Under the pieces are notes generated by a model that saw nothing but the letters and a program-made list of their open reading frames with translations, made no database searches and was not told the DNA's origin. The translations under genes were made by a program, and so were the position numbers. From a virus, in the IMG/VR virus record IMGVR_UViG_3300008261_000018, positions 21,175-85,174 of that record: 64,000 nt of DNA, one strand, 5' to 3'. Shown here piece by piece: positions 1-64,000 of the stretch. The stretch's first letter is position 1. Each line of letters opens with the position of its first letter.

Positions 1-153
1 GAAATGATGAAGGGCGGCACCATGCTGGCTCGCCGTCTCCTGGAAGAACTCTCTGCCTACCGCAGCGAGCAGGGCGCACGAGACGTGCTCAGCGACGCCC
101 TCGAGCTCCTTGACGATCCCTGGCAGCGCGATAGCTCCGAGGAGGAGGCATGA
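1..153 (+). CDS. 3' end of a hypothetical early protein (partial)
   Basis: Frame 1 is open from the first base to a TGA at 151-153. It encodes about 50 residues that are rich in Leu, Arg and Glu and end in the acidic tail SSEEEA. The gene starts outside the window. Its stop overlaps the next start (ATGA, 150-153), so the two genes are probably translationally coupled in one transcript. I do not recognise the family. The helix-favouring composition suggests a small soluble helical protein. Confidence 0.6.
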   Translation, partial: EMMKGGTMLARRLLEELSAYRSEQGARDVLSDALELLDDPWQRDSSEEEA

Positions 154-359
154 CCCCTCTGCGCTTGTTCCGTCAGTGGCGACTGATCACCGATCTCGCC
201 AGCCAGAAGCGTCGCGCTCAACGTGATCTTGACGGCATGCTCGTTGGCCTAGAAGGCAGGCACTATGAGATCACAGCAGAAGGAATGCGCTGGTCACTCA
301 CAATTTCTACACAATCTCCAGCTGCTCTAACTGTCGAAGCACTCGGTACTATTGAATAG
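150..359 (+). CDS. hypothetical protein, 69 aa
   Basis: This small ORF starts at the ATG that overlaps the preceding stop by 4 nt. The N-terminal half is basic (RQWR, QKRRAQRD). The C-terminal half looks like beta strands (HYEITAEGMRWSLTIST). No family is recognised. The overlapping start and same-strand neighbours support its being real. It is probably the last or next-to-last gene of an early operon, because a terminator follows at 560-586. Confidence 0.55.
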   Translation: MTPLRLFRQWRLITDLASQKRRAQRDLDGMLVGLEGRHYEITAEGMRWSLTISTQSPAALTVEALGTIE

Positions 360-383
360 TTCTGGATTGCCATAGAGCTGGGC

Positions 384-518
384 ATGCTCTTTGTCGATCT
401 CCCTGTTGATGCCAGCCACTGCTCGGACTATGCGGTGGGCTACGACTGGCCTCTCACCTGCAAGCCAAGGGTCCCGTCGAGGACGTTCGGTAGCTCCTGG
501 GTCGTTGTTCCTGTCTGA
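384..518 (+). CDS. possible small protein, 44 aa
   Basis: An ATG at 384 opens 44 codons ending TGA at 516-518. The N-terminus reads MLFVDLPVDASHCSDYAVGY. It lies between the 69-aa gene and the terminator at 560-586, where no other frame looks coding. There is no clear Shine-Dalgarno sequence and no known family. Chance openness cannot be excluded at this length. Confidence 0.3.
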   Translation: MLFVDLPVDASHCSDYAVGYDWPLTCKPRVPSRTFGSSWVVVPV

Positions 519-559
519 CCGAACGCAAGGTCGACATGGCTTCCAGAATTGTCGCGCTT

Positions 560-586
560 GCCCCGGAAGCCCTCCGGGGTTTTCTA
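560..586 (+). terminator. intrinsic terminator
   Basis: A GC-rich stem (CCCCGGA, loop AGCCC, TCCGGGG) is followed by TTTTCT. It closes the transcript from the left edge of the window and lies 65 nt before the nuclease gene. Confidence 0.7.
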
Positions 587-650
587 TTGCTTGGCACTCT
601 TTGATACAGACAAGTTGCTCTTCGTTACATTGGATCAAAGCTGTTGATTC

Positions 651-1418
651 ATGCCCGCGCCAACGCGCTTTGAGGTCAACGGCGAACGCCATTACGCCAC
701 CGATAGGCCAGGCAAGGCCTATCCATCGGTCACCACCATCCTTGGCAAGACGGCATCAGCCCATGCCAAGAAGATGCTCAGCAACTGGAACGCCAAGAAC
801 CCAGGCGGCAAGGAGGCTGCAGCCGCTCGTGGTACGGCCATCCACGCTGCCTGCGAGAACTACATTCGTGGCTTGCCCGTTAATGTCCCTGAGGCATACC
901 TCCCATTTTGGGAGGGGCTCAGTCAGCACCTCGATCGCTACGACTACTTCCTGTGGTCCGAAAAGCCGCTCAAGCCTGAATGGAAATTCTGCACTGGCGA
1001 GGACGGGATCTCTCGCGTCTGGTCGCACGAGTACGGCTTCTGCGGCTGCCCCGACCTGATCGGAGTCCGCAACAACGTCATCATCCTGGGCGACTTCAAG
1101 ACTTCCAACCAGCCCTATTGCCGCTACTTCCCCAAGGAAACCGATCGCTCCAACTTCACTGGCTGGAGCAAGATGAACAAATGCGGCTTGCAGCTCGCTG
1201 CTTACGCCCTGGCCGTTGAAGAGACCCTCGGTCTGCACGTCGACTGCGCTCAGATCCTGGTCAGTACACCCGAGATCGATCAGAACTTCTTCATCCACGG
1301 CGACGAGCTTGCACGCTTTCGCATTCGCTGGCTACAGAAGGTCCGCCACTACCGCGAACTCAAGGAGCTTGAGGCTCTCGCGCCTGAACAAGCAGAGCAA
1401 GAAGCTGTTCCTGCCTAG
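651..1418 (+). CDS. PD-(D/E)XK nuclease (RecB/Cas4-like exonuclease)
   Basis: This 255-residue protein carries the ordered motifs of the PD-(D/E)XK nuclease fold. RGTAIHAACE near residues 60-69 supplies the His/Glu helix, CPDLIG near 132-137 the metal-binding Asp, ILGDFKTS near 144-151 the D-x-K core, and QLAAYALA near 181-188 the QxxxY-type helix. The N-terminal YPSVTTIL segment is typical of the phage members. The expected role is exonucleolytic DNA processing in replication, recombination or host DNA breakdown. It starts at an ATG 65 nt after a terminator, so it probably heads a new transcript with the next two genes. The family call is firm from motifs; the exact biological role is inferred. 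Confidence 0.85.
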   Translation: MPAPTRFEVNGERHYATDRPGKAYPSVTTILGKTASAHAKKMLSNWNAKNPGGKEAAAARGTAIHAACENYIRGLPVNVPEAYLPFWEGLSQHLDRYDYFLWSEKPLKPEWKFCTGEDGISRVWSHEYGFCGCPDLIGVRNNVIILGDFKTSNQPYCRYFPKETDRSNFTGWSKMNKCGLQLAAYALAVEETLGLHVDCAQILVSTPEIDQNFFIHGDELARFRIRWLQKVRHYRELKELEALAPEQAEQEAVPA

Positions 1419-1442
1419 GCTGTAACCAACAGCGGCATCTAT

Positions 1443-1757
1443 ATGCTGTCAACTCGTGTTCGCCTTAAGGCTGAATTTATCTGCGCTCGCATCGCCAAGC
1501 GACAAGAAGTTCAGCTGGCGGACATGCAGTGGATCCAGAAGTGGGCCAAGAGCAACCACACTGTTGACTCCATGCTGCGCCGTGCGCGACGGCAGGCCAT
1601 CCATGGCGATGAACCGATGAGCGAACTCGACGCGTTCATGCAAGCCATGGACCTGGGGGATCCCGACCCAGCCAATCATCTCAACGGACCGCAGAGCCCC
1701 GTCAACTTGGCGGAGTGGTTCTCGGAAGAACGAAAGTGGTTCCAAGGCAATGACTGA
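1443..1757 (+). CDS. hypothetical protein, 104 aa
   Basis: The N-terminal 65 residues are basic and helical (RVRLKAEFICARIAKRQ, LRRARRQ). The C-terminus is acidic and ends in EERKWFQGND. It begins 24 nt after the nuclease gene and overlaps the next gene by 8 nt, which places it in the same operon. No family is recognised. A DNA-binding or nuclease accessory role is possible from charge and context only. Confidence 0.65.
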   Translation: MLSTRVRLKAEFICARIAKRQEVQLADMQWIQKWAKSNHTVDSMLRRARRQAIHGDEPMSELDAFMQAMDLGDPDPANHLNGPQSPVNLAEWFSEERKWFQGND

Positions 1758-1938
1758 CTCCACCCAGCTCCTCACCGAAGCGCTCCGGCTCCTGGCCACG
1801 CTCGAGGATCTGATGACGACAGCCGACATCCTGGGCGATACGGTCGGCTACCACCGGTATCGCGATGCCGTTCACAACGCCAAGATCCGCTACGCCCGCC
1901 GGCATCGGCGCTACATCAACGAGCGTCAGCAGGCATAA
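1750..1938 (+). CDS. hypothetical helical protein, 62 aa
   Basis: This is a short, all-helical ORF rich in Leu, Thr and Arg, ending in RRHRRYINERQQA. Its start overlaps the end of the previous gene, and its stop is followed at once by a bidirectional terminator. It is the last gene of the nuclease operon. No function can be assigned. Confidence 0.6.
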   Translation: MTDSTQLLTEALRLLATLEDLMTTADILGDTVGYHRYRDAVHNAKIRYARRHRRYINERQQA

Positions 1939-1972
1939 AAAAAGCTCCCGCTGCGGTGGGAGCTTTGTCCTT
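1938..1972. terminator. bidirectional terminator between convergent genes
   Basis: The hairpin AAAGCTCCC-N7-GGGAGCTTT is flanked by an A-run on the left and T-rich sequence on the right. It can therefore stop both the plus-strand nuclease operon and the minus-strand repressor gene that ends at 1995. Confidence 0.8.
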
Positions 1973-1994
1973 TCTCGTCTTGCAGACTAGCAGC

Positions 1995-2612
1995 TCAGGC
2001 AGCCACTGGCCCCCGCTTTTCAAACGCTTGTCGCACTGCATCAGACGCATAGCCGGTCACCAGGGCAAAACCCTCGACCATCTCGTCGTCATAGATGCCC
2101 TCGGTGGCCAACAGGTTCAGGGCCGACAGCGTCAGACCCAAGCGTTCGCGGATCGCATCGCTCACGCCCGCCTGCTTCAGAGCCACGATCGGCCAGGTGT
2201 ACGGCGCTGATGCGGCAGGTGCATTCTCGTCGCCGGCCATCTTGAGAGCCGCTTCGTGCATGGACTTCATCAGGGCAGGCAGGTCCTGCTGCCCGGCGCT
2301 GCTGCGAATCCAGCTCTCGACGTCTGAGAGGGACACACCGGTCAGATACTCGCCGGTCTCGTAGTACGCCACCAACGCGTCGAGGGTCACGCCCAGCTCC
2401 TTGGCCAGGTGCCGCTGGATACCCAGTCCAACTTTGAACGGCGGCACCACCTGCTTGAGGTATTTCGTCATGGTGCCGATCGTTATACCGATCCGCTCAC
2501 TCAGCTCCCGCTGGGAATAGTTGTTGAGCGTCAGAGCTTGCAGCAGCGCTCGCTTGAAGCGCTCTGTATGCAGCTGGTCTTCCTGACCCCTGAGAACGGA
2601 TGCACTGTCCAT
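1995..2612 (-). CDS. XRE/CI-like HTH transcriptional regulator
   Basis: This 205-residue protein has a helix-turn-helix in its first 60 residues: NNYSQRELSERIGITIGTMTKYL is the typical Gln-Arg-Glu-Leu recognition unit. The rest is a helical C-terminal part of unknown fold without a visible LexA/CI-type Ser-Lys protease dyad. The frame is open back to a TTG at 2765. I chose the ATG at 2612 because the upstream stretch reads poorly as protein and contains repeated GCAGTGC sites that look regulatory. It is divergent from the primase-helicase gene, a classic lytic/lysogenic switch arrangement. With the serine recombinase at 15-16.5 kb it suggests a temperate phage. The DNA-binding call is firm; the repressor role is inferred. 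Confidence 0.75.
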   Translation of the reverse strand: MDSASVLRGQEDQLHTERFKRALLQALTLNNYSQRELSERIGITIGTMTKYLKQVVPPFKVGLGIQRHLAKELGVTLDALVAYYETGEYLTGVSLSDVESWIRSSAGQQDLPALMKSMHEAALKMAGDENAPAASAPYTWPIVALKQAGVSDAIRERLGLTLSALNLLATEGIYDDEMVEGFALVTGYASDAVRQAFEKRGPVAA

Positions 2613-2858
2613 AATCGATTCACGGTCTTTGGCTTGCAGTGCGGCAACCATAGGTCGTCGAAATGGCCAAATGGGCAGGCTTTCGATTTGGTCCAGATTC
2701 GTGGACTGCGTCACTGTAAGACCCGTCGGCACTGCAGGCGGCACGTAAGAATCCCTGCACTGCAAGCGCTTTTACGAAATCTTGACGCTGCAGCTTGACG
2801 CCCGTGGCATCATCTGCGTGCGACACGGCGTGCATGGTGCGCGCCAGAATCGCCATTT
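2613..2858. promoter_or_regulatory. divergent regulatory region with repeated GCAGTGC sites
   Basis: This 246-bp stretch separates the repressor from the primase-helicase. It contains TTGCAGTGC on the plus strand at 2634-2642. On the minus strand it contains CTGCAGTGC (2729-2737) and TTGCAGTGC (2757-2765), 28 bp apart. Two CTTGACG repeats lie at 2780-2800. The GCAGTGC core is the same as in the boxes of the 60-64 kb array. I infer operators for the HTH protein. No convincing -35/-10 pair can be fixed by eye. Confidence 0.5.
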
Positions 2859-5327
2859 ATGCCTCACACGTCCCGCACTATGACGCTGATTTTCTGCACG
2901 CACCCGGCCATCAAGAACAAGCCGGAGCACTGGGATCCAGCCTTCGCCTCTAACTGGCAGGTCCAGAGCGCCGACCTCGAAGCCCTCAAAGAACACGTTG
3001 CCGCTGGCGGCGCCTTCATTCCAGCGGGCATGACCTCCGCGCATCGCAGCAGCAGCGCATTTGATGCAGCCGACCTCGCCGTTGTCGACATCGACAGCGG
3101 TCTGAGCACCGAGGACTTTCTCGCCCACCCACTCGCACCCTCCGCCTGCTGGGCCTACACGACAGCGAGTCACGCGCCAGAACAGGGCAAGCACCGCTTC
3201 CGTGCTGCCTTCCGGCTCCCGACCCGCCTGCACGATCCTGACCTCTACAAGGCGGTCATCACGCTGCTGTCCCGTGCACTCGGTGGCGACAAGAGCTGCA
3301 CTGACCCCTGCCGCCTGTTCTATGGCAACGACCAATGCACTCATTTGCTTTGGCAGCCGGATGCAGTACTGCCGTTTGAGCTGATCGATGACGCTCAGCG
3401 GGAAGCAGAGCGCCAGCGCCGGCACTACGACCGGCAGACCGCTGACTACGACGAGATCTCGATTGACCGAGCAATCTTTTGCCTCGAGCAGATCATCGAA
3501 CCCACCAACGATGGCGAGCGAGACCGCTTCATCAAAGTCACCGCTGCCGCTCGTTCGGCCGGGGACCGTCTCTTTACCGCCTGGTCCGACTGGGCCTCGC
3601 GCGGTCACCACGGCAAAGGCAAGAACTCCCGCCAAACCTCAGAGAGATTCTTTCGCGGCCTGAACGGCACATCACTCGGCAGCCTGTTCTATCTCGCCAG
3701 CGAGGACGACCCCGACTGGCGCGACAAGCTGCCTGAGGAACTGCGCTCCAGTGGCGGCGAAAGCAAGCTCGGCATCTTCGGTGACGCCTTCGCTGGCTAT
3801 GCCCATGAGGACTTCCTTGGCGAACCCGAGGAGCTGCCGCCCGACGAGGAGACCATGTCGCTCTTCGATGCCGAGCGGCCCTGGACTCGGATCGCTGTGG
3901 TTCAGCAACAGGGCGCTTCCGCCGCAGTGGTAGACGCCCCGCCCCGCATTCAGCACGTTGCCGCGCCCGAGCTCGATGAGGATTACGACGACGACTACGA
4001 CGACGAACTTGGCGCCGATGACGACATGTTCAACCCGCCTCTTGCCGCCGGGCGAGGCAACCTTGACCGGCAGGGGGGCGGACGCCCTGCAGCCGGTGCT
4101 GACCAAGACCAGATCGACCTGATCCGCACCCGTCTTACGCGCCTCTACCCAGGGCTCAGGCTCAATGCCATGAACCAGGAGATGGAGTTCGGCCCCAAAG
4201 AGAACCCCCAGCAGGTCCACGACATCACAACCGCCTACGTCCGAATCTCTCGGGGGCTGCAGCGCGTCCTCCCAAAGATGCTCACGCACGACACCGCCAG
4301 CATCATTGCCTACGAGAACCGCTATCACCCCGTCCGCAGTTACCTCGAGCACTGCGCGTCCTCGGCGGCCCCCTGCCCGTACTTCGACCGACTGGCCTCT
4401 GAGCTGCTTGGCCTGCCGCCCAATGAGATCGACAATCCACGCATGCCCAATGGCAACCTCGTTGCCGACGAGGTCATGCGTCGCTTCTTGATCGGCGCTG
4501 TGGCCAGGGTCTTCCAGCCCGGCTGCACCCATGACTGGATGCCTGTCCTGATCGGTCCGCAGAACGCAGGCAAGACAACCTTCTATCAGTACCTGACACC
4601 GCCCAGCCCGAACGACCCGGGCAGCTATCCATGGGTGACAACCATGCAGCAAGGCATCAGCTACATCAAGGACAAGCCCCACGTCCTGCACTGCGGCTGG
4701 GTTGTCGTCCTCGATGAAGTGGAGCGCTACTTCAAGCGAGCCACCACCGAGGAACTCAAGAACATCGTCTCGGTCAGCAACGATCGCTCTGCCAGGAAGT
4801 ACGAGAACGAACGGTCCTTCCAGCGCGCCTTCGTCCTGGCCGGTGCCACCAACAGCAACGACTTCCTGGTGGATCCCACCGGCAACCGTCGCTTCATGCC
4901 GATCGTCGTGACCGGCAAGGTGCCGAGCCGCGAGAACCCCAAGATCAAGATCATCGACCTTGACCGCCTCAAGGCCGACCGCGACGCCATCTGGTCAGCG
5001 GCTTACCAGGCGTACCTCGATAACCCGGTCCATACCTTCTCCAGCTACGAGCTCTCCCACATTGCCGAGTACGTGGATTGCTTCACCCGCGACAACCCCG
5101 TCGATGATCCATTGGCTCGCGTCCTGGAGCGTAATCACAGCGGCTACCACCAGGGCCAGGTCTACTGGTGCCTCGCCGATATCTTCAAGTGGCTGGAGAT
5201 CTCGATCCGCGACCAGTCATCCATGACCATGGCGATCACCGATTCCCTTAAGCGCTCCGGCCACAAGCAACGTCGTTGCCGCATCGGCGGGCGGGTCCGC
5301 AGGATCTGGGTCAAGGGCGAAGACTGA
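2859..5327 (+). CDS. primase-helicase, VapE (virulence-associated E) type
   Basis: This 822-residue protein probably initiates phage DNA replication. The N-terminal 180 residues look like an archaeo-eukaryotic primase domain: AVVDIDSG (about 74-81, metal-binding D-x-D), SHAPEQGKHRFRAAFRLP (about 105-122, S-x-H-like region) and DPCRLFYG (about 148-155). An acidic linker near 375-390 (DEDYDDDYDDELGADDD) leads to the C-terminal VapE/SF3-like ATPase. There GPQNAGKTT (about 566) is Walker A, WVVVLDEVER (about 614) is Walker B, and TGNRRFMPI is the sensor-like Arg region. A second possible start is Met8. It is divergent from the repressor and is followed by a terminator. Confidence 0.88.
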   Translation: MPHTSRTMTLIFCTHPAIKNKPEHWDPAFASNWQVQSADLEALKEHVAAGGAFIPAGMTSAHRSSSAFDAADLAVVDIDSGLSTEDFLAHPLAPSACWAYTTASHAPEQGKHRFRAAFRLPTRLHDPDLYKAVITLLSRALGGDKSCTDPCRLFYGNDQCTHLLWQPDAVLPFELIDDAQREAERQRRHYDRQTADYDEISIDRAIFCLEQIIEPTNDGERDRFIKVTAAARSAGDRLFTAWSDWASRGHHGKGKNSRQTSERFFRGLNGTSLGSLFYLASEDDPDWRDKLPEELRSSGGESKLGIFGDAFAGYAHEDFLGEPEELPPDEETMSLFDAERPWTRIAVVQQQGASAAVVDAPPRIQHVAAPELDEDYDDDYDDELGADDDMFNPPLAAGRGNLDRQGGGRPAAGADQDQIDLIRTRLTRLYPGLRLNAMNQEMEFGPKENPQQVHDITTAYVRISRGLQRVLPKMLTHDTASIIAYENRYHPVRSYLEHCASSAAPCPYFDRLASELLGLPPNEIDNPRMPNGNLVADEVMRRFLIGAVARVFQPGCTHDWMPVLIGPQNAGKTTFYQYLTPPSPNDPGSYPWVTTMQQGISYIKDKPHVLHCGWVVVLDEVERYFKRATTEELKNIVSVSNDRSARKYENERSFQRAFVLAGATNSNDFLVDPTGNRRFMPIVVTGKVPSRENPKIKIIDLDRLKADRDAIWSAAYQAYLDNPVHTFSSYELSHIAEYVDCFTRDNPVDDPLARVLERNHSGYHQGQVYWCLADIFKWLEISIRDQSSMTMAITDSLKRSGHKQRRCRIGGRVRRIWVKGED

Positions 5328-5372
5328 GTCCCGCAATGAGACCAGTCTCGATCTGGTCTAACTTGATACGCC

Positions 5373-5400
5373 TGCCGCTCCAGTGAGGGCGGCTTTTTTG
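5373..5400 (+). terminator. intrinsic terminator after the primase-helicase gene
   Basis: The stem GCCGC-N9-GCGGC is followed by TTTTTT. Just upstream, AGACCAG (5339-5345) and CTGGTCT (5353-5359) form a perfect 7-bp inverted repeat immediately after the stop codon. Confidence 0.75.
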
Positions 5401-5711
5401 TGCTTGCTCGTCACGGGGTCACGCCATCAGGAAGACCTGGCGTCACGCTGCATCCCTTGCAGCAAAGTGAGTCTTAGCCCGTGCCGGGGCGTGCTAGGCG
5501 ATTTCTACCCCCTCTTTATTTGATGAGGCGCGACTCTCCCGCTTTATCTCCCTGCTTTTCCCACTTCACGTCGTTCTCGCTACGATGACTCGTGACATCG
5601 GTATGGGTTTTCTTGGTTGTCCCTCTAAACCAAGAAAGGGGAGGAATTTAATTTAGAAGTTGTAGAAATAGCCTGTCACCCCGTACACCCCGTCAGTCTC
5701 ATTCCAGCGCA
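5401..5711. other. 311-bp intergenic region with several hairpins
   Basis: No coding frame is convincing here. Visible inverted repeats are ACGCCA-N11-TGGCGT (about 5422-5444), GCTGCA-N5-TGCAGC (about 5448-5464) and CTTGGTT-N9-AACCAAG (about 5612-5634). The last is followed by the purine tract AAAGGGGAGGAA. A promoter for the 5712 gene, a replication origin or a small RNA are all possible. Nothing in the sequence decides between them. Confidence 0.35.
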
Positions 5712-6128
5712 ATGGATTTGCACGTACCGGGGTCTGGCACACCTGCGAGACGCCGTGACACAGTCTTGCAAAAAGCAAGACAGGGCCTACGATCTGTGCG
5801 ACGTACGCTTCATAGGGCCGTGCCTCAGCTGTCTCAAGGCCAGTCTCATCCGCTCTACAAACAAGACAGGGCGATCATTGATCAACTGCTCCAGGCGCCC
5901 ACCCCCGACGCTCAGCACTGCACCGACGCCGGGCGGCTCATGATTCGCTACGACGGCTACCCCGGCTGCTACGACATCCAGCAGGACCTGCAGCGCTGCC
6001 TCGCTCGCTGGCAGATGTCGCGCGATGACCTCAACCGCCGCTGCCGCTCCCTCTGGGCTGGCGGCTGGCGTCCCGCCATCGTCGATGCCATAGAGGTCGG
6101 CTCAGGCGCCGACGTCAACGCCGCCTGA
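5712..6128 (+). CDS. hypothetical protein, up to 138 aa
   Basis: The C-terminal 90 residues (from DRAIIDQLLQAP to the end) look genuinely coding. They include a Cys pair near QHCTDAG and YPGCYDIQQDL and a Trp-rich stretch (LARWQMSRDD, LWAGGWRPA). The first 45 residues are Arg-rich and less convincing, so translation may begin further downstream. The gene follows the hairpin-rich gap and ends tail-to-tail, with no spacing, against the minus-strand gene at 6129. No family is recognised. Confidence 0.5.
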   Translation: MDLHVPGSGTPARRRDTVLQKARQGLRSVRRTLHRAVPQLSQGQSHPLYKQDRAIIDQLLQAPTPDAQHCTDAGRLMIRYDGYPGCYDIQQDLQRCLARWQMSRDDLNRRCRSLWAGGWRPAIVDAIEVGSGADVNAA

Positions 6129-6335
6129 TCAGCGACGCTCCAGCTCTCGCAGCCGAATTTCGTGGTCACCGACGCGGCCTTCCAGGCCCTGGATGTCCTT
6201 TGACAGGTCGGTCCGCAGCATCTGCACTTCGCGCAAGATTGCATCCATGCCGCGCTGCATCTTGCCTTGTTCAAAGGCCATGCGCCAAAGCGCACCTACT
6301 GCAGCAACGCCGATCACGGCTGCGACTTCGACCAC
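6129..6335 (-). CDS. small membrane-anchored coiled-coil protein, 68 aa
   Basis: A GTG start leads into one N-terminal membrane segment (VAAVIGVAAVGALWRMAF, about residues 3-20). A charged amphipathic coiled coil follows (MQRGMDAILREVQMLRTDLSKDIQGLEGRVGDHE) with Arg/Glu at the end. This is the layout of phage holin/antiholin accessory and spanin-like proteins, but also of other membrane-tethered coiled coils. The sequence TTCTATACTT lies about 25 nt upstream on its strand and could be a -10 element. A lysis role is only a suggestion. Confidence 0.6.
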   Translation of the reverse strand: MVEVAAVIGVAAVGALWRMAFEQGKMQRGMDAILREVQMLRTDLSKDIQGLEGRVGDHEIRLRELERR

Positions 6336-6403
6336 GCCACGGCGTCAGAGGCTCTCACTAAGTATAGAAATCTCCGTCTCATTCACGTCTCACATAAGCC
6401 ACG

Positions 6404-6952
6404 ATGGACAACCTCAAACCACCCCGTCCGCCCAAGCACTGGGACCAGCGCTTTCTTGTCATCGCCTCTCACGTTGCCGGCTGGTCGAAAGACCCCAGCA
6501 CCAAAGTTGGTGCCGTCGCAGTTCGTGATCGCCGCATCCTGGCGACCGGCTTCAACGGCCTCCCGGTCGGGGTTGCCGATAGCGAGACACGTCTCATGAA
6601 TCGAGACATCCGTCTCAGCATGACCACCCATGCCGAGATGAACTGCATTGCCTACGCCGCCCGGAACGGCGTTTGCCTCGCTGGCGCCACGATGTACGTC
6701 TGGCCGCTCATGACCTGCGCTACCTGCGCGGCCATGCTCATCCAGGCCGACATCACCAAAGTCGTTGTCCCCGATTTTGTCGAGCCCCTCCGCTGGCAGG
6801 AGAGCTTTGGCCTAGCCCGCGAGATGTTCATCGAGGCCGGCGTTGCCGTGCATCGCATCCCCATCAAGGGCCCGATCAACCCGATCATCGAGGAAGACGG
6901 CGATCACGCCGACGAGCTTGAGTCGTTGGGCTTGCAATGTCTTGCAGAGTGA
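6404..6952 (+). CDS. dCMP/deoxycytidylate deaminase
   Basis: This 182-residue zinc-dependent deaminase converts dCMP to dUMP, the substrate for the thymidylate synthase at 9145. HAEMN (residues 76-80) gives the zinc His and the catalytic Glu. TCATC (103-107) gives the Cys pair of the P-C-x-x-C motif, with Thr replacing the Pro at the first position. The N-terminal segment from WSKDPSTKVGAV and the length match phage and bacterial dCMP deaminases. The C-terminal 25 residues are an acidic extension. The start is the only upstream ATG. Confidence 0.93.
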   Translation: MDNLKPPRPPKHWDQRFLVIASHVAGWSKDPSTKVGAVAVRDRRILATGFNGLPVGVADSETRLMNRDIRLSMTTHAEMNCIAYAARNGVCLAGATMYVWPLMTCATCAAMLIQADITKVVVPDFVEPLRWQESFGLAREMFIEAGVAVHRIPIKGPINPIIEEDGDHADELESLGLQCLAE

Positions 6953-6983
6953 CTACCGTGGCGTGCGTTGATCACTCCTTGGT

Positions 6984-7232
6984 ATGGCTTCTCTCCGTCT
7001 TGGGGAGCGCGTCACGCATGCAGTTGATGGGCGCAGTGCTCTGATCATCGGCAAGGCCGAGGCCGCTGGCTGGAACCGCGCCCTGATCCTGGTCGCCATT
7101 GAAGGCAGTACACGCAATGAGTACTGGCCCTTGCGTCACGTCGTCTCGCGTCCCAAGCGAGAACAGGTGCCCGCCTTGGGTGGTCGCTTTCAACCACCCA
7201 AGGGCTTTCCCTTGATTCCTGCTGCAGCTTAA
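6984..7232 (+). CDS. hypothetical beta-rich protein, 82 aa
   Basis: This small basic protein has alternating hydrophobic strands (LRLGERVTHAVDGRSALIIG, NRALILVAIEG), a pattern seen in SH3-like or KOW-like barrels. The next gene (7235) starts LQIGDRVRERD and looks similar in style, so the pair may be related. It lies in the deoxynucleotide operon, with a 2-nt gap to the next start. No family is assigned. Confidence 0.6.
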   Translation: MASLRLGERVTHAVDGRSALIIGKAEAAGWNRALILVAIEGSTRNEYWPLRHVVSRPKREQVPALGGRFQPPKGFPLIPAAA

Positions 7233-7234
7233 TC

Positions 7235-7528
7235 ATGAGCAAACCCAAAGCGCCGACGCTTCAGATCGGCGATCGCGTTCGCGAGCGCGACTCACTCAAG
7301 ATGTTCATTGCCAAGCCCACCTCTCCGGGGTTCGCGATTGCGCGCGACATCGTTAAATCCGAGCGTCGCGGTGAGATCGTCGCGATCGAGACGCGCAAGG
7401 CGGCGAACGGCAGCGCCTACACCTACGTCAGCGTTCTTTGGGACGGCGATCACCGCCCGAAAACCCATGCACGCCAGCGCATTGAGCTCGCTCCCGTTGA
7501 TTCGGCACCAGCCGATACATTGCTTTAA
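7235..7528 (+). CDS. hypothetical SH3-like protein, 97 aa
   Basis: The sequence IGDRVRERDSLKMF...GEIVAIETRKAANGSAYTYVSVLWDGDHRP resembles small barrel proteins in which a GDRV turn opens the first strand and VLWDG closes a later one. It begins 2 nt after the preceding stop. It may bind nucleic acid or a phage protein, but nothing shows which. Confidence is in coding status, not function. Confidence 0.65.
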   Translation: MSKPKAPTLQIGDRVRERDSLKMFIAKPTSPGFAIARDIVKSERRGEIVAIETRKAANGSAYTYVSVLWDGDHRPKTHARQRIELAPVDSAPADTLL

Positions 7529-7543
7529 GCATGCTTCTTTGCA

Positions 7544-8221
7544 ATGGGGCACTGGCAACTCCCTCCCAATCTTCACGCTCAGATTGAAGGGGGGCCCATT
7601 TGCCCTTTTGCTGATCATTCACTGGGCTCCCGCGACGGCCGCATCCCCCGCTATACCGATAGCCATGCCTGCGTCCGCTGCGTCAGCTCATTGACGGAAG
7701 GGCGCCTCAGCCTGGACGTCCATCGAATCCATAAGTCGTTTAGGCGCCGGTTCCTCGAGTTCTGGAGCTTCGTCGATATCGATGACCCCGAGGAGTGCTG
7801 GGAGTGGCGCGGGCTGATCCATTCCCGCCACGGCACGTCTTATTTCTCATTTCCGCGCTTCTGGACCAGCAATCAACAATGGAGCGCCCCGCGCGTTGCT
7901 GCCTGGCTGACGTGGGGTGACATCGGTCGACTACCCGTCAAGACCGTCTGCGGCAACCCCAACTGCTGTAACCCGCTGCACATCCGAGTCAGGGGCGTTC
8001 CCCACTACTTCCATAACCGCCACATCCAGGCCATCGATCTGGAGTTCAACTCTCACAAGCTCATCAACGAAACCCAGTCGTTCCTGCTAACCACGCGCGA
8101 TCGAGACCCCAAGCGCTTCGAGAAGCTGGAGAAAAGCAATAAGCTCTGGATCGAGTCACGCCTGAACTCAGACGGACCCGTCGATGTACGTGCGCTCGCT
8201 AAGCAAGAGGGAACGGAATAG
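7544..8221 (+). CDS. HNH-type homing endonuclease-like protein
   Basis: This 225-residue protein has the phage HNH layout. ECWEWRG (about residues 84-90) leads to RVAAWLTWGDIG (about 123-134). CGNPNCCNPLHIRV (about 143-156) is the metal-binding end, with NPLH as the typical N-P-x-H. This class is often free-standing in phage genomes and cuts DNA to spread itself. The C-terminal 60 residues (ETQSFLLTTRDRDPKRFEKLEK) are basic and probably help DNA recognition. It is embedded in the nucleotide-metabolism operon. Confidence 0.75.
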   Translation: MGHWQLPPNLHAQIEGGPICPFADHSLGSRDGRIPRYTDSHACVRCVSSLTEGRLSLDVHRIHKSFRRRFLEFWSFVDIDDPEECWEWRGLIHSRHGTSYFSFPRFWTSNQQWSAPRVAAWLTWGDIGRLPVKTVCGNPNCCNPLHIRVRGVPHYFHNRHIQAIDLEFNSHKLINETQSFLLTTRDRDPKRFEKLEKSNKLWIESRLNSDGPVDVRALAKQEGTE

Positions 8222-8269
8222 CGGCAGTTTCTATGATGAACGCATCACATACGGCCTCCTTCTTGCGTC

Positions 8270-9061
8270 ATGAGTAGCTGGGAAAAGGAACTCAGGGACA
8301 AGGCCAAGGCTCAGGCCGAGAAGGTGATCCGCAGGGCCGCCAGGGACGGCAAGATCACGAAGAAGGATTTCAGGGATGTCGCCGAGCGGACCTTCCCCCT
8401 CTCGGGTAGCGCCCTGAACAATACGTACATGGCGAACGAGATCGCCCGTGCGCTCAAGAAAGATCCCACCCTCCGAATTGGCAAGAAGTCAGCCGAGGTT
8501 ACAGGCGTCAGGCTGAACAAGCGCGGGCAGTTGACCCACGAATTCCCGGAAGACCGGACCGCAAATTTCAACGGCAATAGCAGCCCTGTCACCTTCCCCG
8601 GCCGAGGGGGCTACGACAAAGGATCTGCGAACTGGGTCCAAAACTCCAGGGGCTCGTACACCTACATCGGTGACATCCCCAGCCGCACCAAAAAAGAAGA
8701 AGACGCACCCGAGACTCCGGCCGGCACCGATGATCCCCCGCGCGATCCTTTCGCGGGATTGACCGGCGGCGAAAGCGGTAACGACACGAGCTCCGCCGGC
8801 GGCAACTCGAGCTCCGGCGGCTCCGGCAGCATCCACTTCAACCCCGGCGCTGACATGATCCAGGCCGTGGCGGATTACGGGAATGCCGCCACAGACGACT
8901 ATTTCAATCGCTTCCTGCCCGACCTTTACAACAGTGCCAACCTCCAGGCGCGCGAGGTTGGTGCGGCAGGAGCTTTCCATCTGGATCGCTTTGTTGGCAA
9001 AGTCCCTGAGTTGGGTGACGCCAAGGACATGTTTAAGTGGTATAAAAAAAGGATTGCCTGA
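8270..9061 (+). CDS. hypothetical protein, 263 aa, Ser/Gly-rich linker
   Basis: The basic helical N-terminus (ELRDKAKAQAEKVIRRAARDGKITKKDF) is followed by a basic beta-like region. A low-complexity Ser/Gly/Asn linker (about 170-190) then leads to an Ala-rich helical C-terminus ending in FKWYKKRIA. It looks like a DNA- or membrane-associated phage protein, possibly packaged in the virion. It resembles the style of the late proteins although it lies in the early region. No family is recognised. Confidence 0.6.
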   Translation: MSSWEKELRDKAKAQAEKVIRRAARDGKITKKDFRDVAERTFPLSGSALNNTYMANEIARALKKDPTLRIGKKSAEVTGVRLNKRGQLTHEFPEDRTANFNGNSSPVTFPGRGGYDKGSANWVQNSRGSYTYIGDIPSRTKKEEDAPETPAGTDDPPRDPFAGLTGGESGNDTSSAGGNSSSGGSGSIHFNPGADMIQAVADYGNAATDDYFNRFLPDLYNSANLQAREVGAAGAFHLDRFVGKVPELGDAKDMFKWYKKRIA

Positions 9062-9144
9062 TCCTGAAGATCAGCAATTACTGAGCGACAGGGCTTGCGC
9101 TGCGTAAGAGCACTCCCTACTCTCTGCTTACCTGCCCTCGCTGT

Positions 9145-9858
9145 TTGGCTGACCTGTTTCGCGCGAGAACCGTTGCGGCTACCGAGATGCCGCAACGCGT
9201 CGCCTACCTTGCGCTGCATACCGACTACTCCGAGGATTTCGCGCCGTCCACGGATCTCAGCGAGGATCGCTGCGGTGAGATCGTTGTTGAACGCTTACTC
9301 AAAGGGAACCGCGGTCATTACGGTCCTCTAGAGCACCCCTCGCTTTCACTGCTGATCTGCGCTGATCACAACACCATTGTCCAGATGCGAACCCATCGCA
9401 TCGGCATGAGCTTTGACGTTCAGTCGATGCGCTACACCGGCGAAAGGATTATGCGCGTCGCTCGCCGGGAAGTCTCACCCGAAGAGGTCTTTTACGTCAG
9501 GCAGCCCGGCATTTACTGGGATCGGCAAGGCGATCGCTACACATGGACCGCCGATGACGCCGAAGAATCTCTTGCTATCGCACTCTCTTCCGCCATCGAT
9601 TACGCCCGACTCCGCGACAAAGGCGTCTCCGAGGAGCACGCTCGGCAGGTCCTGGTGACCTCGTACTACCAGAACGCCATGGTCACCGGCAACCTGCGCT
9701 CATGGTTGCACATGCTTGACGTTCGCCTGAAGAGCGACGCGCAGTCTGAAATCCGCCAACTGATGGACCTTATCTCAACCGAAGTCCAGCGTTGGGCACC
9801 CGAGGTTTACTCCTGGTGGGCCAGCCATCGCAAAGGCAAGGCACAGCTGGCTCCTTGA
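9145..9858 (+). CDS. thyX: flavin-dependent thymidylate synthase ThyX
   Basis: This 237-residue enzyme makes dTMP from dUMP with FAD and methylene-THF. The ThyX signature RHRxxS is present as THRIGMSFDVQSMRY (about residues 92-106), with Thr in place of the first Arg. The typical N-terminal strand VAYLALHTDYSED and NRGHYGPLEHPSLSL (about 55-69) are clear. The C-terminal ELR-like flavin region appears as NLRSWLHMLDVRL. A TTG at 9145 is the best start, because a later Met would delete the first strand. It works with the dCMP deaminase upstream. I believe picocyanobacterial ThyX proteins share the THR variant, but I cannot check this here. Confidence 0.92.
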   Translation: MADLFRARTVAATEMPQRVAYLALHTDYSEDFAPSTDLSEDRCGEIVVERLLKGNRGHYGPLEHPSLSLLICADHNTIVQMRTHRIGMSFDVQSMRYTGERIMRVARREVSPEEVFYVRQPGIYWDRQGDRYTWTADDAEESLAIALSSAIDYARLRDKGVSEEHARQVLVTSYYQNAMVTGNLRSWLHMLDVRLKSDAQSEIRQLMDLISTEVQRWAPEVYSWWASHRKGKAQLAP

Positions 9859-9859
9859 T

Positions 9860-10108
9860 ATGGACTTCATGACCGGCCAGTCCCTAGCGGATTTCATCAA
9901 CAGCTTTGACGACAAGGATGACCTCCCCGAGCTGGAAGCTCATCACCTGTTCGACAAGCTCATTCAGTCTCACGGCCTACTCAGCGAAGTTGTCGACTAC
10001 CTCCAGCAGGACAACTTTGATCCCGAACTGCAGGGCATGATCAAAGCAGCTGAGCAGCTTACAGATTTCATCGTCATCACCTTTCAACAGCGCATGCCCC
10101 ATGACTAG
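9860..10108 (+). CDS. hypothetical acidic helical protein, 82 aa
   Basis: It begins two bases after the thyX stop and overlaps the next gene by 8 nt, so it is cotranscribed with both. The sequence is acidic and helical (FDDKDDLPELEAHHLFDKL, VVDYLQQDNFDPELQ). A second ATG sits at codon 4. No family is recognised. Acidic small early proteins often bind host proteins, but that is only a general expectation. Confidence 0.6.
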   Translation: MDFMTGQSLADFINSFDDKDDLPELEAHHLFDKLIQSHGLLSEVVDYLQQDNFDPELQGMIKAAEQLTDFIVITFQQRMPHD

Positions 10109-10544
10109 GCCTTCTCGTTTTGAACTGCTCAGCAAGTTCTTCCCCGAGCTCAAGCAGCCTGGAACCCAAGGAGACAAAGAGGCTTCACTGCGTTTCAACA
10201 CGCTGGCGTGTGAGGCGATCCTTGCCGATCAACTGCATCTCTTTGATATCGGGTTTCGGCACAACGGTCCAGGGCTCCTGTGCGTACGCCTCCGCGATGG
10301 CGCCCAGTGCAGTGAATACCTGCCTGTTGACGACCTGCGCGTCGATCAGGCGGAAGCCAAGCGGACTGGTGACAGCGATGTCGAGCAGTTCCTCGCTGAT
10401 GCCATCTCCCAGATCGGCTCCACCAACTTTGAGAAGTGCGGGCTTGTCCTGCTCATCGATAACAGCTCGATGCAAGTCTTCCCGATTGATCGCGACTATC
10501 CGGCCCGGGCAATCCAGGCCATGCTCGAAGAATTTGCAGCTTGA
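10101..10544 (+). CDS. hypothetical protein, 147 aa
   Basis: A mixed alpha/beta protein with a central beta core (GLLCVRLRDGAQCSEYLPVDDLRV) and a C-terminal strand-helix (GLVLLIDNSSMQVFPI). It overlaps its upstream neighbour by 8 nt and lies 3 nt before the Dam-like gene. No family or catalytic motif is recognised. Confidence 0.6.
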   Translation: MTRPSRFELLSKFFPELKQPGTQGDKEASLRFNTLACEAILADQLHLFDIGFRHNGPGLLCVRLRDGAQCSEYLPVDDLRVDQAEAKRTGDSDVEQFLADAISQIGSTNFEKCGLVLLIDNSSMQVFPIDRDYPARAIQAMLEEFAA

Positions 10545-10547
10545 CCG

Positions 10548-11168
10548 ATGGGTGAACAACACAGGGCCCGCCTTGCTCCGCCCCAGGACTTCGTGCTTGC
10601 AGCACGCTCGGTCATGGGCGCCATCGACTTCGATGCCTTCGCGAATTCCGATATCAACAGGCTCGTTCAAGCCAGTCGCTTTCACGACCGTGACAAAGAC
10701 GACCTCGAGCTTCTCCTCGCTCAGCCATGGGATCTGCCAGGAGACAAGCGCGTGCTTGTCGCCCCTCCCATGAGCGCCGTGCTCTCCAGGCGCTTGATCA
10801 ATAAGACTCTGCGCGAGTACCGGGCCGGTCGAGTCAATCAGGCCATGCTTTGGATCTCGCATAACGAGACCATCATCAAAGCTCCATGGCTGTGGGACTT
10901 CCCCGCCTGTATGCCATTTCGCCGCTTGCGCCCCTGCTGGTGGGATGACGAACTGGAAGTCTTCCGCAACGTCGCGCTTTCGGACTGGTCTGCTGTTTTC
11001 TACTTGCCGCCGCCCGATCCCGTCGCCGAATTCCAGAACCGCGTCTCTCGCTTTCACACCGTCTTCAGCGCACTGGGCCGCGTCGTCTTCAACGAGATGA
11101 GCGGCGAAGGTGACTGGGAGAAGTCCTACCAGGCGCTGCAGAAGAAGCCCTACAACTACCGTGAGTAA
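10548..11168 (+). CDS. Dam-like (phage N6-adenine methyltransferase family) protein, degenerate
   Basis: The 206-residue layout resembles phage Dam-type enzymes. IDFDAFANSDINR (about 26-38) occupies the place of the usual D-P-x-x motif after the first strand. VLVAPPM (about 68-74) occupies the place of the catalytic D/N-P-P-Y motif. MLWISHNETIIKAPWLWDFPACMPFRRLRPCWW corresponds to the C-terminal strand-turn with the R-x-x-F/W region. The catalytic tetrapeptide reads APPM, so the protein may be inactive as a methyltransferase or have another role. It overlaps the next gene by 8 nt. Confidence 0.5.
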   Translation: MGEQHRARLAPPQDFVLAARSVMGAIDFDAFANSDINRLVQASRFHDRDKDDLELLLAQPWDLPGDKRVLVAPPMSAVLSRRLINKTLREYRAGRVNQAMLWISHNETIIKAPWLWDFPACMPFRRLRPCWWDDELEVFRNVALSDWSAVFYLPPPDPVAEFQNRVSRFHTVFSALGRVVFNEMSGEGDWEKSYQALQKKPYNYRE

Positions 11169-11595
11169 GTTTCACGTACCCGGCTCTGAGTGCGCGGCAG
11201 ACGAGTTCCAGGCTCCTGATGGGGCCTGGTTCAGCATCTTCCGCGCCATTGTCTTCGACTCATGGCTGATTTGGCGCGACGCCTTGCCATCTGAGCCGGA
11301 GCTGCGCGAGCAACTCGACGGCTCAGCCTATGAATGCGTCACGGCTCTGGCTAAGCAGCTCCATCTGTTCCACCAGTCATTGCCTTGCTACCGGGGCTTG
11401 ACGATCTCACCCTTCCACGTCTCGCGTTGGTGGGACCCAACCGATACCGATCAAGCGTGGAATTCAGGAGGCTCGGTCCTGTTTTACATGGATGACTACA
11501 GCGCTGCAGACCTGTTGCGCCTCTGCGTTAAACGACCAGGGCTCAAGCTCCGGGCCGTATCGCAACGCTACGTCGAAGCATCCTTAGTGGAGTGA
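11161..11595 (+). CDS. hypothetical protein, 144 aa
   Basis: I chose the GTG at 11161, which overlaps the previous stop, because the upstream part of this frame is out-of-frame shadow. The protein is Trp-rich (DGAWFSIF, FDSWLIWRDALP, RWWDPTDTDQAWNSGG) and ends in a small alpha/beta region. No family is recognised. The stop is followed by a short stem ACCCA-N3-TGGGT between this gene and the convergent gene at 11614. Confidence 0.6.
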   Translation: MSKFHVPGSECAADEFQAPDGAWFSIFRAIVFDSWLIWRDALPSEPELREQLDGSAYECVTALAKQLHLFHQSLPCYRGLTISPFHVSRWWDPTDTDQAWNSGGSVLFYMDDYSAADLLRLCVKRPGLKLRAVSQRYVEASLVE

Positions 11596-11613
11596 CTACC
11601 CAGTATTGGGTAC

Positions 11614-11901
11614 TCACTCCGGCAAGACCCTGGCTTCGCTGAAAGCTTTGCGGGCACCCAACGCGCCGCTGCCGAAGTCCTTGAACACCTGACGTGCCTG
11701 GGCAATGGACTGCGCGCGCTCCTGCATCACCTCCAGGCCGCGCCCGTTGTCGATACTCCGCAAGCCGCCCGTGCTGCCGCCATAGGCATTGGCCGTGTGG
11801 GCCTGGCTTCTGGCCCTGGCCTGTAGTCGCTTAGCTGTCGCATCACGCTGGGCTTGCCCGCCTAACGAGAAACCTTGAGCTTCTTTGTATCGGCGGTCCA
11901 T
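11614..11901 (-). CDS. hypothetical basic protein, 95 aa (virion-like)
   Basis: The sequence is rich in Ala, Gln and Arg (GGQAQRDATAKRLQARARSQAHTANAYGG) with a Gly/Ser-rich centre. This composition is like the small internal virion proteins at 49-53 kb. It faces the plus-strand early genes and lies apart from the main late block. No function can be assigned. Confidence 0.5.
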   Translation of the reverse strand: MDRRYKEAQGFSLGGQAQRDATAKRLQARARSQAHTANAYGGSTGGLRSIDNGRGLEVMQERAQSIAQARQVFKDFGSGALGARKAFSEARVLPE

Positions 11902-11976
11902 GGCTGCGCCCTATCGTTCAGACCGCTTGCCACAGCATGGTCCTGTTCTTATCCTACTTCCAATAACAAAGGCGCC

Positions 11977-12408
11977 ATGAAGCCCAAGACGCGGTTCGAC
12001 CTCGTGCCATTCGCCGCGCTCGAGGAGATTGCCGATGTCCTGACCTACGGCGCCGATAAGTATTCCGCCAATAACTGGTGCCGTGGTACGCCCTGGAGCC
12101 GCTATTTCTCGGCGCTCTGCAGGCATATCTTCGCCTGGTGGCGCGGCGAGAATACGGACCCCGAGACCGGGCTCTCGCATCTAGCTCATGCCGGCTGCTG
12201 CTTGATCTTCCTCATGGAATACCAGCGCAATCGCTGGGGGGAAGATGACCGTTTTGTCAGCCCCGACGGCCAGGAATTCATGAAGCACGACGGACGCACA
12301 GACCCGCAAACCATTCGCTCGACCTGCTGGGTTGACGCATCTGGCACGCGGACCTGCCGCGACGTCTCAGTCAGGGACCTTGATCACGATGAAGACGGAT
12401 GCGAGTGA
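11977..12408 (+). CDS. dATP/dGTP diphosphohydrolase-like protein (DUF5664 family)
   Basis: The 143-residue protein matches the phage MazG-superfamily group annotated as dATP/dGTP diphosphohydrolase. RFDLVPFAALEEIADVLTYGADKYSANNWCRGT (about 6-38) contains the E-x-x-D-type helix. YFSALCRHIFAWWRGENTDPETGLSHLAHAGCCLIFLMEY follows with its conserved E...D-x-E-T-G-L-S-H-L-x-H block. Hydrolysing purine dNTPs would tilt the nucleotide pool, in line with the thymidylate genes nearby. The start ATG at 11977 is preceded by AAAGGCGCC. Its 3' end overlaps the convergent oxygenase gene by 25 bp. Confidence 0.8.
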   Translation: MKPKTRFDLVPFAALEEIADVLTYGADKYSANNWCRGTPWSRYFSALCRHIFAWWRGENTDPETGLSHLAHAGCCLIFLMEYQRNRWGEDDRFVSPDGQEFMKHDGRTDPQTIRSTCWVDASGTRTCRDVSVRDLDHDEDGCE

Positions 12409-13028
12409 TCTGATCTCTGTACTACTGCATTAAACGCCAGAGACCACCGCTCTCCTTCCCCTTGAAACGGGTTTACTGAATGCGGCTGCCAGGCCGGGAA
12501 GACGAAGTACTCGCCAACCTTCGGCTGGAAATACTGCAGCATCCCCATCTGGAAACGGCTTGGGTCGAAGCATTCCGGGCCGTGGAAACAAATGGCTCCG
12601 CCCTTCCTTTCGCCATCGATCTGCTCAGGGACCTTCAGATACAGAACACCTGAGAAGGCCCCGCCATGGACGTGAACCGGGTTGAAATCTCCTGCAACCT
12701 GTCGGTTCAACCAAATTTCATAGACATCCGCTCTATAGGATCCCGCCGGCCAGAACCGATGCGCCGCCCCGTCCCAGTCACGCGAGGACTCCTGGATCCA
12801 CAGTTCACAGGCTTGCTCGAATTCAGCCTTCAGTGCCTTGGCCACCGGCAGCGTCAAAGGCAGAGCGATCTGCTCGGCTAGCTCGCCTGCCAGCTGCCGT
12901 GACATGTCGATGGCATCTTTACTCCCAAACAGCTTGCCGGCCTGATGCAGGAGCGACTTCAGTAGATCTGGCTCGATCGTGCCCGCCCCGATATTCCGGG
13001 GGAACAGGCGGTACATGCGATCCAGCAC
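12384..13028 (-). CDS. 2OG-Fe(II) oxygenase (2OG-FeII_Oxy_5 type)
   Basis: This 214-residue protein carries the double-stranded beta-helix core of 2-oxoglutarate/Fe(II) oxygenases. FNPVHVHGG (about 116-124) supplies the first iron ligand(s), HSVNPF (about 183-188) the distal His, and ERWSLAFNAVV (about 193-203) the Arg that binds 2-oxoglutarate. This family is frequent in cyanophage genomes, with unknown substrate. It starts the minus-strand run or is linked to 13031-13372, which lies 2 nt upstream. Confidence 0.85.
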   Translation of the reverse strand: MLDRMYRLFPRNIGAGTIEPDLLKSLLHQAGKLFGSKDAIDMSRQLAGELAEQIALPLTLPVAKALKAEFEQACELWIQESSRDWDGAAHRFWPAGSYRADVYEIWLNRQVAGDFNPVHVHGGAFSGVLYLKVPEQIDGERKGGAICFHGPECFDPSRFQMGMLQYFQPKVGEYFVFPAWQPHSVNPFQGEGERWSLAFNAVVQRSDHSHPSSS

Positions 13029-13030
13029 AA

Positions 13031-13372
13031 TCAGCCGATTCCAAACTGGTTGTTGATCGCGCTGATCCGATCACTGAGTGCAGCCAGCTGATCATTGATT
13101 TGCTTGTTCAAGCCAGGGGGCTGCTGCTGCGCGGGGAATGCAGCTGCCTGTCTGGCCTGTTGCTGGCTCTCGGCCATGCGGCGGGCTTCGATGGCAGCTG
13201 CCTGAGCGAACGCGTTTTGCACTTCCGCCCGGGTAATCAGCTCAGGCATGGCCTGCTCGAGGGCACTGATGCGGCCGCTGGATTTCTTGTGCTGCGCTGC
13301 CAGGACCAGCCCCTGGCCGGAGAGCACGCCGATCAGCGCCGCTGCTGCACCGGCCACGAACGATTCGAGCAT
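13031..13372 (-). CDS. membrane-anchored coiled-coil protein, 113 aa (lysis candidate)
   Basis: One N-terminal membrane segment (FVAGAAAALIGVLSGQGLVLAA, about 5-26) is followed by a long Ala/Gln-rich coiled coil and a Pro-rich hinge (FPAQQQPPGL). A second helix (INDQLAALSDRISAINNQF) ends the protein. The layout resembles i-spanin or holin-associated proteins. The neighbour upstream is a peptidoglycan-degrading enzyme, which fits a lysis or DNA-entry role. The family is not recognised. Confidence 0.6.
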   Translation of the reverse strand: MLESFVAGAAAALIGVLSGQGLVLAAQHKKSSGRISALEQAMPELITRAEVQNAFAQAAAIEARRMAESQQQARQAAAFPAQQQPPGLNKQINDQLAALSDRISAINNQFGIG

Positions 13373-13422
13373 GTCAATGGTGATCAGTCACCAAAATGTA
13401 TCTCGTATCGCGCAGCCCCGCA

Positions 13423-14382
13423 CTACGACATCCGCAAAATCGCGCGCACTCGTCTTGATAACTCCTGCTCCTTGCCGCGTGGAACTTGTGCCGCAGGGAC
13501 ATCAAACGCTTGTCCGCTGTAGTGGTAGGAGTTTGGCGAGTGCCCGCCCACTGCATTCACTCCCTTGAGCTCGGTTGTCTTAATGCCGGCTTGGTTCAGT
13601 AATGACGCAGCGGCCCTGGCTTCTTCCGGCGTGGAGAAGGCCAGGTGCTCGTGGTAGTTCTCCCCGCCGTGGTCGTCTCGATATCCAGCATGGGAGCGAT
13701 CACCTGTCAGATATTCGATGGGCTTGAACCCGCCTGCTGATGTGGCGGGTGTCATTGCATCGAGGCCGCCTGTCTCGACGATCTGCTTGGTCTCCTGCGG
13801 CGTCTCCGGATTCAGTGACGCGATTGCAACCGCCAACGGGCTCTGCGCTGCCATGCGCTGGCCGCTGGAGGTTCGTGCCACCGGTCGGTACTGGTCTCCG
13901 CCAATCAGCGCGAGTGCTGTTGCTGCCACCGGATCCATCGTTTGCTGTGGCGCTGCAGTGCTGGCCACCGGCTGAACGGATGGAAGGCCCCCGATCTCAA
14001 GTCCACCACCGCCAGACAGGCTCGGCATCGGATCTTTGCTGGCCGCGCCGGCGGTTGTCCAGGCATTGATGCCGGAGCTCTTGAGGATCCTGGCTGCGGC
14101 CTGGGCGTTCTTCCAGGGATCCTTGAGATCGTCGTACGAGCGAACACCAATATCAGCAAATTGCCTCAGTCGCTCTTGCCCTAGTTGATAGCCGGGCTGA
14201 TCAATCATGTTGATCTGCCACAAGCCATAACTGTTGTCACCGGTTGCCCGGTTTGGGTTGTGCGCCAACGGGTTTAGACCTGACTCCCGTTTGGCGATAT
14301 TCACCATCAAGGGAACTTTGTCCTCGGGGACCCCAGCGCGCCGCAGAAGCTCAGCTACTTGGCCTTCCGAAAGCGCCGCCAT
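13423..14382 (-). CDS. lytic transglycosylase with M15-like C-terminal domain
   Basis: The N-terminal 110 residues form a soluble-lytic-transglycosylase-like domain. IAKRESGLNP (about 29-38) contains the catalytic Glu and NSYGLWQINM (about 49-58) is the GLMQ-type motif. A Gly/Ser/Pro linker follows. The C-terminal 100 residues include HAGYRDDHGG, NYHEHLAFS and SPNSYHYSGQAFDVPA, a His/Asp pattern like zinc DD-carboxypeptidases of the M15 type. The protein would cut both glycan strands and peptides. No signal peptide is visible, so it is either a virion enzyme or holin-dependent. Its stop touches the next gene upstream (14382). Confidence 0.8.
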   Translation of the reverse strand: MAALSEGQVAELLRRAGVPEDKVPLMVNIAKRESGLNPLAHNPNRATGDNSYGLWQINMIDQPGYQLGQERLRQFADIGVRSYDDLKDPWKNAQAAARILKSSGINAWTTAGAASKDPMPSLSGGGGLEIGGLPSVQPVASTAAPQQTMDPVAATALALIGGDQYRPVARTSSGQRMAAQSPLAVAIASLNPETPQETKQIVETGGLDAMTPATSAGGFKPIEYLTGDRSHAGYRDDHGGENYHEHLAFSTPEEARAAASLLNQAGIKTTELKGVNAVGGHSPNSYHYSGQAFDVPAAQVPRGKEQELSRRVRAILRMS

Positions 14383-14723
14383 CAGTCTTCAGATTCCAGG
14401 ACAATTGCGTCCATGTCCAGCTCCATTGTGGCATTTTCCCATAGGCCACGCATATAATCTTCTGCTTCTTCGTCACTCGGGACGTAGCCAAAAATCTCAG
14501 CGAAGTCTTCCTCAGTCTCAGGCGCAAACAGCGTCGCCCCCTCGTCCATCCTGAAGATGTAACCAGCTGATCGCGTCGTCGACAGAAAGATCTGCTTCTG
14601 CCGAAATCGCGCCTCCCAGCAATCGAGTAGCGCAGCTTTCAATTCCTCCCTTGAGAGGTCGCTGATCTCGAGTTCGATGCGACGCAGTAGGTACTGCTGT
14701 TCGTGCGTCAGGTTCTCGTCCAT
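14382..14723 (-). CDS. NblA-like protein with acidic C-terminal extension, 113 aa
   Basis: NblA guides phycobilisomes to Clp protease in cyanobacteria and is about 60 residues long. Residues 4-55 here (LTHEQQYLLRRIELEI, then DLSREELKAALL, then ARFRQKQIFL) match the NblA pattern L-S/T-x-E-Q, a hydrophobic helix, L/M-S-R-E, and a second helix ending in basic residues. Unlike classical NblA, it continues for 55 acidic residues (ETEEDFAEIFGYVPSDEEAEDY). The start Met at 14723 was chosen because the longer frame upstream is shadow of the HNH gene. NblA is known in some freshwater cyanophages. The match is by pattern only and needs a profile search. Confidence 0.5.
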   Translation of the reverse strand: MDENLTHEQQYLLRRIELEISDLSREELKAALLDCWEARFRQKQIFLSTTRSAGYIFRMDEGATLFAPETEEDFAEIFGYVPSDEEAEDYMRGLWENATMELDMDAIVLESED

Positions 14724-15108
14724 GAGCCGATCCTCCGATGGTCCAGGGCTGAGCCACGCCTGGGCAGGAATATGGACGCATCCATTCCTCAATTCTGGCG
14801 GCTCGTTCAGTGCAGTAAAACTCCTGCTCTTGAAACCATTTGCGCCACTCCCGCACCGACCCCTTGGCGAGATTGCAGCGGCGGCAGGCGGGCACCAAGT
14901 TGGAGCGCATGCTGCTGCCGCCCCAGGCCCGTGGCTTGATGTGGTCCAGGGTGAGATTGAGCCGGCTCCCGGCTTCATCGCTATCGCGCCCGCAGTAGGC
15001 GCAGCAGCCCCACTCTTCCTTGATTGACTGCCGGAATCGGCGTCGCGCCGAACCCGGAGACAGATCGATGAGACTGAACACGTAGGTATCCCAGTGTTCC
15101 GGCGTCAT
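14518..15108 (-). CDS. HNH endonuclease, 196 aa
   Basis: CAYCGRDSDEAGSRLNLTLDHIKPRAWGG (about residues 36-64) and NLVPACRRCNLAKGS (about 70-84) form a Cys4 HNH nuclease with two C-x-x-C knuckles around the D-H-I core. The domain proper ends near residue 110. The last 69 codons overlap the NblA-like gene in another frame and read as low-quality protein, so either the tail is overprinted or the original stop was lost. A role in packaging or as a free-standing homing enzyme is possible. Confidence 0.75.
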   Translation of the reverse strand: MTPEHWDTYVFSLIDLSPGSARRRFRQSIKEEWGCCAYCGRDSDEAGSRLNLTLDHIKPRAWGGSSMRSNLVPACRRCNLAKGSVREWRKWFQEQEFYCTERAARIEEWMRPYSCPGVAQPWTIGGSAHGREPDARTAVPTASHRTRDQRPLKGGIESCATRLLGGAISAEADLSVDDAISWLHLQDGRGGDAVCA

Positions 15109-15291
15109 CGGCGATGGTCCGTCGTGACCTCACCGTAGGCAGAGCGATGCAGGGCGAAATCTGAGCGACCGATCCCGGCTTCCTAGGATTGCAGCTTGCG
15201 AGGCGAAAGCTGTGGCATACTTCGCGCAGCAACGCACGACAGGTCGCGCATGACTGGGCAGGAGGCGCTTGAGCGCATCGCAGAGCGCGCC

Positions 15292-16542
15292 TTAGCGCAA
15301 CGTGATCTCCAGGCTCTCCAGTCCTCCGGGCCAGACAAGTTCGCTGACGAATTGCAGGATCACCGCCCGCAGTTCCTCGTCCGTCGCAAGTTCAAGCGTC
15401 CGCCGGTCTGCAAACAGCTCGACCAGAAGCTCATAGCGAGCTGAGCTATCCACTTGCTGCAGCGCCTGCAGCTGACGATGCAGCGCCGCCAACTTGTCCT
15501 CCAATCCATCGACTCCAGCAGCCTGCGCTGCCTGCAGCGCTGAGATCTGATTGCGAATTGGTCCTGCTTCCGCTGGCTCCTTCTTTTCGCTGATAGCTGC
15601 GCTGGCGAGCTCCGCTGCCTTGGTGGTCAACGCATCAATCACCTTCCTGCGCACAACCTCGACACGGATGCCCTGGCCGTAGCGAGCGCAAATGCGGTTG
15701 TGGCATTTCAGGCGAGGGACCGCCCGATCGCGGATGTTGTGCAGGGACTTGCCGCAGCTCTCGCAGCGCACCAGCCCGGTAAACAGATGCACGGTGTGAG
15801 CAGCTCTACCCCGCATGTTTGATCGGGCCTTGAGCTTGTTTTCGGCTTCCGCCCATTCCTGCCAGCTGATCAACGGCTTGGTCCCGCCGTGCTCACCGCG
15901 CACAATGCCGCGCAGCATCGGATTGGCAATCCAGCTTTTGACGCCCTTCGGGGTCCACTTCGATTGCGTCTTAGCAATCCAGCCAGAGACGTTGAAGTCG
16001 AGCTCCATCAGCTCGTCCCACATCTGGCGCGCGGCATCCCAGTGATCCGGGCATGGCACGACGTACTGCCCGTCGTAGCTGTACCCAAAGGGAACCTTGC
16101 CGCAGGCGTAGTACCCCTGGGCCTTGCGTCGCCTCAGGCCGTCTCTGACCTTGGCCGCCGTGAGCCGGCTCTGCATCTGCGAGAACACGCTCATCATCCC
16201 GGCCTGCACGAAGCCGCCGATCGACTCGGTTTCAATGGTGCCGCCGACCAGGGCCACCACCTTGGTGCCGCGAGCGGCGCAGAGCTCGAGGAATGCCATG
16301 TCATCACCCGAGCGGCTCAGGCGAGACTGATCGGCCACGAGGATCTCGTCGACGCCGCCCCGGCCAACCAGCGACCAGAGCTCATCCCAGCCCGGGCGTG
16401 CGTTGCCCTTGAAGGCTGACCTCCGCTCGGCAATGACCCGCTCACAGCCAGCGCGCTTGAGCTCGACGACTTGGCCCTCGATCGACTTGTCCTGCTCCTC
16501 TTGGGCCGTCGAGGTGCGGGCGTATCCGATTCTCACGACCAT
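15292..16542 (-). CDS. serine recombinase/integrase (resolvase + recombinase + zinc ribbon)
   Basis: A 416-residue site-specific recombinase. The N-terminal resolvase domain starts VRIGYARTST with catalytic Ser11. It continues with DEILVADQSRLSRSGDDMAFL, which contains the conserved Arg residues. The central Recombinase domain includes KVPFGYSYDG and KGVKSWIANPMLRGIVRG. The zinc ribbon is LVRCESCGKSLHN...LKCHNRICARYG (Cys4). A coiled-coil tail follows (RNQISALQAAQ, EDKLAALHRQLQAL). I took the second Met (16542) because the V-R-I-G-Y motif normally sits near the start. It is the best evidence for integration into a host chromosome. Confidence 0.9.
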   Translation of the reverse strand: MVVRIGYARTSTAQEEQDKSIEGQVVELKRAGCERVIAERRSAFKGNARPGWDELWSLVGRGGVDEILVADQSRLSRSGDDMAFLELCAARGTKVVALVGGTIETESIGGFVQAGMMSVFSQMQSRLTAAKVRDGLRRRKAQGYYACGKVPFGYSYDGQYVVPCPDHWDAARQMWDELMELDFNVSGWIAKTQSKWTPKGVKSWIANPMLRGIVRGEHGGTKPLISWQEWAEAENKLKARSNMRGRAAHTVHLFTGLVRCESCGKSLHNIRDRAVPRLKCHNRICARYGQGIRVEVVRRKVIDALTTKAAELASAAISEKKEPAEAGPIRNQISALQAAQAAGVDGLEDKLAALHRQLQALQQVDSSARYELLVELFADRRTLELATDEELRAVILQFVSELVWPGGLESLEITLR

Positions 16543-16601
16543 GGTTGACACACGCGCTGCAGGGGGCACACTTGCGCAGACCTCCTTTAGGGGTGGTCAA
16601 A

Positions 16602-16622
16602 GGTACTCCAGAAACGAGTACC
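16602..16622. promoter_or_regulatory. perfect 7-bp palindrome upstream of the recombinase (operator or attP candidate)
   Basis: GGTACTC (16602-16608) and GAGTACC (16616-16622) flank a 7-nt spacer, in the short gap between the divergent recombinase and the 16654 gene. Serine-integrase attachment sites are imperfect palindromes next to the integrase gene, and operators look similar. A TTGACA at 16545-16550 could be a -35 for the plus-strand gene. Confidence 0.4.
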
Positions 16623-16653
16623 ACCTAAGACACACGACAGATCCTCTGCAGAA

Positions 16654-17067
16654 ATGCAACGCATCACAGAAGACACCGCCCTGTTCGGTTGGACGGAGCG
16701 CGACCTCGCCCAAGAAGCTCACGAGCTCACGATTTGCAGCATCGCAGTCGATGGACTCATGGAGCTCACCGGCGACGAGGACGATGACGAACTCGCCGCG
16801 AAAGTCGACAGCCATCCCGCCGCACGGAGCGCCTCGGCCTTCCAGGAGTTCAAGGACTCCATCGAGCTCAAAATCGAAGAGGCTTTCGAGCAGGCAGCTC
16901 TGGCCTCGCACCCGAACGCATTCAGCGCCGACAAAGTGACAGGTGGGCAGAACGTCACCAGAGTCACAGCCGTGTCCGCTGACGGCGGCAAGCAGGGGGG
17001 GGCATTGGTTGCGATCCAGGTTTGGGTGCCCTGGAGCGCCCTGCCCGATGGCTTCCTTGCGGCCTAG
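16654..17067 (+). CDS. hypothetical acidic protein, 137 aa
   Basis: The protein is acidic (GDEDDDELAAKVD, KIEEAFEQ) and helical in its first 95 residues. A beta-like end follows (NVTRVTAVSADGG, GALVAIQVWVPW). It is divergent from the recombinase and could share its control region, as recombination directionality factors often do. No homology to such a factor is visible, so this is context only. Confidence 0.55.
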   Translation: MQRITEDTALFGWTERDLAQEAHELTICSIAVDGLMELTGDEDDDELAAKVDSHPAARSASAFQEFKDSIELKIEEAFEQAALASHPNAFSADKVTGGQNVTRVTAVSADGGKQGGALVAIQVWVPWSALPDGFLAA

Positions 17068-17094
17068 TCGAGATCCCCTGGCTCCGCCCGCTCG

Positions 17095-18480
17095 TTAGCG
17101 GAAGAACAGGCCGCCTGCCTCTGAGAGGCCCAGCTCGGGAACCGTAAAGGGACCGAGCCTCCATTTGCCGCCACGCCGCCGCGCCGCCTCCGCTCGCAGC
17201 AACTGAGGATTAGCGCTTGGGCCTTGGGCACCGAACGCCCCGGGGTCCAGGCGCTTTTCTTCTGCGCGCTGCCGCTGACTGGGCTTGGCACTGCCGCCCA
17301 GCTGCGACACCACCGCGACGGGATTGCCGATGCGAGCGCCGGTAGCCACTGCCGGCAACACTTGGGCCGCGGCCGCCGGTGCCAGGCGCTGCAGCGCGCC
17401 TGCACCCATGCCAACAACAGGGGCGGCAAGCAGGCCCGTGGCGTATTCCTGCGCTACCCGCTCACCCGCCTTGCGGACATTTCCGGTCTCGACCGCTTGG
17501 CGGAACTCCGGATCGAAGAGCGGAACCGATCCAGCCAGATCGGTCGTGGCATTGAAGCCAGCCCCGACAGCATTCCGCACCCTTTCAAAGGCGCGGCCAG
17601 CGCGGGCGTTCTCCGCGAACTGGATAGCCATGTCCTTCTCGTACGTCGCCGGGATCCTGGCGGGAGGATTCGAGAGGGCGCTGATCTTGTCTTGATAAGG
17701 GAAGATCCCTTCATCAGCCCAACCCCGTCCGATCTCCAGGCTTCCGTCCATGGCAGCGTCTGAGAGATCAGCGGCGTGAATCGAGCCGCCAGCCGTCCAG
17801 CGCTTCGGGGTATAGCGGCCTTCATCGACGGCACGCTGATAGCCCTGAATCAATTCATCGGCGTACTTCTCGCCGCGAATCCGCGCAGTCCCAACATCCT
17901 GATCGGCGATAGCGCGAGTGTTGCGAGTCTGCGGGGTCGGCATGAAGCCTTCGTCCCAATCAAACTCGCCGGCATCCATGAAATCGAGGTCGCCTCTCTT
18001 GAATGAGGGAGCGGCGAGATTGAAGACCCGGGTCAGATTTCCCTGCTTGTCTGTCAGGGAGTCCGCAAGCTTTTGGTCCCAGCTCCCTTCTCCGCCGGGC
18101 GCGAAGTAGCTGGGATCTACGCCCAGTTCAATTTGTTTGAGCTTCCGAACCGTAAATGCATCGCGATCCGGCATGGCGCCGTAATTCACGAAGTTGCTGT
18201 AGTTCGGGGTGCCCGGCCCTCGATCAGGGCCGTACCATCCAGGATTGCCGTGAATCGCGCCTGACGCATACAGCTTGTCGAGCGCTGCGTGATCGGTGAC
18301 GTTCTCGAGAAGCTCGCCATAGACCGTGGCCGGGACATTCGAGAAACGATGGCCCGCGTCATGGATCGCAAAGGGTCCTGACTCCAGCGGCGGCTGGACA
18401 TCGAGGCCATAGGGATTGACGAACTCCTCGCCGAGCTTCAGGACAGAAGTGCGCTTCTGACTTGGATCTCTAGGCGCCAT
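17095..18480 (-). CDS. hypothetical virion protein, 461 aa
   Basis: Starting at Met MAPRDPSQKR (18480), the N-terminal two thirds is a soluble domain rich in Asp, Gly and Tyr (ESGPFAIHDAGHRFSN, DFMDAGEFDWDEGFMPT). An Ala/Val-rich, probably membrane-interacting segment follows (GLLAAPVVGMGAGALQRLAPAAAAQVL split by turns), and the C-terminus is basic. That mix is typical of phage internal or DNA-ejection proteins. It overlaps the next gene upstream by one base (18480). No family is recognised. Confidence 0.6.
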   Translation of the reverse strand: MAPRDPSQKRTSVLKLGEEFVNPYGLDVQPPLESGPFAIHDAGHRFSNVPATVYGELLENVTDHAALDKLYASGAIHGNPGWYGPDRGPGTPNYSNFVNYGAMPDRDAFTVRKLKQIELGVDPSYFAPGGEGSWDQKLADSLTDKQGNLTRVFNLAAPSFKRGDLDFMDAGEFDWDEGFMPTPQTRNTRAIADQDVGTARIRGEKYADELIQGYQRAVDEGRYTPKRWTAGGSIHAADLSDAAMDGSLEIGRGWADEGIFPYQDKISALSNPPARIPATYEKDMAIQFAENARAGRAFERVRNAVGAGFNATTDLAGSVPLFDPEFRQAVETGNVRKAGERVAQEYATGLLAAPVVGMGAGALQRLAPAAAAQVLPAVATGARIGNPVAVVSQLGGSAKPSQRQRAEEKRLDPGAFGAQGPSANPQLLRAEAARRRGGKWRLGPFTVPELGLSEAGGLFFR

Positions 18481-18758
18481 TACCAGCTCCAGTTGCAACT
18501 CCAGTAGCCCGGAGTGGTTTTGTCTTTTTTCTCGTCACAGTTGTGACGACTCTTGAAATCGGCGCGGCGATCTTCGTCGCCATGGCCGCCGCGACCGTTT
18601 GGGCCATTGCGGTAGTTCTCCATCGACGGATCACCGAAGCGCACAATCTTGTCGGTGTCGCCATCTTTGACGACAACCGCAAACTTCTTACTCTCACCCG
18701 GCGTGCGCTTGGGCTTGTTGTAGCCCTCGAAGACTTCTCCGGCTTTGCGGACAGTCAT
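18480..18758 (-). CDS. conserved small phage protein (KFAVVVKDG...RHNCD type), 92 aa
   Basis: The order KKFAVVVKDG, KIVRFGDPSMEN, FKSRHNCDEKKDKTTPGYWSCNW is one I have seen in small phage proteins encoded near head genes. It has two Cys (in HNCD and WSCNW) and many Lys/Arg. The function is unknown. It overlaps the 41-aa gene upstream by ATGA and the 461-aa gene downstream, so all three are cotranslated. Confidence 0.65.
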   Translation of the reverse strand: MTVRKAGEVFEGYNKPKRTPGESKKFAVVVKDGDTDKIVRFGDPSMENYRNGPNGRGGHGDEDRRADFKSRHNCDEKKDKTTPGYWSCNWSW

Positions 18759-18880
18759 GGCTTGTCCTTCTTCGGCACGCAGTTCGGCACCTTTTTGCCG
18801 TCTTTGACCTTCATGCCGATGGCCTCATAGCCCTTCCAGCACGCGTCTTTGAGTTTGTCGCCTGCCTTGCGGACTGCCAT
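18755..18880 (-). CDS. small phage protein with CWKGYEAIGMK motif, 41 aa
   Basis: This short ORF starts at the ATG complement at 18878-18880 and ends by a 4-nt overlap with the next gene. It reads MAVRKAGDKLKDACWKGYEAIGMK split here, then KVKDGKKVPNCVPKK. The same C-W-K-G-Y-E...P-N-C-V-P pattern occurs in other phage head-region proteins. Its first residues (AVRKAGD) resemble those of the following gene (TVRKAGE), which hints at a shared origin or targeting signal. Confidence 0.6.
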   Translation of the reverse strand: MAVRKAGDKLKDACWKGYEAIGMKVKDGKKVPNCVPKKDKP

Positions 18881-18882
18881 GG

Positions 18883-19542
18883 TCAGCGCTCCTTCTTGCG
18901 ACTGCCGTCTTCCTGGCCGCCGCGATCCTGCATCAACATCACCGCCGGCACGGAACCAAGCAGAGCGCCAATGCCACCGCCTCGGATCAGATTGCGACCC
19001 GAGCGAACAACTGCGGACTCGGCGGCGCGGGCAATCGGCACGCCCGACGGCTGCGGACCGTACTTGGTGTAATCGCTGCCAATCTTGCGCAGCACTTCGT
19101 CTTCAATGCGCTGAGCCCTTGCGCTGACCTTACGGGCCGCGTCATCGACGGCCCCGCGGTCAGGCGTGGCTGTCTGGCCACCCGAGAGCATGGTCATTAC
19201 AGCGTCCCCGCCGTACTGGGATGCCACTTGCCTCGCCGCTGCTGTATCGCCAAGTAGGCCGACCATTTCGTTGGCCAGCGGATCTCGAGCCATCACCAGG
19301 CCAACACCGGCCGCGGCGGTACCCAAGGGAATAGCGGTAATAGCAGCATTAGCCAGGTACTCACCACTGTTATTGATCGTGGCATCTCCCATGAAGTAAT
19401 CCAGGAGGTTCACGATCCCTGTTGTTGTCAGGCCTCCCACCCCGCTGAGGGCGGCCAGGGCGGTTACGAAATCAATGGAGTCAAGATCATCGCGTCCGAG
19501 ATCTTGCTTAAGGCGATCGCCAGCGAGTCGGTTCACAGTCAA
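18883..19542 (-). CDS. Ala/Gly-rich membrane-interacting virion protein, 219 aa
   Basis: Two or three hydrophobic Ala/Gly segments (FVTALAALSGVGGLTTTGIV, ITAIPLGTAAAGVGLVMA) precede a soluble helical region and a Gly-rich C-terminal hydrophobic stretch (GGGIGALLGSVPAVMLM). The start is a TTG overlapping the upstream stop (TTGA); GTG two codons later is an alternative. The composition suggests an ejection-type internal protein. No family is recognised. Confidence 0.6.
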   Translation of the reverse strand: MTVNRLAGDRLKQDLGRDDLDSIDFVTALAALSGVGGLTTTGIVNLLDYFMGDATINNSGEYLANAAITAIPLGTAAAGVGLVMARDPLANEMVGLLGDTAAARQVASQYGGDAVMTMLSGGQTATPDRGAVDDAARKVSARAQRIEDEVLRKIGSDYTKYGPQPSGVPIARAAESAVVRSGRNLIRGGGIGALLGSVPAVMLMQDRGGQEDGSRKKER

Positions 19543-20012
19543 GCCCTCTTAACAAAGCCTGGCAGGTCTTGGCCGTGATCAGGATTCTTGAGCAGGCGCT
19601 GACGCAGCTTCTCGCGCATCACCGGATCATTGGCATTCGGGATGCCTTCCACGTTCCGGCCAGGGATCTTGGGATAACTCAGATCGAAGCTCGGGCTACC
19701 CGCAAGGATCTCAGGCGCTCCCCCTTCGTCCCACTGTCCGGGGAACGCACGGTTCCGGTAGTCCTCCATCTGCTGGTCGTACAGGCGCTCGTCGCCTTCC
19801 TCCCATGGGATGACAGGCATATTCGAGTAGTCGCCCTCTTGCGGGCCGCCACCAACTGTGTCTACCAGTGTTCCGGCAATGGCCTCAGCAATTTGCTGAT
19901 CTTCCGGTGTCAGGATACGCGGATCGGTGCGACCTTGCTGCGACTGTCTGCCGATGTAATTCACTAGATCAGGCGACAGCCCAAGCCCTTCTCCAGCAAA
20001 CGCTTGTCGCAC
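19539..20012 (-). CDS. hypothetical protein, 157 aa
   Basis: A GTG start opens a soluble, Pro/Gly/Asp-rich protein with the block PEDQQIAEAIAGTLVDTVGG and the C-terminal NDPVMREKLRQRLLKNPDHG. It overlaps the membrane protein downstream by 4 nt. It heads this minus-strand operon after a 48-bp gap. No family is recognised. Confidence 0.55.
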   Translation of the reverse strand: MRQAFAGEGLGLSPDLVNYIGRQSQQGRTDPRILTPEDQQIAEAIAGTLVDTVGGGPQEGDYSNMPVIPWEEGDERLYDQQMEDYRNRAFPGQWDEGGAPEILAGSPSFDLSYPKIPGRNVEGIPNANDPVMREKLRQRLLKNPDHGQDLPGFVKRA

Positions 20013-20060
20013 TGTCCGGCAGTTAAGAGTTAGATCAAGTCTACAAAGACTTGCTTCTTC

Positions 20061-20276
20061 CTATTCCAAGTTCTCCTCCAAGATCGGCCGCAGTTGATCG
20101 GCAATCGGGAAGTGCCGCAGCAGTGCCTTGGCTTCTCGCCTGACTTCCCTTGGGATCCTCGGTGTCACTTTCGCGTTGGTCAGACGCAGCAAGAAGTCGC
20201 GGGTCGCAACCACCGCTGCCACCCGCTGCGTCGTGCTGGAAATCTGAGCCCTAGGCCGCTGCGGAAAATTCAGCAT
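20061..20276 (-). CDS. BPSL0761-like small protein, 71 aa
   Basis: TTQRVAAVVATRDFLLRLTN...PREVRREAKALLRHFP matches the short phage/bacterial family annotated BPSL0761: a T-R-x-F-L-x-x-L helix, then I-P-x-x-V-R-x-x-A-x-x-L-L-R-H-x-P. The family has no established biochemical role. It overlaps the next gene upstream in another frame by 26 bp. Confidence 0.7.
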   Translation of the reverse strand: MLNFPQRPRAQISSTTQRVAAVVATRDFLLRLTNAKVTPRIPREVRREAKALLRHFPIADQLRPILEENLE

Positions 20277-20487
20277 CAGAAATGCGGATCGATTCCTCTT
20301 CTTCGTCGAACCACTGCAACCGGGCTTCGGCTACATCAGCGCCGACGCGCTCAACGTACATCCGGTGTAGCCCTGTGTATGTGAAGCAGTGCTCGGTGGC
20401 AGGGTTGCCGCGATCAAACAACTCGTAGAGATACTCCACGTAGTCCGCTCGGTTCTGATCCTGCTGAACAGCTGCTGTCGTTTTCAT
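20251..20487 (-). CDS. hypothetical acidic protein, 78 aa
   Basis: Starting at MKTTAAVQQDQNRADYVEYL (20487), the protein is acidic with aromatic helices (YELFDRGN) and an acidic C-terminus (WFDEEEESIRISDAEF). The longer frame to 20583 reads as non-coding (CHALCKPWQSVGN). It is transcribed away from the plus-strand small genes at 20594. No family is recognised. Confidence 0.6.
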   Translation of the reverse strand: MKTTAAVQQDQNRADYVEYLYELFDRGNPATEHCFTYTGLHRMYVERVGADVAEARLQWFDEEEESIRISDAEFSAAA

Positions 20488-20593
20488 GTCATATCGCATC
20501 GTGCCTTGCAAGGCTAAGCAGTTACCAACCGATTGCCAAGGCTTGCAAAGCGCATGACACGGCCCATAATGGGCCCGACTCATCGCGCTAGCC

Positions 20594-20746
20594 GTGGACC
20601 TGCCGACCCCCGAACAGATCGACGCTCACTACAAGCAGTGGTTCACCGAGAACTACGTCGCCCCCTGCGGTAAGACCCCGCCGACCGTGATCGCCTTCGT
20701 GCAGGACGTGCTCGAGACCTTCATCAAGCCGCAGCTCGAGCAGTGA
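20594..20746 (+). CDS. small protein, 50 aa
   Basis: A GTG at 20594 opens MDLPTPEQIDAHYKQWF, then ENYVAPCGKTPPTVIAFVQD, then VLETFIKPQLEQ. The reading is amphipathic and protein-like throughout. It shares its TGA with the ATG of the next gene, so the two are coupled. It lies in a cluster of three or four tiny plus-strand genes between two minus-strand blocks. No family is recognised. Confidence 0.55.
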   Translation: MDLPTPEQIDAHYKQWFTENYVAPCGKTPPTVIAFVQDVLETFIKPQLEQ

Positions 20747-20937
20747 TGGATGCATACCGGCTGTCACTGACCCGCAGCTACCCCGATGAGGAGTACTGCC
20801 AGACGATCACAGTTCGCGTCGAAACCGAGGAGATCCACGCCTTGGTGCATGCCTTCTCGGACTTCCTGGAATCCTCGGGATTCCTCAGGGCTTCGATCGC
20901 GGCGTCGCTACAGTCCGCCGCGGCACGCATGCTGTAG
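20746..20937 (+). CDS. small protein, 63 aa
   Basis: It starts at the ATG that overlaps the preceding stop (a GTG one codon earlier is possible). YRLSLTRSYPDEEYCQTITVRVETEEI is a beta-like N-terminus, and HALVHAFSDFLESSGF begins a helical end. No family is recognised. The coupled start supports translation. Confidence 0.6.
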   Translation: MDAYRLSLTRSYPDEEYCQTITVRVETEEIHALVHAFSDFLESSGFLRASIAASLQSAAARML

Positions 20938-20944
20938 GCCATGG

Positions 20945-20980
20945 CAGGCGATGTCTTTACACTGAGGGAAGCATCGCCTG
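20945..20980. repeat. 9-bp perfect inverted repeat
   Basis: CAGGCGATG (20945-20953) and CATCGCCTG (20972-20980) flank an 18-nt loop that contains TTTACACT. The repeat sits exactly between the 63-aa gene and the 45-aa membrane gene and ends 4 nt before the latter's ATG. A hairpin there would hide the ribosome-binding region. An operator is the alternative. Confidence 0.5.
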
Positions 20981-20984
20981 TCTA

Positions 20985-21122
20985 ATGGATCCCACCACTG
21001 CTGCGATTATTGCGATCATCATTGCCGCCGGTAGTGAGATCATTGCCCTGCTGCCGATTCGCAGCAACAGCTGGATTCAGCTGCTGATGCGCGCGCTGAA
21101 GTCACTCTTCCCAAAGCGCTGA
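20985..21122 (+). CDS. small membrane protein, 45 aa
   Basis: MDPTTAAIIAIIIAAGSEII is a single hydrophobic helix. ALLPIRSNSWIQLLMRALKS and then LFPKR form a second amphipathic, basic segment. I have seen similar S-E-I-I-A-L...S-W-I-Q-L sequences in small phage proteins of unknown role, often near lysis or tail genes. A holin-like function is possible but not shown. Confidence 0.65.
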   Translation: MDPTTAAIIAIIIAAGSEIIALLPIRSNSWIQLLMRALKSLFPKR

Positions 21123-21142
21123 AGCCGGGAACGACGTGGCTC

Positions 21143-21358
21143 TTGCGCTTTGGCGATAAGGACTGGAGGCATCAACTCCAGAAAGCTGCTCAGGACCGCA
21201 AGTTCGAGGCGACGCTAAAACCTCGCTTAGATGCGGCCATCGAAGACTGGCACGCAACGCAACCGCGAACGATTGCTCCGAAAATAAATCAACACGAAGA
21301 CGGCTCTATGGAAATCAGATCACCATGGAGTCATCATTCCGATGAATCAAGAAAATAG
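21143..21358 (+). CDS. hypothetical protein, 71 aa
   Basis: A TTG at 21143 is the only usable start. The frame is open about 25 codons further upstream without ATG or GTG, reading protein-like (AEVTLPKALKPGTTWLLRF), so the true start is uncertain. The body is basic and helical (QLQKAAQDRKFEATLKPRL). The last bases overlap the end of the adhesin-like gene on the other strand. Confidence 0.4.
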   Translation: MRFGDKDWRHQLQKAAQDRKFEATLKPRLDAAIEDWHATQPRTIAPKINQHEDGSMEIRSPWSHHSDESRK

Positions 21359-21538
21359 TCGGGCGTACTGGAGAATCACGAGTCCGGCACCACCGGGAGC
21401 GTCGCCATCGGGATAGTAATTGTAATAGCCAATGCCACCGCCGCCGCCGGCGTTCCCGCCGCGACCGTATGTAGGGGCGTAGGTTGTCGCGCCACCCCCG
21501 CCGCCGAGAATGCCCCCGAGGCCTGTGGACATGTAGCG
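21347..21538 (-). pseudogene. C-terminal remainder of the interrupted adhesin-like gene A1
   Basis: In the same frame as the gene upstream, directly after its TAA, 63 codons continue. They include the motifs GGILGGGGGATTYAP, GRGGNAGGGGGIGYYNYYP and the terminal GLVILQYARLFS. The intact paralogue at 23739 ends GLVVIQYARLV, so this is the true C-terminal cap of the same protein cut off by one nonsense codon. It might still be made by readthrough or by restart at the in-frame ATG at 21532. Confidence 0.65.
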
Positions 21539-22483
21539 TTACGGACTAGCGTCACACCCCCCGCAACCGCCGCCACCGCCGCCTGGGCCACCGGCCGTGC
21601 CTTCAATGGTGCGCGAAAGCGTACTTTCGTAATGCCACATTCCGGCCGAGCCGCCACCGCCGCCTAGGTAAATCTCATTTGGACTAATAAGAAAGTCGCC
21701 CCGCCCGGGTGTACCAGATCTGCCTGTAGCGCCACCGTAGCTGACATAGCAATTCACTACTGTTCCTGACGCACCGCCCGGACCAAATAGACCATTGCCG
21801 CCTGGCTCGGGGGTGTAGTTACTCGCCCGACTATTGGAAAACGCAGGCCTGCGCATTGAGCCACCACCGGCGCCCCCGGTGTAGCTGCCATTGTTGCCAG
21901 GGCCACCTATGCCGCCACCACCGCCCGAGGCGTAGGAGGAGCCATTACCGCCAGCAAACCCATCACGAATGCCATAAGGGGCGGGGGCGCTGCCACCACC
22001 TCCGCCGCCGGCGTTAGTGCTCGAAGCATAGTAACCAGTGCCGCCAGTGCCGCCTCGACGGTTGATATCTCCGCCAATGCCTAGGCCACCTACTCCATAA
22101 TTCGCAGTTCCAGCGACTCCGCCATTGCTCCCCGAGTTCGACACCTCGCAGGCGCCGCCATTGCCCCCAGTCGCCGAGCAATGACTGCCAAAGCTAGAGG
22201 TTCCAGACTGAGTTGTTGAGTTGTTGTTTGGGGCGCCAATTGTGATGGTCTCAGTGGAGCCAAGGCTGGCTGGGGTGATGTGCTTTACTGCCAAGCCGCC
22301 GCCGCCGCCGCCATTCGGGGTGACCGCTCTTGTGTAGTAGGAACAGCCCGTACCACCAGCGCCCCAAACATGGACGAGGATGGGTTTCGAGCCATCTAGA
22401 TCAGCGGGTTTGGTCCAGGTAAACGTGCCCTGTGTTCTAAAGATCTCGTAGCAGTTGTAGTTATAGGACTTGAAGTTGGCCAT
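21539..22483 (-). CDS. glycine-rich adhesin-like protein A1, 314 aa, ends at an early TAA
   Basis: The N-terminus ANFKSYNYNCYEIF is followed by a short beta part (FTWTKPADLDGSKPILVHVWGAGG). About 280 residues of Gly-rich blocks follow (GGLGIGGDINRRGGTGG, GGGGGGSAPAPYG, SYASGGGGGIGG) with short variable loops between them. The architecture recalls the polyglycine-helix adhesins of T-even-like phages (gp38 of phage S16), which bind host receptors. Compared with paralogue A2 it stops about 63 codons early. It lies 6 nt from B1, so the pair is cotranscribed. Confidence 0.75.
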   Translation of the reverse strand: MANFKSYNYNCYEIFRTQGTFTWTKPADLDGSKPILVHVWGAGGTGCSYYTRAVTPNGGGGGGLAVKHITPASLGSTETITIGAPNNNSTTQSGTSSFGSHCSATGGNGGACEVSNSGSNGGVAGTANYGVGGLGIGGDINRRGGTGGTGYYASSTNAGGGGGGSAPAPYGIRDGFAGGNGSSYASGGGGGIGGPGNNGSYTGGAGGGSMRRPAFSNSRASNYTPEPGGNGLFGPGGASGTVVNCYVSYGGATGRSGTPGRGDFLISPNEIYLGGGGGSAGMWHYESTLSRTIEGTAGGPGGGGGGCGGCDASP

Positions 22484-22489
22484 CCCTGG

Positions 22490-23629
22490 TTACACCACCT
22501 TGTACTGAATAATGATCAGGCCGTCCCCACCGTCGCCGGCGTAATTGTCGTTGCCATAGCCACTCCCACCACCGCCGCCGGCGTTGCCGCCATGGCCACC
22601 ACTGCTGTAGTGGCACGCGCCGCCACCGCCAGCGAGAATCCCGCCGCTGCCGGCCACCAGGTATCCGCCGTTAGTGGATACAGCCCCAACCCCGCCGCCG
22701 CCGCCGCCCGGAGCACCGTTGGCGCCGTTGGCAAAGAAAAAGCCGGAGCTTTGATTGAATGCTCCGCCGCCGCCGCCGCCGCCACCGCCAAAGATGATCT
22801 CGTTAGGAGACAGGATCACTCCGCCTTCCCCGGGCTGAGCCGGACCAGCTACGTCGCCGCCATAGCTGACATAACCCAGATACGTCCTGGCCCCTTGGCC
22901 CCCGCCACCGAGAATGCCGGGGCCTCCCTGCCCAGCGCTGTAGTAACCCAAGTTCGAGGAGAAGCCTGGGCCAGCAGAGCCGCCGCCGCCGCAACCCATG
23001 TAATAGCCGTCACCGCCCTCGCCGCCGATGCCAGCACCACCACCAGCGCCGCGCGTGCTGAAGCCGTGCCCTCCGCGGTATCCGTCAGATAACCCGTACG
23101 GGGCAGGAGCAGATCCCCCGCCGCCGCCGCCAGCATTGGTCGACGCTGCGTTGTAGCCATCGCCCCCTGTTCCGCCCCGACGATTGATATCGCCGCCAAC
23201 GCCAAGTCCGCCAACGCCGTAAGTCGAACCGCTGCCCTGATTGGGAGTGCCATTACCGCCACTGTTACCACCAGTTGCTGAGCAGTGAGCGCCGAATGAG
23301 CTCGTGCCTCCTACCCCGTCAAAGGCGGTAGCACCAGTACCAATCACGAGAGTCTCAGTAGAGCCCAGTGCGCTGGTATTGATATATTTCAATGCCAGTC
23401 CGCCACCACCGCCGCCCTTCGCGTACGGCGCGGGTGCCCCTGAGTTCCCGTAGTCGCCAGCACCACCAGCTCCCCAGACGTGCACGAGAATACGGGTACC
23501 GATGAGCCCGGCAGGCTTCTCCCATGTATATGTTCCAGCAATATGGAAGATCTCGTACTGGTTAAATTCACCCGGCAAGCCGCCGCCACCGCCGCCACCG
23601 CCGCTGCTACCCGGAAATCTCCTTCCCAT
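22490..23629 (-). CDS. glycine-rich adhesin-like protein B1, 379 aa
   Basis: It starts MGRRFPGSSGGGGGGGGLPG, then FNQYEIFHIAGTYTWEKPAG and ILVHVWGAGGAGDYG, and then the same Gly-rich blocks as A1: GGDINRRGGTGGDGYN, GGGGGGSAPAPYGLSDGY. It ends GLIIIQYKVV. The B type differs from the A type by its N-terminal leader. Long poly-Gly stretches imply a tightly packed, non-globular tip domain. It is probably a receptor-binding tail protein. Confidence 0.78.
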   Translation of the reverse strand: MGRRFPGSSGGGGGGGGLPGEFNQYEIFHIAGTYTWEKPAGLIGTRILVHVWGAGGAGDYGNSGAPAPYAKGGGGGGLALKYINTSALGSTETLVIGTGATAFDGVGGTSSFGAHCSATGGNSGGNGTPNQGSGSTYGVGGLGVGGDINRRGGTGGDGYNAASTNAGGGGGGSAPAPYGLSDGYRGGHGFSTRGAGGGAGIGGEGGDGYYMGCGGGGSAGPGFSSNLGYYSAGQGGPGILGGGGQGARTYLGYVSYGGDVAGPAQPGEGGVILSPNEIIFGGGGGGGGGAFNQSSGFFFANGANGAPGGGGGGVGAVSTNGGYLVAGSGGILAGGGGACHYSSGGHGGNAGGGGGSGYGNDNYAGDGGDGLIIIQYKVV

Positions 23630-23738
23630 TGAAAACCAGTGTCAGTCTGAGTGGATCAGAGGAGATTCGCGGTTGCGCGAACCCACGCATCTATAGATAG
23701 GTTAGCGCCAACAATGGGCCGCTCAGTCGTGCAAATAA

Positions 23739-24875
23739 CTAGACCAGTCGTGCGTATTGAATGACGACCAGTCCATCCCCACCGCGACCAGGCTGGGTCG
23801 GATCTCCATTCATGTAATACCCCGCACTGCCTCCACCGCCTGCATTGCCGCCCTTCCCGGGGGAGGCGTAATCAGAGCAGCCGCCACCACCGCCAAGCAA
23901 GCCGCCATCGCCAGCGCAGCCATAAAAGCCCGTCGTCGTGTATTTCCCTGTGCCGCCGCCGCCGCCGCCTGGGCCTCCAGGGCTGCCGTTATGCATGGCA
24001 CGAGGGCTTGACGGCAAATCGTTGTACTGCCCTGCGGTGCCGCCGCCGCCGCCCAGATAGATCTCATTGGGTGAGAGCAGGAAATCACCCCCGGCCCTAC
24101 TTGGATTGCGGCCAGCGCTGCCGCCATAGGTGACGTAGCAGACGTAAGTGGTTCCAGAGCAGCTTCCTGGGCCGAACAATCCATTCCCCCCAGGTTCGGG
24201 TGTGTAGCTGCTTGAGCGGGAATACGAGACCGGCCCGCTACGCATGGAGCCACCACCGGACCCTCCGCTGTAGGACCCGCTTCTACCTATTCCACCTATG
24301 CCGCCACCGCCGCCACCGGCATAGGTGGAGCCGTTCCCACCATTGAAGCCGTCCCTGGCACCGTATGGGGCAGGTGCGCTACCGCCGCCGCCGCCGCCAG
24401 CGTTGTCGTAAGTCGAGTAATAACCCGTTCCGCCTTGTCCGCCTCGACGGTTGATATCTCCGCCGATACCTAGGCCACCTACTCCGTAATTTGCAATGCC
24501 ATTCGTCCCGCCATTACTGCCTGCATTCGATGTCGAACAGACGCCGCCGTTTCCCCCCGTAGCCGAACAATGCGAACCAAAGCTCGATGTACCGCCTGGG
24601 AGGTTCGAGCTGTAATCGTAGGCACCGACGGTGATTGTTTCTGTGCCGCCAAGACTGGCTGGGGTGATCAGCTTGACGGCTAAGCCACCACCACCACCAC
24701 CTCTCCAGTTGCTGTCACTGCCGCTGTAGTAATCATTCCCGCTCCCGCCTGCTCCCCAGACGTGCACCAGGATCGGCTTACCGCCGTCTAAATCAGTCGG
24801 TTTTGTCCAGGTGTAACTCCCAGACAATTGAAAGATCTCGACACAGTTGTATAGATACGACTTGAAGTTGGTCAT
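23739..24875 (-). CDS. glycine-rich adhesin-like protein A2, 378 aa
   Basis: This is the intact paralogue of A1. It has TNFKSYLYNCVEIFQLSGSY, ILVHVWGAGGSGNDYY, the Gly-rich blocks GGDINRRGGQGGTGYY and GGGGGGSAPAPYGARDG, and the C-terminal cap GLVVIQYARLV. Differences from A1 concentrate in short loops between Gly blocks, as expected of receptor contacts. A 109-bp gap separates it from B1, so the two A-B pairs may have separate promoters. Confidence 0.78.
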   Translation of the reverse strand: MTNFKSYLYNCVEIFQLSGSYTWTKPTDLDGGKPILVHVWGAGGSGNDYYSGSDSNWRGGGGGGLAVKLITPASLGGTETITVGAYDYSSNLPGGTSSFGSHCSATGGNGGVCSTSNAGSNGGTNGIANYGVGGLGIGGDINRRGGQGGTGYYSTYDNAGGGGGGSAPAPYGARDGFNGGNGSTYAGGGGGGIGGIGRSGSYSGGSGGGSMRSGPVSYSRSSSYTPEPGGNGLFGPGSCSGTTYVCYVTYGGSAGRNPSRAGGDFLLSPNEIYLGGGGGTAGQYNDLPSSPRAMHNGSPGGPGGGGGGTGKYTTTGFYGCAGDGGLLGGGGGCSDYASPGKGGNAGGGGSAGYYMNGDPTQPGRGGDGLVVIQYARLV

Positions 24876-24878
24876 GGC

Positions 24879-26012
24879 TCAACCCCCCTTCTTGTACTGA
24901 ATGATGATTAGGCCGTCGCCGCCAAAGCCCACGAACGAACTCCCGTAGCCGCTACCGCCGCCGCCGCCGCCGTTGCCGCCGTTGCCGCCATAGCAGTAGT
25001 GAGCTGCACCGCCTCCACCGCCCAGCATGCCTCCACTGCCAGCGCGACCGTAAAAGGATTCTGATGATTGAACCCCCAAGCCGCCGCCGCCAGCGCCAGG
25101 GCCGCCATTGCCACCGTCTTGCATGATGCCGACGGTGCTTTGGGTGTAACAAACGCCACCTCCACCACCACCTCCGCCGAAGACGATCAGATTTGGTTCA
25201 AGGATCATTCGGCCGCCACCATTTTGCGCAAAGTCACCAACGTCATGTGAGTAACTTGCGTACGCCATGTATGCAGTCGCTGCGATTCCGCCGGCGCCGA
25301 GAATGCCTGTACCGCCGTTGCCTGGTTGTCTGTACGAGCTTGTTCCAAATGCTCCTGGGCCCGCACTCCCGCCGCCGCCACCACCAGCGGTAATTCCCTC
25401 GCCTCCTTTGCCACCTATTCCACCACCACCACCACCACCGCGCGTGCTGTAGCCATCCCCGCCACGGAATCCATTTCTGTATCCATAGGGAGCAGGGGCA
25501 GATCCGCCACCACCACCGCTGCCGTTAGTAGACGAGCCGGTGATGCCATCCCCTCCTTGGCCGCCCCGGCGGTTGATGTCACCGCCAATGCCCATACCGC
25601 CGACGCCGTATAAGGATGCGCTCCCCTGATTTACCGCGTTATTGCCACCACTGTTCCCACCCGTAGCGGAACAGTGTGCGCCGAAGGACGAGCTGCCACC
25701 AGTGCCGACATGAGAGGTCGAGCCTGCGCCCACCGTAATGGCGACAGTGCTGGCTAACGAGCCAATCGGGATTGACTTGAATGCTAAGCCTCCACCGCCT
25801 CCTCCTTGCCCTACGGTATAACCGGATCCGCCGTAATCACCGCAGCCTCCGGCGCCCCAGACGTGCACGAGAATACGGGTCCCACTGATATCGCTGGGGA
25901 CGGTCCACGTGAATGTTCCGCTTTCTCGATACATCAAGTAAGCGTTAAATTCGCCGAACGAACCGCCACCACCGCTGCTGGCGTTTCCTGTTCCTGGAAA
26001 CCGTCGTCCCAC
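24879..26012 (-). CDS. glycine-rich adhesin-like protein B2, 377 aa
   Basis: The paralogue of B1: GRRFPGTGNASSGGGGSFGE, FTWTVPSDISGTRILVHVWG, GGDINRRGGQGGDGITG, GGGGGSAPAPYGYRNGF, and the terminal GLIIIQYKKGG. It lies 3 nt from A2 and 7 nt from the next gene upstream. With A1, B1 and A2 it completes an A-B-A-B tandem arrangement. Function is inferred from composition and position at the distal end of the tail genes. Confidence 0.78.
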   Translation of the reverse strand: MGRRFPGTGNASSGGGGSFGEFNAYLMYRESGTFTWTVPSDISGTRILVHVWGAGGCGDYGGSGYTVGQGGGGGGLAFKSIPIGSLASTVAITVGAGSTSHVGTGGSSSFGAHCSATGGNSGGNNAVNQGSASLYGVGGMGIGGDINRRGGQGGDGITGSSTNGSGGGGGSAPAPYGYRNGFRGGDGYSTRGGGGGGGIGGKGGEGITAGGGGGGSAGPGAFGTSSYRQPGNGGTGILGAGGIAATAYMAYASYSHDVGDFAQNGGGRMILEPNLIVFGGGGGGGGVCYTQSTVGIMQDGGNGGPGAGGGGLGVQSSESFYGRAGSGGMLGGGGGAAHYCYGGNGGNGGGGGGSGYGSSFVGFGGDGLIIIQYKKGG

Positions 26013-26019
26013 GTTCTCC

Positions 26020-26457
26020 TTAGCGACTTTCCGTGATCTTCTGAACTGAAGCTTCGCTCAGTACGCCTGCTGTTTTCAGTCTCTCCAGCAGAGCAATATC
26101 ATCCTGATTGTCCAAGTCAAGATGACCTAGAGCCTCCAGCATCGCCAAAAAGTCCCGCAGCTCTGCGTCCTCGCCTGACAGATCAGTCAGAGCAATGCGC
26201 TCGCCACGAGTCAACGCGCTCATGAACTCCGCCTTTGAAACCAGGCGCTTCTCCACAGGCGCGGCAGGCGCGGGCAGCTCTGCCGGGGCAGGCGCTTTCT
26301 TGAGCTTCCCGTCTTCTACCGTGTCACCCGGCTCGGCACCTTCTGGAGCTTCCTGGAATTCTTTAGCGATATCAGGATGGAAGCACTGAGCAATATCCTC
26401 GCAGCAGCAGACCTCGAGCACCAGGCCTGTTTCACTCAACCGTGCAAAGTGTGCCAT
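26020..26457 (-). CDS. hypothetical tail-associated protein, 145 aa
   Basis: The first residues, MAHFARLSETGLVLEV, have the form M-A-H-F-A-x-L/I seen at the start of many phage tail-fibre-associated proteins. A Pro/Ala linker (KKAPAPAELPAPAAP) leads to an acidic helical C-terminus. Two adjacent Cys residues (EVCCCED) are unusual. It sits directly before the adhesin genes, so a fibre chaperone or connector is plausible. Confidence 0.55.
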   Translation of the reverse strand: MAHFARLSETGLVLEVCCCEDIAQCFHPDIAKEFQEAPEGAEPGDTVEDGKLKKAPAPAELPAPAAPVEKRLVSKAEFMSALTRGERIALTDLSGEDAELRDFLAMLEALGHLDLDNQDDIALLERLKTAGVLSEASVQKITESR

Positions 26458-26464
26458 GGCTTAA

Positions 26465-26800
26465 TCAGGACTCGAGACCGTATGCAACGAAGGAAATGTT
26501 TCCACTTCCGGAACCAACAAACATCCGCGCTCCAGTTTCAAGCGTGATGCCTGTGCGCTCGTATGCGCTCTTGGAAGACAGCGAATAGTCGTATTCGATG
26601 TAGTACGAATCGGCGATGGCGCCGCTGCTGGCGGTCACCGATGCAGGGACAACCGCAATTCGCACAGTATCAGCTGCGCTGCCCTGATTGCAGATCGACA
26701 GAATCAGCGTGGTTGTTGCTGTTGCCGTGACAATCGGGGTGCTGGCGTAAGTCGGCGCACCACCGCTTGGCTTGACGGCTCCCTTGACTCCCGAGGCCAT
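26465..26800 (-). CDS. small beta-sandwich tail protein, 111 aa
   Basis: The protein is rich in Thr, Ser, Ala and Gly with alternating strands (TPIVTATATTTLILSICNQG, TVRIAVVPASV, GNISFVAYGLES). A similar S-I-C-N-Q-G and A-G-A-R-M-F-V pattern recurs in short phage tail or decoration proteins. Its ATG follows a TTCTATACTT sequence about 45 nt upstream on its own strand, which may be a -10 element. Confidence 0.6.
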   Translation of the reverse strand: MASGVKGAVKPSGGAPTYASTPIVTATATTTLILSICNQGSAADTVRIAVVPASVTASSGAIADSYYIEYDYSLSSKSAYERTGITLETGARMFVGSGSGNISFVAYGLES

Positions 26801-26864
26801 GTGAAATCAGCGATCAATCGGGCAGTGTGACTGCCACTTCTCTCAAGTATAGAAGCTGCTGACT

Positions 26865-27023
26865 CTATTCGTTCTCGGTTTCAACCCAACGCCTTAATTC
26901 CTCCTTTTCTTCCAAACGCGCCCGACCCTGCTTTTGTCCTGAGCCCGATTCCGGCGCACGAACACGACCGGCCGTGCCCGGAGCGCCGGGGCCCTTCTTG
27001 GGCGCAGCCTTGCGGAAAATCAA
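26865..27023 (-). CDS. small basic protein, 52 aa
   Basis: A TTG that overlaps the upstream TGA (TTGA) opens a Lys/Arg/Gly/Pro-rich sequence: FRKAAPKKGPGAPGTAGRVR, then GSGQKQGRARLEEKEELRRW, ending VETENE. Another frame covers the same region but reads worse. The coupled start and the helical acidic-basic end suggest a real protein. It may bind nucleic acid or scaffold a tail part. Unknown family. Confidence 0.5.
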   Translation of the reverse strand: MIFRKAAPKKGPGAPGTAGRVRAPESGSGQKQGRARLEEKEELRRWVETENE

Positions 27024-27748
27024 GTGCAGTTGGCGTAGAAGAACGCCAATTGACGATCCGCAATCGATGTCGTGTACGTACCAGAGACTAGAAGCTGCCA
27101 GTTGACGACCTCTCCGGGATCCGCAATATTGCCGGCACTGGCCGTGTGATCCGTCAAGCAGAGATACAGATCCAGGTTCGGAGCGACCCCACTGGTTGCC
27201 AGGTCGCCCTTGAAGTAGGCGGTGCCATTGACATAAGCGCCTCGGCTCTGGCTGCCGGAGGCGTACCGCTGCCAGTAGCTGCTGCTCAGGAAATCGGCAA
27301 TAAAGCTAGCGCTAGCGGTGTGATTCACCAGGCAGCGATAGCTCTGCCCCAGATGCACTACAACATCGTCGACTTTATAGGCCGTCGTCGCGGCCCAGGC
27401 GCCCCGCGGGTTGTATGCCTGAGCGAAGACCTCCCAGTAGCTTGCATTGGGCGGCTCGTTGTTCGTGCTGGCAGCCGTGTTGCGATAGTACGTACCGCCG
27501 TGTTTCACCAGGTCGTTCGGCAGATACGCCGTTGCCGAACTCCAAGCACCACGCGGATTAAGGCCGCTAACCATTCGCGACCAGTAAGTCGCGTTGGTCG
27601 GAGCATTCCCGATGGTCGCTAATGCATTGACATAGCAAAAGACGTCACCGCCATAGACGACAACGTCGTTGTATTCGTACTGCGTCGAGGAGACGTACGC
27701 GCCGCGGTACTGGAACCGCAGTTTGCCGAGATCAATAACGGTGCTCAT
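27020..27748 (-). CDS. tail protein with four carbohydrate-binding-like repeats, 242 aa
   Basis: Four imperfect repeats of about 45 residues follow one another. Each opens with R-G-A-(Y/W) and contains a Y-x-x-(N/D)-D-(V/L)-V box followed by a Y-x-C/N strand and a final Y-W. Examples are RGAYVSSTQYEYNDVVVYG, RGAWSSATAYLPNDLVKHGG and RGAWAATTAYKVDDVVVHLG. This is the chitin-binding CBM5/12-like layout found in phage tail fibres. The likely role is binding host surface polysaccharide. It overlaps both neighbours by 4 nt. Confidence 0.8.
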   Translation of the reverse strand: MSTVIDLGKLRFQYRGAYVSSTQYEYNDVVVYGGDVFCYVNALATIGNAPTNATYWSRMVSGLNPRGAWSSATAYLPNDLVKHGGTYYRNTAASTNNEPPNASYWEVFAQAYNPRGAWAATTAYKVDDVVVHLGQSYRCLVNHTASASFIADFLSSSYWQRYASGSQSRGAYVNGTAYFKGDLATSGVAPNLDLYLCLTDHTASAGNIADPGEVVNWQLLVSGTYTTSIADRQLAFFYANCT

Positions 27749-28011
27749 ACGATCTCAACCTGCAGATGCCCGGGGTACAAAGTCGACCAGCTGAATCGAA
27801 GGAGTTTGTCAGACCACACCAGCTGAGCGTAGTCCTCAGTGTTGATTATAGAGTCGTCTCCTAGCTTCACAAAGCTGCCATCGTCGTGACGCACGACGTC
27901 GAGTGCCCCGCTCGCGATGTCGAAATCAAACCCATAGGCCACCTTGCCGCTGGGCTCCGGAAATTCCAGGATCCCAGGGGCTATAACCTCTCTGACCAGT
28001 TGCACAGACAT
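27745..28011 (-). CDS. hypothetical tail protein, 88 aa
   Basis: A small beta-rich protein (VAYGFDFDIASGALDVVRHDDG, then LVWSDKLLRFSWS and GHLQVEIV) coupled to its neighbours by a 4-nt overlap and a 2-nt gap. No family is recognised. The position within the fibre operon suggests a tail-tip or fibre connector. Confidence 0.6.
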   Translation of the reverse strand: MSVQLVREVIAPGILEFPEPSGKVAYGFDFDIASGALDVVRHDDGSFVKLGDDSIINTEDYAQLVWSDKLLRFSWSTLYPGHLQVEIV

Positions 28012-28013
28012 GG

Positions 28014-28361
28014 TTAGACGTCCTCATACACCGAAACGACAACCGTAAAGCTGGGTGCACCCGTAGAGACTTCGGGGCCATCAGCCTTGACGAGATCATT
28101 AGCCAGAAGCACCATCTTCTCTGGACCACTTAGCTTCTGCGCCTGACCAGGAGGAACCCGAAGATCCTTGGCGATGTACAGCAGCGTCCCTCCAGAATCG
28201 ATCCAGACGCTGATCGGTAAATCAAACGCCGTCGTATTGACCACGGTCAAGCCAGTAATCACCGACTTCTTCGCGGCCGGCACCGTGTACAGGGTTACCG
28301 GTACTGGGCTGGTTACAGAGCTGCCAACAGAGGCGGAGGCTCCTCTGGTAAAAAAAGCCAT
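28014..28361 (-). CDS. hypothetical tail protein, 115 aa (beta-sandwich)
   Basis: VPVTLYTVPAAKKSVITGLTV and FDLPISVWIDSGGTLLYIAK form a beta-sandwich pattern that I have seen in short phage tail-tip proteins, including a T-V-P-A-x-K-x-x-V-I strand and a G-x-x-x-Y-I-A-K turn. It abuts the next gene upstream at base 28361. The exact role is unknown. Confidence 0.6.
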   Translation of the reverse strand: MAFFTRGASASVGSSVTSPVPVTLYTVPAAKKSVITGLTVVNTTAFDLPISVWIDSGGTLLYIAKDLRVPPGQAQKLSGPEKMVLLANDLVKADGPEVSTGAPSFTVVVSVYEDV

Positions 28362-28858
28362 TATCCAAATGCCAGGATGTCAGCGATCGAGAGCTGTGAG
28401 CCCATCGGGAGCCAACTGTTGGTTGTGCCTCCGATATACATGCTAAACGTCCCAGTCAAGGGCCTGTACCACATATCACCCTGCTCGATGCCAACCGTCG
28501 GCTGCGTATTGTCGACAAATAATTGCGTTTGGCATGGCACCCAGGACGTGGTTGCGGCCAAGTAAATCTTGAGATATCCCTCTGTTGTGTCGTACCACAG
28601 CAGGCCATTCGTCGCGGGCGACGGCGCTGTTGCAGAGACTCCGACAGTGGAGCTTCCTGTGCCGCCGACAACCACTACCCAGGTAGTACCGTCGAAGACG
28701 CGCAGGCCATTAACCGACGTATTGAACCATAGGTCGCCCTCGACAGGAGTCAGTGGCGCCGTTGCCGATCGGATAACATTTGCGGAGTGGATTATTCGGT
28801 CGCTTTCTGGCAGCTCCTGGGGGATGCCATTGACCAGAACAATTGGATAACGCTGCAT
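28361..28858 (-). CDS. tail fibre-like protein with repeated W boxes, 165 aa
   Basis: Three repeats share the pattern P-x-x-G-x-(L/M)-W-(F/Y)-(N/D/R)-T...G-x-(L/F)-x-(V/I/M)-(F/Y)...W-(V/L). Examples are PVEGDLWFNTSVNGLRVFDG, NGLLWYDTTEGYLKIYL and QGDMWYRPLTGTFSMYIGG. This repeat is common in phage fibres and tail proteins (a small beta-hairpin unit). Both ends touch neighbours by one base. Confidence 0.7.
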   Translation of the reverse strand: MQRYPIVLVNGIPQELPESDRIIHSANVIRSATAPLTPVEGDLWFNTSVNGLRVFDGTTWVVVVGGTGSSTVGVSATAPSPATNGLLWYDTTEGYLKIYLAATTSWVPCQTQLFVDNTQPTVGIEQGDMWYRPLTGTFSMYIGGTTNSWLPMGSQLSIADILAFG

Positions 28859-29421
28859 TAACTCAGAAGCAACGGGGTTTCGGTCTGCACGTCTAGCGAC
28901 ACTGCGGACAAGGCCTGGCCAACTCGTGTCAAATACACGCCGCCACCAATTGGCGGCGTGGGACTCACGGCTCCGGCGGTTGTTAAGTAGTACTCCTGGC
29001 CAGTACTCAGTCCGGTGAAACCATCAACACGCCCCCTCGCGATTACCGTCACGCTGGCACCTGCTATCACGCCCTCCCGGCAGAAGCCCAGTACATTTGC
29101 TTGCTGGAACGACCCCGTATTGCGTGCGCGGTAGACGAATCCATCCCCGGCTAGGTACACCGCGTCGCAGGCATTTAGGGCTTCGCCTGCATTCATAGGC
29201 AGGCGGACTGACAGGCCAGATCCGCCGGATCCGCCGCCTAGAGCCCCTTGCAGGTCAATCAGCGCTTGAATGATCCCGGCCGTATTACTTGGGTATGACG
29301 TCACGGTTCCTCCAGCGGCCACAATGCAGGCCGTGATTGCCGCAATAATCCCTGCGGTATTCTCCGCGTATCGACCCTGGAATAAGGGTGTAACAGACGG
29401 ATTAAGAGGCTCTGTTGTCAC
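28858..29421 (-). CDS. hypothetical tail fibre protein, 187 aa
   Basis: Two similar helical units, AGIIAAITACIVAAGGTVTSYPSN split here and AGIIQALIDLQGALGG, begin with (N/E)-T-A-G-I-I. They are followed by a beta-rich half (MNAGEALNACDAVYLAGDGFVYRA, GRVDGFTGLSTGQEYYLTT) resembling the D2-type domains of fibre proteins. It is coupled to the downstream fibre gene. Confidence 0.6.
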   Translation of the reverse strand: MTTEPLNPSVTPLFQGRYAENTAGIIAAITACIVAAGGTVTSYPSNTAGIIQALIDLQGALGGGSGGSGLSVRLPMNAGEALNACDAVYLAGDGFVYRARNTGSFQQANVLGFCREGVIAGASVTVIARGRVDGFTGLSTGQEYYLTTAGAVSPTPPIGGGVYLTRVGQALSAVSLDVQTETPLLLS

Positions 29422-29460
29422 GGCCGATAGCTGCCTCCACCCTGAATTCTAAACAGCGCA

Positions 29461-30879
29461 TCAAGCAACAATTACCGGCGCCCCCGTGCTGCCGGGTTCT
29501 ACGACCTGAATAAATGGATACGTTGCCGCTCCGATGATCACGTCTGATTCAAACCGAGCTGTTGAGGCGTTGTAGATCCGCAGCTGCTGCGTACCGCGCT
29601 GTAGCCACCAATCGTTCTGCCGGCACCAAATCGCCAACGGTTCGGTTCCGTCATTCCACAGCATTGGGCGAGGATCAGACCTGATCGCGTCACGTACGTC
29701 GGAGCCTGGAAACAATTCAAGGCCGACAACCTCAGCCAGCGACATCGCGTAACGGTCGTAGTTCATCTGCCGCAACGCGAAGTATTCGTTGGCGATCTGC
29801 GCGCTATATCGCCCCTCCGACGCCCCGGCCAACTCGAGGATGTCTCGTTCTTCCTGCGTCGGATAATCCGATGGCTCGTACCACGGAATCCCGCAAGACC
29901 AGCGCAGTGCATGCATGTGCTTGCACTCACGGCGTTGGTCAATCCGGAACGGCAGGGTCCGCCATTGGCGGTAGTACCCCGCGCCCTGCCTCTCCCATGG
30001 CGCCCGCACCGTGCGGTTTGCATTCGGCAGCGGGAACTCGCGCATCGAGGCGGTCGCACCCGCCTCTTCCGGGTATTCCAGGTTGGCAAGCGCTCCGCCT
30101 AGGTGATCCGGGCAGCAGCAGAACATCTTGAATGAGGAGCACAAGTGGCGGCCACTCGCCGTGTTCCAACTCAACGGAGCGTTTGGGTCGTATCCCAGAG
30201 CCTGCCAGTACACCCTCCCATTACGCTCAATACGCCCTTGCGGCTTGGATAGATCAAAGACCAACGTCATTGATCCGGGATTTGCCGCGATGAGTGTCAG
30301 AGCAATGCTCCCGACAGGGCGAGGAATCAAGTCATCCGGATAACTGGGGCCAGAAGCACTGTCCTCGAACTGGTCTCCTATGAACACCGAGAAGATCCCG
30401 ACCTGAGCAGGCGTCAGGACACCTGTCACGTCATACGTCAACGTGTGGTTATTCGGATCGGGATCCGATGTATTCAGCGATATCGCAGCAGCAGCAAGCG
30501 GTTGCGGAAACATAATGCTCCCGCGGGTCCTCATCGCCGCATACCAAGCTCTCTCCGGACTGGTGCCGCTAGGGAAGACCGTGACAATGTCCTTCGACGT
30601 GCCGTCAACAGCCCCGGTAACGAACCTGGCCAGGCTGTAAATCTGATAATCCGCCCAGCTTCGCCCGTTACCGAAGTAGTACTCTTGCCCCAGTTTCCAG
30701 CGTCTGTAATCAGACTCTCGGTTGTATGCCTCGATCACGGACGGGAACGTGACCGAGCCGTATTCGCCCAGTCCGTTGCCTTTCGACGGATAGACACCGT
30801 TCGCCGTCTTGCGCATTGGCTTGGACACTGGGCTCAATCCGAAGCCCTGATCCATTCGCGCGCCCAGGCGTTTAGGCAT
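29461..30879 (-). CDS. hypothetical virion protein with Cys/His cluster, 472 aa
   Basis: A beta-rich protein with a Cys/His cluster in its middle: SSFKMFCCCPDHLGGALANL (about 268-287) and RRECKHMHALRWSCGIPWYE (about 333-352). The spacing C-C-C-x-x-H ... C-x-H-x-H ... C could bind a metal. The Pro/Trp/Tyr-rich style suggests a structural tail or neck part. It abuts the coiled-coil gene upstream at 30879. I do not recognise the family. Confidence 0.6.
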   Translation of the reverse strand: MPKRLGARMDQGFGLSPVSKPMRKTANGVYPSKGNGLGEYGSVTFPSVIEAYNRESDYRRWKLGQEYYFGNGRSWADYQIYSLARFVTGAVDGTSKDIVTVFPSGTSPERAWYAAMRTRGSIMFPQPLAAAAISLNTSDPDPNNHTLTYDVTGVLTPAQVGIFSVFIGDQFEDSASGPSYPDDLIPRPVGSIALTLIAANPGSMTLVFDLSKPQGRIERNGRVYWQALGYDPNAPLSWNTASGRHLCSSFKMFCCCPDHLGGALANLEYPEEAGATASMREFPLPNANRTVRAPWERQGAGYYRQWRTLPFRIDQRRECKHMHALRWSCGIPWYEPSDYPTQEERDILELAGASEGRYSAQIANEYFALRQMNYDRYAMSLAEVVGLELFPGSDVRDAIRSDPRPMLWNDGTEPLAIWCRQNDWWLQRGTQQLRIYNASTARFESDVIIGAATYPFIQVVEPGSTGAPVIVA

Positions 30880-32138
30880 TACCCGCCAAATCGCCGTGAG
30901 TAGTAGTTAGAGGCGGGGCCGCCGCCGCCGCTCAACCTGCTGGAGCCGCCGTTACCGGAATCTTCCGAGGCGTAGCTCCCGGCGATCATCGAACCACTGC
31001 CGCCGCCGCGCCCAGCTCTGCCGCTTTGGTAGGAAGAGCCGCCGGAGGCGAGACCGTAGCTGCTGAACACACTGCTCCCGCGCCCGGAGCCGCCACTACG
31101 GAGCGTTTGCAGTTCGTACTCGTTAGAACCGCCGCCTGATCCACCCATGGCGAGCAGCTCGTCAAGCTGCTTCTGGTAGCCAGACAGCGTCTCCTCTAAC
31201 TGCTTTTTGTAACTCTCGTCGACATCGCTACCTTTGTTTTGGTATTCAGCTAGCCGACTATTGAAGTCTGACTCTAGCTGGCTGTATCGCGTATTGAATT
31301 CCTCCGACATCCGACTATTCGCGTCCTGGAGACCGCCGATCGTTCCCTCCAGATCTCCGATCGTGTCCTCGTAGCCCGAGACTGCATCGTCTAGGCGTCC
31401 CTGCCATTCTTCGTCCAGGCCGCCAAGACGACTCGTCAGCTCATCGAATGACGTCTTCAGTCCCCCGAGCTCTGTATCTTTACCGCTCAGTGAATCGTTC
31501 AAGGTCTTGATCTGATCTTTGAGCTTGTTGATCTTGTCTTTCTGCTTGTCGTTATTGGTCTTGCCGTTGCCACCTATCTTGCTGGGAGTATTCTTCTTGC
31601 CCCCAGTCAACACGGATTCTTTATTGGTCTTGCTCGTACCCGCATTCTTCCCACTGCCCTTGATCTGATCCTTGACCTGTGTGGCCATTTGATCAGCCTT
31701 TTTCTGCGCCGCGGGGGTCTTGCCTGGCTGCTTGCCGGATCCGCTGCCCTTCGATTCCGTGTATTGAGTGGTCCTAGCTACGGCATTGGCAGCAGCCTTG
31801 CTCCCTGCTGATTGCCCCTTAGTCGGGGTGGAATTTACTTTCTGCGGCGATACGCCTGCGACTGGGCGCGTCGCGGTGGCTGCCGCTGGGGTCTTGGCAG
31901 GTGCCGCACTCTTATTGGCAGCCTTCGCCGGAGCCTGGTTAGGCCTCGGAGCTGGAGCTGGGTTGGGCCTCGGAGCTTGAGCTGGGTTGGGCCTCGGAGC
32001 TGGGGCGGGATTAGGCCTCGGAGCTGGAGCCGGAGCCGGTGCTGGACGCGGCGCTGGGGCAGGGTTAGGCCTCGGAGCCGGAGCCGGAGCCGGAGCCGGA
32101 CGAGGAGCTGGGCTGCCGCCGCCGCCTTTTTTCGCCAT
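30879..32138 (-). CDS. Pro/Ala-repeat coiled-coil virion protein, 419 aa
   Basis: Residues 9-70 are repeats of P-A-P-A-P-R-P-N. A Lys/Ala/Gly/Thr-rich stretch to about 200 follows. A long coiled coil comes next (DKINKLKDQIKTLNDSLSGK, EWQGRLDDAVSGYEDTIGDL, to about 340), and the end is Gly/Ser-rich (GGGGPASNYYSRRFGG). The layout is that of an elongated phage fibre or whisker with low-complexity ends. The repeats are prone to length variation. Confidence 0.7.
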   Translation of the reverse strand: MAKKGGGGSPAPRPAPAPAPAPRPNPAPAPRPAPAPAPAPRPNPAPAPRPNPAQAPRPNPAPAPRPNQAPAKAANKSAAPAKTPAAATATRPVAGVSPQKVNSTPTKGQSAGSKAAANAVARTTQYTESKGSGSGKQPGKTPAAQKKADQMATQVKDQIKGSGKNAGTSKTNKESVLTGGKKNTPSKIGGNGKTNNDKQKDKINKLKDQIKTLNDSLSGKDTELGGLKTSFDELTSRLGGLDEEWQGRLDDAVSGYEDTIGDLEGTIGGLQDANSRMSEEFNTRYSQLESDFNSRLAEYQNKGSDVDESYKKQLEETLSGYQKQLDELLAMGGSGGGSNEYELQTLRSGGSGRGSSVFSSYGLASGGSSYQSGRAGRGGGSGSMIAGSYASEDSGNGGSSRLSGGGGPASNYYSRRFGG

Positions 32139-32140
32139 GA

Positions 32141-32677
32141 CTAGAAGAAGCCGCCCTGGGCAAACACGTGGACACGCGTCGACGCGCTAGGCGCCGTCAG
32201 CACGGCGTTCACGCCGATATAGATCAGCGCGCCGGAGGGTACATATAGACCTGTGTTTTTCTTGTCGGTTTCCGATGCGAAGGTCGTCGTGGTCGCCGCA
32301 GGCCCCGCCAGGTTGGGTACCGGGACACACAGCGGCGGAAGCGAGATATTAGTGCGCTGACCTGCTGAGCTCGAGGCAATTGCCGCGCTGGCAACACAGG
32401 CCGTGTTACTCGTATTGATCCCGTTGGCAGACGTTGCCACGCTCAGGAACACCAACACCGTCGACGCTGTGGTGCTGGCCTCGTTGGCGACGATTGAGAT
32501 GCTGTCAATGATGCCGCCATCATTAGACGAGCAGTCCACCAGCAGCACGCAACCACCACCGTTGACAGTGTTGAAGTTGGTCGCCGTGTTGAGGCAGGCC
32601 GCGCCGCCAATCGTTGCGAATGAATGCAACGGCCGGTCGACCAGCAGTGGCATCTTATTGCTGGACGTCGTTGCCAC
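32141..32677 (-). CDS. hypothetical beta-sandwich virion protein, 178 aa
   Basis: Thr/Ser/Ala/Asn-rich sequence with many short strands (GGGCVLLVDCSSNDGGIIDS, STVLVFLSVATSANGIN, GALIYIGVNAVL, RVHVFAQGGFF). It looks like a decoration or tail-tip protein similar in style to the 111-aa and 115-aa proteins nearby. It lies 2 nt from the coiled-coil gene. No family is recognised. Confidence 0.6.
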   Translation of the reverse strand: MATTSSNKMPLLVDRPLHSFATIGGAACLNTATNFNTVNGGGCVLLVDCSSNDGGIIDSISIVANEASTTASTVLVFLSVATSANGINTSNTACVASAAIASSSAGQRTNISLPPLCVPVPNLAGPAATTTTFASETDKKNTGLYVPSGALIYIGVNAVLTAPSASTRVHVFAQGGFF

Positions 32678-32745
32678 TTACGGCCTCTCTAGTCTTCTCA
32701 GATTGTATCCAGAAACGAACTGCGGCGTTCCAAACGCAAGACGCT

Positions 32746-33198
32746 TCAGTTCATTGGTTCATTGCGACGAGGGCCGCCGCCTACTCCAAACCGAGTACCC
32801 CGCGCCTTACGCGGGCCCTGAATCGGACCATCGCCCGGAGCACTGCCCCAGCCGATATGGCTTTGCACCTCCGCATCGTCCGTCGCACCGCCCCCTTCAG
32901 CGAAGGCGCCCCACTGATCAGGCCGCGTGAATTGCGGCCCCTCCGCGGTTGCATAGCGCTCACCATCGCCATAGGGATTACGGCTATGAACGACATTGCC
33001 CTCTGAGATAAACGACTTTGCGTTCTGCGGATTGTTCGGCACCGTACCGCGAGCGTCCGCAAAGAACTGCTTGGCTTCTTTGTGGCCCTCCTTGTTGAGG
33101 TACCACTCGTTAAAGCGTGTACTGCGCTTGGGTCCTTGCCGATGTTTCCGATCGGCGAGACCTTCTCCCCCCTCGACGGGTTTCTTATCGCTTTTCAT
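32746..33198 (-). CDS. hypothetical basic virion protein, 150 aa
   Basis: Lys/Arg-rich N-terminus (MKSDKKPVEGG, RKHRQGPKRSTRFNEWYLNK) and Gly/Pro-rich C-terminus (GPRKARGTRFGVGGGPRRNE). It has no hydrophobic segment. A role in DNA packaging or tail assembly is possible from charge only. Confidence 0.55.
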   Translation of the reverse strand: MKSDKKPVEGGEGLADRKHRQGPKRSTRFNEWYLNKEGHKEAKQFFADARGTVPNNPQNAKSFISEGNVVHSRNPYGDGERYATAEGPQFTRPDQWGAFAEGGGATDDAEVQSHIGWGSAPGDGPIQGPRKARGTRFGVGGGPRRNEPMN

Positions 33199-33209
33199 TG
33201 TTTAGAACA

Positions 33210-34337
33210 TCAAAAGAGGGACTTGCCGTCGTAACCCGCCAGCTCTAACTTCTTCGCGGCAACAAGCTTGTTCCAGTCCATCCATTCGGGTGTCTCAGTG
33301 GTATCTGGCAGGTTGTATTTGCCAAAATCCATGCCACCCGCATTTGCGCTCAAGACCCCTGGCCATGATGCCGCGGAGCTCTCAGGCTGCATGTTGAATG
33401 CACGCTCGCCCGCGCCGGTGCTTTTCGCCTGTGGCACGATCGCCTGTAGCTCTGCCATCTTGCTGCGATTAACTCCTGCAACAACGCCCGGCTCGTTCCC
33501 GATGGTGACACCAGGAGCCACAGGTGCGCCGTCGTAAAGCGCGTACTTGGCGTTCATCAACGCCTGCTCGCCCACCGTCGGCTTCGCCTGATCAATCGTT
33601 GGTGCCGAGGGTTCACCGGCGCCCATGGTTGGCTGACCAGCTGGGAACTTCTTCATGTACTCGCGCAGGGCCATGCCCTTGTTCGCCCGTGCCCACTCAG
33701 CCATGGCGCCGGTGTAACCCATGCCCTGGATGATCTCGTCGATCGAGCCTTCGCCAAGGGCCCGCTGCGCGGCGTAGTAGCCAGCCAGGTTGTCGCCCTC
33801 GTATTTGTCCTGCAGGGCGAGATCTTTCATCGCCTTGCCCTGCTCGGTATTCCAGTACTCCTTGGAGGCGTACTGCTGCATCATGCGGCGCTGCTCGGAC
33901 TCGCGGGCACGCGCAGCAGGATCGCCGTAAGAGTCAGGACGCTGCAGACCAGGGGCGACAGGCGGCGGCGCCTGATCTTTGGATGGGTCGATGGTCGGCG
34001 GGGCGGAACCCTCCCCCATCTGCGCTTTCCAGATGGCGTTTTGCTTTTCGCCTACGCTGATCGCCTGGTCAGCCTCGGCCTTGAGCCTGGCCTGCTTCGC
34101 CAGCTCTTTATCCATCCAGCCCCCGTAGCCAGGGATCCAGCCCAAGTACTGTTTACCGAGCTGCGCTTGCTGGGCAAGTGCGGACGCGTTCTGACTCAGA
34201 ATTCTCTGACGCGCTAATTCTGCCTCGGTCTCTCGCCTGCTGGCGCGTGTCCGTGAAGCCGCTAGCGCGTCATTGTAATTCTTGTGCGCCTTCCCCTGAT
34301 CATCGACGTATCGACCGTCCGGCAGTTTGTAGCCCAT
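33210..34337 (-). CDS. hypothetical virion protein, 375 aa, helical
   Basis: The N-terminus is KLPDGRYVDDQGKAHKNYND. A helical Arg/Glu/Gln region follows (RRETEAELARQRILSQNASAL, LAKQARLKAEADQAI), then a Pro-rich linker (DQAPPPVAPGLQRP), and further helices with Tyr/Lys. It lies 3 nt from the 34341 gene. Tail or connector protein by position. No family is recognised. Confidence 0.6.
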   Translation of the reverse strand: MGYKLPDGRYVDDQGKAHKNYNDALAASRTRASRRETEAELARQRILSQNASALAQQAQLGKQYLGWIPGYGGWMDKELAKQARLKAEADQAISVGEKQNAIWKAQMGEGSAPPTIDPSKDQAPPPVAPGLQRPDSYGDPAARARESEQRRMMQQYASKEYWNTEQGKAMKDLALQDKYEGDNLAGYYAAQRALGEGSIDEIIQGMGYTGAMAEWARANKGMALREYMKKFPAGQPTMGAGEPSAPTIDQAKPTVGEQALMNAKYALYDGAPVAPGVTIGNEPGVVAGVNRSKMAELQAIVPQAKSTGAGERAFNMQPESSAASWPGVLSANAGGMDFGKYNLPDTTETPEWMDWNKLVAAKKLELAGYDGKSLF

Positions 34338-34340
34338 TGT

Positions 34341-34724
34341 CTACCTCCAGCTGATTGAGCCTGTTGCCTGGGCGATGCGCGTGCCCACGGCGGTGTCTGC
34401 TGGCCCCGGGATGGCCATGATGAATTCAGCGCCGGCACGCTCAAAGGCGTAACGGCGGACCTCGTCGCGGCGATAGTTCGCCACATACAAGGTCTCAGCC
34501 AGGCGATCTACCTCCCGCAGGTAGACCTCCCGGTAGTCGCGATCAGCCTTCAGCGGATCAGACGAATAGATCGCACGATCCGTATCGCCTGTGATTCGCT
34601 CGATCCGACTGGGCTGAGGCTGATCTTCAACGCGGAAGATCTGCGAGACCTTGTACGCCTTATCGCAGCGATCAAGGTGCTCGAGCACCCGTGCGTAGAA
34701 GTAGCTATCAGGCACCCGCGCCAT
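34341..34724 (-). CDS. hypothetical protein, 127 aa (possible neck/head-tail connector)
   Basis: From MARVPDSYFYARVLEHLDRC the protein is a charged helical fold (DYREVYLREVDRLAETLYVANYRRDEV, in two helices). A longer start four codons upstream is possible. It sits between the helix-hairpin-helix gene and the 375-aa gene. Size and helix content fit a head-completion protein, but no family is recognised. Confidence 0.55.
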   Translation of the reverse strand: MARVPDSYFYARVLEHLDRCDKAYKVSQIFRVEDQPQPSRIERITGDTDRAIYSSDPLKADRDYREVYLREVDRLAETLYVANYRRDEVRRYAFERAGAEFIMAIPGPADTAVGTRIAQATGSISWR

Positions 34725-34863
34725 AGCCTCCTCCAATCTGGCGACATCGCCAGCGGGGAGGTTGGCACCTACGTTGTAGCCCAGGTGAAACCTGCAGCGA
34801 CTTTTGTCGTAGTTGTTAAGTTCCAGGGAACCTCAACGCGACCTGGGCCTCATTCTAAGAAGC

Positions 34864-35295
34864 TCAGCCGATGTAGATCAGATCTTCTGCAATCACCTCG
34901 TCCCAATCCACGCGGCCGATCTTGCGCAGTTGCTCGAGATTCTTGAATCGCTCGCCGGGCAGAGACAGGCGCAGCTCGACAATCTTCTTGGCGGTTGCGT
35001 AGCCAATACCCTTGACGTGCTTGGCGATGCCTTCAGCGGTGGCCACGTTGAGGTTCAAGCGGGTATCCGCAGGGATCGCGGATTCGGGCAGCTTGTCCTC
35101 ATCCTCCTTGGGTTCTGCACTTTGGGGCTCGATCGACACCCCAGTGCGACCCTTGCCGGGTTCGTACGAGACAAGATCAGCCAGGGCCACATAGCTCACA
35201 GAGCCAGTGCTGTTCTTGACCATCGCCCACTCCTTGTCGTGGTGGCCGATGAATTCAACGATCTGACCGTTCTTGGTGTTCTGGTACAGCGCCAT
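34864..35295 (-). CDS. helix-hairpin-helix protein with SH3-like N-terminus, 143 aa
   Basis: The N-terminal 55 residues (MALYQNTKNGQIVEFIGHHD, VSYVALADLVSYEPGK) look like a small barrel. The C-terminal 70 residues form a ComEA-like helix-hairpin-helix pair: LNLNVATAEGIAKHVKGIGY with ATAKKIVELR, and FKNLEQLRKIGRVDWDEV. Such domains bind DNA non-specifically through the G-I-G hairpins. Located next to capsid genes, it may bind packaged DNA or act in the head. MALYQ was preferred over a start three codons earlier. Confidence 0.75.
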   Translation of the reverse strand: MALYQNTKNGQIVEFIGHHDKEWAMVKNSTGSVSYVALADLVSYEPGKGRTGVSIEPQSAEPKEDEDKLPESAIPADTRLNLNVATAEGIAKHVKGIGYATAKKIVELRLSLPGERFKNLEQLRKIGRVDWDEVIAEDLIYIG

Positions 35296-35302
35296 AAGAC
35301 AC

Positions 35303-35337
35303 AAAAAAGAGGGCGCCTGACTTTGCAGACGCCCTCA
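35303..35337 (-). terminator. intrinsic terminator after the decoration-like gene
   Basis: On the minus strand, GAGGGCG-TCTG-N5-CAG-GCGCCCTC forms a long stem followed by TTTTTT. It ends the strongly expressed capsid transcript. Confidence 0.8.
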
Positions 35338-35357
35338 TTGTAGGGATAAACAACCGA

Positions 35358-35996
35358 TCAGGACTCGGTGATGAACGGCAGGTAAGTGCTGTTCACGTCG
35401 GGCACCACATCTTCGATGTAGTAGCAGACTTCAACCACGATCGGAGTACCGCCAGTGGCGGTGGAGGTCAGGGTGGAGCCAGCGGCGGTGCCGGTGCTGT
35501 CGGTGACGAACACCTTCAGAGTCTCGGCGCCGGTCAGAGCCACGGGAGTGATCAGACCTTTGCTGTTAGCGACGGGAGCCACGGTGCCGCCGGAGACGGC
35601 CACGGCCGAAGAGGTCGTGGAGACTGCGGTAGCGGTGATGGTGTCGTCGTTCGCCAGGGCATCGGCCACCTTCAGGCGGTTGGTGTTGGTACCAACCAGG
35701 CCAGAGAAGGCGGTGCCCACGCCACGGTCCTTGCGCACATCGGGCACGCGGATGCCAACGCGGTAGATGTTGGCGCCAGCGGGCACGGTCAGACCGGTGA
35801 TGTCGGGACGGGGCTTGTCGTCCTGACGCAGGTCGGGGCTAGGGATGGTGATATCGAAGCTGGTACCACCAGTTGCACCCACCAGTGCGTAGCCGATCAC
35901 CTGGTAGTAGGTGCGGCCGGGGAGAGCCACAACAGGCTGACCCTGGTAGCTGCTCAGTTCGGTAACCCAGTTACCGGGGTAGATCTTCTTCGCCAT
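35358..35996 (-). CDS. putative capsid decoration/structural protein, 212 aa
   Basis: The beta-rich protein (GGTSFDITIPSPDLRQDD, GANIYRVGIRVPDVRKDRG, Thr/Ala/Val-rich core) is preceded by an almost perfect Shine-Dalgarno AGGAGGT, 8 nt before its ATG. It immediately follows the capsid gene and ends with a strong terminator. Codon use is more uniform than in its neighbours (GGC, ACC, GTG), which suggests high expression. A decoration or minor capsid protein is most likely. No family is recognised. Confidence 0.6.
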   Translation of the reverse strand: MAKKIYPGNWVTELSSYQGQPVVALPGRTYYQVIGYALVGATGGTSFDITIPSPDLRQDDKPRPDITGLTVPAGANIYRVGIRVPDVRKDRGVGTAFSGLVGTNTNRLKVADALANDDTITATAVSTTSSAVAVSGGTVAPVANSKGLITPVALTGAETLKVFVTDSTGTAAGSTLTSTATGGTPIVVEVCYYIEDVVPDVNSTYLPFITES

Positions 35997-36012
35997 TGTT
36001 CGTTACCTCCTA

Positions 36013-36722
36013 TCAGTACACGAAGCTGTAGGCGACGGTGATGAAGTCCTTGTTCAGGATCTCAAAACCGGCGAAGAGCGACCAGATCATGATAATAAAA
36101 CGACTGAAATCGTCGTTGTTATTCAACAGGATCTGAGCGTTATTACCACCGATACCCACGCCCACGGCTTGAGGGCCGAAGAACAGCATGGGGGCGGCAG
36201 TAGTCACAGCAGAGGTGATCGACGCATCAGCGATGGTCACCTGCAGAGACTTCTCGGGGAGGTTGGTCGACTCGAACCAGCGGACACCCTCAAAGAGGAA
36301 GCCGGTAGGCATCACGGGCTGACCAGCCACGAAGCCTGCCTGGCCGTAAGCGGGACCCATGCCATAGAAGAAGTTGGCGTTGGGAGCCTGCTCGGGCTGC
36401 AGGGGGTTGACCATACCGTTACCCGCGTAACGAGCGATCTCACGGAACGCGTCGTTCTGGCGCAGGTGCATCATTGCGGTGGGATCCGCGATGCAACGGT
36501 AGTAGCCATCGGCGAAGGTCGGGACATTGCGCTTGCGCATGTCCTTGACCACAGCCAGGAGGTCGGTCTTGACGTCGAACTTCGCAGACTGACCGGCGCT
36601 GTAGCTCAGATAAGGAGCAGCAGAACCTTTGGTCTTGTTCAGGGGGTAGTAGTAACCACCCTGGGTGCTGTCGGCCTTGCCATTGGCTTCGGCTTTGAAC
36701 AGCTCGTCAGCAAACACGCGGT
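36013..36722 (-). CDS. predicted major capsid protein, exon 2
   Basis: The frame RVFADELFKAEANG...FDVKTDLLAVVKDMRKRNVP...RFIIMIWSLFAGFEILNKDF has no usable start of its own and directly continues exon 1 after intron removal. The junction codon TAC gives ...LVVAY-RVFADEL. Exons of 442 and 710 nt sum to 1152 nt, a 383-residue protein. A C-terminus with a W...G.E-x-L-N-x-x-F block occurs in phage capsid proteins. Identification as capsid rests on length, the order after portal and scaffold, expression signals and the adjacent decoration-like gene. Confidence 0.7.
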
Positions 36723-37162
36723 CTCGCCAGCGCCTATCACTACTGCCCCGGAGGGCTGCGAGGCTCTTTATCCTCGCACTTGCTCTTTGTCATCGAGCAA
36801 GGTCAGACTATATCTTCACCATCCTTGAACATCTGAAGACCCCCTTGAACGCGTTGTCGCGCGAAGCGCTTGAGCTGAGCGCTTACGCCTGGAACGCAAG
36901 TACAGGGTCTTCTTCAGTTGACAAGGTGCAGGTGCGGGGCACTCGTGGGTCCTTTACCGAGTTTCCTCTCGGGACCTAGTCGTTGAACCTGCCGGCTTGT
37001 TGGCCGGATTGGCTGCTGATTACCCATGCAGCGACAGGATTTTTAAGCTTTCACGATTGCCCTTCCGGGCTGCGTTGTAGCTCCTGAGCTTTTTCCGACC
37101 GCTGGCTTGGTCGGGAAGGGCTTCCAGCAATTCACCCCGTGTTGCCCTAGACGTTTCCGACT
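36723..37162 (-). ncRNA. group I self-splicing intron in the capsid gene, 440 nt
   Basis: All four core elements are present in order on the minus strand. P is GAATTGCTGGAAGCCC (37118-37133), Q is AATCAGCAGCCAATCC (37006-37021), R is GGTTCAACGACTAGGTC (36973-36989) and S is AAGATATAGTCTGACC (36801-36816). GCTG of P pairs with CAGC of Q (P4), and GACTA of R pairs with TAGTC of S (P7). CCGAG-N6-CTCGG and GGTCC/GGACC after R fit a P7.1 extension, as in subgroup IA. Exon end GTCGCCT pairs with the guide GGGCAAC (one mismatch, U-G wobble at the splice site). The last base is G. No endonuclease ORF lies inside. Confidence 0.9.
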
Positions 37163-37604
37163 AGGCGACCACAAGCCTTTGGGCCGAGTCATCCAGCAAT
37201 GTCAGGCTTCCAATCGACTGATGGAAGACGTTCAGGTTGCCGGTATCCAGCAGCAGGCGCTGGGCGGTCAGCAGGGTCTCACGAGCCACCTTGAAGGTGG
37301 ACGGAGCGGTGGGATCAAGGGGATCAGCGGGACCGGTGTACTCCTTGAGCGTCACCAGGACCTTGTCCTTGACGATATTGCGGCTAGATGCAGTGCCCAG
37401 CGTTTGATCGGCAGTGCGCTCGCGGGAATCCTTGTTGCCAGGATTGCCCCAGAAGCGGTAACGATCGAGCTGAACAGTCTGGCCCGGCTGCTTGGCGAAG
37501 TCATGCACGACGACGGGCTCAACCGCCATCTCGATGATGTAGCCAGGGTGGGGCCGATAAAGCTCTGCGCCTAGCAGCTTGGGAAAGTCATTATCGATCC
37601 ACAT
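37163..37604 (-). CDS. predicted major capsid protein, exon 1
   Basis: From MWIDNDFPKLLGAELYRPHP to LVVA the frame is open and would stop at a TAG whose first base is the last exon base. The segments HPGYIIEMAVEPVVVHDFAK and QPGQTVQLDRYRFWG are capsid-like. A Shine-Dalgarno GAGGAG sits upstream of the ATG, and TATAGT about 55 nt upstream could be a -10. Without splicing only 147 residues would be made. Confidence 0.7.
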
Positions 37605-37694
37605 GGGTCGACAGGCTCCTCAGCTGGTAGAAGAAACAGCACGCAGAACGCGCGCTTGCTCTTACTATAAAGTCGATTTGTAGGGTGAAAAAAT
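37605..37694. promoter_or_regulatory. divergent promoter region between capsid and LAGLIDADG genes
   Basis: On the minus strand TTTATAGT (about 37667-37674) can serve as -10 for the capsid gene. On the plus strand the same palindromic AT-rich spot reads ACTATAAAG. The plus-strand motif GTAGGGTGAAAAAATTTGG (37680-37698) contains GGTGA, a plausible ribosome-binding site for the TTG at 37695. It also resembles two sequences near 59401 and 59453. Confidence 0.45.
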
Positions 37695-38408
37695 TTGGAC
37701 GCGGCGGATGTCCGAGGCCTCCTGGGCCTACTCCTCCCTGACGGCAGCCTTGTCCCATATCGCAGTCCAGCAGGGGGTTACATCCAGCTGACGCTGACTG
37801 CTGGGGTTTCTGAGTCCGCATTTCTCGAGGACAAGGTCGCCGAATTTCGGCAATTCATCTCGACTTCGGCCGAAATTATTCCCTACAAGACGCGCCCCCG
37901 CGCCAACGGCAAGACGACCGAGGTGCTGCGCTTTCGGGTCTCGACCAACAAGCTGCGCCCTGTTTACAACCTTCTCTACCCGGGCGGCGAACGGCAAATC
38001 ACTCAGAACGCTCTGGATCTCCTGGGCGCCAAGGCTGCCGCGTGGTGCTGGGCCGAAGGAGCTCGGCTGAACCGTGATGGATCTTCGTGCCTAGCCCGCG
38101 TCGGTAACTCCGTCGATGAAGGACACATGGTGTCGTCGTGGATTGAAGTCCTCACCGGCGCACGCTCCGAGATCGAGGGAGAACTGATCAAGCCAAGGCT
38201 TCGTTTTGATGCCGAACAGACCCGCAAGATCCGGGAGTCCTTGGCTCCCTACGCACCGCCCAGTCGTCAACACCTTTTCACCGGAGAGCAGTGGGATGTC
38301 CACTCAATTCGTAGCGCGCGTACTGAGCTACAGCATCGGCAAGGGGAAAATTGCTCTCAAGGGGAGCCGCAAGAGGCCCTGGCTGGAACTCAAGCGACCC
38401 GAGACTGA
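37695..38408 (+). CDS. LAGLIDADG-type homing endonuclease-like protein, 237 aa
   Basis: DVRGLLGLLLPDGSLVPY (about 5-22) is a LAGLIDADG helix in the G-L-L-L-x-D-G-S form. ESAFLEDKVAEFRQFI, VLRFRVSTNKLRPVYNLLYP and ALDLLGAKAAAWCWAEGARL follow in the order of the LAGLIDADG_2-like family, with A-W-C-W-A-E-G as the second acidic motif. The start is TTG after GGTGA. The last 38 codons overlap the next gene and are probably overprinted. It is divergent from the intron-bearing capsid gene, 90 bp away, which suggests a role in intron mobility. Confidence 0.75.
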   Translation: MDAADVRGLLGLLLPDGSLVPYRSPAGGYIQLTLTAGVSESAFLEDKVAEFRQFISTSAEIIPYKTRPRANGKTTEVLRFRVSTNKLRPVYNLLYPGGERQITQNALDLLGAKAAAWCWAEGARLNRDGSSCLARVGNSVDEGHMVSSWIEVLTGARSEIEGELIKPRLRFDAEQTRKIRESLAPYAPPSRQHLFTGEQWDVHSIRSARTELQHRQGENCSQGEPQEALAGTQATRD

Positions 38409-38874
38409 GCGCGCGTATCTCGGTTCCCAGGTCTACCAGCTACGCAAACTCCATCCCGGGGAGCTCGAGATCTTCTGGGACCGAGTGCCAACCGAGGGTT
38501 TCTACGACCTCGATCGAGCCAGGATTCAAAGCGATGAACTCTGGCGCGCCTACGAGCTCCTCTACCCCCGCGACAAATTCACGCTGTCACCGACCGTGCT
38601 CGAGCTCACGGGGCTCCAGGGCGCTTGCGCGCTCTGGCTTGATCACGGCTCCTGGTATGGCCGAGCAGGGGAGATCACAGGGGGCTACAGCCCTCACGAG
38701 AAGAAGCTCATCGGTGAGTGGTTGACCTCTTTGGGTTTCGAGGCCGCGAACAAGCGCGTTGACAGCCGATGCCGCCTTTGCATCTCCCCTGATTCGATGC
38801 GCAAATTCATCCCGGCGATCCGCCCGCTCGTACACGCATCGATGCGTAGCAAGCTTCAACGTAAAAGGACCTAG
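38296..38874 (+). CDS. LAGLIDADG-like protein, divergent copy, 192 aa
   Basis: It starts at the ATG after GGAGAGCAGTGGG. LRKLHPGELEIFWDRVPTEG, LWRAYELLYPRDKFTLSP and GLQGACALWLDHGSWYGR parallel the second half of the preceding gene (YNLLYP...ALDLLG...AAWCWAEGA). The first acidic LAGLIDADG motif is not recognisable, so it may be inactive or may act only as a DNA-binding partner. Tandem duplication followed by divergence is the simplest origin. Confidence 0.6.
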   Translation: MSTQFVARVLSYSIGKGKIALKGSRKRPWLELKRPETERAYLGSQVYQLRKLHPGELEIFWDRVPTEGFYDLDRARIQSDELWRAYELLYPRDKFTLSPTVLELTGLQGACALWLDHGSWYGRAGEITGGYSPHEKKLIGEWLTSLGFEAANKRVDSRCRLCISPDSMRKFIPAIRPLVHASMRSKLQRKRT

Positions 38875-38942
38875 GCTGAATTCTGCCCCGAAGCAGAACT
38901 ACGTCAGGGGCCTCCAGGAGTTCGAGTTTTTGTAGTTTCCTC

Positions 38943-39107
38943 GTGGCGATTCCAGATCAGACGGAACAGCAGCAGCCCCCTCCCTCGCCCAATCCGAGCC
39001 AGCGCGGGGAGACCGACTACTGCATTGCCTCCGGCCTCAGGCGGAAGTTTCTCGATTACTGCTACGAAAATCCAGGCGCCGAGGAGTGCCGGATCTATGA
39101 CGTCTAG
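38943..39107 (+). CDS. CP12-like peptide, 54 aa
   Basis: A GTG start gives a Gln/Pro/Ser-rich leader and then the C-terminal module of CP12: RKFLDYC-x8-C ending ENPGAEECRIYDV (Cys40 and Cys49). In cyanobacteria and plants this C-x8-C loop of CP12 binds and inhibits GAPDH, and full CP12 (about 75 residues) also holds PRK. The CP12 core (A-W-D-x-V-E-E-L) and its N-terminal Cys pair are missing, although Cys27 is present. cp12 is a known auxiliary gene of cyanophages that shifts carbon from the Calvin cycle to the pentose phosphate pathway. Upstream is a short gap with GGGGCCTCCAGGAG. Confidence 0.65.
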   Translation: MAIPDQTEQQQPPPSPNPSQRGETDYCIASGLRRKFLDYCYENPGAEECRIYDV

Positions 39108-39167
39108 CCCACCTCGGAGGGCCTGAATCAATCTCTTAGACTGCATTCATCGCGATAGCCTCGCCAG

Positions 39168-39608
39168 ATGGCAGTCTTCAATAAACTGAATGGCTTTGTC
39201 GAGCATCTCAGCCTTGGCGTCCACAACCTGGCGACCAACCAGCTCGTCATCGCTCTAAGCAACGTCAACCCTACCGCCGAAGCGACTCCGCCGACCGGGA
39301 CGACCGCTAACTGCATCCTGGCCAATGTGACGCAGGTCTCATACACCAACCTAAGCAGCCGCAATATCACCACAACAAGCTCCGCGCAGTCGTCCGGAAC
39401 TTACAGGCTCGTTCTCGCAGACTTGACCCTTAATGCGACAGGGACCGTCGGCCCTTTCCGCTATGTCTACGTCTTCAATGACACTCCGACTTCCCCGGCG
39501 GACCCGTTGATTGGTTATTACGACTACGGCTCGTCGCTAACTCTCAGCAACGGCGAAAGTCTCACTATTGACTTCGATCAAGTGAACGGCGCCCTGACCC
39601 TCGCGTAA
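39168..39608 (+). CDS. tail protein, 146 aa
   Basis: The N-terminus [20 protein letters not shown], the S-Y-T-N-L-S-S-R block, and the strands [20 protein letters not shown] and [16 protein letters not shown] resemble small tail proteins found in many phages (a conserved beta-barrel). It opens a plus-strand tail operon with three further genes. No enzymatic motif is present. Confidence 0.65.
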
Positions 39609-39631
39609 ATCCTGACGCAGGGGGCGGGGCG

Positions 39632-41704
39632 ATGTCTATTTCTTTCATCTCAACTGCGGTTAGTTCCGCCACAACCCTTGCTCTCCCAGCGCATCAGGCA
39701 GGGGACGTCATCGTACTACTTGCCTACAACTCACTTAGTAGCACATATCCAACCATCCCGATCGCCTCGGGAACGGTCCCCGCTTGGTCCAATGTAACCA
39801 ATAATACGAGCGGAACCAGCGCGGGGCGACTGCTTTACGCGGTTGCCAGCAGTAGCTCGCATACCAGTGGCACCTGGACAAACGCTACCAGGCTCCTCGC
39901 AGTTGTTTACAGGGGCGCGTCGCGAATTTCTCAGGGGTCCGTCGCGACCGGCAGCGGGACTAGCCTCTTCCATCCCTCCCTGACCCCATCCGAGGGGGCC
40001 GCTGGGAACAATATTGACGCAGTGCTCCGGGTATCCGCGCACAAGAGCGCAACCAACCTTAGCCAATCAGTTACCGGCTACACCTTCCGGAACGGTACAA
40101 GCAGTAGCACTGGCTCGACCGCCCTTCGTGATCAAGTCCAGTCCACAAGCTCTCTACCCAGCCTGTCCTTAAGTGTTAACGCGTCAAACTCTTATATAGC
40201 CTTTACTGCGATCCTTAGGGATAACAATAGACGGCTAATCGCCGACACGCGTAACTATGTCGCGGCAGGTGCCAATGCGGTCGTATTCAGGCCGCTACCA
40301 CCCTTCCCGGTCGATAGCAGCACGTATGCATTACTTGGTGGAGTCACCGAGTTCTCCCCTGGGGTCTTCTTCGACGGGGCGGCAGGTGTATTCGCGTGCA
40401 CGGGCAGTGACGCAACCCTTCGGTACAATCAAAACCTGCTGCACGCTACTCGGCAACGCTACCAGGCCGAAGGCCCTGCGGCGGTTCTTAACTTTACTCG
40501 CCGAATCTACGCCGATGGCGGCGTTTTCGGATTAAGTGGTGGCGTCGTCACCTACCCACGCGGATACTATCTCGATCCTCTTAGTGTCCCGTATAACGTC
40601 GTAGCCCCCGAAGCCTTTCTAAAGGCGTCACTCCGCTTCATCCTGCTTAGGGGCGCGTTCAGCGTCACTGGCCGCTCAAACGCTTTCTATCGCGGCTACA
40701 TCATTAACTCCAGCCCGGGCGCTTTCGCTGCAACCTGGTACGTCAGTCAGCTATATCTTTACGCTCGTGTCGTTGGTGTCTCCGCCTCCTACGAGGCCAA
40801 CTGGCCTGATACGCCATTAAAGCGTGCCTTAATTGGGCTTATTTCGAGTGGCACCTTTACCTGGACCCTCAACCAAAGCGGCTTCCAATTTACCCCTCCA
40901 GCGCCTGCAAGCGGCCAACCGCGACCACGCGCGCTGAATCCCTACGGCGGCAGTGACGACACCGGCGGATCTTTTGTCCGGCCTCAGTACGTCAAGTACA
41001 ACTCTGCTAGTAAAGCGAAGGATTTCGGCATCGTCAGTAACCTCTTCTCGATAGCGGAGGGTGAGCTGGGCGGTCAGGCGGGCTCGAACACCGCTTTCTA
41101 TAAGGTCGAGACCGATGGTCCCGCCCAGCTCTTTATCCAAAACAACACCGACTCCGCATTCACGAAGAACTACATTTCAGTCGGCGTCCTGGATTCAACC
41201 CGCAAGCCACTATCGCTTACCCCTCAAGGCTTCGCATATCTAAACGACAATGCGGCGACTCCAGCCCTCGAGTCAGCGGAATCCCTCCCGCCTGGGATCT
41301 ATTACTTCACCATCTCCTGCAATCAGTGGCAAGCCATACCTTTCACTGTGACCATGCAGGTCATTCGCTTTAAGCCATTGATCGGTGCGGCAGGTGGAAC
41401 CTTCGCCCCCTATGGACGGTTCGCCCAGGCCAAACTCTTCAGCGTTGCGACGCTGACCGCCCCATTCACGGGTACCATTCCTCCAGATAGCGCTATTGAT
41501 CGGCTGTCTGGCGTGGCAACAGTGACTGCGACTCCCTTGCTGTCATTGGCAATTATGCGTGGCGCCGCAGTTGGAACAATGGTTCCTTACGGCAGGCTCA
41601 AGCAGACTCATCGCATCTCGGGTACTGCAATTGGCAATGGGAACAGCATCGCCACCCTGAGCTCCATACCCCCCTATGGCGGTGGCTATGGCGGCGGCTA
41701 TTAG
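39632..41704 (+). CDS. large tail fibre/spike-like protein, 690 aa
   Basis: The first 200 residues form a concanavalin-like or fibre-type beta domain (GDVIVLLAYNSLSSTYP, SGTWTNATRLLAVVYRGAS, NSYIAFTAILRDN). The middle holds long strands with Tyr, Ala and Arg. Region 480-580 is a bacterial-type C-terminal prepeptidase-like beta-sandwich (FYKVETDGPAQLFIQNN, LPPGIYYFTISCNQW). It ends YGGGYGGGY. It is preceded by a good ribosome-binding site, GGGGCGGGGCG. The role is probably host recognition or a tail spike; catalysis is not shown. Confidence 0.65.
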   Translation: MSISFISTAVSSATTLALPAHQAGDVIVLLAYNSLSSTYPTIPIASGTVPAWSNVTNNTSGTSAGRLLYAVASSSSHTSGTWTNATRLLAVVYRGASRISQGSVATGSGTSLFHPSLTPSEGAAGNNIDAVLRVSAHKSATNLSQSVTGYTFRNGTSSSTGSTALRDQVQSTSSLPSLSLSVNASNSYIAFTAILRDNNRRLIADTRNYVAAGANAVVFRPLPPFPVDSSTYALLGGVTEFSPGVFFDGAAGVFACTGSDATLRYNQNLLHATRQRYQAEGPAAVLNFTRRIYADGGVFGLSGGVVTYPRGYYLDPLSVPYNVVAPEAFLKASLRFILLRGAFSVTGRSNAFYRGYIINSSPGAFAATWYVSQLYLYARVVGVSASYEANWPDTPLKRALIGLISSGTFTWTLNQSGFQFTPPAPASGQPRPRALNPYGGSDDTGGSFVRPQYVKYNSASKAKDFGIVSNLFSIAEGELGGQAGSNTAFYKVETDGPAQLFIQNNTDSAFTKNYISVGVLDSTRKPLSLTPQGFAYLNDNAATPALESAESLPPGIYYFTISCNQWQAIPFTVTMQVIRFKPLIGAAGGTFAPYGRFAQAKLFSVATLTAPFTGTIPPDSAIDRLSGVATVTATPLLSLAIMRGAAVGTMVPYGRLKQTHRISGTAIGNGNSIATLSSIPPYGGGYGGGY

Positions 41705-41756
41705 AACTAGCCGGCTTCAAGAACTTGCCAGAATGGTTCAGTAGAGAAGTAAGTCC

Positions 41757-42179
41757 ATGGCGTTCTCGCAGTATTTTGCAACCCAGGTATTGAACTGGGT
41801 CAAGGGATCTCCGTTTCCTACTGCGCTATCGAATGTCTACGTGTCCTTGCACACCGGCGATCCCGGCTCGGCTGGCACATCGAATGATGTAACCGGCACC
41901 ATCAAAGGCAGTGCAACCCGGACTACTGTCTCGAGCGCAGCATTTACCGCCGTCGCATCTGCATCGGGCGGCGGCTTCGAGATCACTAACACTGGCGTGG
42001 TGCAGATCACAACCAGTGCCGTGAATACAACAACTCAGACCGTTACGCATTTCGGTATTTGGGATGCCGCAACTGGCGGCAACTTCCTCGCCTCTGGTGC
42101 ACTGACAACCTCTGTCGGTGTCCAGCTTGGTGACACCGTTCAATTCAATATCGGCGCCATGGCCGTGCGTGTGATCTGA
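41757..42179 (+). CDS. tail protein (short tail/fibre assembly family), 140 aa
   Basis: FSQYFATQVLNWVKGSPFPT, VYVSLHTGDPG and VTHFGIWDAATGGNFLASGAL are features of a small phage tail protein family with the core Y-V-(S/A)-L-(H/F)-T-x-x-P and F-x-(I/V)-x-D-A-x-T-G-G-N. It ends at the TGATG overlap with the following basic peptide. Related proteins are structural, at the tail tip. Confidence 0.7.
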   Translation: MAFSQYFATQVLNWVKGSPFPTALSNVYVSLHTGDPGSAGTSNDVTGTIKGSATRTTVSSAAFTAVASASGGGFEITNTGVVQITTSAVNTTTQTVTHFGIWDAATGGNFLASGALTTSVGVQLGDTVQFNIGAMAVRVI

Positions 42180-42313
42180 TGGCTAAGGTCAAGAAAAGCC
42201 CAACCGGCGCCATCCACAAGGAGCCAGTCGAGAAGATCACGCGCCAGGGAAACGGTCGACGCAGTCGCGCCAGTCACGGCCGCAAGCTGCGTCGCGGTCA
42301 AGGGAAGGGCTGA
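42179..42313 (+). CDS. short basic protein, 44 aa
   Basis: The ATG overlaps the preceding TGA. The sequence MAKVKKSPTGAIHKEPVEKI ends in a run of Arg, Gly and Ser (RQGNGRRSRASHGRKLRRGQ, GKG). Such small Arg/Gly-rich peptides with an R-G-Q-G-K-G end occur in marine phages and cyanobacteria, without known function. A nucleic-acid binder is likely from charge. Confidence 0.55.
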   Translation: MAKVKKSPTGAIHKEPVEKITRQGNGRRSRASHGRKLRRGQGKG

Positions 42314-42327
42314 GAGTCTCGCCCTCC

Positions 42328-43494
42328 TTAGTAATTCCAGACAGTCGCCGGCTTCACGCCCGCCCGGGCATGGAAACACCCGCCATTCCTGGTGTCGATA
42401 TGGATAAAGCCCTTGGGGCGCCCATCGCCATACCCGCCACTCCAGCGTTGAATCAGCCAGCGGTGGAAGTTCTCGAGTGATTCACCGATCGGATAAATAT
42501 CGAGCGCCATGCCCTTTGTGTGGTACGAACCAGGGACGCCACCAACTTGTCGATTGATTGGCTCAGGCCTGTAACCGCTAGTCACACCCAATGGTCCGTC
42601 CCAGCTCTTGCGAATGGCGTCGAACTCCTTGCAGATCTTGATGATCTCTTTTTCTTCCTGGCTCCCCGCCTTTGGCTTACGCCTCGCGTCGTACTGAAGC
42701 ACTTCGCCAACGGTGATATATTCGCCAACGCGCGCACCGAAATCTCCCCAGTTGATGGCGGTTGTTGGCGCTAAGCCAGGCTTGGCTGTTTCCTCTCGCC
42801 AGTGAGGCAGGAAGAGCACCCATTTTTCCGTACCTCCATTCAAGGTGACCCAGGCATGGGAATCAGCCGGGATCTCTTCGACTCGACTGATCGCAAGGGA
42901 TTCGCCCTCAGCGAAGCTTCTCTTGCCGAGATCGGACAGATAACGGCTCTCGATTGTGGCTTTCTTTAGGTATGTCTGCTGCGTTGCAATGAATTTCATG
43001 ATCCCATCTGATTCAGCATTCCACAATTTTGCTTCCGCCTTGCGACGGTTGACCAGCCCTGGCAGCGCTCTGCCGCCTGCCTTGACATACAGCTCGAGCG
43101 CATTGCTCATCTGCTGATAGATCTCAGGCCTCGCCGCTCCATCGCGCAATACACGGCTAATCGTCTCGAAGCCCGGAGCGCCGTAGAACGAAGCGCCCAA
43201 GTTCCAAGCAAAACTCAGTAGCGCCGCTTGCCGGTTCGGCCCGAGCTCATTCCAGCGCGGGATCACTTCCAGCTTCGGCAGGAATTCTTTCTCCAGCATC
43301 ACCTGCAAGTAGGACCTGCAGACATCGCCCTTGCAGACATCGCCCATCCTGACCGGTGTTCCGTTTGGATACCGAGTCAATCCAGCGCAGATTGTCGGGA
43401 TCCCCACTGGATCGAGGTAGGCCTCAAGCTCAATTCCCTCGAACCGCTCGATCTCTCGAACGGCTATTGCCATCGTTTCAGGATGGATCGCCAT
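42328..43494 (-). CDS. bifunctional endolysin: GH24 lysozyme + M15-type peptidase
   Basis: A 388-residue endolysin. Residues 8-150 form a phage-type lysozyme (REIERFEGIELEAYLDPVGI, with the catalytic Glu at about 16 and the D-x-x-G-x-x-T active-site turn). Residues 275-388 form a Peptidase_M15_3-like domain: TSGYRPEPINRQVGGVPGSY, HTKGMALDIYP and GFIHIDTR carry the His/Asp/His zinc ligands. A middle part near 170-270 holds a linker region with NGGTEKWVLFLPHW. No signal peptide is seen, so release needs a holin. Confidence 0.9.
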   Translation of the reverse strand: MAIHPETMAIAVREIERFEGIELEAYLDPVGIPTICAGLTRYPNGTPVRMGDVCKGDVCRSYLQVMLEKEFLPKLEVIPRWNELGPNRQAALLSFAWNLGASFYGAPGFETISRVLRDGAARPEIYQQMSNALELYVKAGGRALPGLVNRRKAEAKLWNAESDGIMKFIATQQTYLKKATIESRYLSDLGKRSFAEGESLAISRVEEIPADSHAWVTLNGGTEKWVLFLPHWREETAKPGLAPTTAINWGDFGARVGEYITVGEVLQYDARRKPKAGSQEEKEIIKICKEFDAIRKSWDGPLGVTSGYRPEPINRQVGGVPGSYHTKGMALDIYPIGESLENFHRWLIQRWSGGYGDGRPKGFIHIDTRNGGCFHARAGVKPATVWNY

Positions 43495-43717
43495 AGATGT
43501 CCGCGAATCTCTTGGTCACATGCGGAGCCGGCTCGCGCCCCTGCGCAATATCTGTTGCCACCTGCTCGGCCGCGTTGTCGCTGTAGCCCTTTGACTTCAA
43601 TAGTGCATACGCCTGGAAGAATGCATCCAGTGCATCATCTGCCGGGGCCGCCCGATTACCAGCAAAACGCCCTGCCAGCGCAGAGAAAATCTCATCGCTA
43701 CCGGCAAGGCGCATCAA
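43478..43717 (-). CDS. hypothetical protein, 79 aa
   Basis: A small helical protein (DDALDAFFQAYALLKSKGYSD, AAEQVATDIAQGREPAPHV) that overlaps the endolysin gene by 17 nt. MRLAGSDEIF one codon later is an alternative start. No family is recognised. Its position suggests it is cotranscribed with the endolysin. Confidence 0.6.
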   Translation of the reverse strand: MMRLAGSDEIFSALAGRFAGNRAAPADDALDAFFQAYALLKSKGYSDNAAEQVATDIAQGREPAPHVTKRFADIYGDPS

Positions 43718-43751
43718 GGTTTATGCAGATGACTACATCGTAGTCAGCAAT

Positions 43752-44096
43752 TCAGCGGTAGATCAGAGCCATCAGATCCTCAGGGCCCATGCCCGTCTTT
43801 TGCATGGTCTGCGCTAGGGCCATCTTGTTCTGACCGAGGCCAGCCATCTTTGATACCTCAGCTGCGGTGTACATCGCCAAGGCGTTTGCCTTCGCTTCAG
43901 CAGTACTTTGATCCATCTCGGTTGCACGAGCACTGTCCTGGATCCCAGCCATCAATTGACGGGGCTCCTCTTCAGCTCGAAGTGCATCCTTGGAGCGCTG
44001 CACCTGCAGTGCCACAGGGACCTGCAAAGTTGCAGATGAGTTAGGTGCCGCATTCAACGCCATCGCGTCGATGTTGGCATGACGAGGCAGCATCAT
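43752..44096 (-). CDS. hypothetical virion protein, 114 aa
   Basis: Ala/Gln/Met-rich helical sequence (STAEAKANALAMYTAAEVSK, NKMALAQTMQKTGMGPEDL). MALNAAPN at residue 12 is an alternative start. It lies just after the scaffold terminator and resembles the Ala-rich internal virion proteins at 49-53 kb. Confidence 0.55.
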   Translation of the reverse strand: MMLPRHANIDAMALNAAPNSSATLQVPVALQVQRSKDALRAEEEPRQLMAGIQDSARATEMDQSTAEAKANALAMYTAAEVSKMAGLGQNKMALAQTMQKTGMGPEDLMALIYR

Positions 44097-44100
44097 GATG

Positions 44101-44124
44101 AAAAGCCCCGCCGTAGCGGGGCGC
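44101..44124 (-). terminator. intrinsic terminator after the scaffold gene
   Basis: On the minus strand GCCCCGC-TAC-GGCGGGGC is followed by TTTTC. It separates the packaging/scaffold transcript from the lysis genes. Confidence 0.75.
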
Positions 44125-44131
44125 GAATGAA

Positions 44132-45121
44132 TCAGGCTTCCGAGATCAGCAGCTTGCTGCGCAGCGCCTCAGGGGAGGCCTGGCTCAGCATCTGCCACGC
44201 AGCGGCGGGATTGCGCTCGCTAATGGCGGAGAACATGCCCCAGAAATCATCACCCTCGCTGGCCTGAACGCCAGGGGCGGGGATGTCCATCTGAGGGCGC
44301 TGGAACACAGGAGCGCTGCTGTAGCGAGCCTCGTTTGCGTACACCTCGGCGGCCAAACGATCCTCTGCCGTCTCGGTCGGATAGGGACCTTCGGGGCCGA
44401 AGAACTCGTTGACGTACTCGGCCAACAGATCAGGATCGGTCAGCATGGTGTGGTACGCCGCATTGTCTTCTGCGGCGGAGTTGATCACCAGCTTTGCGGC
44501 TTCCAGCGATTCAGCCAGCTGCTCAACCTGCTGCATCACCTGGGCAGTTTGAGTTGCCTGGGCGAGCAGAGCATCCTCTACGACGCAGGCGTAGCGGTTC
44601 AGAAGCGCAGGGGCCTCAAGACCAAAGTGCTCGAGAACCTCAAGACTTTCGTTGCTGACGCTTTCGAGATACCCGTCGCTCGCGCTCGCCGTTGCGGCGT
44701 TGTTCCAAGTCGGCGCCTGTTGATACGTCGCCTGGGAATAAGCCTGCGTTTGAGGGAGCGGCGAAATCGGCGTCCCCGAAACGGAAGGTGCTGCCTGGTA
44801 GCTGGCTGCTTGCTGCCAATAGGCTTCCGGGGAGGGAGCCGCCTGTTGGATCGGCGCCGAGTAAGGCACCTGCGATTGGGAGTTCCGCGTCGCGCTCAGG
44901 CTTTCGCTCAGCCGGTTGAACGCCTCCTGCCAGGGATTGGCCTGCGCCGCCGGAGCCTGCTGGTAAGCCGGTTCCGCTTGTGGCGCCGTAGCTGTCGGGT
45001 ACGAAGCTGGGGCGCTCTGGGCCGGCGCTGGCTGGTAAGCCACGGTCGACGCGGGTACGCTCGACGTCATCGAGGGCTGCGGGGTCACCGGAGCCTGTGT
45101 CATCACTGTACTGTCCTGCAT
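44132..45121 (-). CDS. putative scaffolding protein, 329 aa
   Basis: The N-terminal 150 residues are low-complexity Pro/Gln/Ala/Ser/Tyr (YQPAPAQSAPASYPTATAPQ). The C-terminal 180 residues are acidic and helical (LEVLEHFGLEAPALLNRYAC, QVEQLAESLEAAKLVINSAA). This disordered-plus-helical design, with position directly after the portal and upstream of the capsid genes, is typical of scaffolding proteins. No protease motif is seen. Its first 482 nt overlap the end of the portal gene in another frame. Confidence 0.7.
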   Translation of the reverse strand: MQDSTVMTQAPVTPQPSMTSSVPASTVAYQPAPAQSAPASYPTATAPQAEPAYQQAPAAQANPWQEAFNRLSESLSATRNSQSQVPYSAPIQQAAPSPEAYWQQAASYQAAPSVSGTPISPLPQTQAYSQATYQQAPTWNNAATASASDGYLESVSNESLEVLEHFGLEAPALLNRYACVVEDALLAQATQTAQVMQQVEQLAESLEAAKLVINSAAEDNAAYHTMLTDPDLLAEYVNEFFGPEGPYPTETAEDRLAAEVYANEARYSSAPVFQRPQMDIPAPGVQASEGDDFWGMFSAISERNPAAAWQMLSQASPEALRSKLLISEA

Positions 45122-46856
45122 AGGTCAGCTCACGTTTCAAGAAGTCCAGGGCTCGGTAGACGTAGGGCGTCAAATCGAGCTGAGGGTCCGCAAGCAGCGG
45201 TAGGTCAGGAGCTTGCGGGTGGGGTGTCTGTCGCATCGTTTGAATGAGCGACAGGAATGTGCCAATGCTTTGTTGCGTGGCTTGCGCCATCCGGAATGGA
45301 TAGCCACTGAGCATTGCGCTGCGCTCTTCATCCGTTTTGTCGGGGAAGAGATACCTGAGGGCCTCGATGCTGTTGACACCGAGTTCCTGCAGGTTGCGCA
45401 CAACAATGCTTGCATTCAGTATATCTTCTGCGGAATCCTCGAAGACTGGCCCCTGCCAACGCCACTCGATGCGTCGATCTCCGTCGGGGATCAAACCAAC
45501 TACACCTGGTGGCAGTTGCCGAGCTTGGACCGCCTCAGCGATACTCGCTTCCAGCTTCTGTTTGTATTCCGCAAGGGTTGCTTCGTAGGCCTGCATAGCC
45601 ACACCGAAGTCTTCACGATTCTGGAATTCCTCCCGAATTGGAGCCTGGGGCTTTTCTATGCCCATAGCCGCTGAGAACGAATCACGGAAGATCTGCTCTT
45701 CGTGATAGATAATCAGGGCCAGCAGCTTGCACAAGCCGTAAGTCAGAAGGCCACGGCAGCGGCGCTTGGCTGTCGTAGCAGCTCGCCCGTAGAGAGATTT
45801 GATCTCATAGGCGGTTGCCCCGGTCGAAACACCGAGCTCGTCAACACCGCCAAGAGCTGTGCGAATCTCCTCGCGGTACTGGCGTGCATACAGATTCTGG
45901 TCACCAGAGACGGCATCGGGCGTGACGTAGAGCAGGCGATCAGTCGGCTCGACATTGGCGATGATGCGCGGCACTTTCAGCCCGCCGCCACCGCCACCGC
46001 CGTACGGCTGGCTGACTCGAGTGGATGGACGGTTGCCGGCATAGAAGCCGCCCTGGGAGCTAATTGTCGGGCGGGTCATTTCTTCGTCGCCCGATTCGAC
46101 CAGGTCCTGCTTGGGACGGCTGGAAACGAGCGTCGGGTTTCCGAAGAAGTGGATATTCGTGCGGATGTTCTTGACCAGATCATCGTGCGTCACGATCTGA
46201 TCAGCCAACCAGTCAAACTCACCCGTGGCATCCATGCCCGTTGAGCGCATCGTGTTGAATGCCTCAACCGCCGGAATAAAGCCCAAGCTGTTGATCAGCG
46301 TCCGGGTTTGCCCGGCCGACAGCATGCCTGCGCTGAATGCGGAATCAAACGACGGCTTTTCCGTACTGATCGTTTCTTTGATTTCGTCTCGCTTAATCCG
46401 CAGCTTGACGTAGCGGGTTGAACCACCATCGGCACCTGGCATTGACAGCACACCAAGTCCGTCCCGCACGGTGAACGAGTAGATCAGCTCGACTTCCTCG
46501 AGTTGACCGCTCGCGTCGTAATACGCCCTGTAGTTCTCCTTGCTGAACCACATCAGCCGATAGGTATCCCTGATCGGCCTGAAATAAAACAATCCCTTGC
46601 CGTCGATCAGAAAATCATCGACGATCCCCTCGAGTCGACAGTCGATTTCGTTCTCGACGATCAGCTGATCGAGGAACTTCTTGCGAAAACCAAACGTGTC
46701 CTGAGACGGGTAGAACTCGACACCTTGACGCAGCATGAACATCTTCATCTGCGAGAGATGACTGTTCACGATCATCGTGTCGGTACCACTCGTACCGTCA
46801 CGCTTGCGCGCGGCTTCCAGGATCCGACGGAAGCGCTCGTTCGTAGCCTGTCTCAT
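44640..46856 (-). CDS. portal protein, 738 aa
   Basis: A 738-residue protein of the size expected for a portal. The clip and wing region contains FYPSQDTFGFRKKFLDQLIV, LIDGKGLFYFRPIRDTYRLM, and helices such as ALGGVDELGVSTGATAYEIK and AKRRCRGLLTYGLCKLLALI. Residues from about 590 onward lie in the overlap with the scaffold gene and are Gly/Ser/Pro-rich and basic at the end (NGERERRVSRKRQQRKS). The gene follows the large terminase by 9 nt. Portal identity is from context, length and fold pattern. A Gly-rich loop GGGGGGG (about 293-299) is unusual. Confidence 0.75.
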   Translation of the reverse strand: MRQATNERFRRILEAARKRDGTSGTDTMIVNSHLSQMKMFMLRQGVEFYPSQDTFGFRKKFLDQLIVENEIDCRLEGIVDDFLIDGKGLFYFRPIRDTYRLMWFSKENYRAYYDASGQLEEVELIYSFTVRDGLGVLSMPGADGGSTRYVKLRIKRDEIKETISTEKPSFDSAFSAGMLSAGQTRTLINSLGFIPAVEAFNTMRSTGMDATGEFDWLADQIVTHDDLVKNIRTNIHFFGNPTLVSSRPKQDLVESGDEEMTRPTISSQGGFYAGNRPSTRVSQPYGGGGGGGLKVPRIIANVEPTDRLLYVTPDAVSGDQNLYARQYREEIRTALGGVDELGVSTGATAYEIKSLYGRAATTAKRRCRGLLTYGLCKLLALIIYHEEQIFRDSFSAAMGIEKPQAPIREEFQNREDFGVAMQAYEATLAEYKQKLEASIAEAVQARQLPPGVVGLIPDGDRRIEWRWQGPVFEDSAEDILNASIVVRNLQELGVNSIEALRYLFPDKTDEERSAMLSGYPFRMAQATQQSIGTFLSLIQTMRQTPHPQAPDLPLLADPQLDLTPYVYRALDFLKRELTYAGQYSDDTGSGDPAALDDVERTRVDRGLPASAGPERPSFVPDSYGATSGTGLPAGSGGAGQSLAGGVQPAERKPERDAELPIAGALLGADPTGGSLPGSLLAASSQLPGSTFRFGDADFAAPSNAGLFPGDVSTGADLEQRRNGERERRVSRKRQQRKS

Positions 46857-46865
46857 TGGTCTATC

Positions 46866-48398
46866 TTAGTTCCACTCAACTTGAGCGCCACCACGGCGCA
46901 TCAAGCCCTGGACAACGATATTGAGCGAATCGGCGCAGTCATCATGCGGTGCGTGCCCGAAGTTCACCACCTCATCGACCATGCCGCCGAAGTCGCGGTA
47001 CTTGTTGAAAATGATTTTCTTGGCCTCGAACAGGCCGATAATTCCGCGCAGGCGAGCCAGCTTGTCGCCGCGGAAGCCCTTCACGGGACTGATGCTGATG
47101 TTGTAGAGCTGCCACTCGTTAAACAGGATTCGCTTGAGGTCGCCCTCGAAGCTCTTTTGATACGCCACGACCTCGGGCCAGATCGTCACCGGCGAGCCAC
47201 TCGAGAAGTAATGCCCCTCCTCGTTTACCGCCAACAAGTTCCATTCCGCCAGCAGCTCGCAAAGCGCCTCGACTTTCTCGATGTTCCCCATCGAGCGCAT
47301 GCGCCGGTAGTCAATCACGTAGATCTTGTCGTCTACCCGCCCTGCCAGCGTGAACACAGTCCAGTCGTTGCGCTCGCTCATTCCTGCTGACAGGTCAATG
47401 CCAACGCCGACTGTGTCGTAGGTATCAGGGACCTCTCCCTTAATGAACAGCTCGGGGGAGATGCCTAGCTCCGTCGATCGGACTGGCTGATTGAGGTACT
47501 GATACGAGAACGCCACCTTGTCGTCGCCCTGAAGTCGCAGCAGGTATTTGGTCGACCACATCTCCGGCCAATACGACTTAGGCCTGCCATCGTCGTCGTA
47601 CTGGATGGCTGACTGGGTGATGACCTTCCAGCCCTTCTGCTCCGTGAAGATTGTCGAAAATAGATCGTCGAAGTGGAAGCGGGTTCCCAGTGCGATCGTC
47701 CGACCGCCCTGGAAGATGGTCGGCACGATCACGTTGGTCCAGTTGCTTTCCATTTCCCGGCGGATGTCCGGGTTGGCAATCGACGCCGCACTCTTAATGG
47801 CGTCATCGACCACCACGAGGTTGGCGCGCTTTGAGGTGATGGTGCCCTTGAGGCCAGCGCAGGCGATCGTGAACGCGTCTTCACCGCGCACGTCGATCCC
47901 TGCGAACTCCCAGTCCAGGCTCCACAGTTCGTCAGAGGTCCTTGTCTTGGAAAGCCTCACGGACGGAAAGATTTCCTGGTACTCCCGCGACAGAATCAAA
48001 TTCTTGATAGCTGCGCTCTTGTTGCGCGCCACGTCCACGTTGTACGAGACGTACAGGATGCGCAGCAGCTTCTTGGCTTCTGCGTGACGGCCGATCAGCC
48101 ACCCAAGCAGCATGCCAACCACCGTCGACTTCGCACTGCCACGCGGACTCAAGAGCACCGTGTTCGGGCCAGCGATATCCAAGAGGTGGTCGCTGCTTTG
48201 GCCCGTCAGGAATGCGCGGTGCCATTCCTTCATGTGCCGAGCAGGCTTCTTGCCCATCAGCTCACAGAAGTAGCTGAAGTTGTCCCGCGCCTTCAGCACA
48301 TGAGGCGGGATCTCAACGACCTCAGGCTGCTTCTTGATTGACTGTGCAGCTAGTTGCGCACTACGCCGCCGCGCGAGCGCAATCGAGGCATTGCTCAT
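46866..48398 (-). CDS. terL: terminase large subunit
   Basis: The 510-residue DNA-packaging motor. Walker A is LSPRGSAKSTVVG (about 83-95), Walker B is NLVVVDDAI (about 196-204), and the nuclease begins at GVGIDLSAGMSERNDWTVF (about 318-336) with the catalytic Asp. The N-terminal part SYFCELMGKKPARHMKEWHR binds the small subunit in related enzymes. It is preceded by the small subunit gene and followed by the portal. Confidence 0.92.
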   Translation of the reverse strand: MSNASIALARRRSAQLAAQSIKKQPEVVEIPPHVLKARDNFSYFCELMGKKPARHMKEWHRAFLTGQSSDHLLDIAGPNTVLLSPRGSAKSTVVGMLLGWLIGRHAEAKKLLRILYVSYNVDVARNKSAAIKNLILSREYQEIFPSVRLSKTRTSDELWSLDWEFAGIDVRGEDAFTIACAGLKGTITSKRANLVVVDDAIKSAASIANPDIRREMESNWTNVIVPTIFQGGRTIALGTRFHFDDLFSTIFTEQKGWKVITQSAIQYDDDGRPKSYWPEMWSTKYLLRLQGDDKVAFSYQYLNQPVRSTELGISPELFIKGEVPDTYDTVGVGIDLSAGMSERNDWTVFTLAGRVDDKIYVIDYRRMRSMGNIEKVEALCELLAEWNLLAVNEEGHYFSSGSPVTIWPEVVAYQKSFEGDLKRILFNEWQLYNISISPVKGFRGDKLARLRGIIGLFEAKKIIFNKYRDFGGMVDEVVNFGHAPHDDCADSLNIVVQGLMRRGGAQVEWN

Positions 48399-48427
48399 GC
48401 CCCGAGTCTAGGTTGTTTCACCCTATT

Positions 48428-48934
48428 TCAGCGCTCGTCGGTGAGCATTGCCCACACCGATTCGTAGGCCAGCTCTAACGCGTTGGTCACATCATCATTC
48501 CCCTTGAAGATGGCACGCAGTTCCCGCATCACCTTGTCTGCCCCCGCCATCACTAAGCCTCGGCGATCTTGACTTTTGGTTAGGCGCTCGATCTCCATGA
48601 CGTGTCCGCGCAGCTCCTTGGATAAATGCGCGATCCTCGTCGCAGCTGCGTCAGCTTTTATCAGATCGGCTTGCACCTGTTGGCGCAGAAAGTCAATGTC
48701 CGACTCCAGTTTGACGATTTCCGCAAGCATGATTTCGCGACGGTTCAGCTTGGGATACGCCTTGTTAACCCAAGCCTCGAGGTCCGTAAATGGACCGCTG
48801 TAGCCCAGCACCGAGGCGTAGAGCCAGATCTCATAAATCGAGTACGTCTTCTCCGCGTAGGCCAGGAAGCTCTCGCGCCTTCCGCCGTCCAGGGCGACAA
48901 GGAACTGCTCGACTTCCTTGGGGGCTTGATGCAT
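48428..48934 (-). CDS. putative terminase small subunit, 168 aa
   Basis: From MHQAPKEVEQFLVALDGGRR the protein is helical with a DNA-binding-like N-terminus (REIMLAEIVKLESDIDFLRQ) and a long coiled-coil middle (QVQADLIKADAAATRIAHLS). It lies immediately upstream of terL with a 29-nt gap, the canonical place for the small subunit. The longer frame to 49003 begins with low-quality sequence. The motif GTTTCACCCTA sits between the two terminase genes. Confidence 0.65.
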   Translation of the reverse strand: MHQAPKEVEQFLVALDGGRRESFLAYAEKTYSIYEIWLYASVLGYSGPFTDLEAWVNKAYPKLNRREIMLAEIVKLESDIDFLRQQVQADLIKADAAATRIAHLSKELRGHVMEIERLTKSQDRRGLVMAGADKVMRELRAIFKGNDDVTNALELAYESVWAMLTDER

Positions 48935-48953
48935 TGACGAACCAGTACCGCGA

Positions 48954-49703
48954 TCAGCCAAAGAAGCGCGAGCCCGTGGAACGGATAGCGCCCCGCGCGT
49001 CACTGCGCAGGCGCAGGGTCTGGGTTCCTTCTTCCTGCAGCTTCTTACGGTCCTCTTCGCCTTGAACTCGGTAGCCCAGGCGATCCTGCTCGCCCTGGGT
49101 CACCCTTGAGAGACGATCCTGCTCGCCTTCTGTGACCTTGAGCTTGCGGGCTTCATTGCCCTGTACGCCAATCAGATCCCGAGCGAGGCCGGCTTCCTGA
49201 GCCATCAGCTTCGAGGTGTTGCCCGTGCGTAGATTCTCAAGCCCTCCCTGGTACTTCCCCAGACTCCCCAGGAACGCGTCGTTGTACTGCACTGCGAGGC
49301 CCATATTGGCCCCTGTTGCGAACGTGTCCGCCAAATGGCCGGCAACCATCCCCCCGATGGTTTCGTTATCGGCGTATTTGTTCCCCAGATCGACCAGATT
49401 GCCGATACCCTCGTTGTACAGGTTCCCAGGGACCGTCTGGAAGTTATATGTCGGGCGGGTAGCTGTCTGAGCCTGAGTCGGCTGGGTAGCAGTGGTCGTT
49501 GCGGCTGTGCTGGGCTGCTCGTTCTTTCCTGAATTCTTACCTTTGCCTTTCTTCTTGTTTACGTCAGCGGCTTTGTTCTTGGCCGTATTCAACACGGTCG
49601 AAGCTTTCTGCTTCGTGGCTGGCGTAGTCGCCCGCGTCGACGGCTTGGCCGTTGTACGGACTTGCGCCTTTGACTTGGCCGCTTTTGCTGCTGGACTTGC
49701 CAT
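48954..49703 (-). CDS. basic virion protein with repeated EGEQDRL units, 249 aa
   Basis: The Lys/Ala/Thr-rich N-terminus (KAAKSKAQVRTTAKPSTRAT) looks like a DNA-binding tail of histone type. The C-terminus has repeated units (LKVTEGEQDRL, SRVTQGEQDRL, GYRVQGEEDRK). Similar repeats occur in cyanophage structural proteins. It may be packed with DNA inside the capsid. No family is recognised. Confidence 0.6.
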   Translation of the reverse strand: MASPAAKAAKSKAQVRTTAKPSTRATTPATKQKASTVLNTAKNKAADVNKKKGKGKNSGKNEQPSTAATTTATQPTQAQTATRPTYNFQTVPGNLYNEGIGNLVDLGNKYADNETIGGMVAGHLADTFATGANMGLAVQYNDAFLGSLGKYQGGLENLRTGNTSKLMAQEAGLARDLIGVQGNEARKLKVTEGEQDRLSRVTQGEQDRLGYRVQGEEDRKKLQEEGTQTLRLRSDARGAIRSTGSRFFG

Positions 49704-49724
49704 CGTTCTAGATCCTATTAGGGA

Positions 49725-50291
49725 TTACGCAAACAGAGCGGCCCCGCCAAGAGCCAGGTTAGTGATCAGATTCAAGATATTGGCCGTGTTCTGCTGCCCC
49801 ATTTGCTTTTCAGCTAGAGCGTTCACCTGGTCGTAGTACTGCTTATCGGAATCCAGAATCATCCGCAGGCGATCTGTGGTGCTCGCGTCTAGCGCCTGTT
49901 CGTGACCGTAGCTGGCGCCCAGTAGCGAGCTCTGAGCGCCAACATTGGCGGCCAGCTTCTTGCCATAGGCAGTGGTATCGATATCCGTTTTCTGCTGAAG
50001 CACTGGGATTTGTGCCTTTGCAAAATCCAGGGTTACAGCGTTATCCCTAGCTCTTGCTGCAGTCTGTGCTGCAGTCTGCTGCTCAAAACTGTCGATGGAT
50101 TCACTCGTCGTGCTTGGAACGCTTGAGCTGCTTTGACCACGCTTGGCCCGCTCGGCTTGGAATTGCTGCCAAAGCTTGTCTTTCTGAGGGTCTGCGTATC
50201 CGATCGTGCCGTCTGCCTTGACCCCTGCACCCATGGCTTTGAGCTTTTCGCTCAACTGCTTTTTCAGGAGCTCATCTACTGCGTTAGCCAT
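49725..50291 (-). CDS. hypothetical internal virion protein, 188 aa
   Basis: Helical, Gln/Ala/Ser/Thr-rich, with a coiled coil (TTAYGKKLAANVGAQSSLLG, DKQYYDQVNALAEKQMGQQN) and a hydrophobic C-terminus (ILNLITNLALGGAALFA) that could insert into a membrane. It abuts the next gene at 50291. It belongs to a run of similar proteins (48.9-59.3 kb), which I read as ejection proteins. Confidence 0.6.
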   Translation of the reverse strand: MANAVDELLKKQLSEKLKAMGAGVKADGTIGYADPQKDKLWQQFQAERAKRGQSSSSVPSTTSESIDSFEQQTAAQTAARARDNAVTLDFAKAQIPVLQQKTDIDTTAYGKKLAANVGAQSSLLGASYGHEQALDASTTDRLRMILDSDKQYYDQVNALAEKQMGQQNTANILNLITNLALGGAALFA

Positions 50292-50902
50292 TATTTGGCA
50301 CCTGCCTGCTGGAGGAACTTCTCGAATAACTCCATGTTACTGGCTGTATTCGCTACGTCTGTTAGCGAGGCGGGTTGTGGAGCTGCATACGTCGGTGTTG
50401 CCTGGAATAAGGCACTTGCATTCACGTCACTCCCCGCTGCATCCATGGATGGCAGCGGGCCAATTCCTTTCAACGCAGCAACCAGGCCTCCTGTAGATCC
50501 GGCCATGCGAGTGCCGCGGCTCTGACTAAGCGCATCTTCCGCTTGGGCGACTCCCAACAAGGTGTCGTAAGAATTGCGCTTCTTGGGTACCACGAGGGAC
50601 GCGGCTTGTACGCCTGCACCGCCTGCCAGGTTCGCCAGGTTGGCGATCCGATTACGCTTATCCGCTAGGGCATCGCGCTCGCGGTAGTAGTCGTACTGAG
50701 CCTCATCTCGTTTGTTTGCCGCATATTCGCCCAGCGCCTCTCTGGCGAATTGCATCTCTTGCTTGTACTTCTCTAACGGAATCTTTGCTAGTAGTTCGCT
50801 GAAGCGATCCTCCTTGACATTCTCGAACCCTGGCACAGGGTCTACCTGCCTAAAACCGGCCGCGTAATTACCGGCTGTATTCGGCGAGAAAAGCGCAAAC
50901 AT
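50291..50902 (-). CDS. hypothetical internal virion protein, 203 aa
   Basis: Basic helical middle (LEKYKQEMQFAREALGEYAA, RIANLANLAGGAGVQAASLV) with an Ala/Gly hydrophobic patch. Starts at MFALFSPNTAGNYAAG and touches both neighbours by one base. No family is recognised; an ejection-type protein is likely by composition. Confidence 0.55.
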   Translation of the reverse strand: MFALFSPNTAGNYAAGFRQVDPVPGFENVKEDRFSELLAKIPLEKYKQEMQFAREALGEYAANKRDEAQYDYYRERDALADKRNRIANLANLAGGAGVQAASLVVPKKRNSYDTLLGVAQAEDALSQSRGTRMAGSTGGLVAALKGIGPLPSMDAAGSDVNASALFQATPTYAAPQPASLTDVANTASNMELFEKFLQQAGAK

Positions 50903-51669
50903 CAGCTGAACAATGCTTGTGTTAGGAGGGCCTGCTGGACCTGAGCGTTCTGCTGCGCATTCAAGGCGGCAGTGTTCATGGTGTTCGCGAAGTTGTAGTC
51001 GCGGTTCACCGCTGCCTGCATCTTCAGCCGCTCGAAATCATCCGCCTGCTTAAGCTTGGCGATCTCGGCCATGATCGGCAGTTGACTCTTGAGCTTCTCG
51101 TTTTCAAGCTCTGTTTGCATCCGGGCCTGCCGCGCTTGTCGCCGCAGCTCGGCATCTTGCGGATCCTCGTTGGTGACCAGTCCGTAGAGGCCGCTCATTA
51201 TCCCTTTGCCTGCAGCGCCACCGCCTGTCGCACCAAGAATCCCGCCAACTACGCCCCCAATCGGGCCGCCCATAAATGTCCCCGCGGCGGCACCTGCTAA
51301 GCCGCCGCCCAGATTTCCGCCTGTTACTCCGAGAGCTTCCGCGATGTTCTTGCTCAGTGGATCGTCCTGGTCAGCCAGTTCTGCAGCACCCGCCAGCAGA
51401 GCAAGCAACCCGCCCGCGCCGGCAAGTTTGAACTTGTTGTTCTTGACGACGTTATTCAATCCCTCTATGAATTGGCTGCTCCCCGCGGCTCGCCCACCTT
51501 TGCCCAGGGCGGGCGCACTTGAAGCGGCATCGATCACGACCTCAACCGGGGAAACTGGGATTGCTTGATCCCGCTGCGTCTGACGACGTCGCTGCTCACC
51601 CTGCATATATCTCTGGGTAGGAGTCACTTCAGCGCGTATCCACGATCCTTCGATTCTAAAAGGCTTCAA
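50902..51669 (-). CDS. glycine-zipper membrane-active virion protein, 255 aa
   Basis: The middle (about 80-165) contains GxxxG-type Gly/Ala blocks (GAGGLLALLAGAAELA, GGNLGGGLAGAAAGTFMGGPIGGVVGGILGATGGG in several zipper turns) typical of membrane-inserting proteins. The C-terminus is a Gln/Asn-rich helix (ALNAQQNAQVQQALLTQALF). Its start overlaps the PP-loop gene upstream by 4 nt. It may form a channel during DNA ejection. Confidence 0.65.
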   Translation of the reverse strand: MKPFRIEGSWIRAEVTPTQRYMQGEQRRRQTQRDQAIPVSPVEVVIDAASSAPALGKGGRAAGSSQFIEGLNNVVKNNKFKLAGAGGLLALLAGAAELADQDDPLSKNIAEALGVTGGNLGGGLAGAAAGTFMGGPIGGVVGGILGATGGGAAGKGIMSGLYGLVTNEDPQDAELRRQARQARMQTELENEKLKSQLPIMAEIAKLKQADDFERLKMQAAVNRDYNFANTMNTAALNAQQNAQVQQALLTQALFS

Positions 51670-52472
51670 TCCTGCATATAGCTGAGCTTCTCGGGCTCAA
51701 CCCAAGGCACTTTGTCCGCGACGTTCTCGATTGTCATGCCCAGCTTCGGGCACTCAACGAACTTCGGCGCATCAGGCCTGCTATCTAGGCACCGCGTACA
51801 CGCATGCACGTAGTCAGCATTGACGCGACGATCCGGTCTTTCGCGCCACTTGCCGTTCACTTTCTCGTAGCGCTCAGCGTCATAGGGGACCTGATACTGC
51901 TCTGTATAGGACCAGACATCTTCATGGCTCCAGTCTCTCAGAGGGAATAGCAGTGAAGCTTCTTGCGGAAGCACTCGGGCTTCAACCCTCGTTCCCGCGT
52001 CACCGCCAAGCACCTGGTCCGTGTCGCAACCCTTGTGGCCTATCCATATCGCATCAAAGTGCGGCATCACCAATCCGCGCTGCTTCGGGCGCCTCAGGAT
52101 ATCCAGGGTGCACACCCATGGGAGATCTTCAACTGGCTCAACAATCCCCGTCGGGCAGGTCAGGCGCGTCCTGTTGAAGGCGTAGACATTTTGTACTTCG
52201 TACTCGTCATCGGTCTGTTGCATCGCTGAGCACTCTGGGTGCCAGGTGTGGACCAGCAGTTCCCACTCGCGAATGATCCGCTCTTGAAACTCATACTTCC
52301 GCGGCTGCCATGGCTCACGGAAGAACACCACTTCGGGACTTAACCCAACCTGTCGCAGCAGATGCAACAGCACCATGCTGTCCTTCCCGCCAGACCAGCA
52401 CAGCAGCGTCTTCGGGAATCTTTCAGCTGCGGCGGCTATGCGATTTCGCGTTTCTTCGTACAGCGAATTCAA
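51666..52472 (-). CDS. PP-loop ATPase, PAPS reductase-like family, 268 aa
   Basis: LLCWSGGKDSMVLLHLL (about 23-39) is the PP-loop, followed by strand-helix units of the adenine nucleotide alpha-hydrolase fold (VVFFREPW, FDAIWIGHK, LFPLRDWSHEDVWSY). The latter resembles the P-L-x-D-W-x-x-x-D-V-W motif of PAPS and ATP sulfurylase-type enzymes. The C-terminus carries a C-T-R-C-L-D and V-E-C-P-K Cys set. A sulfotransfer or thiolation role, or nucleotide metabolism, is possible. DndC is a relative, but no other dnd gene is nearby. Confidence 0.85.
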   Translation of the reverse strand: MNSLYEETRNRIAAAAERFPKTLLCWSGGKDSMVLLHLLRQVGLSPEVVFFREPWQPRKYEFQERIIREWELLVHTWHPECSAMQQTDDEYEVQNVYAFNRTRLTCPTGIVEPVEDLPWVCTLDILRRPKQRGLVMPHFDAIWIGHKGCDTDQVLGGDAGTRVEARVLPQEASLLFPLRDWSHEDVWSYTEQYQVPYDAERYEKVNGKWRERPDRRVNADYVHACTRCLDSRPDAPKFVECPKLGMTIENVADKVPWVEPEKLSYMQD

Positions 52473-52870
52473 ATCAGAGCGCCGGCCACCGCTCCACCGA
52501 TGCTACCTACTGCTCCAATAATTGACCCCGTTCTTGATGCGCCGGCCTGCGCGGAAGCGGCTGCTCGCTGCGCAGCGGCCATTTCTTCTGCTGCCTTCAC
52601 GCTTGCCCAGGAGTCCAGCGCCCCTCGTGCAAGACCTTGCTCTGCTGCATGCCCCTGCATCGCTCCGCCAAGTATCTGCTCCGTTCCAGTGCTATCGAAT
52701 ACCCCCTCGCCGGGCAGCTCGGGAGTCGCTTCGTAATCCTTTCGCGCGCGGTACGCACGAGAGCTATCCAGGAAATTTCCACCATCCAGGAACGACGACG
52801 CGAATGGACTACTTGAGTCGTCGTCGCTGTCTAGGAAATCCGACTTAAAGCTGCCTGCCTTGAATGCCAT
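52469..52870 (-). CDS. hypothetical internal virion protein, 133 aa
   Basis: From MAFKAGSFKSDFLDSDDDSS the protein is acidic at first (FLDSSRAYRARKDYEATPE). Then it is Ala/Gly/Ser-rich with a hydrophobic C-terminus (GSIIGAVGSIGGAVAGALI). It overlaps the PP-loop gene by 4 nt. Similar in design to the 164-aa neighbour. Confidence 0.55.
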   Translation of the reverse strand: MAFKAGSFKSDFLDSDDDSSSPFASSFLDGGNFLDSSRAYRARKDYEATPELPGEGVFDSTGTEQILGGAMQGHAAEQGLARGALDSWASVKAAEEMAAAQRAAASAQAGASRTGSIIGAVGSIGGAVAGALI

Positions 52871-52892
52871 GACGAGGTTCCTTGTTGTTAGC

Positions 52893-53387
52893 TCACCAGC
52901 CGGTAAGGCCCCAGCCACTGCTGGGCGCCTTTGCCCAGTTCCCCGAAAAGTCCGTTACTCCAGATGTCCAGCTACTGGGCACTTGCGCTGACCCATTCCA
53001 GAGGTTCTTATTGCTCCAGTCAATGCCGGAGTTCACCTGCCCCCACGCAGACCCGTCCGCGAAAGATCCCACGCCGGAGGCTGATCCGGAATAGCTCGGG
53101 GCTTTGGCGCTATTCGCCGCATTCATTTTGCCAAGGCCGCCGATCACGCCGCTTGCCAAGCCGCTAATACCACTCATGATCCCTCCGAACATCGTGGCGT
53201 TCGCCATTTGCTCTCCCGCAAAGCGCGTTGCGTCGGCTCCTGCTTCTGCAGCTTTGATCTTGCTGCGAGCCGCAAGTGCCGAGCCCGCCATGCTCATCTC
53301 GTCTTGATAATTACTCAGCGCCAGTCCGCCAATCGTATCTCCGACGTTTGACTTGAACCGGCCAAAGCCGCCAATCGGGGCAACCAC
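52893..53387 (-). CDS. hypothetical internal virion protein, 164 aa
   Basis: Gly/Ser/Ala-rich with a central hydrophobic Gly stretch (ATMFGGIMSGISGLASGVIG) and an aromatic Trp/Gly-rich C-terminus (NKNLWNGSAQVPSSW, SSGWGLTGW). It lies 3 nt from the 459-aa gene. An ejection-type virion protein is likely; no family is recognised. Confidence 0.55.
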   Translation of the reverse strand: MVAPIGGFGRFKSNVGDTIGGLALSNYQDEMSMAGSALAARSKIKAAEAGADATRFAGEQMANATMFGGIMSGISGLASGVIGGLGKMNAANSAKAPSYSGSASGVGSFADGSAWGQVNSGIDWSNKNLWNGSAQVPSSWTSGVTDFSGNWAKAPSSGWGLTGW

Positions 53388-53390
53388 TGA

Positions 53391-54770
53391 TTACACCTCT
53401 TCCAAGGATTCTTCTTGAGGCGCGGTGCCTTTCATGGCCCTGCGCAGTGATTCTAAAACGTGTCCAGCCAGGGCCGTTCCGGTCAATGCGCCAGAACTAT
53501 TCATCAGGACGCTCTTGGCGACTTGTGTCTCGTTGGCATCGACTTGATCGCGGTACGCCTTATGAGCGGCTTCGTATTCCGGGCGATGGACTTCTGTCTT
53601 CTTACTGCTCTTTGTCACCCGAGTCAACCCCCTCTTGACGCGCTCCTCTTGCTCGAGGAACTCTCTCTTGAGGTTTTCGTATTCCAGCCCCTTGCGCTGC
53701 GCTTGCTCGTACCCGCCAGCTGATGCGACCTTCTGCGCTCCGACCTTCATGCCACGCCGCGCACCGATCACCGCCGCCACCGCAGGGAGCACCCCAGTAG
53801 CCAAGGGGATGCTCTTGCCCATGAATGTCACTTCAGGGCCGTGAATGCCATCCATGGTGGCCTTGATTGGCAAACTGTTCCCAAACAAATACGACTTGTA
53901 CTCGTCGTATTCCTGCTTCGAGACATCAGGCCGTTCTTTGACGAACTCCTCGTAGGGCAGTAGTGCGCCGCTGCGACCCAAGAAATATCGGCTACCCAGC
54001 TCACCGATCGGATCGGTCGTTTGCCGGGGATCCACCTCACTAGGCAGCACCGCCTTGTATCCCGCTTCGCGGCCAAAGTTGCCAATGCCCATCGACATTG
54101 CAATCCACGCGGGGGCCAATGCCGCCATGCGGGGCGCCCTACGGGTGATTAGCGGTACGTCCTCGCCAATGAACTTCCCCTGCCCGGTCTCTTGCTTGAA
54201 CTTCTGGCCCGCCTGGTGCATCCCGTGCAGCATCGCGACCGTCGTGATCGCTTGCGGGGCATTCAGAAACCACCAGATATTGCGCAGGCCATCCGTGACA
54301 AAATCGTTCGCGGCAACACCGGCCACCTGAGCCGCCTTGGCCCGGTAGTTGCCAGTTCCCGCGTCGATTTCTTCCGGGCCGTCCAGGCTCGGCAGCTTGC
54401 CTAGCTCAACGGTGTAACGGCGCAGCTCAGGGTCGTTAGCTCTCGCCTCTTGGTAAAACTTCGTTTCTTGGTCGCTATAGCCGCCAAGGCGCATGCCGCT
54501 TACGGTGTCTCGCGCCTTCCCTGCGGGCAGCATGTCTGCTAACGCCTTGCCCCACTGGGTATCACCTACCGACTGCGGCAACGCCTGACGTGCGACACCA
54601 AGCAGCGGAGACGAGGCCAGCATCCCGCGTATCGGCGCCACCTCGTAGCCATCACTGCCAGCCAGCCGTGCGAGGTGCTGCTGGTACTCCTTCGAGCTCG
54701 AGTTGAAGGCCTGCTGAAAGACCCGCCCTAGGTCATCCCAGGTCGGCTCACTCGGGTAGCTAGGAGACAT
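53391..54770 (-). CDS. large internal virion protein with membrane segments, 459 aa
   Basis: Soluble N-terminus (WDDLGRVFQQAFNSSSKEYQ), several hydrophobic segments in the middle (WWFLNAPQAITTVAMLHGMH, RMAALAPAWIAMSMGIG, ATGVLPAVAAVIGARRG), and a basic coiled-coil C-terminus. It overlaps the next gene upstream by 11 nt. It may span host membranes during DNA delivery, as internal core proteins of podoviruses do. No catalytic motif is seen. Confidence 0.6.
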   Translation of the reverse strand: MSPSYPSEPTWDDLGRVFQQAFNSSSKEYQQHLARLAGSDGYEVAPIRGMLASSPLLGVARQALPQSVGDTQWGKALADMLPAGKARDTVSGMRLGGYSDQETKFYQEARANDPELRRYTVELGKLPSLDGPEEIDAGTGNYRAKAAQVAGVAANDFVTDGLRNIWWFLNAPQAITTVAMLHGMHQAGQKFKQETGQGKFIGEDVPLITRRAPRMAALAPAWIAMSMGIGNFGREAGYKAVLPSEVDPRQTTDPIGELGSRYFLGRSGALLPYEEFVKERPDVSKQEYDEYKSYLFGNSLPIKATMDGIHGPEVTFMGKSIPLATGVLPAVAAVIGARRGMKVGAQKVASAGGYEQAQRKGLEYENLKREFLEQEERVKRGLTRVTKSSKKTEVHRPEYEAAHKAYRDQVDANETQVAKSVLMNSSGALTGTALAGHVLESLRRAMKGTAPQEESLEEV

Positions 54771-55362
54771 ATTGACCTCCGATGATCTGCCTCGGCTGAC
54801 CGGAGCCCAGGGCCATGCCGCCAGTGCCGAGAGCGCCCGAGGTTAATAGCGCTGCAAGGGCCAGATTCATATCCTCTTCGCTGTCTTGATCTTCCGCCTC
54901 GGACCGCTTGCCACCCTGCTGTTGACTGACGTATTCGTCTAGTTGTGAGTTGTAGAACGCACGCGGCACAAAAAACTGGAGGGGCAAAGCAGCCACGTCT
55001 CCGATATTCATGCCCATGTCGGTCATTTCCCTGAGGTACTGCTCTTTGCTCACTCCTTCCGGGAGGGGTTTGGCGTCAAGGTTGTTCAACCGTCGCGTAG
55101 CCATATTGCGCGCGACACCTCGACCTGCCAAGTTCCCGAGCAGTGATAGGCCGACGCTTGTTGCCAACTCCTCGCCGGCTGCCAACGCCCTGGCTCCCCC
55201 TTCCGTCCCGTCAGGCAGGCTCGAAGCAACCAATCCCGCTCCCAACAGCTCCGGGCCAAAGCGCAGCGCAAGCGATGCGTAGTCCTTGCCGGTCTGTGCC
55301 GGGAAAATATCCTTCAGCGCTCGTGTCAGCGCGGGGATGCCTGCAGCTAAACGGAGTCCCAT
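54760..55362 (-). CDS. hypothetical internal virion protein, 200 aa
   Basis: Mostly helical with hydrophobic Leu/Ala/Gly segments (FGPELLGAGLVASSLPDG, SVGLSLLGNLAGRG, LALAALLTSGALGTGGMALG) and a short acidic stretch (EAEDQDSEEDMN). Position and composition place it with the other ejection-type proteins. No family is recognised. Confidence 0.55.
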   Translation of the reverse strand: MGLRLAAGIPALTRALKDIFPAQTGKDYASLALRFGPELLGAGLVASSLPDGTEGGARALAAGEELATSVGLSLLGNLAGRGVARNMATRRLNNLDAKPLPEGVSKEQYLREMTDMGMNIGDVAALPLQFFVPRAFYNSQLDEYVSQQQGGKRSEAEDQDSEEDMNLALAALLTSGALGTGGMALGSGQPRQIIGGQYVS

Positions 55363-55364
55363 TG

Positions 55365-55655
55365 TTATACGTAACCGGCGTCAGGACCGTAGGGGCCGTT
55401 TGCGAAGTACTGAGCCCATTGTCCGACCGCAGCCTGACCATCCGGCTCTTGAATCATTGAGCCAAATTGGCCATTCATACCGAGGCTCCCAGCGATCAGA
55501 TCACCAGCGAACCGCCCTGACGGCCGCTTCACGGGACTACCAGCTTCAAAGCCCAGGCCGCCGGCGATATTCTCTTCTTGATCCTGCTTACTGCGGATCG
55601 CTAGATCGAAAATTCGACCCTGCGTATCAGCATCCTCTGGGATCCTATAAGCCAC
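55365..55655 (-). CDS. hypothetical protein, 96 aa
   Basis: MAYRIPEDADTQGRIFDLAI begins a soluble protein with a Gln/Glu stretch and a Gly/Tyr/Pro-rich end (WAQYFANGPYGPDAGYV). It lies 2 nt from the 200-aa gene. No family is recognised. Confidence 0.55.
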   Translation of the reverse strand: MAYRIPEDADTQGRIFDLAIRSKQDQEENIAGGLGFEAGSPVKRPSGRFAGDLIAGSLGMNGQFGSMIQEPDGQAAVGQWAQYFANGPYGPDAGYV

Positions 55656-55720
55656 GCCAGCCGCTATAGGTTTTCAACATCCTAGCGATGACGCAGCTTT
55701 CTATTCCTCGCAATCAATGA

Positions 55721-56122
55721 TTAACGGGTGGGATCGTATCCAGGGGTCGGTGCCGGCACAGGCGAAGGTGCAGGCGTTGAAGTCCCCGTCTGCGGCTTGC
55801 TTGCGCCAGAGGTCAACATTGGCTTGCGAGGGCGAGGCTTAGTTTCCGGCCCGGGGCCGCGACCAGGGCGCGGACGGCTCGCCATTTCGTTTGTTTTGGC
55901 TGCTGCCTTGGCGGCATTCTTTTGCTTGGCTTTTTCCTTGCCGGCTCGTACGACCGATTTCTTGCGAGCTTCGGTCTCCTGCTTCTTTTGGTTGCTCTGT
56001 TCGCCGCTCACACTCACGCGACCACCACCGCCCGACTTTGGCGCGCTAGGTGCAGCCTTGCCCTTTCGATACGCGGCGACCTTGGCGACAGCGCTCTTGG
56101 CCTGCTTACTAGCTCTCTTCAT
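55721..56122 (-). CDS. Lys/Ala-rich basic protein, 133 aa
   Basis: KRASKQAKSAVAKVAAYRKG and NQKKQETEARKKSVVRAGKE give a strongly basic, histone-H1-like composition. A Pro/Thr-rich tail follows (PAPSPVPAPTPGYDPTR). It may bind the packaged DNA. Low complexity limits any family call. Confidence 0.6.
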   Translation of the reverse strand: MKRASKQAKSAVAKVAAYRKGKAAPSAPKSGGGGRVSVSGEQSNQKKQETEARKKSVVRAGKEKAKQKNAAKAAAKTNEMASRPRPGRGPGPETKPRPRKPMLTSGASKPQTGTSTPAPSPVPAPTPGYDPTR

Positions 56123-56142
56123 TGTTGTATGAGGTTGGCCGC

Positions 56143-56382
56143 CTACTTGGCGATGACGTTCTTGTAAAAGTTCGCCTTCTTAACCATCTTAGAGCTGTAT
56201 TCAGCCTTGTTCCCAAGCACCTGCTCGGCGAATGCTTTACGCCCCTCTGGTGTATCTGCGTGCCCTGCTTTGGTCGCAGCAGCCGTGAACGTGCCGCCGG
56301 TTCCGCCCTTGCTTGCCGGCTTGCTCATCTTCTTGAAGGCCTGGGTCAAACCCTTGGCCTTCTCGCGTTTTTCTTGGCTCAT
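56143..56382 (-). CDS. small basic virion protein, 79 aa
   Basis: SQEKREKAKGLTQAFKKMSK, then GGTGGTFTAAATKAGHADTP and FAEQVLGNKAEYSSKMVKKA, ending NFYKNVIAK. Lys-rich, with an A-N-F-x-K-N-x x end reminiscent of the A-x-F-A-K-N end of some small phage virion proteins. It overlaps the 958-aa gene by 4 nt. Confidence 0.55.
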   Translation of the reverse strand: MSQEKREKAKGLTQAFKKMSKPASKGGTGGTFTAAATKAGHADTPEGRKAFAEQVLGNKAEYSSKMVKKANFYKNVIAK

Positions 56383-59255
56383 CGGCCCATGACGCCCAGT
56401 AAGCGGCGCCGTGTCATTGCCGCACCTTTGTTAATCGGCTCTGACGGGTATTGGCCAGGTGCAACAGCATTCAGGTTGGAGTCCGGCGCTGCTTTGCTGC
56501 GCTGAGCGATCCTGTTGGCCAACAGTGCCATCGCCCGCTCTTGCGACTCACTGCCCACCTCGCTGCCAAGGGCGTTTGCCATGTCGTTGAACGTAGCGCC
56601 AGCAGGGATTCCGGGCACGGGAGCGGTGCCCTCCGGCGACGGCCGGTATGCCATGCGCAAACGATCAGCTGCTACTGGATCAACGCCGCGAGTTCCAACC
56701 TGTACGACATCCATGGCCGGCGCCGCGTACGCGTCAATCTGAGGCAGGAGGTCCAAATTGCTTGCGCGGCGTGGCACGTACATCGCGCGCATCGGGTCAC
56801 CGCTGGCCTCGTCGGCCAGGACGCGCTGAACGATGAATGCGGCTTGGTCACGATCACCGCCGGTGTAGCGCGTGGCGTACTCCACGTATGACTCCATGGG
56901 GTCCGCGGGTCGCTCCGGCTCCGCCAGAACCTGCTGATAGCCGCTGCGCTTGCGAAGGGTTTCAGCGCGATCCAGGTGGTCCTGGAATTCCGTCTCGTCC
57001 ATGCCGCTGGACTGCAGCATCTCGATTAGCTGAGAGGCTTCGTCGGCGTCAAACGTCCGTGGCGCGTCTTCCACTAGGCCTGCGGTGGCTGGTTCTGGGA
57101 ACAGATCCACGCGACGACCACCACTGATCTCCCGCTTCGCCTGCTCAAGCATCTCTGCGGCGTAGCTGCCGGGGGCAAACAGCGGCCTGCCGGGGTCATT
57201 GGCTGGAACAGTCCGCGTAATCGTCCGGCCGCTCTCTCCAGGCAGCGGGATTTCCACCGTGGTCATCTCAGCAGCGGCGCGCAGCGTTGTATTGGCGTCC
57301 ACCTGGAAGCGCGCACCAAACTGCGCGGCTGCATCAAGCGCTTCAGCAGGGGTCAGCGGGCGCGGCGCCTCCTGCAAGAAGGCCCGCAACTGCTTGCCAG
57401 CCGCAACCGCGCGGCTATCAGGCGCGTTGAGGTCGCCACTGCGGCGAGGATTGATGTTCGAGTACAGGCTCTCGACAGTTCCCCGCATGGGGGTCTGCAC
57501 GCCGTACACCTCGGAGCCCTTGGCGACGGGCATTTCCCCGGAAAGCGCTGCTTCGGCGAGGATGTCGCGCAGGGCATTGCGATTTTCGGGCGGAATCTCC
57601 GCCGACAGGTTGCCTAATGCGCGGAAAAACTCTGTCTGGTCTACCTCTCCGTACTTTTTCTCCATTGTTCGCCGAATTCCGGCGTCATCGACCAGAGGAG
57701 CAAGCGTGATATCGCCGCGAACCCCCTTGCGCCGCCGCGAACTCACACCTTCAGAGGCTGTGCGCGCGAATTCACGCGCTTCTGCGTAGTCGCGGTTGAC
57801 CGGAGAGCCCACACGGAAGAGCTTGTCGGTCTCATTGATGACGCCATCGAGCACGTTTCCAGGCTCTGGGACCTGGCGCGTCCCTGACAGCACCTCCGTG
57901 TCGTACACCGGCAGCACTTCTTCGCCGTACTTCACCCCGTCCTTGGTGCGCCGCACGGTCGATTTGGTCAAATATCCAATCAATGAGTCCTTAGATCCTG
58001 TTGCCGCTGCTGCAACCTGACGGGCCGTGTACTCAGCCTTCGATAGTCGCCTGAATCGACCTTCTTGCTCTGCCTGCAGCAGAGCATTACGGCCGATGAC
58101 CGGCGTTTTGTTCTCTTCGTTGATGCGATTGATGACCTCTTTCAGGCGAATTTCTTTCTCTCGCATGAACGAGGCTGTTTTGTCCTCGTCAACGTCGCCC
58201 TCCCGCTCGTATCCAGCAGGCACTCCGACCAGCTGGTTGGGGTCAATGGTCCCAATTGCCCTTTCCCCACCTTTAAGCCACTGACCATCCGGCTGCCGCT
58301 GCGATGCTTCGATCACATAGGGAGGCGAGCCAGCGCCACCTGCGTCTTCGATATAGGTTTTTGCGCCTCGTTTCCTGAAATCTGGCTGCTTCTGGATCGT
58401 CTGAAGGTTCTTGCCAGAACGCTTGGCCTCAAACTCCTCGGGATCCTCTGCTGAATAGCCGGTGACGTCTACATTCCGCCCGGATTCGTCGCGGTCGTAA
58501 CCCTCGACGCGGAGCATGTCCGCCAATTCCACGGCGTAGTCATCCAGGAACGCGCGCTCCTCTTCGCTAGTGCTAGCCCGGCGCATCATCTGCACCGTCA
58601 TGAATGCTTGCTCGCTCTCGCTCAAGGGTTTTTTCGCGCCTTTACTGGCGAGCATCTGCTCGACGCGCTCAGGGGTATCAAGCGCAGCGAAAGAATTGCC
58701 CTCTCTGACCATTGCATCGCGACGCGCAAGCCGCGAATCAGGCCGATACGCCGACCCACTGCGTCGTCCTCTGACACGCGGATCATGTTCCAGGTAGTAG
58801 TTGTCACTCGCAACAGTTCCAGTTGGGAGCTGTTCAAACCCTTGGCGCTGGACTTGAGCTTCGTATGTACCGCTGGCGGGCATCCGCTCGTTGCGCCCAA
58901 CCTCGTACAAGTTGCCGTCTTTGCCTACGTAGGTATCCGGGGCGTCTGCAAGACGAACATTGAGTGAGAGCTGTCCTGAGGGAGAGCCGCTCACTGAGCG
59001 TCCATCGACAAGCATTTCGCTGCTTGGCGGCAGGTTGCGAGCGAGATCGCGTAACACCTGATCGCGCGCTTCAGGCGACGCGGCGGCTTGGCGCGCGAAG
59101 TACCGCTGCACGCGCTCGAGGTCGCCCTGAATACCCGGAACAACAGGAGGCAAGCCAGGGATATTCAGCTGGCTAGGGACTGCGCCCAGACTCCGGCGGG
59201 GGTCATAAGGGTCTTCCCAGCGGAAACTGCCAATTCCGCCAATCCCGAGCGCCAT
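56379..59255 (-). CDS. large virion protein, 958 aa
   Basis: The longest gene in the window and the first of the late block. It is mainly soluble and charged with Arg/Glu/Asp-rich helices (LERVQRYFARQAAASPEARD, MREKEIRLKEVINRINEENK) and no membrane segment or Gly-repeat domain. Its size and place at the head of the internal-protein run suggest a core protein ejected with the DNA. I do not recognise a transglycosylase or other catalytic motif. An N-terminal GIGGIGSFRWEDPYDPRRS resembles the starts of nothing known to me. Confidence 0.6.
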   Translation of the reverse strand: MALGIGGIGSFRWEDPYDPRRSLGAVPSQLNIPGLPPVVPGIQGDLERVQRYFARQAAASPEARDQVLRDLARNLPPSSEMLVDGRSVSGSPSGQLSLNVRLADAPDTYVGKDGNLYEVGRNERMPASGTYEAQVQRQGFEQLPTGTVASDNYYLEHDPRVRGRRSGSAYRPDSRLARRDAMVREGNSFAALDTPERVEQMLASKGAKKPLSESEQAFMTVQMMRRASTSEEERAFLDDYAVELADMLRVEGYDRDESGRNVDVTGYSAEDPEEFEAKRSGKNLQTIQKQPDFRKRGAKTYIEDAGGAGSPPYVIEASQRQPDGQWLKGGERAIGTIDPNQLVGVPAGYEREGDVDEDKTASFMREKEIRLKEVINRINEENKTPVIGRNALLQAEQEGRFRRLSKAEYTARQVAAAATGSKDSLIGYLTKSTVRRTKDGVKYGEEVLPVYDTEVLSGTRQVPEPGNVLDGVINETDKLFRVGSPVNRDYAEAREFARTASEGVSSRRRKGVRGDITLAPLVDDAGIRRTMEKKYGEVDQTEFFRALGNLSAEIPPENRNALRDILAEAALSGEMPVAKGSEVYGVQTPMRGTVESLYSNINPRRSGDLNAPDSRAVAAGKQLRAFLQEAPRPLTPAEALDAAAQFGARFQVDANTTLRAAAEMTTVEIPLPGESGRTITRTVPANDPGRPLFAPGSYAAEMLEQAKREISGGRRVDLFPEPATAGLVEDAPRTFDADEASQLIEMLQSSGMDETEFQDHLDRAETLRKRSGYQQVLAEPERPADPMESYVEYATRYTGGDRDQAAFIVQRVLADEASGDPMRAMYVPRRASNLDLLPQIDAYAAPAMDVVQVGTRGVDPVAADRLRMAYRPSPEGTAPVPGIPAGATFNDMANALGSEVGSESQERAMALLANRIAQRSKAAPDSNLNAVAPGQYPSEPINKGAAMTRRRLLGVMGR

Positions 59256-60112
59256 TGAACGCCACGCCGCGCACTGTGTACGACGAGTCTAAAGAATCTC
59301 ACTTTTTGACCCTGCGCCTCGCGTGGATAAACGCGTCGCGATTTTTCAGGAAATTATTGCTCAGCTCTATTTATTTCTGGGCCTAAAAACACCCTCCTCC
59401 GTAGGGCGAAAAAATTGGCCCATTTCGCCATGGGAAAAATCGTTTCACCCTACAGAGCGCGCCTCGCGGGACCCCTGTTGATTTTTGCTGCGGCGCGCGG
59501 TTTACATCAAACACCCCCCGCAAGTTGCGGGAGTCGCCCAACAAAAAAAAGACTGCGCCACGCCCCTGCTTCGTTCGCGGCCAACGCTGTAGCCCCGCGC
59601 CCGCGTGCGCGCTACGCGCGCTTATCGCGTTCGCTGCGTTGCGTTTGTAGCGAGAGAAGCCTGCTTCGTTTGTGAGCAAGCGAGCGAGCGAGCGTTACTT
59701 GTGGATAGCAGATGAGCAGCAGCTGAGCGCACGGAAGCTGCGTGAGCAACAGATGTATACAAGTGCGCGCACACACGAGAGCAGGCGACGCGTTCACGCG
59801 TTGCGTCAGCGTTTCCACACGCAACCACCAGTACCCCGCGCACGCGCTCGGGCGCAATCCGCGCTCCACCGCACCCCCGCGCCTTCGCGACTAGGGGGGC
59901 CTCATCCACTGCGGGTGGGTGTTTTTCTCCCTATGGGAATCATTCTCAACGGTGAATCTCTTGTGCGCTACGCGCACTGATTCGCTGTTCTCTTCGCCCA
60001 TGCGCTCGCTGCGCTCGCTTTGTGCTCCATCTCTCCACGCCTCAATACCCCGGAGCCACCCTCGCCATCCATTCCATTTGTCTCAGCTGAGTCTCATCGC
60101 GTCACGGGACAC
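59256..60112. other. noncoding divergence region, about 0.86 kb
   Basis: No frame here looks coding; the ORFs are Arg/Ser-rich shadows. Visible elements are CGTGGATAA (about 59320) and TGTGGATAG (about 59700), which are DnaA-box-like, and a Cys/Arg-free CG-rich core. Also present are GTAGGGCGAAAAAATTGG (59401-59418) and, inverted, AAAAATCGTTTCACCCTAC (59435-59453). The hairpin CCCGCAA/TTGCGGG sits near 59520, and many CGCG and GCGAGC repeats follow (59640-59700). It separates minus-strand late genes from plus-strand early genes, so it should hold promoters and perhaps an origin. Confidence 0.5.
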
Positions 60113-60175
60113 GACGCCCCGCCGCGCGCGCCGCGATCAGGGGCTCTGCTTGTGTCCCTCCGCAGCAGTGCATTC
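60113..60175 (+). promoter_or_regulatory. first box unit of the small-gene array
   Basis: GCCCC and GGGGC flank a GC-rich loop, reminiscent of the terminators downstream but without a T-run. TGTGTCCCTC and AGCAGTGCATT (60164-60174) follow, and the next gene's ATG is 2 nt further on. This is the leftmost of eleven copies of the box. Confidence 0.55.
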
Positions 60176-60373
60176 ATGCTTGCTCAACTCCGCTCGCTCA
60201 TCCCCGTCACCACCACCGAGGAATACGACTACCTCGAGTGGCTCTACATCGAAGCCACCCGGCTAGGCGATCACCTCGATCTCGCTGCCGAGCTCTTCAG
60301 CTACAGGCAGGGCATCCTCGAGCACGCGATCAATTGCCAAGAGACCTACGACTCTGGCGAGTGCCCCTTCTGA
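60176..60373 (+). CDS. small early protein, 65 aa, ends ECPF
   Basis: Starts at the ATG 2 nt after the box. Helical and acidic (TTEEYDYLEWLYIEATRLGD, HLDLAAELFSYRQGILEH). It ends TYDSGECPF, an acidic tail closing on Pro-Phe like the SSB C-terminal tip. The longer frame upstream is not coding. A 59-nt segment at its 3' end, from the last codons through the terminator, is repeated after the next gene. No family is recognised. Confidence 0.65.
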   Translation: MLAQLRSLIPVTTTEEYDYLEWLYIEATRLGDHLDLAAELFSYRQGILEHAINCQETYDSGECPF

Positions 60374-60379
60374 CACCAT

Positions 60380-60413
60380 CCCCCGCTTGGCTCAGCCAGG
60401 TGGGGGATTTTTC
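60380..60413 (+). terminator. array terminator 1
   Basis: CCCCC, then GGCT/AGCC arms, then GGGGG and ATTTTTC. The box AGCAGTGCATT follows at 60426-60436, and GCTGCT at 60441-60446 closes a small hairpin with it. Confidence 0.85.
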
Positions 60414-60454
60414 GTGTCCCTCACCAGCAGTGCATTTCACGCTGCTTGACTCCG

Positions 60455-60652
60455 ATGACCATCACCCTCAACCACAACTGGATCGACGGCGCCGCAGCTT
60501 GCGCGCTCCGCAGATCCATCGAGGTCTACACCTGGCACGGCATCGAGGGCGACTTCGACTACGACCACGAGGTGATCAACCCCGAGGAATACGAGGCCGC
60601 CAATCTCCTGCTCCGCTCCACTCACCTCCCCGAGAGCGATTGCCCCTTCTGA
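60455..60652 (+). CDS. small early protein, 65 aa, ends DCPF
   Basis: MTITLNHNWIDGAAACALRR, then TWHGIEGDFDYDHEVINPEE, ending LPESDCPF. The acidic tail with C-terminal Pro-Phe repeats that of the preceding gene. I prefer the ATG at 60455 over a TTG at 60446, because the box-to-start layout then matches its neighbours. No family is recognised. Confidence 0.65.
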   Translation: MTITLNHNWIDGAAACALRRSIEVYTWHGIEGDFDYDHEVINPEEYEAANLLLRSTHLPESDCPF

Positions 60653-60658
60653 CACCAT

Positions 60659-60692
60659 CCCCCGCTTGGCTCAGCCAGGTGGGGGATTTTTC
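60659..60692 (+). terminator. array terminator 2
   Basis: Identical stem to terminator 1, followed by ATTTTTC. The box follows at 60705-60715, and the next ATG overlaps the region usually used by the 3' hairpin arm, so no second arm is seen here. Confidence 0.85.
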
Positions 60693-60717
60693 GTGTCCCA
60701 ATACAGCAGTGCATTCA

Positions 60718-60903
60718 ATGTCCTTCACGACGCTGATCACTCCCTCCGGCAAATACGAGTACATCGCCAACGGCGACCAAACTCGCATCACCTTCTGGGC
60801 GCTGCGCGGCAACAAGCGCGAGTGGAGCAGATCCACCTCCGTCCCGACCGAGCTCGCTCGTCGGGACTACGAGTCCCGCAAGCAACGCGCGATCTTCGCC
60901 TGA
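60718..60903 (+). CDS. small early protein, 61 aa
   Basis: MSFTTLITPSGKYEYIANGD, then TRITFWALRGNKREWSRSTS, then LARRDYESRKQRAIFA. A short beta-sheet half and a basic C-terminal helix. The ATG lies 2 nt after the box. Only the part from this ATG is coding; the frame upstream is shadow of the neighbours. No family is recognised. Confidence 0.6.
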   Translation: MSFTTLITPSGKYEYIANGDQTRITFWALRGNKREWSRSTSVPTELARRDYESRKQRAIFA

Positions 60904-60909
60904 CACCAA

Positions 60910-60946
60910 GCCCCTGCTCCCTCCGGGAGTGGGGGCTTTTCTATGT
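60910..60946 (+). terminator. array terminator 3
   Basis: GCCCC, CTCC/GGAG arms, GGGGC and TTTTC. The box variant AGCGGTGCATC is at 60955-60965. GCACTGCT (60967-60974) pairs with AGCGGTGC along all 8 positions. Confidence 0.8.
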
Positions 60947-60980
60947 CCTTCCTCAGCGGTGCATCTGCACTGCTTTAGCC

Positions 60981-61283
60981 ATGGCACGCGCCATCCTCTT
61001 CGAGGCCAGGTCTATCGAGCAGGCCCTTGAAGCTGCGCACCTTACCGCCGGCGAAGCCTGGTTCTGCGTCAGCGAAGGCGTCCTCTGGATGCACTTCTGC
61101 CTTGACCGCAGCGACCTGGCGAGCTGGCAGGAGGAGACCGGCCTGGGGGAGTGCACCGATGTGCACGACCCCGAGGTCTCCTTCGATGCCGAGAACCCCG
61201 GCAACTGGTGCTCTCTCAGCTACGCCGCCCTCGGCGATCACAACGGCCTGGTCGACCTGCGCTACATCGTCCAAACCACCTGA
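60981..61283 (+). CDS. small early protein, 100 aa
   Basis: MARAILFEARSIEQALEAAH, then AGEAWFCVSEGVLWMHFCLD, then DPEVSFDAENPGNWCSLSYA. Acidic, with Trp and Cys in beta strands. The ATG is 15 nt after the box. The helix-strand pattern suggests a small alpha/beta fold. No family is recognised. Confidence 0.6.
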   Translation: MARAILFEARSIEQALEAAHLTAGEAWFCVSEGVLWMHFCLDRSDLASWQEETGLGECTDVHDPEVSFDAENPGNWCSLSYAALGDHNGLVDLRYIVQTT

Positions 61284-61290
61284 CACCGAA

Positions 61291-61325
61291 CCCCCGCTTG
61301 GCTCAGCCAGGTGGGGGTTCTTTCG
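61291..61325 (+). terminator. array terminator 4
   Basis: CCCCC, GGCT/AGCC arms, GGGGG and TTCTTTC. Box AGCAGTGCATT at 61337-61347; ACGCTGCT follows and can pair over 7 positions. Confidence 0.8.
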
Positions 61326-61363
61326 TGTCCCTCATCAGCAGTGCATTGACGCTGCTTCCTTCG

Positions 61364-61552
61364 ATGCGCGCTCCCATCCTCGCGATCGCTGCCGGCACCG
61401 CCATCGGTTTCACCCTGGTCGGTGCCATGCACGCCGCTGTCGCTCGCCTCGATCAGGCCACCCGCCAGCAGTGCATCCGCCAGGACTGGCCTGTTCACCA
61501 GCACACCGCCCACACCGAGTTCTGCCGGACCTACATGGTCAAGGCCTTCTGA
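61364..61552 (+). CDS. small membrane/secreted protein, 62 aa
   Basis: MRAPILAIAAGTAIGFTLVG is an N-terminal signal-anchor helix. Then AMHAAVARLDQATRQQCIRQ and FCRTYMVKAF add two Cys (CIRQ, FCRT) that could pair outside the membrane. The short hydrophilic domain would sit in the periplasm or at the inner membrane. Superinfection-exclusion proteins of phages have this layout, but no homology is claimed. Confidence 0.6.
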   Translation: MRAPILAIAAGTAIGFTLVGAMHAAVARLDQATRQQCIRQDWPVHQHTAHTEFCRTYMVKAF

Positions 61553-61562
61553 TCCCACTGAT

Positions 61563-61597
61563 CCCCTCATCGGCCCGGCCGGTGGGGGGATTTTTCA
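61563..61597 (+). terminator. array terminator 5
   Basis: CCCC, CGGCC/GGCCGG arms, GGGGGG and ATTTTTC. Box AGCAGTGCATT at 61609-61619; GCGCTGCT follows, pairing over 8 positions with a 4-nt loop ATTC. Confidence 0.85.
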
Positions 61598-61635
61598 TGT
61601 CCTCTCTCAGCAGTGCATTCGCGCTGCTTCCTTCG

Positions 61636-61956
61636 ATGGATATCCGCGTCCTTAGCAAGCGCACGCTCAGCGATCCGCTGCCAGGCATTTATAGGGCCTA
61701 CGTCGGTCGGCCGAGCGCTCTCGGGAATCCATTCCCGATGCGCTCTGAGTCCGATCGCGACGACGTCTGCGAGCGCTATCTCGCCTGGCTGCGCGACAAC
61801 TACAGCGCTGGCGGCCCTGCTCGCGCTGAGCTCGAACGGCTCTACGCGATTGCCCTTGAGCAGCCGCTAGAGCTTGTCTGCTTTTGCGCCCCCAAGCGCT
61901 GCCACGCCGACAGCATCAAGCAAGCCCTGCTGGGCATGCATGCTCAACGAGCCTGA
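61636..61956 (+). CDS. DUF4326 domain protein, 106 aa
   Basis: YVGRPSALGNPFPMRSESDR, then ERYLAWLRDNYSAGGPARAE and LELVCFCAPKRCHADSIKQA match the DUF4326 family. Its markers are the Y-V-G-R-P-S-x-L-G-N-P-F start and the L-x-C-F-C-x-P-x-x-C-H-A-D end with three Cys and one His. The domain is common in phages and bacteria and has no proven function; the C-F-C...C-H cluster suggests a metal site. The ATG follows the box by 16 nt. Confidence 0.88.
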   Translation: MDIRVLSKRTLSDPLPGIYRAYVGRPSALGNPFPMRSESDRDDVCERYLAWLRDNYSAGGPARAELERLYAIALEQPLELVCFCAPKRCHADSIKQALLGMHAQRA

Positions 61957-61957
61957 T

Positions 61958-61991
61958 CCCCTCACTCGCTTGCCGGGTGGGGGGATTTTTC
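61958..61991 (+). terminator. array terminator 6
   Basis: CCCC, a CTTGCC loop region and GGGGGG, followed by ATTTTTC. Box AGCAGTGCATT at 62004-62014; GCGCTGCC follows and pairs over 7 positions. Confidence 0.8.
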
Positions 61992-62031
61992 ATGTCCTCT
62001 CTCAGCAGTGCATTTGCGCTGCCTCACTCCG

Positions 62032-62205
62032 GTGACACACTCCGAGCTCTTCGTTGGTATCGAGCCCTCCGATCCAACAGACCCCAACTCGGCTCCGCTC
62101 GCTCGGATCTACGGCTCCAAGGCCGAGGCCGAGCACCACACCCCCTTCGTTCAAACCTTCGCTGACTTCATGGCCAGCGACGACGACACGACCCTGGTCT
62201 TCTGA
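62032..62205 (+). CDS. small early protein, 57 aa
   Basis: I chose the GTG at 62032, which keeps the same distance to the box as in the neighbours. An upstream GTG inside the box itself (62008) would put the box in the protein. MTHSELFVGIEPSDPTDPNS, then AEHHTPFVQTFADFMASDDD and LVF make an acidic protein with a C-terminal Phe. No family is recognised. Confidence 0.55.
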   Translation: MTHSELFVGIEPSDPTDPNSAPLARIYGSKAEAEHHTPFVQTFADFMASDDDTTLVF

Positions 62206-62212
62206 CCAAGAT

Positions 62213-62246
62213 CCCCTGCCTGGCTCAGCCGGGTGGGGGATTTTTC
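62213..62246 (+). terminator. array terminator 7
   Basis: CCCC, GGCT/AGCC arms, GGGGG and ATTTTTC. The box variant ATCAGTGCCTT is at 62259-62269. TCAGTGCC pairs with GGCGCTGA that follows, a different but complementary arm. Confidence 0.8.
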
Positions 62247-62286
62247 GTGTCCCTTCTCATCAGTGCCTTTGGCGCTGACTGCTTCG

Positions 62287-62436
62287 ATGGCCCCTCACGA
62301 AATGACCACCGAGGAACTCCACCTCCTCGCCTGGGAACGCGCCGCTGCCTGCCAGCGCAGAGCCGCAGCTGGGCAGGACGACTCCGACGAATTCGAGGAG
62401 CTCCTGCCTTTGCTCAACGAGCTCTGCTGCCGCTGA
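62287..62436 (+). CDS. small early protein, 49 aa
   Basis: MAPHEMTTEELHLLAWERAA, then QDDSDEFEELLPLLNELCCR. Strongly acidic and helical with a C-terminal Cys pair. The ATG lies 17 nt after the variant box. A host-protein inhibitor is conceivable from charge and size only. Confidence 0.55.
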   Translation: MAPHEMTTEELHLLAWERAAACQRRAAAGQDDSDEFEELLPLLNELCCR

Positions 62437-62446
62437 CCCAAGTACT

Positions 62447-62480
62447 CCCCTCATCGGCACCGCCGGTGGGGGGATTTTTC
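62447..62480 (+). terminator. array terminator 8
   Basis: CCCC, CGG/CCG arms, GGGGGG and ATTTTTC. Box AGCAGTGCATT at 62493-62503. The usual GCGCTGCT arm is replaced by TCCGGG-GACG-CCCGGA further down, another hairpin before the ATG. Confidence 0.8.
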
Positions 62481-62537
62481 GTGCACTCACTCAGCAGTGC
62501 ATTGTTCTTTCTCTCCGGGGACGCCCGGATTTCCGCT

Positions 62538-62801
62538 ATGTCGGAAGGACAACTCTCGAGACTGCTTCGTCGCGTCAAGCTCCTCGCTCGCCGTGACGTC
62601 ATCCTCGATCAAACCGGCCACATGATCGGTGGCGCACTGGATCCCTTCTGGCAATTGCTAGAGATCCAGCTCGACACCATCCACGATCAATTCCTGGACG
62701 GTTACGCACCTATCGGCATCGGCCAATTCCTCGCCTACTGCGAGCAGCTGGTTAACGCTGATTGGCACCTCGTTCGAGACCTCGAACGGCAATACGCCTG
62801 A
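62538..62801 (+). CDS. hypothetical early protein, 87 aa
   Basis: MSEGQLSRLLRRVKLLARRD, then FWQLLEIQLDTIHDQFLDGY, then FLAYCEQLVNADWHLVRDLE. A basic N-terminal helix followed by an acidic aromatic helical body. The upstream frame contains shadow sequence only. No family is recognised. Confidence 0.6.
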   Translation: MSEGQLSRLLRRVKLLARRDVILDQTGHMIGGALDPFWQLLEIQLDTIHDQFLDGYAPIGIGQFLAYCEQLVNADWHLVRDLERQYA

Positions 62802-62821
62802 GCCAAGGTTCAGCACCTCAT

Positions 62822-62855
62822 CCCCTCATCCGCTTGCCGGGTGGGGGGATTTTTC
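62822..62855 (+). terminator. array terminator 9
   Basis: CCCC, a CTTGCC loop region and GGGGGG, then ATTTTTC. Box AGCAGTGCATT at 62868-62878. CCGGTC-GCAA-GACCGG (a GNRA-loop hairpin) lies between box and ATG. Confidence 0.8.
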
Positions 62856-62912
62856 GTGCACTCACTCAGCAGTGCATTTACCTTTCTCCCGGTCGCAAGA
62901 CCGGCTGCATCC

Positions 62913-63425
62913 ATGGCTACCGCCATCACCAAGACCGATCTGGAAGCTCGCATCGCCGAGCTCGAGGCCATCCTCGCCACCAGCTCTGCAGCCAATCCGA
63001 ACCAGGTCGTCCTGGTTGGCATGCTCAGAGCTGTCAAGCCGATCGAGTCCAAGAACCCGGAGGCCAAGTTCCAGGTCACCGCGATCCTCACCAACAACGC
63101 TCGTGAGCTGATCAATGGCCAGGAGACCCGGGTCGATCTCCCCGTCGATGGCCTCATCGCCAGCGACAACGGCAATGGCCCACTGGCTACCCAGCTGCTG
63201 GACATTGCTCGCAGCACCCGCTGGGCACGCGTCCGCGTGACCGGCTTCTGGGTCCGCCGGGGCGAGATCGAAATCCGCAACAACTACCTCAACGCCACCG
63301 GCAAGCAGCTGCGCCTCCAGTCCATCTCGGTCCTCAACTCTGAGCCCGCCGATCAGCCCGCGCTCGATGCCCCCATCGCTGCGCCTTTCGCTGACGGCCC
63401 CACCGGCGAAGAGCCCAGCTTCTGA
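62913..63425 (+). CDS. putative single-stranded DNA-binding-like protein, 170 aa
   Basis: After a coiled N-terminal helix (DLEARIAELEAILATS), the strands NQVVLVGMLRAVKPIE, AKFQVTAIL, RVRVTGFWVRRGEIEIRNNY and LRLQSISVLNS resemble an OB-fold. The Pro/Ala linker leads to an acidic C-terminal tip ending TGEEPSF, the usual design of SSB proteins whose last residues (D-D-D-I-P-F in E. coli) recruit other enzymes. I infer an SSB role but do not see a diagnostic motif. Confidence 0.45.
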   Translation: MATAITKTDLEARIAELEAILATSSAANPNQVVLVGMLRAVKPIESKNPEAKFQVTAILTNNARELINGQETRVDLPVDGLIASDNGNGPLATQLLDIARSTRWARVRVTGFWVRRGEIEIRNNYLNATGKQLRLQSISVLNSEPADQPALDAPIAAPFADGPTGEEPSF

Positions 63426-63447
63426 TCCGTAGCCACCGGGCTACACC

Positions 63448-63480
63448 GCCCCACTCGGTCCGCCGGGTGGGGCTTTTTTA
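63448..63480 (+). terminator. array terminator 10
   Basis: GCCCC, GG/CC arms, GGGGC and a long T-run (TTTTTT). No AGCAGTGCATT box follows; the sequence AACACAGCATGCGTC stands in its place. Confidence 0.85.
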
Positions 63481-63488
63481 TTGACTCG

Positions 63489-63836
63489 CCAACACAGCAT
63501 GCGTCCTGTCTCTTCCATCACACGACGCCTTGGCGAGTACGACCTATCTTTCGCCCATCGCGCCTGCGCTCCACGGATTATCGCCGCCTGGCGCTGTCCG
63601 CCTGGAGCGCTTTTGTCACCGCCTGCGTTTATGTCTTCATCGCAGGCCAACTGACAAGGCGCGCTTACAACTTCCTTGCCCCACACCTCCTCACATTCCT
63701 GCGCGCAGCTGCACTCACCATCGAATCCACTCTCCCCACTGAGGCTGCTCCAACCACTCCTCCAGTACTTCGACATCCACCTCAGCAAACCAAGCCTCAA
63801 TCCACGCGCCGGCGCAAAGCGACCGCGCAATCCTGA
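63489..63836 (+). CDS. probable small membrane protein, start unclear
   Basis: Frame 3 (codons starting at multiples of three) reads RRLALSAWSAFVTACVYVFI, then AGQLTRRAYNFLAPHLLTFL, then a Pro/Thr/Arg-rich end, TGA 63834-63836. One clear membrane helix and a hydrophilic tail look truly coding, but no ATG, GTG or TTG opens this frame upstream. The ATG at 63499 lies in another frame and reads MRPVSSITRRLGEYDLSFAH. A frameshift, either programmed or an error, or an unusual start such as CTG would explain this. Confidence 0.4.
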   Translation, partial: PTQHASCLFHHTTPWRVRPIFRPSRLRSTDYRRLALSAWSAFVTACVYVFIAGQLTRRAYNFLAPHLLTFLRAAALTIESTLPTEAAPTTPPVLRHPPQQTKPQSTRRRKATAQS

Positions 63837-63860
63837 ATCTCAAGACCTGAAACGACATCG

Positions 63861-63893
63861 CCCCTGCCAGCACCGCTGGTGGGGGTTTTTTCG
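63861..63893 (+). terminator. array terminator 11
   Basis: CCCC, CCAGC/GCTGG arms, GGGGG and TTTTTTC. Box AGCAGTGCATT at 63905-63915 precedes the last gene. Confidence 0.85.
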
Positions 63894-63935
63894 TGCACTC
63901 CTTCAGCAGTGCATTTGTCGTTTCTGGTCAATCGC

Positions 63936-64000
63936 ATGACTGAAATCAAAGACGTCCTCGGTGAGCTCTACCCCGAGATCGCCGACTTCCTGGCCGAGCA
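63936..64000 (+). CDS. 5' end of an early protein (partial)
   Basis: MTEIKDVLGELYPEIADFLA is an acidic helical start that runs off the window. The ATG lies 20 nt after the last box. The array therefore continues beyond the window, at least by this gene. Confidence 0.5.
   Translation, partial: MTEIKDVLGELYPEIADFLAE

Follow-up and report, generated by a model that had tools for sequence, protein, structure and literature searches.

A repeated spacer module pairing an intrinsic terminator with a putative start-associated leader element between small genes of an S-EIV1-like phage

Composite promoter-terminator cassettes, termed PeSL, have been described in T4-type phages (Arbiol 2010; Comeau 2014; via PMC4503421 and PMC3950731). 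PeSL resemble the locus reported below in placing a repeated composite regulatory spacer with a stem-loop between small accessory genes, and in that close relatives shuffle genes with breakpoints at the module. They differ in content, with a sigma70 early promoter in PeSL against none seen here, where a leader box in the likely mRNA is found instead, and in their carrier, a T4-like myovirus in the one case and a member of the S-EIV1-like lineage (terminase 51% identical to that of Synechococcus phage S-EIV1) in the other. In cluster K mycobacteriophages, start-associated sequences (SAS/ESAS; PMC3203893, PMC11373665) are likewise short asymmetric motifs in a single orientation before the starts of unrelated genes, kept across divergent relatives and absent or nearly so from host genomes. 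Their sequence, however, is GGGATAGGAGCCC, whereas the box here reads NTG-N8-CANCRGTRCWT; SAS lie 3–9 bp from the start, compared with 0–60 nt for the box (about one third within 7 nt), and lack the coupling to a terminator at fixed distance that characterises the box. In one genome arm of haloarchaeal virus HGTV-1, most genes are preceded by a motif (PMC3950731), which is conserved before genes as here, contains an inverted repeat and was compared with PeSL in the same article; its TATA-like box and archaeal virus setting are unlike the module here. Integron cassette arrays also consist of single-gene cassettes in the same orientation with foldable repeats between them, but encode the tyrosine recombinase IntI in cis, whereas no PF00589 match was found in genomes G000 or G003 (control positive). 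The module shares its terminator and gene shuffling with PeSL and its start association with SAS, has no recognisable promoter and no SAS sequence, and is a member of neither. A preliminary description, made from the sequence alone, had likened the locus to the cluster K elements while noting a different sequence, and this comparison holds: start association is shared and GGGATAGGAGCCC is not matched.

The DNA analysed here (the window, 64,000 nt) comprises bases 21175–85174 of a virus record of 85,174 bases. As the first and last 114 bases of the record are identical, we take it to be circular, at ~85,060 bp. By terminase, S-EIV1 is its closest isolate, other listed phages being ~25% identical (80 terminase relatives were gathered, many of them fragments), and we class the circular 85 kb record as an S-EIV1-like phage. 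Its host, judged from this likeness to a Synechococcus phage, is probably a freshwater Synechococcus-like cyanobacterium. The array occupies the record's right end, from where it crosses the circular junction into the record start; start codons are predicted, as those of the longest ATG reading frames.

Between positions 60152 and 63915 of the window, eleven boxes stand on the same strand, each 5′ of one of eleven small genes; strong hairpin terminators directly precede all of the boxes but the first. The sequence CAGCAGTGCATT occurs exactly nine times (60163–63915, + strand), with two additional copies at two mismatches in the same context (60954 and 62258); at two mismatches or fewer there are 23 matches in the window against 7.2 expected, a count that no shuffle attained. 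Across the whole genome, at one mismatch or fewer, 17 box matches fall on one strand and none on the other, and a reversed-pattern control yields none. Copies beyond the array stand before single genes at genome positions 4025, 10209 and 14751. A terminator scan of 59200–64000 returned 25 sites against 2.9 expected, including nine strong ones 5′ of boxes; the tenth box-preceding terminator (62210–62246) was outside the automatic list and was read by eye and from repeat family D1. Families D1 and D2 of a repeat search align 9–11 spacers in register, and the conserved element extends to an NTG 9–11 nt 5′ of the box. The eleven gene products, compared with each other, show no similarity at E 0.05, and the only family match among the array genes is that of gene F to DUF4326. 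The preliminary description had claimed eleven small, mutually unrelated genes in single-gene modules of shared spacer design, in which the spacer rather than the gene is conserved, and these claims are borne out, with the first box as the one that lacks a terminator. So is its 59-nt spacer repeat, TGCCCCTTC TGA...GTGTCCC, which recurs exactly at 60363 and 60642 and includes the last codons of the upstream gene. Its second element, said to be present often, stands in part: GCGCTGCTT is exact in only one unit, and near forms occur in five others (NCGCTGCTT, GCGCTGCCT, GCGCTGACT, GCACTGCTT). What had escaped it is that the element extends to NTG-N8, that it is conserved among S-EIV1-like phages, and that cassettes are gained and lost at the spacers.

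All features of the array lie on the + strand. It opens with box 1 (60152–60174; GTG-N8-CAGCAGTGCATT), the first unit, with no terminator 5′ of it, and gene A (60176–60373, 65 aa, no family match), whose place is taken by another gene, A′, in the near-identical phages G003 and G002. A hairpin with a T-run (60378–60413) separates gene A from box 2 (60414–60436) and gene B (60455–60652, 65 aa), and the terminator after gene B (60657–60692) copies that at 60378–60413 as part of the 59-nt exact repeat. Box 3 (60693–60715), with an ATG 2 nt downstream, leads gene C (60718–60903, 61 aa) and its terminator (60908–60942); box 4 (60943–60965), a CAGCGGTGCATC variant, leads gene D (60981–61283, 100 aa) and its terminator (61288–61324); and box 5 (61325–61347) leads gene E (61364–61552, 62 aa) and its terminator (61560–61596). 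Behind box 6 (61597–61619) lies gene F (61636–61956, 106 aa), the entire cassette of which is missing from G003 and from a third near-identical phage, G004, and the stop codon region of which is overlapped by a terminator (61955–61991). Box 7 (61992–62014) precedes gene G (62032–62205, 57 aa, GTG start) with the terminator read by eye, and box 8 (62247–62269), a CATCAGTGCCTT variant, precedes gene H (62287–62436, 49 aa) and a terminator at 62446–62480. The leader of box 9 (62481–62503) was folded into a box hairpin and a second hairpin; it is followed by gene I (62538–62801, 87 aa), a cassette missing from G003, and a terminator at 62820–62855, and then by box 10 (62856–62878) and gene J (62913–63425, 170 aa). 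No box follows the terminator after gene J (63448–63480). Box 11 (63893–63915), repeated at the opposite record end within the 114-nt identity, stands behind a terminator at 63860–63892 and before gene K (45 aa), which starts at 63936, reaches the window's last base (64000) and spans the record end, running over the circular junction (L009 50–187). The terminators after genes A, B, C, D, E, F, H, I and J and that 5′ of box 11 were located by the terminator scan.

Copies from phages of 41–62% GC give the consensus NTG-N8-CANC[AG]GT[AG]C[AT]T, and NTG-N8-CANCAGTGCAT is conserved across these relatives on one strand per genome, with controls at about zero. The preliminary description had proposed looking for the box in related phage genomes, and at one mismatch or fewer it is present in 23 of the 49 relatives' records searched, with clustered copies one-stranded and the reversed-pattern control near zero. 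A hairpin and T-run lie directly 5′ of 73 of the ~98 distinct copies in relatives, against 4 in shuffles; copies without a terminator are mostly the first unit of an array (one per array) or stand behind a different hairpin. The terminator-to-box distance is fixed at 10–13 nt, and the terminator's T-run and G-run keep a fixed offset from the box, though the hairpin sequences differ. Homologs of genes E, I and J retain the box at 32–76% protein identity: those of gene E are box-led in four relatives (47–76% identity), the S-EIV1 homolog being without a box, and those of genes I and J (the latter at 46–52% identity) are box-led in G044, L126, L127 and L133. The S-EIV1 genome was searched and has no box; other repeated spacers are present in it. 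Marine phage G032 has no CAGTGCAT boxes and carries a derived box, CATCAGTAC, in ten copies that share one strand and lie mostly behind terminators. A scan of viral sequences drew its matches mostly from the S-EIV1-like lineage, and 257 Gb of cellular genomes gave 73 single, scattered matches, approximately the chance number, without any cluster or any instance in a cyanobacterial array, leading us to reject a host origin of the box. A full-text literature search for the motif with 'cyanophage' returned no report of it, which leaves room for an earlier mention.

Gene order runs A B C D E F G H I J in the window, A′ B C D E′ G H J in G003, A′ B C D E K′ F G H I J in G002 and B′ C D E G H I in G004, where A′, E′ and B′ denote genes that are altered or replaced, and K′ an additional membrane-protein cassette that has no relation to gene K. 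Against these three phages, collinear DNA stops at 60174, 61630 and 62518 and restarts at 60370, 61956 and 62821; all six breaks lie inside spacers, and whole cassettes are present or absent. Breaks at spacers are the outcome expected from homologous recombination between shared spacers, and the breakpoints suggest that such recombination moves the cassettes.

In 25 of 80 box-led genes, the ATG lies 0–7 nt past the box (11–18 nt from its first base) at a varying distance, the other genes starting farther away over an overall range of 0–60 nt. Transcripts that began past the box would lack these start codons, which makes it most likely that the box is transcribed and lies within the 5′ mRNA leader. 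A sigma70-like promoter scan of 59200–64000 found no sites, against 0.9 expected in shuffles, by a standard that cyanobacterial promoters can be too weak to reach, and a sigma70-type promoter in the T-run or box was rejected for want of a consensus match and because the ATG is too near the box. The earlier proposal that each gene has its own on/off unit is supported in its 'off' half, the terminator, and unsupported in its 'on' half, a promoter. Swapping upstream or downstream arms between sites weakens leader folding (z −7.3 and −5.5, respectively, in the GC-rich group and −3.5 and −1.9 in the AT-rich group), and in one leader set the box sits in the loop of GACCTC..GAGGTC, GGCCTCTTAC..GTAAGGGGCC, GCCCCAAT..ATTGGGGT and similar. 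Hairpin shape and register differ among leaders, individual array leaders have folding z-scores from +0.2 to −3.7, and in a small aligned set of four leaders pairing does not exceed that in shuffles (85/500 on cells paired); leader RNA structure is, in our view, suggestive. A fixed stem, TGCACY-N8-RGTGCA, is unsupported across all sites, its covariation not rising above shuffles except weakly at one pair. An Rfam search of the array leaders gave nothing above threshold, only sub-threshold NsiR1 matches on terminators, and pairing of the box with E. coli rRNA was discarded, with 16S not above shuffled boxes and 23S borderline.

The explanation that we favour, at slightly better than even confidence, is a composite of terminator and start-associated leader element with recombination-mediated cassette exchange. 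Each spacer holds the intrinsic terminator of one gene and, after 10–13 nt, a putative leader element of the next; the box would lie in 5′ leader RNA, often within a hairpin, where a putative phage or host factor may bind it and control each small gene through translation or stability. Insulation of neighbouring genes would fall to the terminator, and the near-identical spacers would provide the homology for recombination that adds, deletes or swaps single-gene cassettes. This explanation starts from what was observed, namely a module of fixed geometry that diverged phages have kept, breakpoints of cassette gain and loss inside it, and the position of the box relative to the ATG, to which it would add transcription of the box, a candidate binding factor and an effect on expression.

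The motif has two fixed parts (TG and CANCAGTGCAT), keeps to one strand and occurs once for each gene, upstream of it and directly behind terminators; it could instead be a phage-specific DNA promoter served by a putative RNA polymerase, sigma factor or activator, and the cassette of terminator, promoter and gene would then be a true PeSL analogue. We regard this as unlikely, though a serious contender: the closely spaced ATGs in 25 of 80 genes leave no space for a start site downstream, no sigma70-like hexamers were found in 59200–64000, a profile search gave no Sigma70_r2 match (control positive), and the arms flanking the box match site by site. No T7-type RNA polymerase was matched either, but the control of that search also gave no signal. 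It is improbable that the box serves for antitermination or pausing, loaded at the terminator-free first unit and reloaded at each unit so that polymerase reads through the terminators; the phages contain no NusG/RfaH-type gene (control positive) and the lone boxes outside the array stand in other contexts, against which can be set the box in the likely transcribed leader and, in each array, a first unit with a box but no terminator.

Single-gene cassettes in the same orientation, breakpoints in folded spacers and a serine recombinase at 15292–16569 would all suit a module that is mainly a cassette recombination site for a dedicated recombinase, as in integrons. This is very improbable, given that G000, G003 and G032 have no tyrosine integrase (control positive), that boxes are also found before isolated genes and remain with homologous ones across large divergence, and that plain repeat homology suffices to explain the breakpoints. 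Phage ERF genes were searched for, with no match. An NTG (ATG, GTG or TTG) at the same position in nearly all copies invites a reading of the conserved frame NTG..AGT GCA as a short leader peptide, M-x-x-x-[NSTI]-S-A-F, which is scarcely credible: the base that varies in CANC is at codon position 2 while those at wobble positions never vary, an in-frame TAA interrupts at least one copy (GTG AAC TAA, G036 4057), and the boxes keep no constant frame with respect to their genes. We rejected it on the codon-position pattern and the in-frame stop.

If the composite of terminator and leader element is extended to the phage as a whole, it might constitute an RNA regulon, a possible but rather doubtful arrangement in which dozens of early small genes throughout the cyanophage lineage would share one leader motif presented in a loop, for a single putative dedicated phage factor to read, with the motif co-travelling with the terminator. 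Were this true, a gene dropped between two modules would at once be insulated and under regulon control. The module indicates that phages other than the T4-like ones have also evolved plug-in regulatory units for their accessory genes, and its bearer is a widespread cyanophage lineage for which there are almost no functional data. With ~98 alignable copies, the search for the factor that would read the box has a precise target, and the module flags cassettes for screening, their small genes being probably directed at the host.

Upstream of the array, a GC-rich, non-coding gap of ~850 nt (window 59256-60130), inside which gcgagcgagcgagcg repeats, separates the divergent arms and is a candidate promoter or origin region. 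Two relatives of this phage, G036 (position 3322) and the marine G032 (20692, reverse complement), have CGATGTTAGT in common upstream of the first box (each box being a probable leader element before a gene start), and this sequence is possibly a common promoter or start region of the array. At the far end, ~360 nt without a clear gene (window 63481-63840) lie between the terminator of gene J and the last box, and TTGACTCGCCAACACAGCATGCG, at 63483, has the appearance of a decayed box.

In S-EIV1 (L094/L095), the Synechococcus phage closest by terminase among isolates, small genes are preceded by repeated, foldable spacer elements other than the box, located on the minus strand at 43792, 43498, 43012, 41476, 40785, 39528, 38809 and 25919. 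These elements, for which no Rfam match was found, are TGATCCGTCAAAGCGGGT (two copies), CCTGGGC[AG]TCCATA followed by a CCCAGG arm (two) and GTCCTRAGYATGAC (four), and may have replaced the box system in this phage.

Elsewhere in the window, the likely major capsid gene (36013-36717) adjoins a group I intron (36779-37181, minus strand; RF00028, 60 bits), by which it is probably split. A large serine recombinase (15292-16569, minus strand), with a Resolvase match and a weak zinc-ribbon match, suggests temperate ancestry or a mobile insertion.
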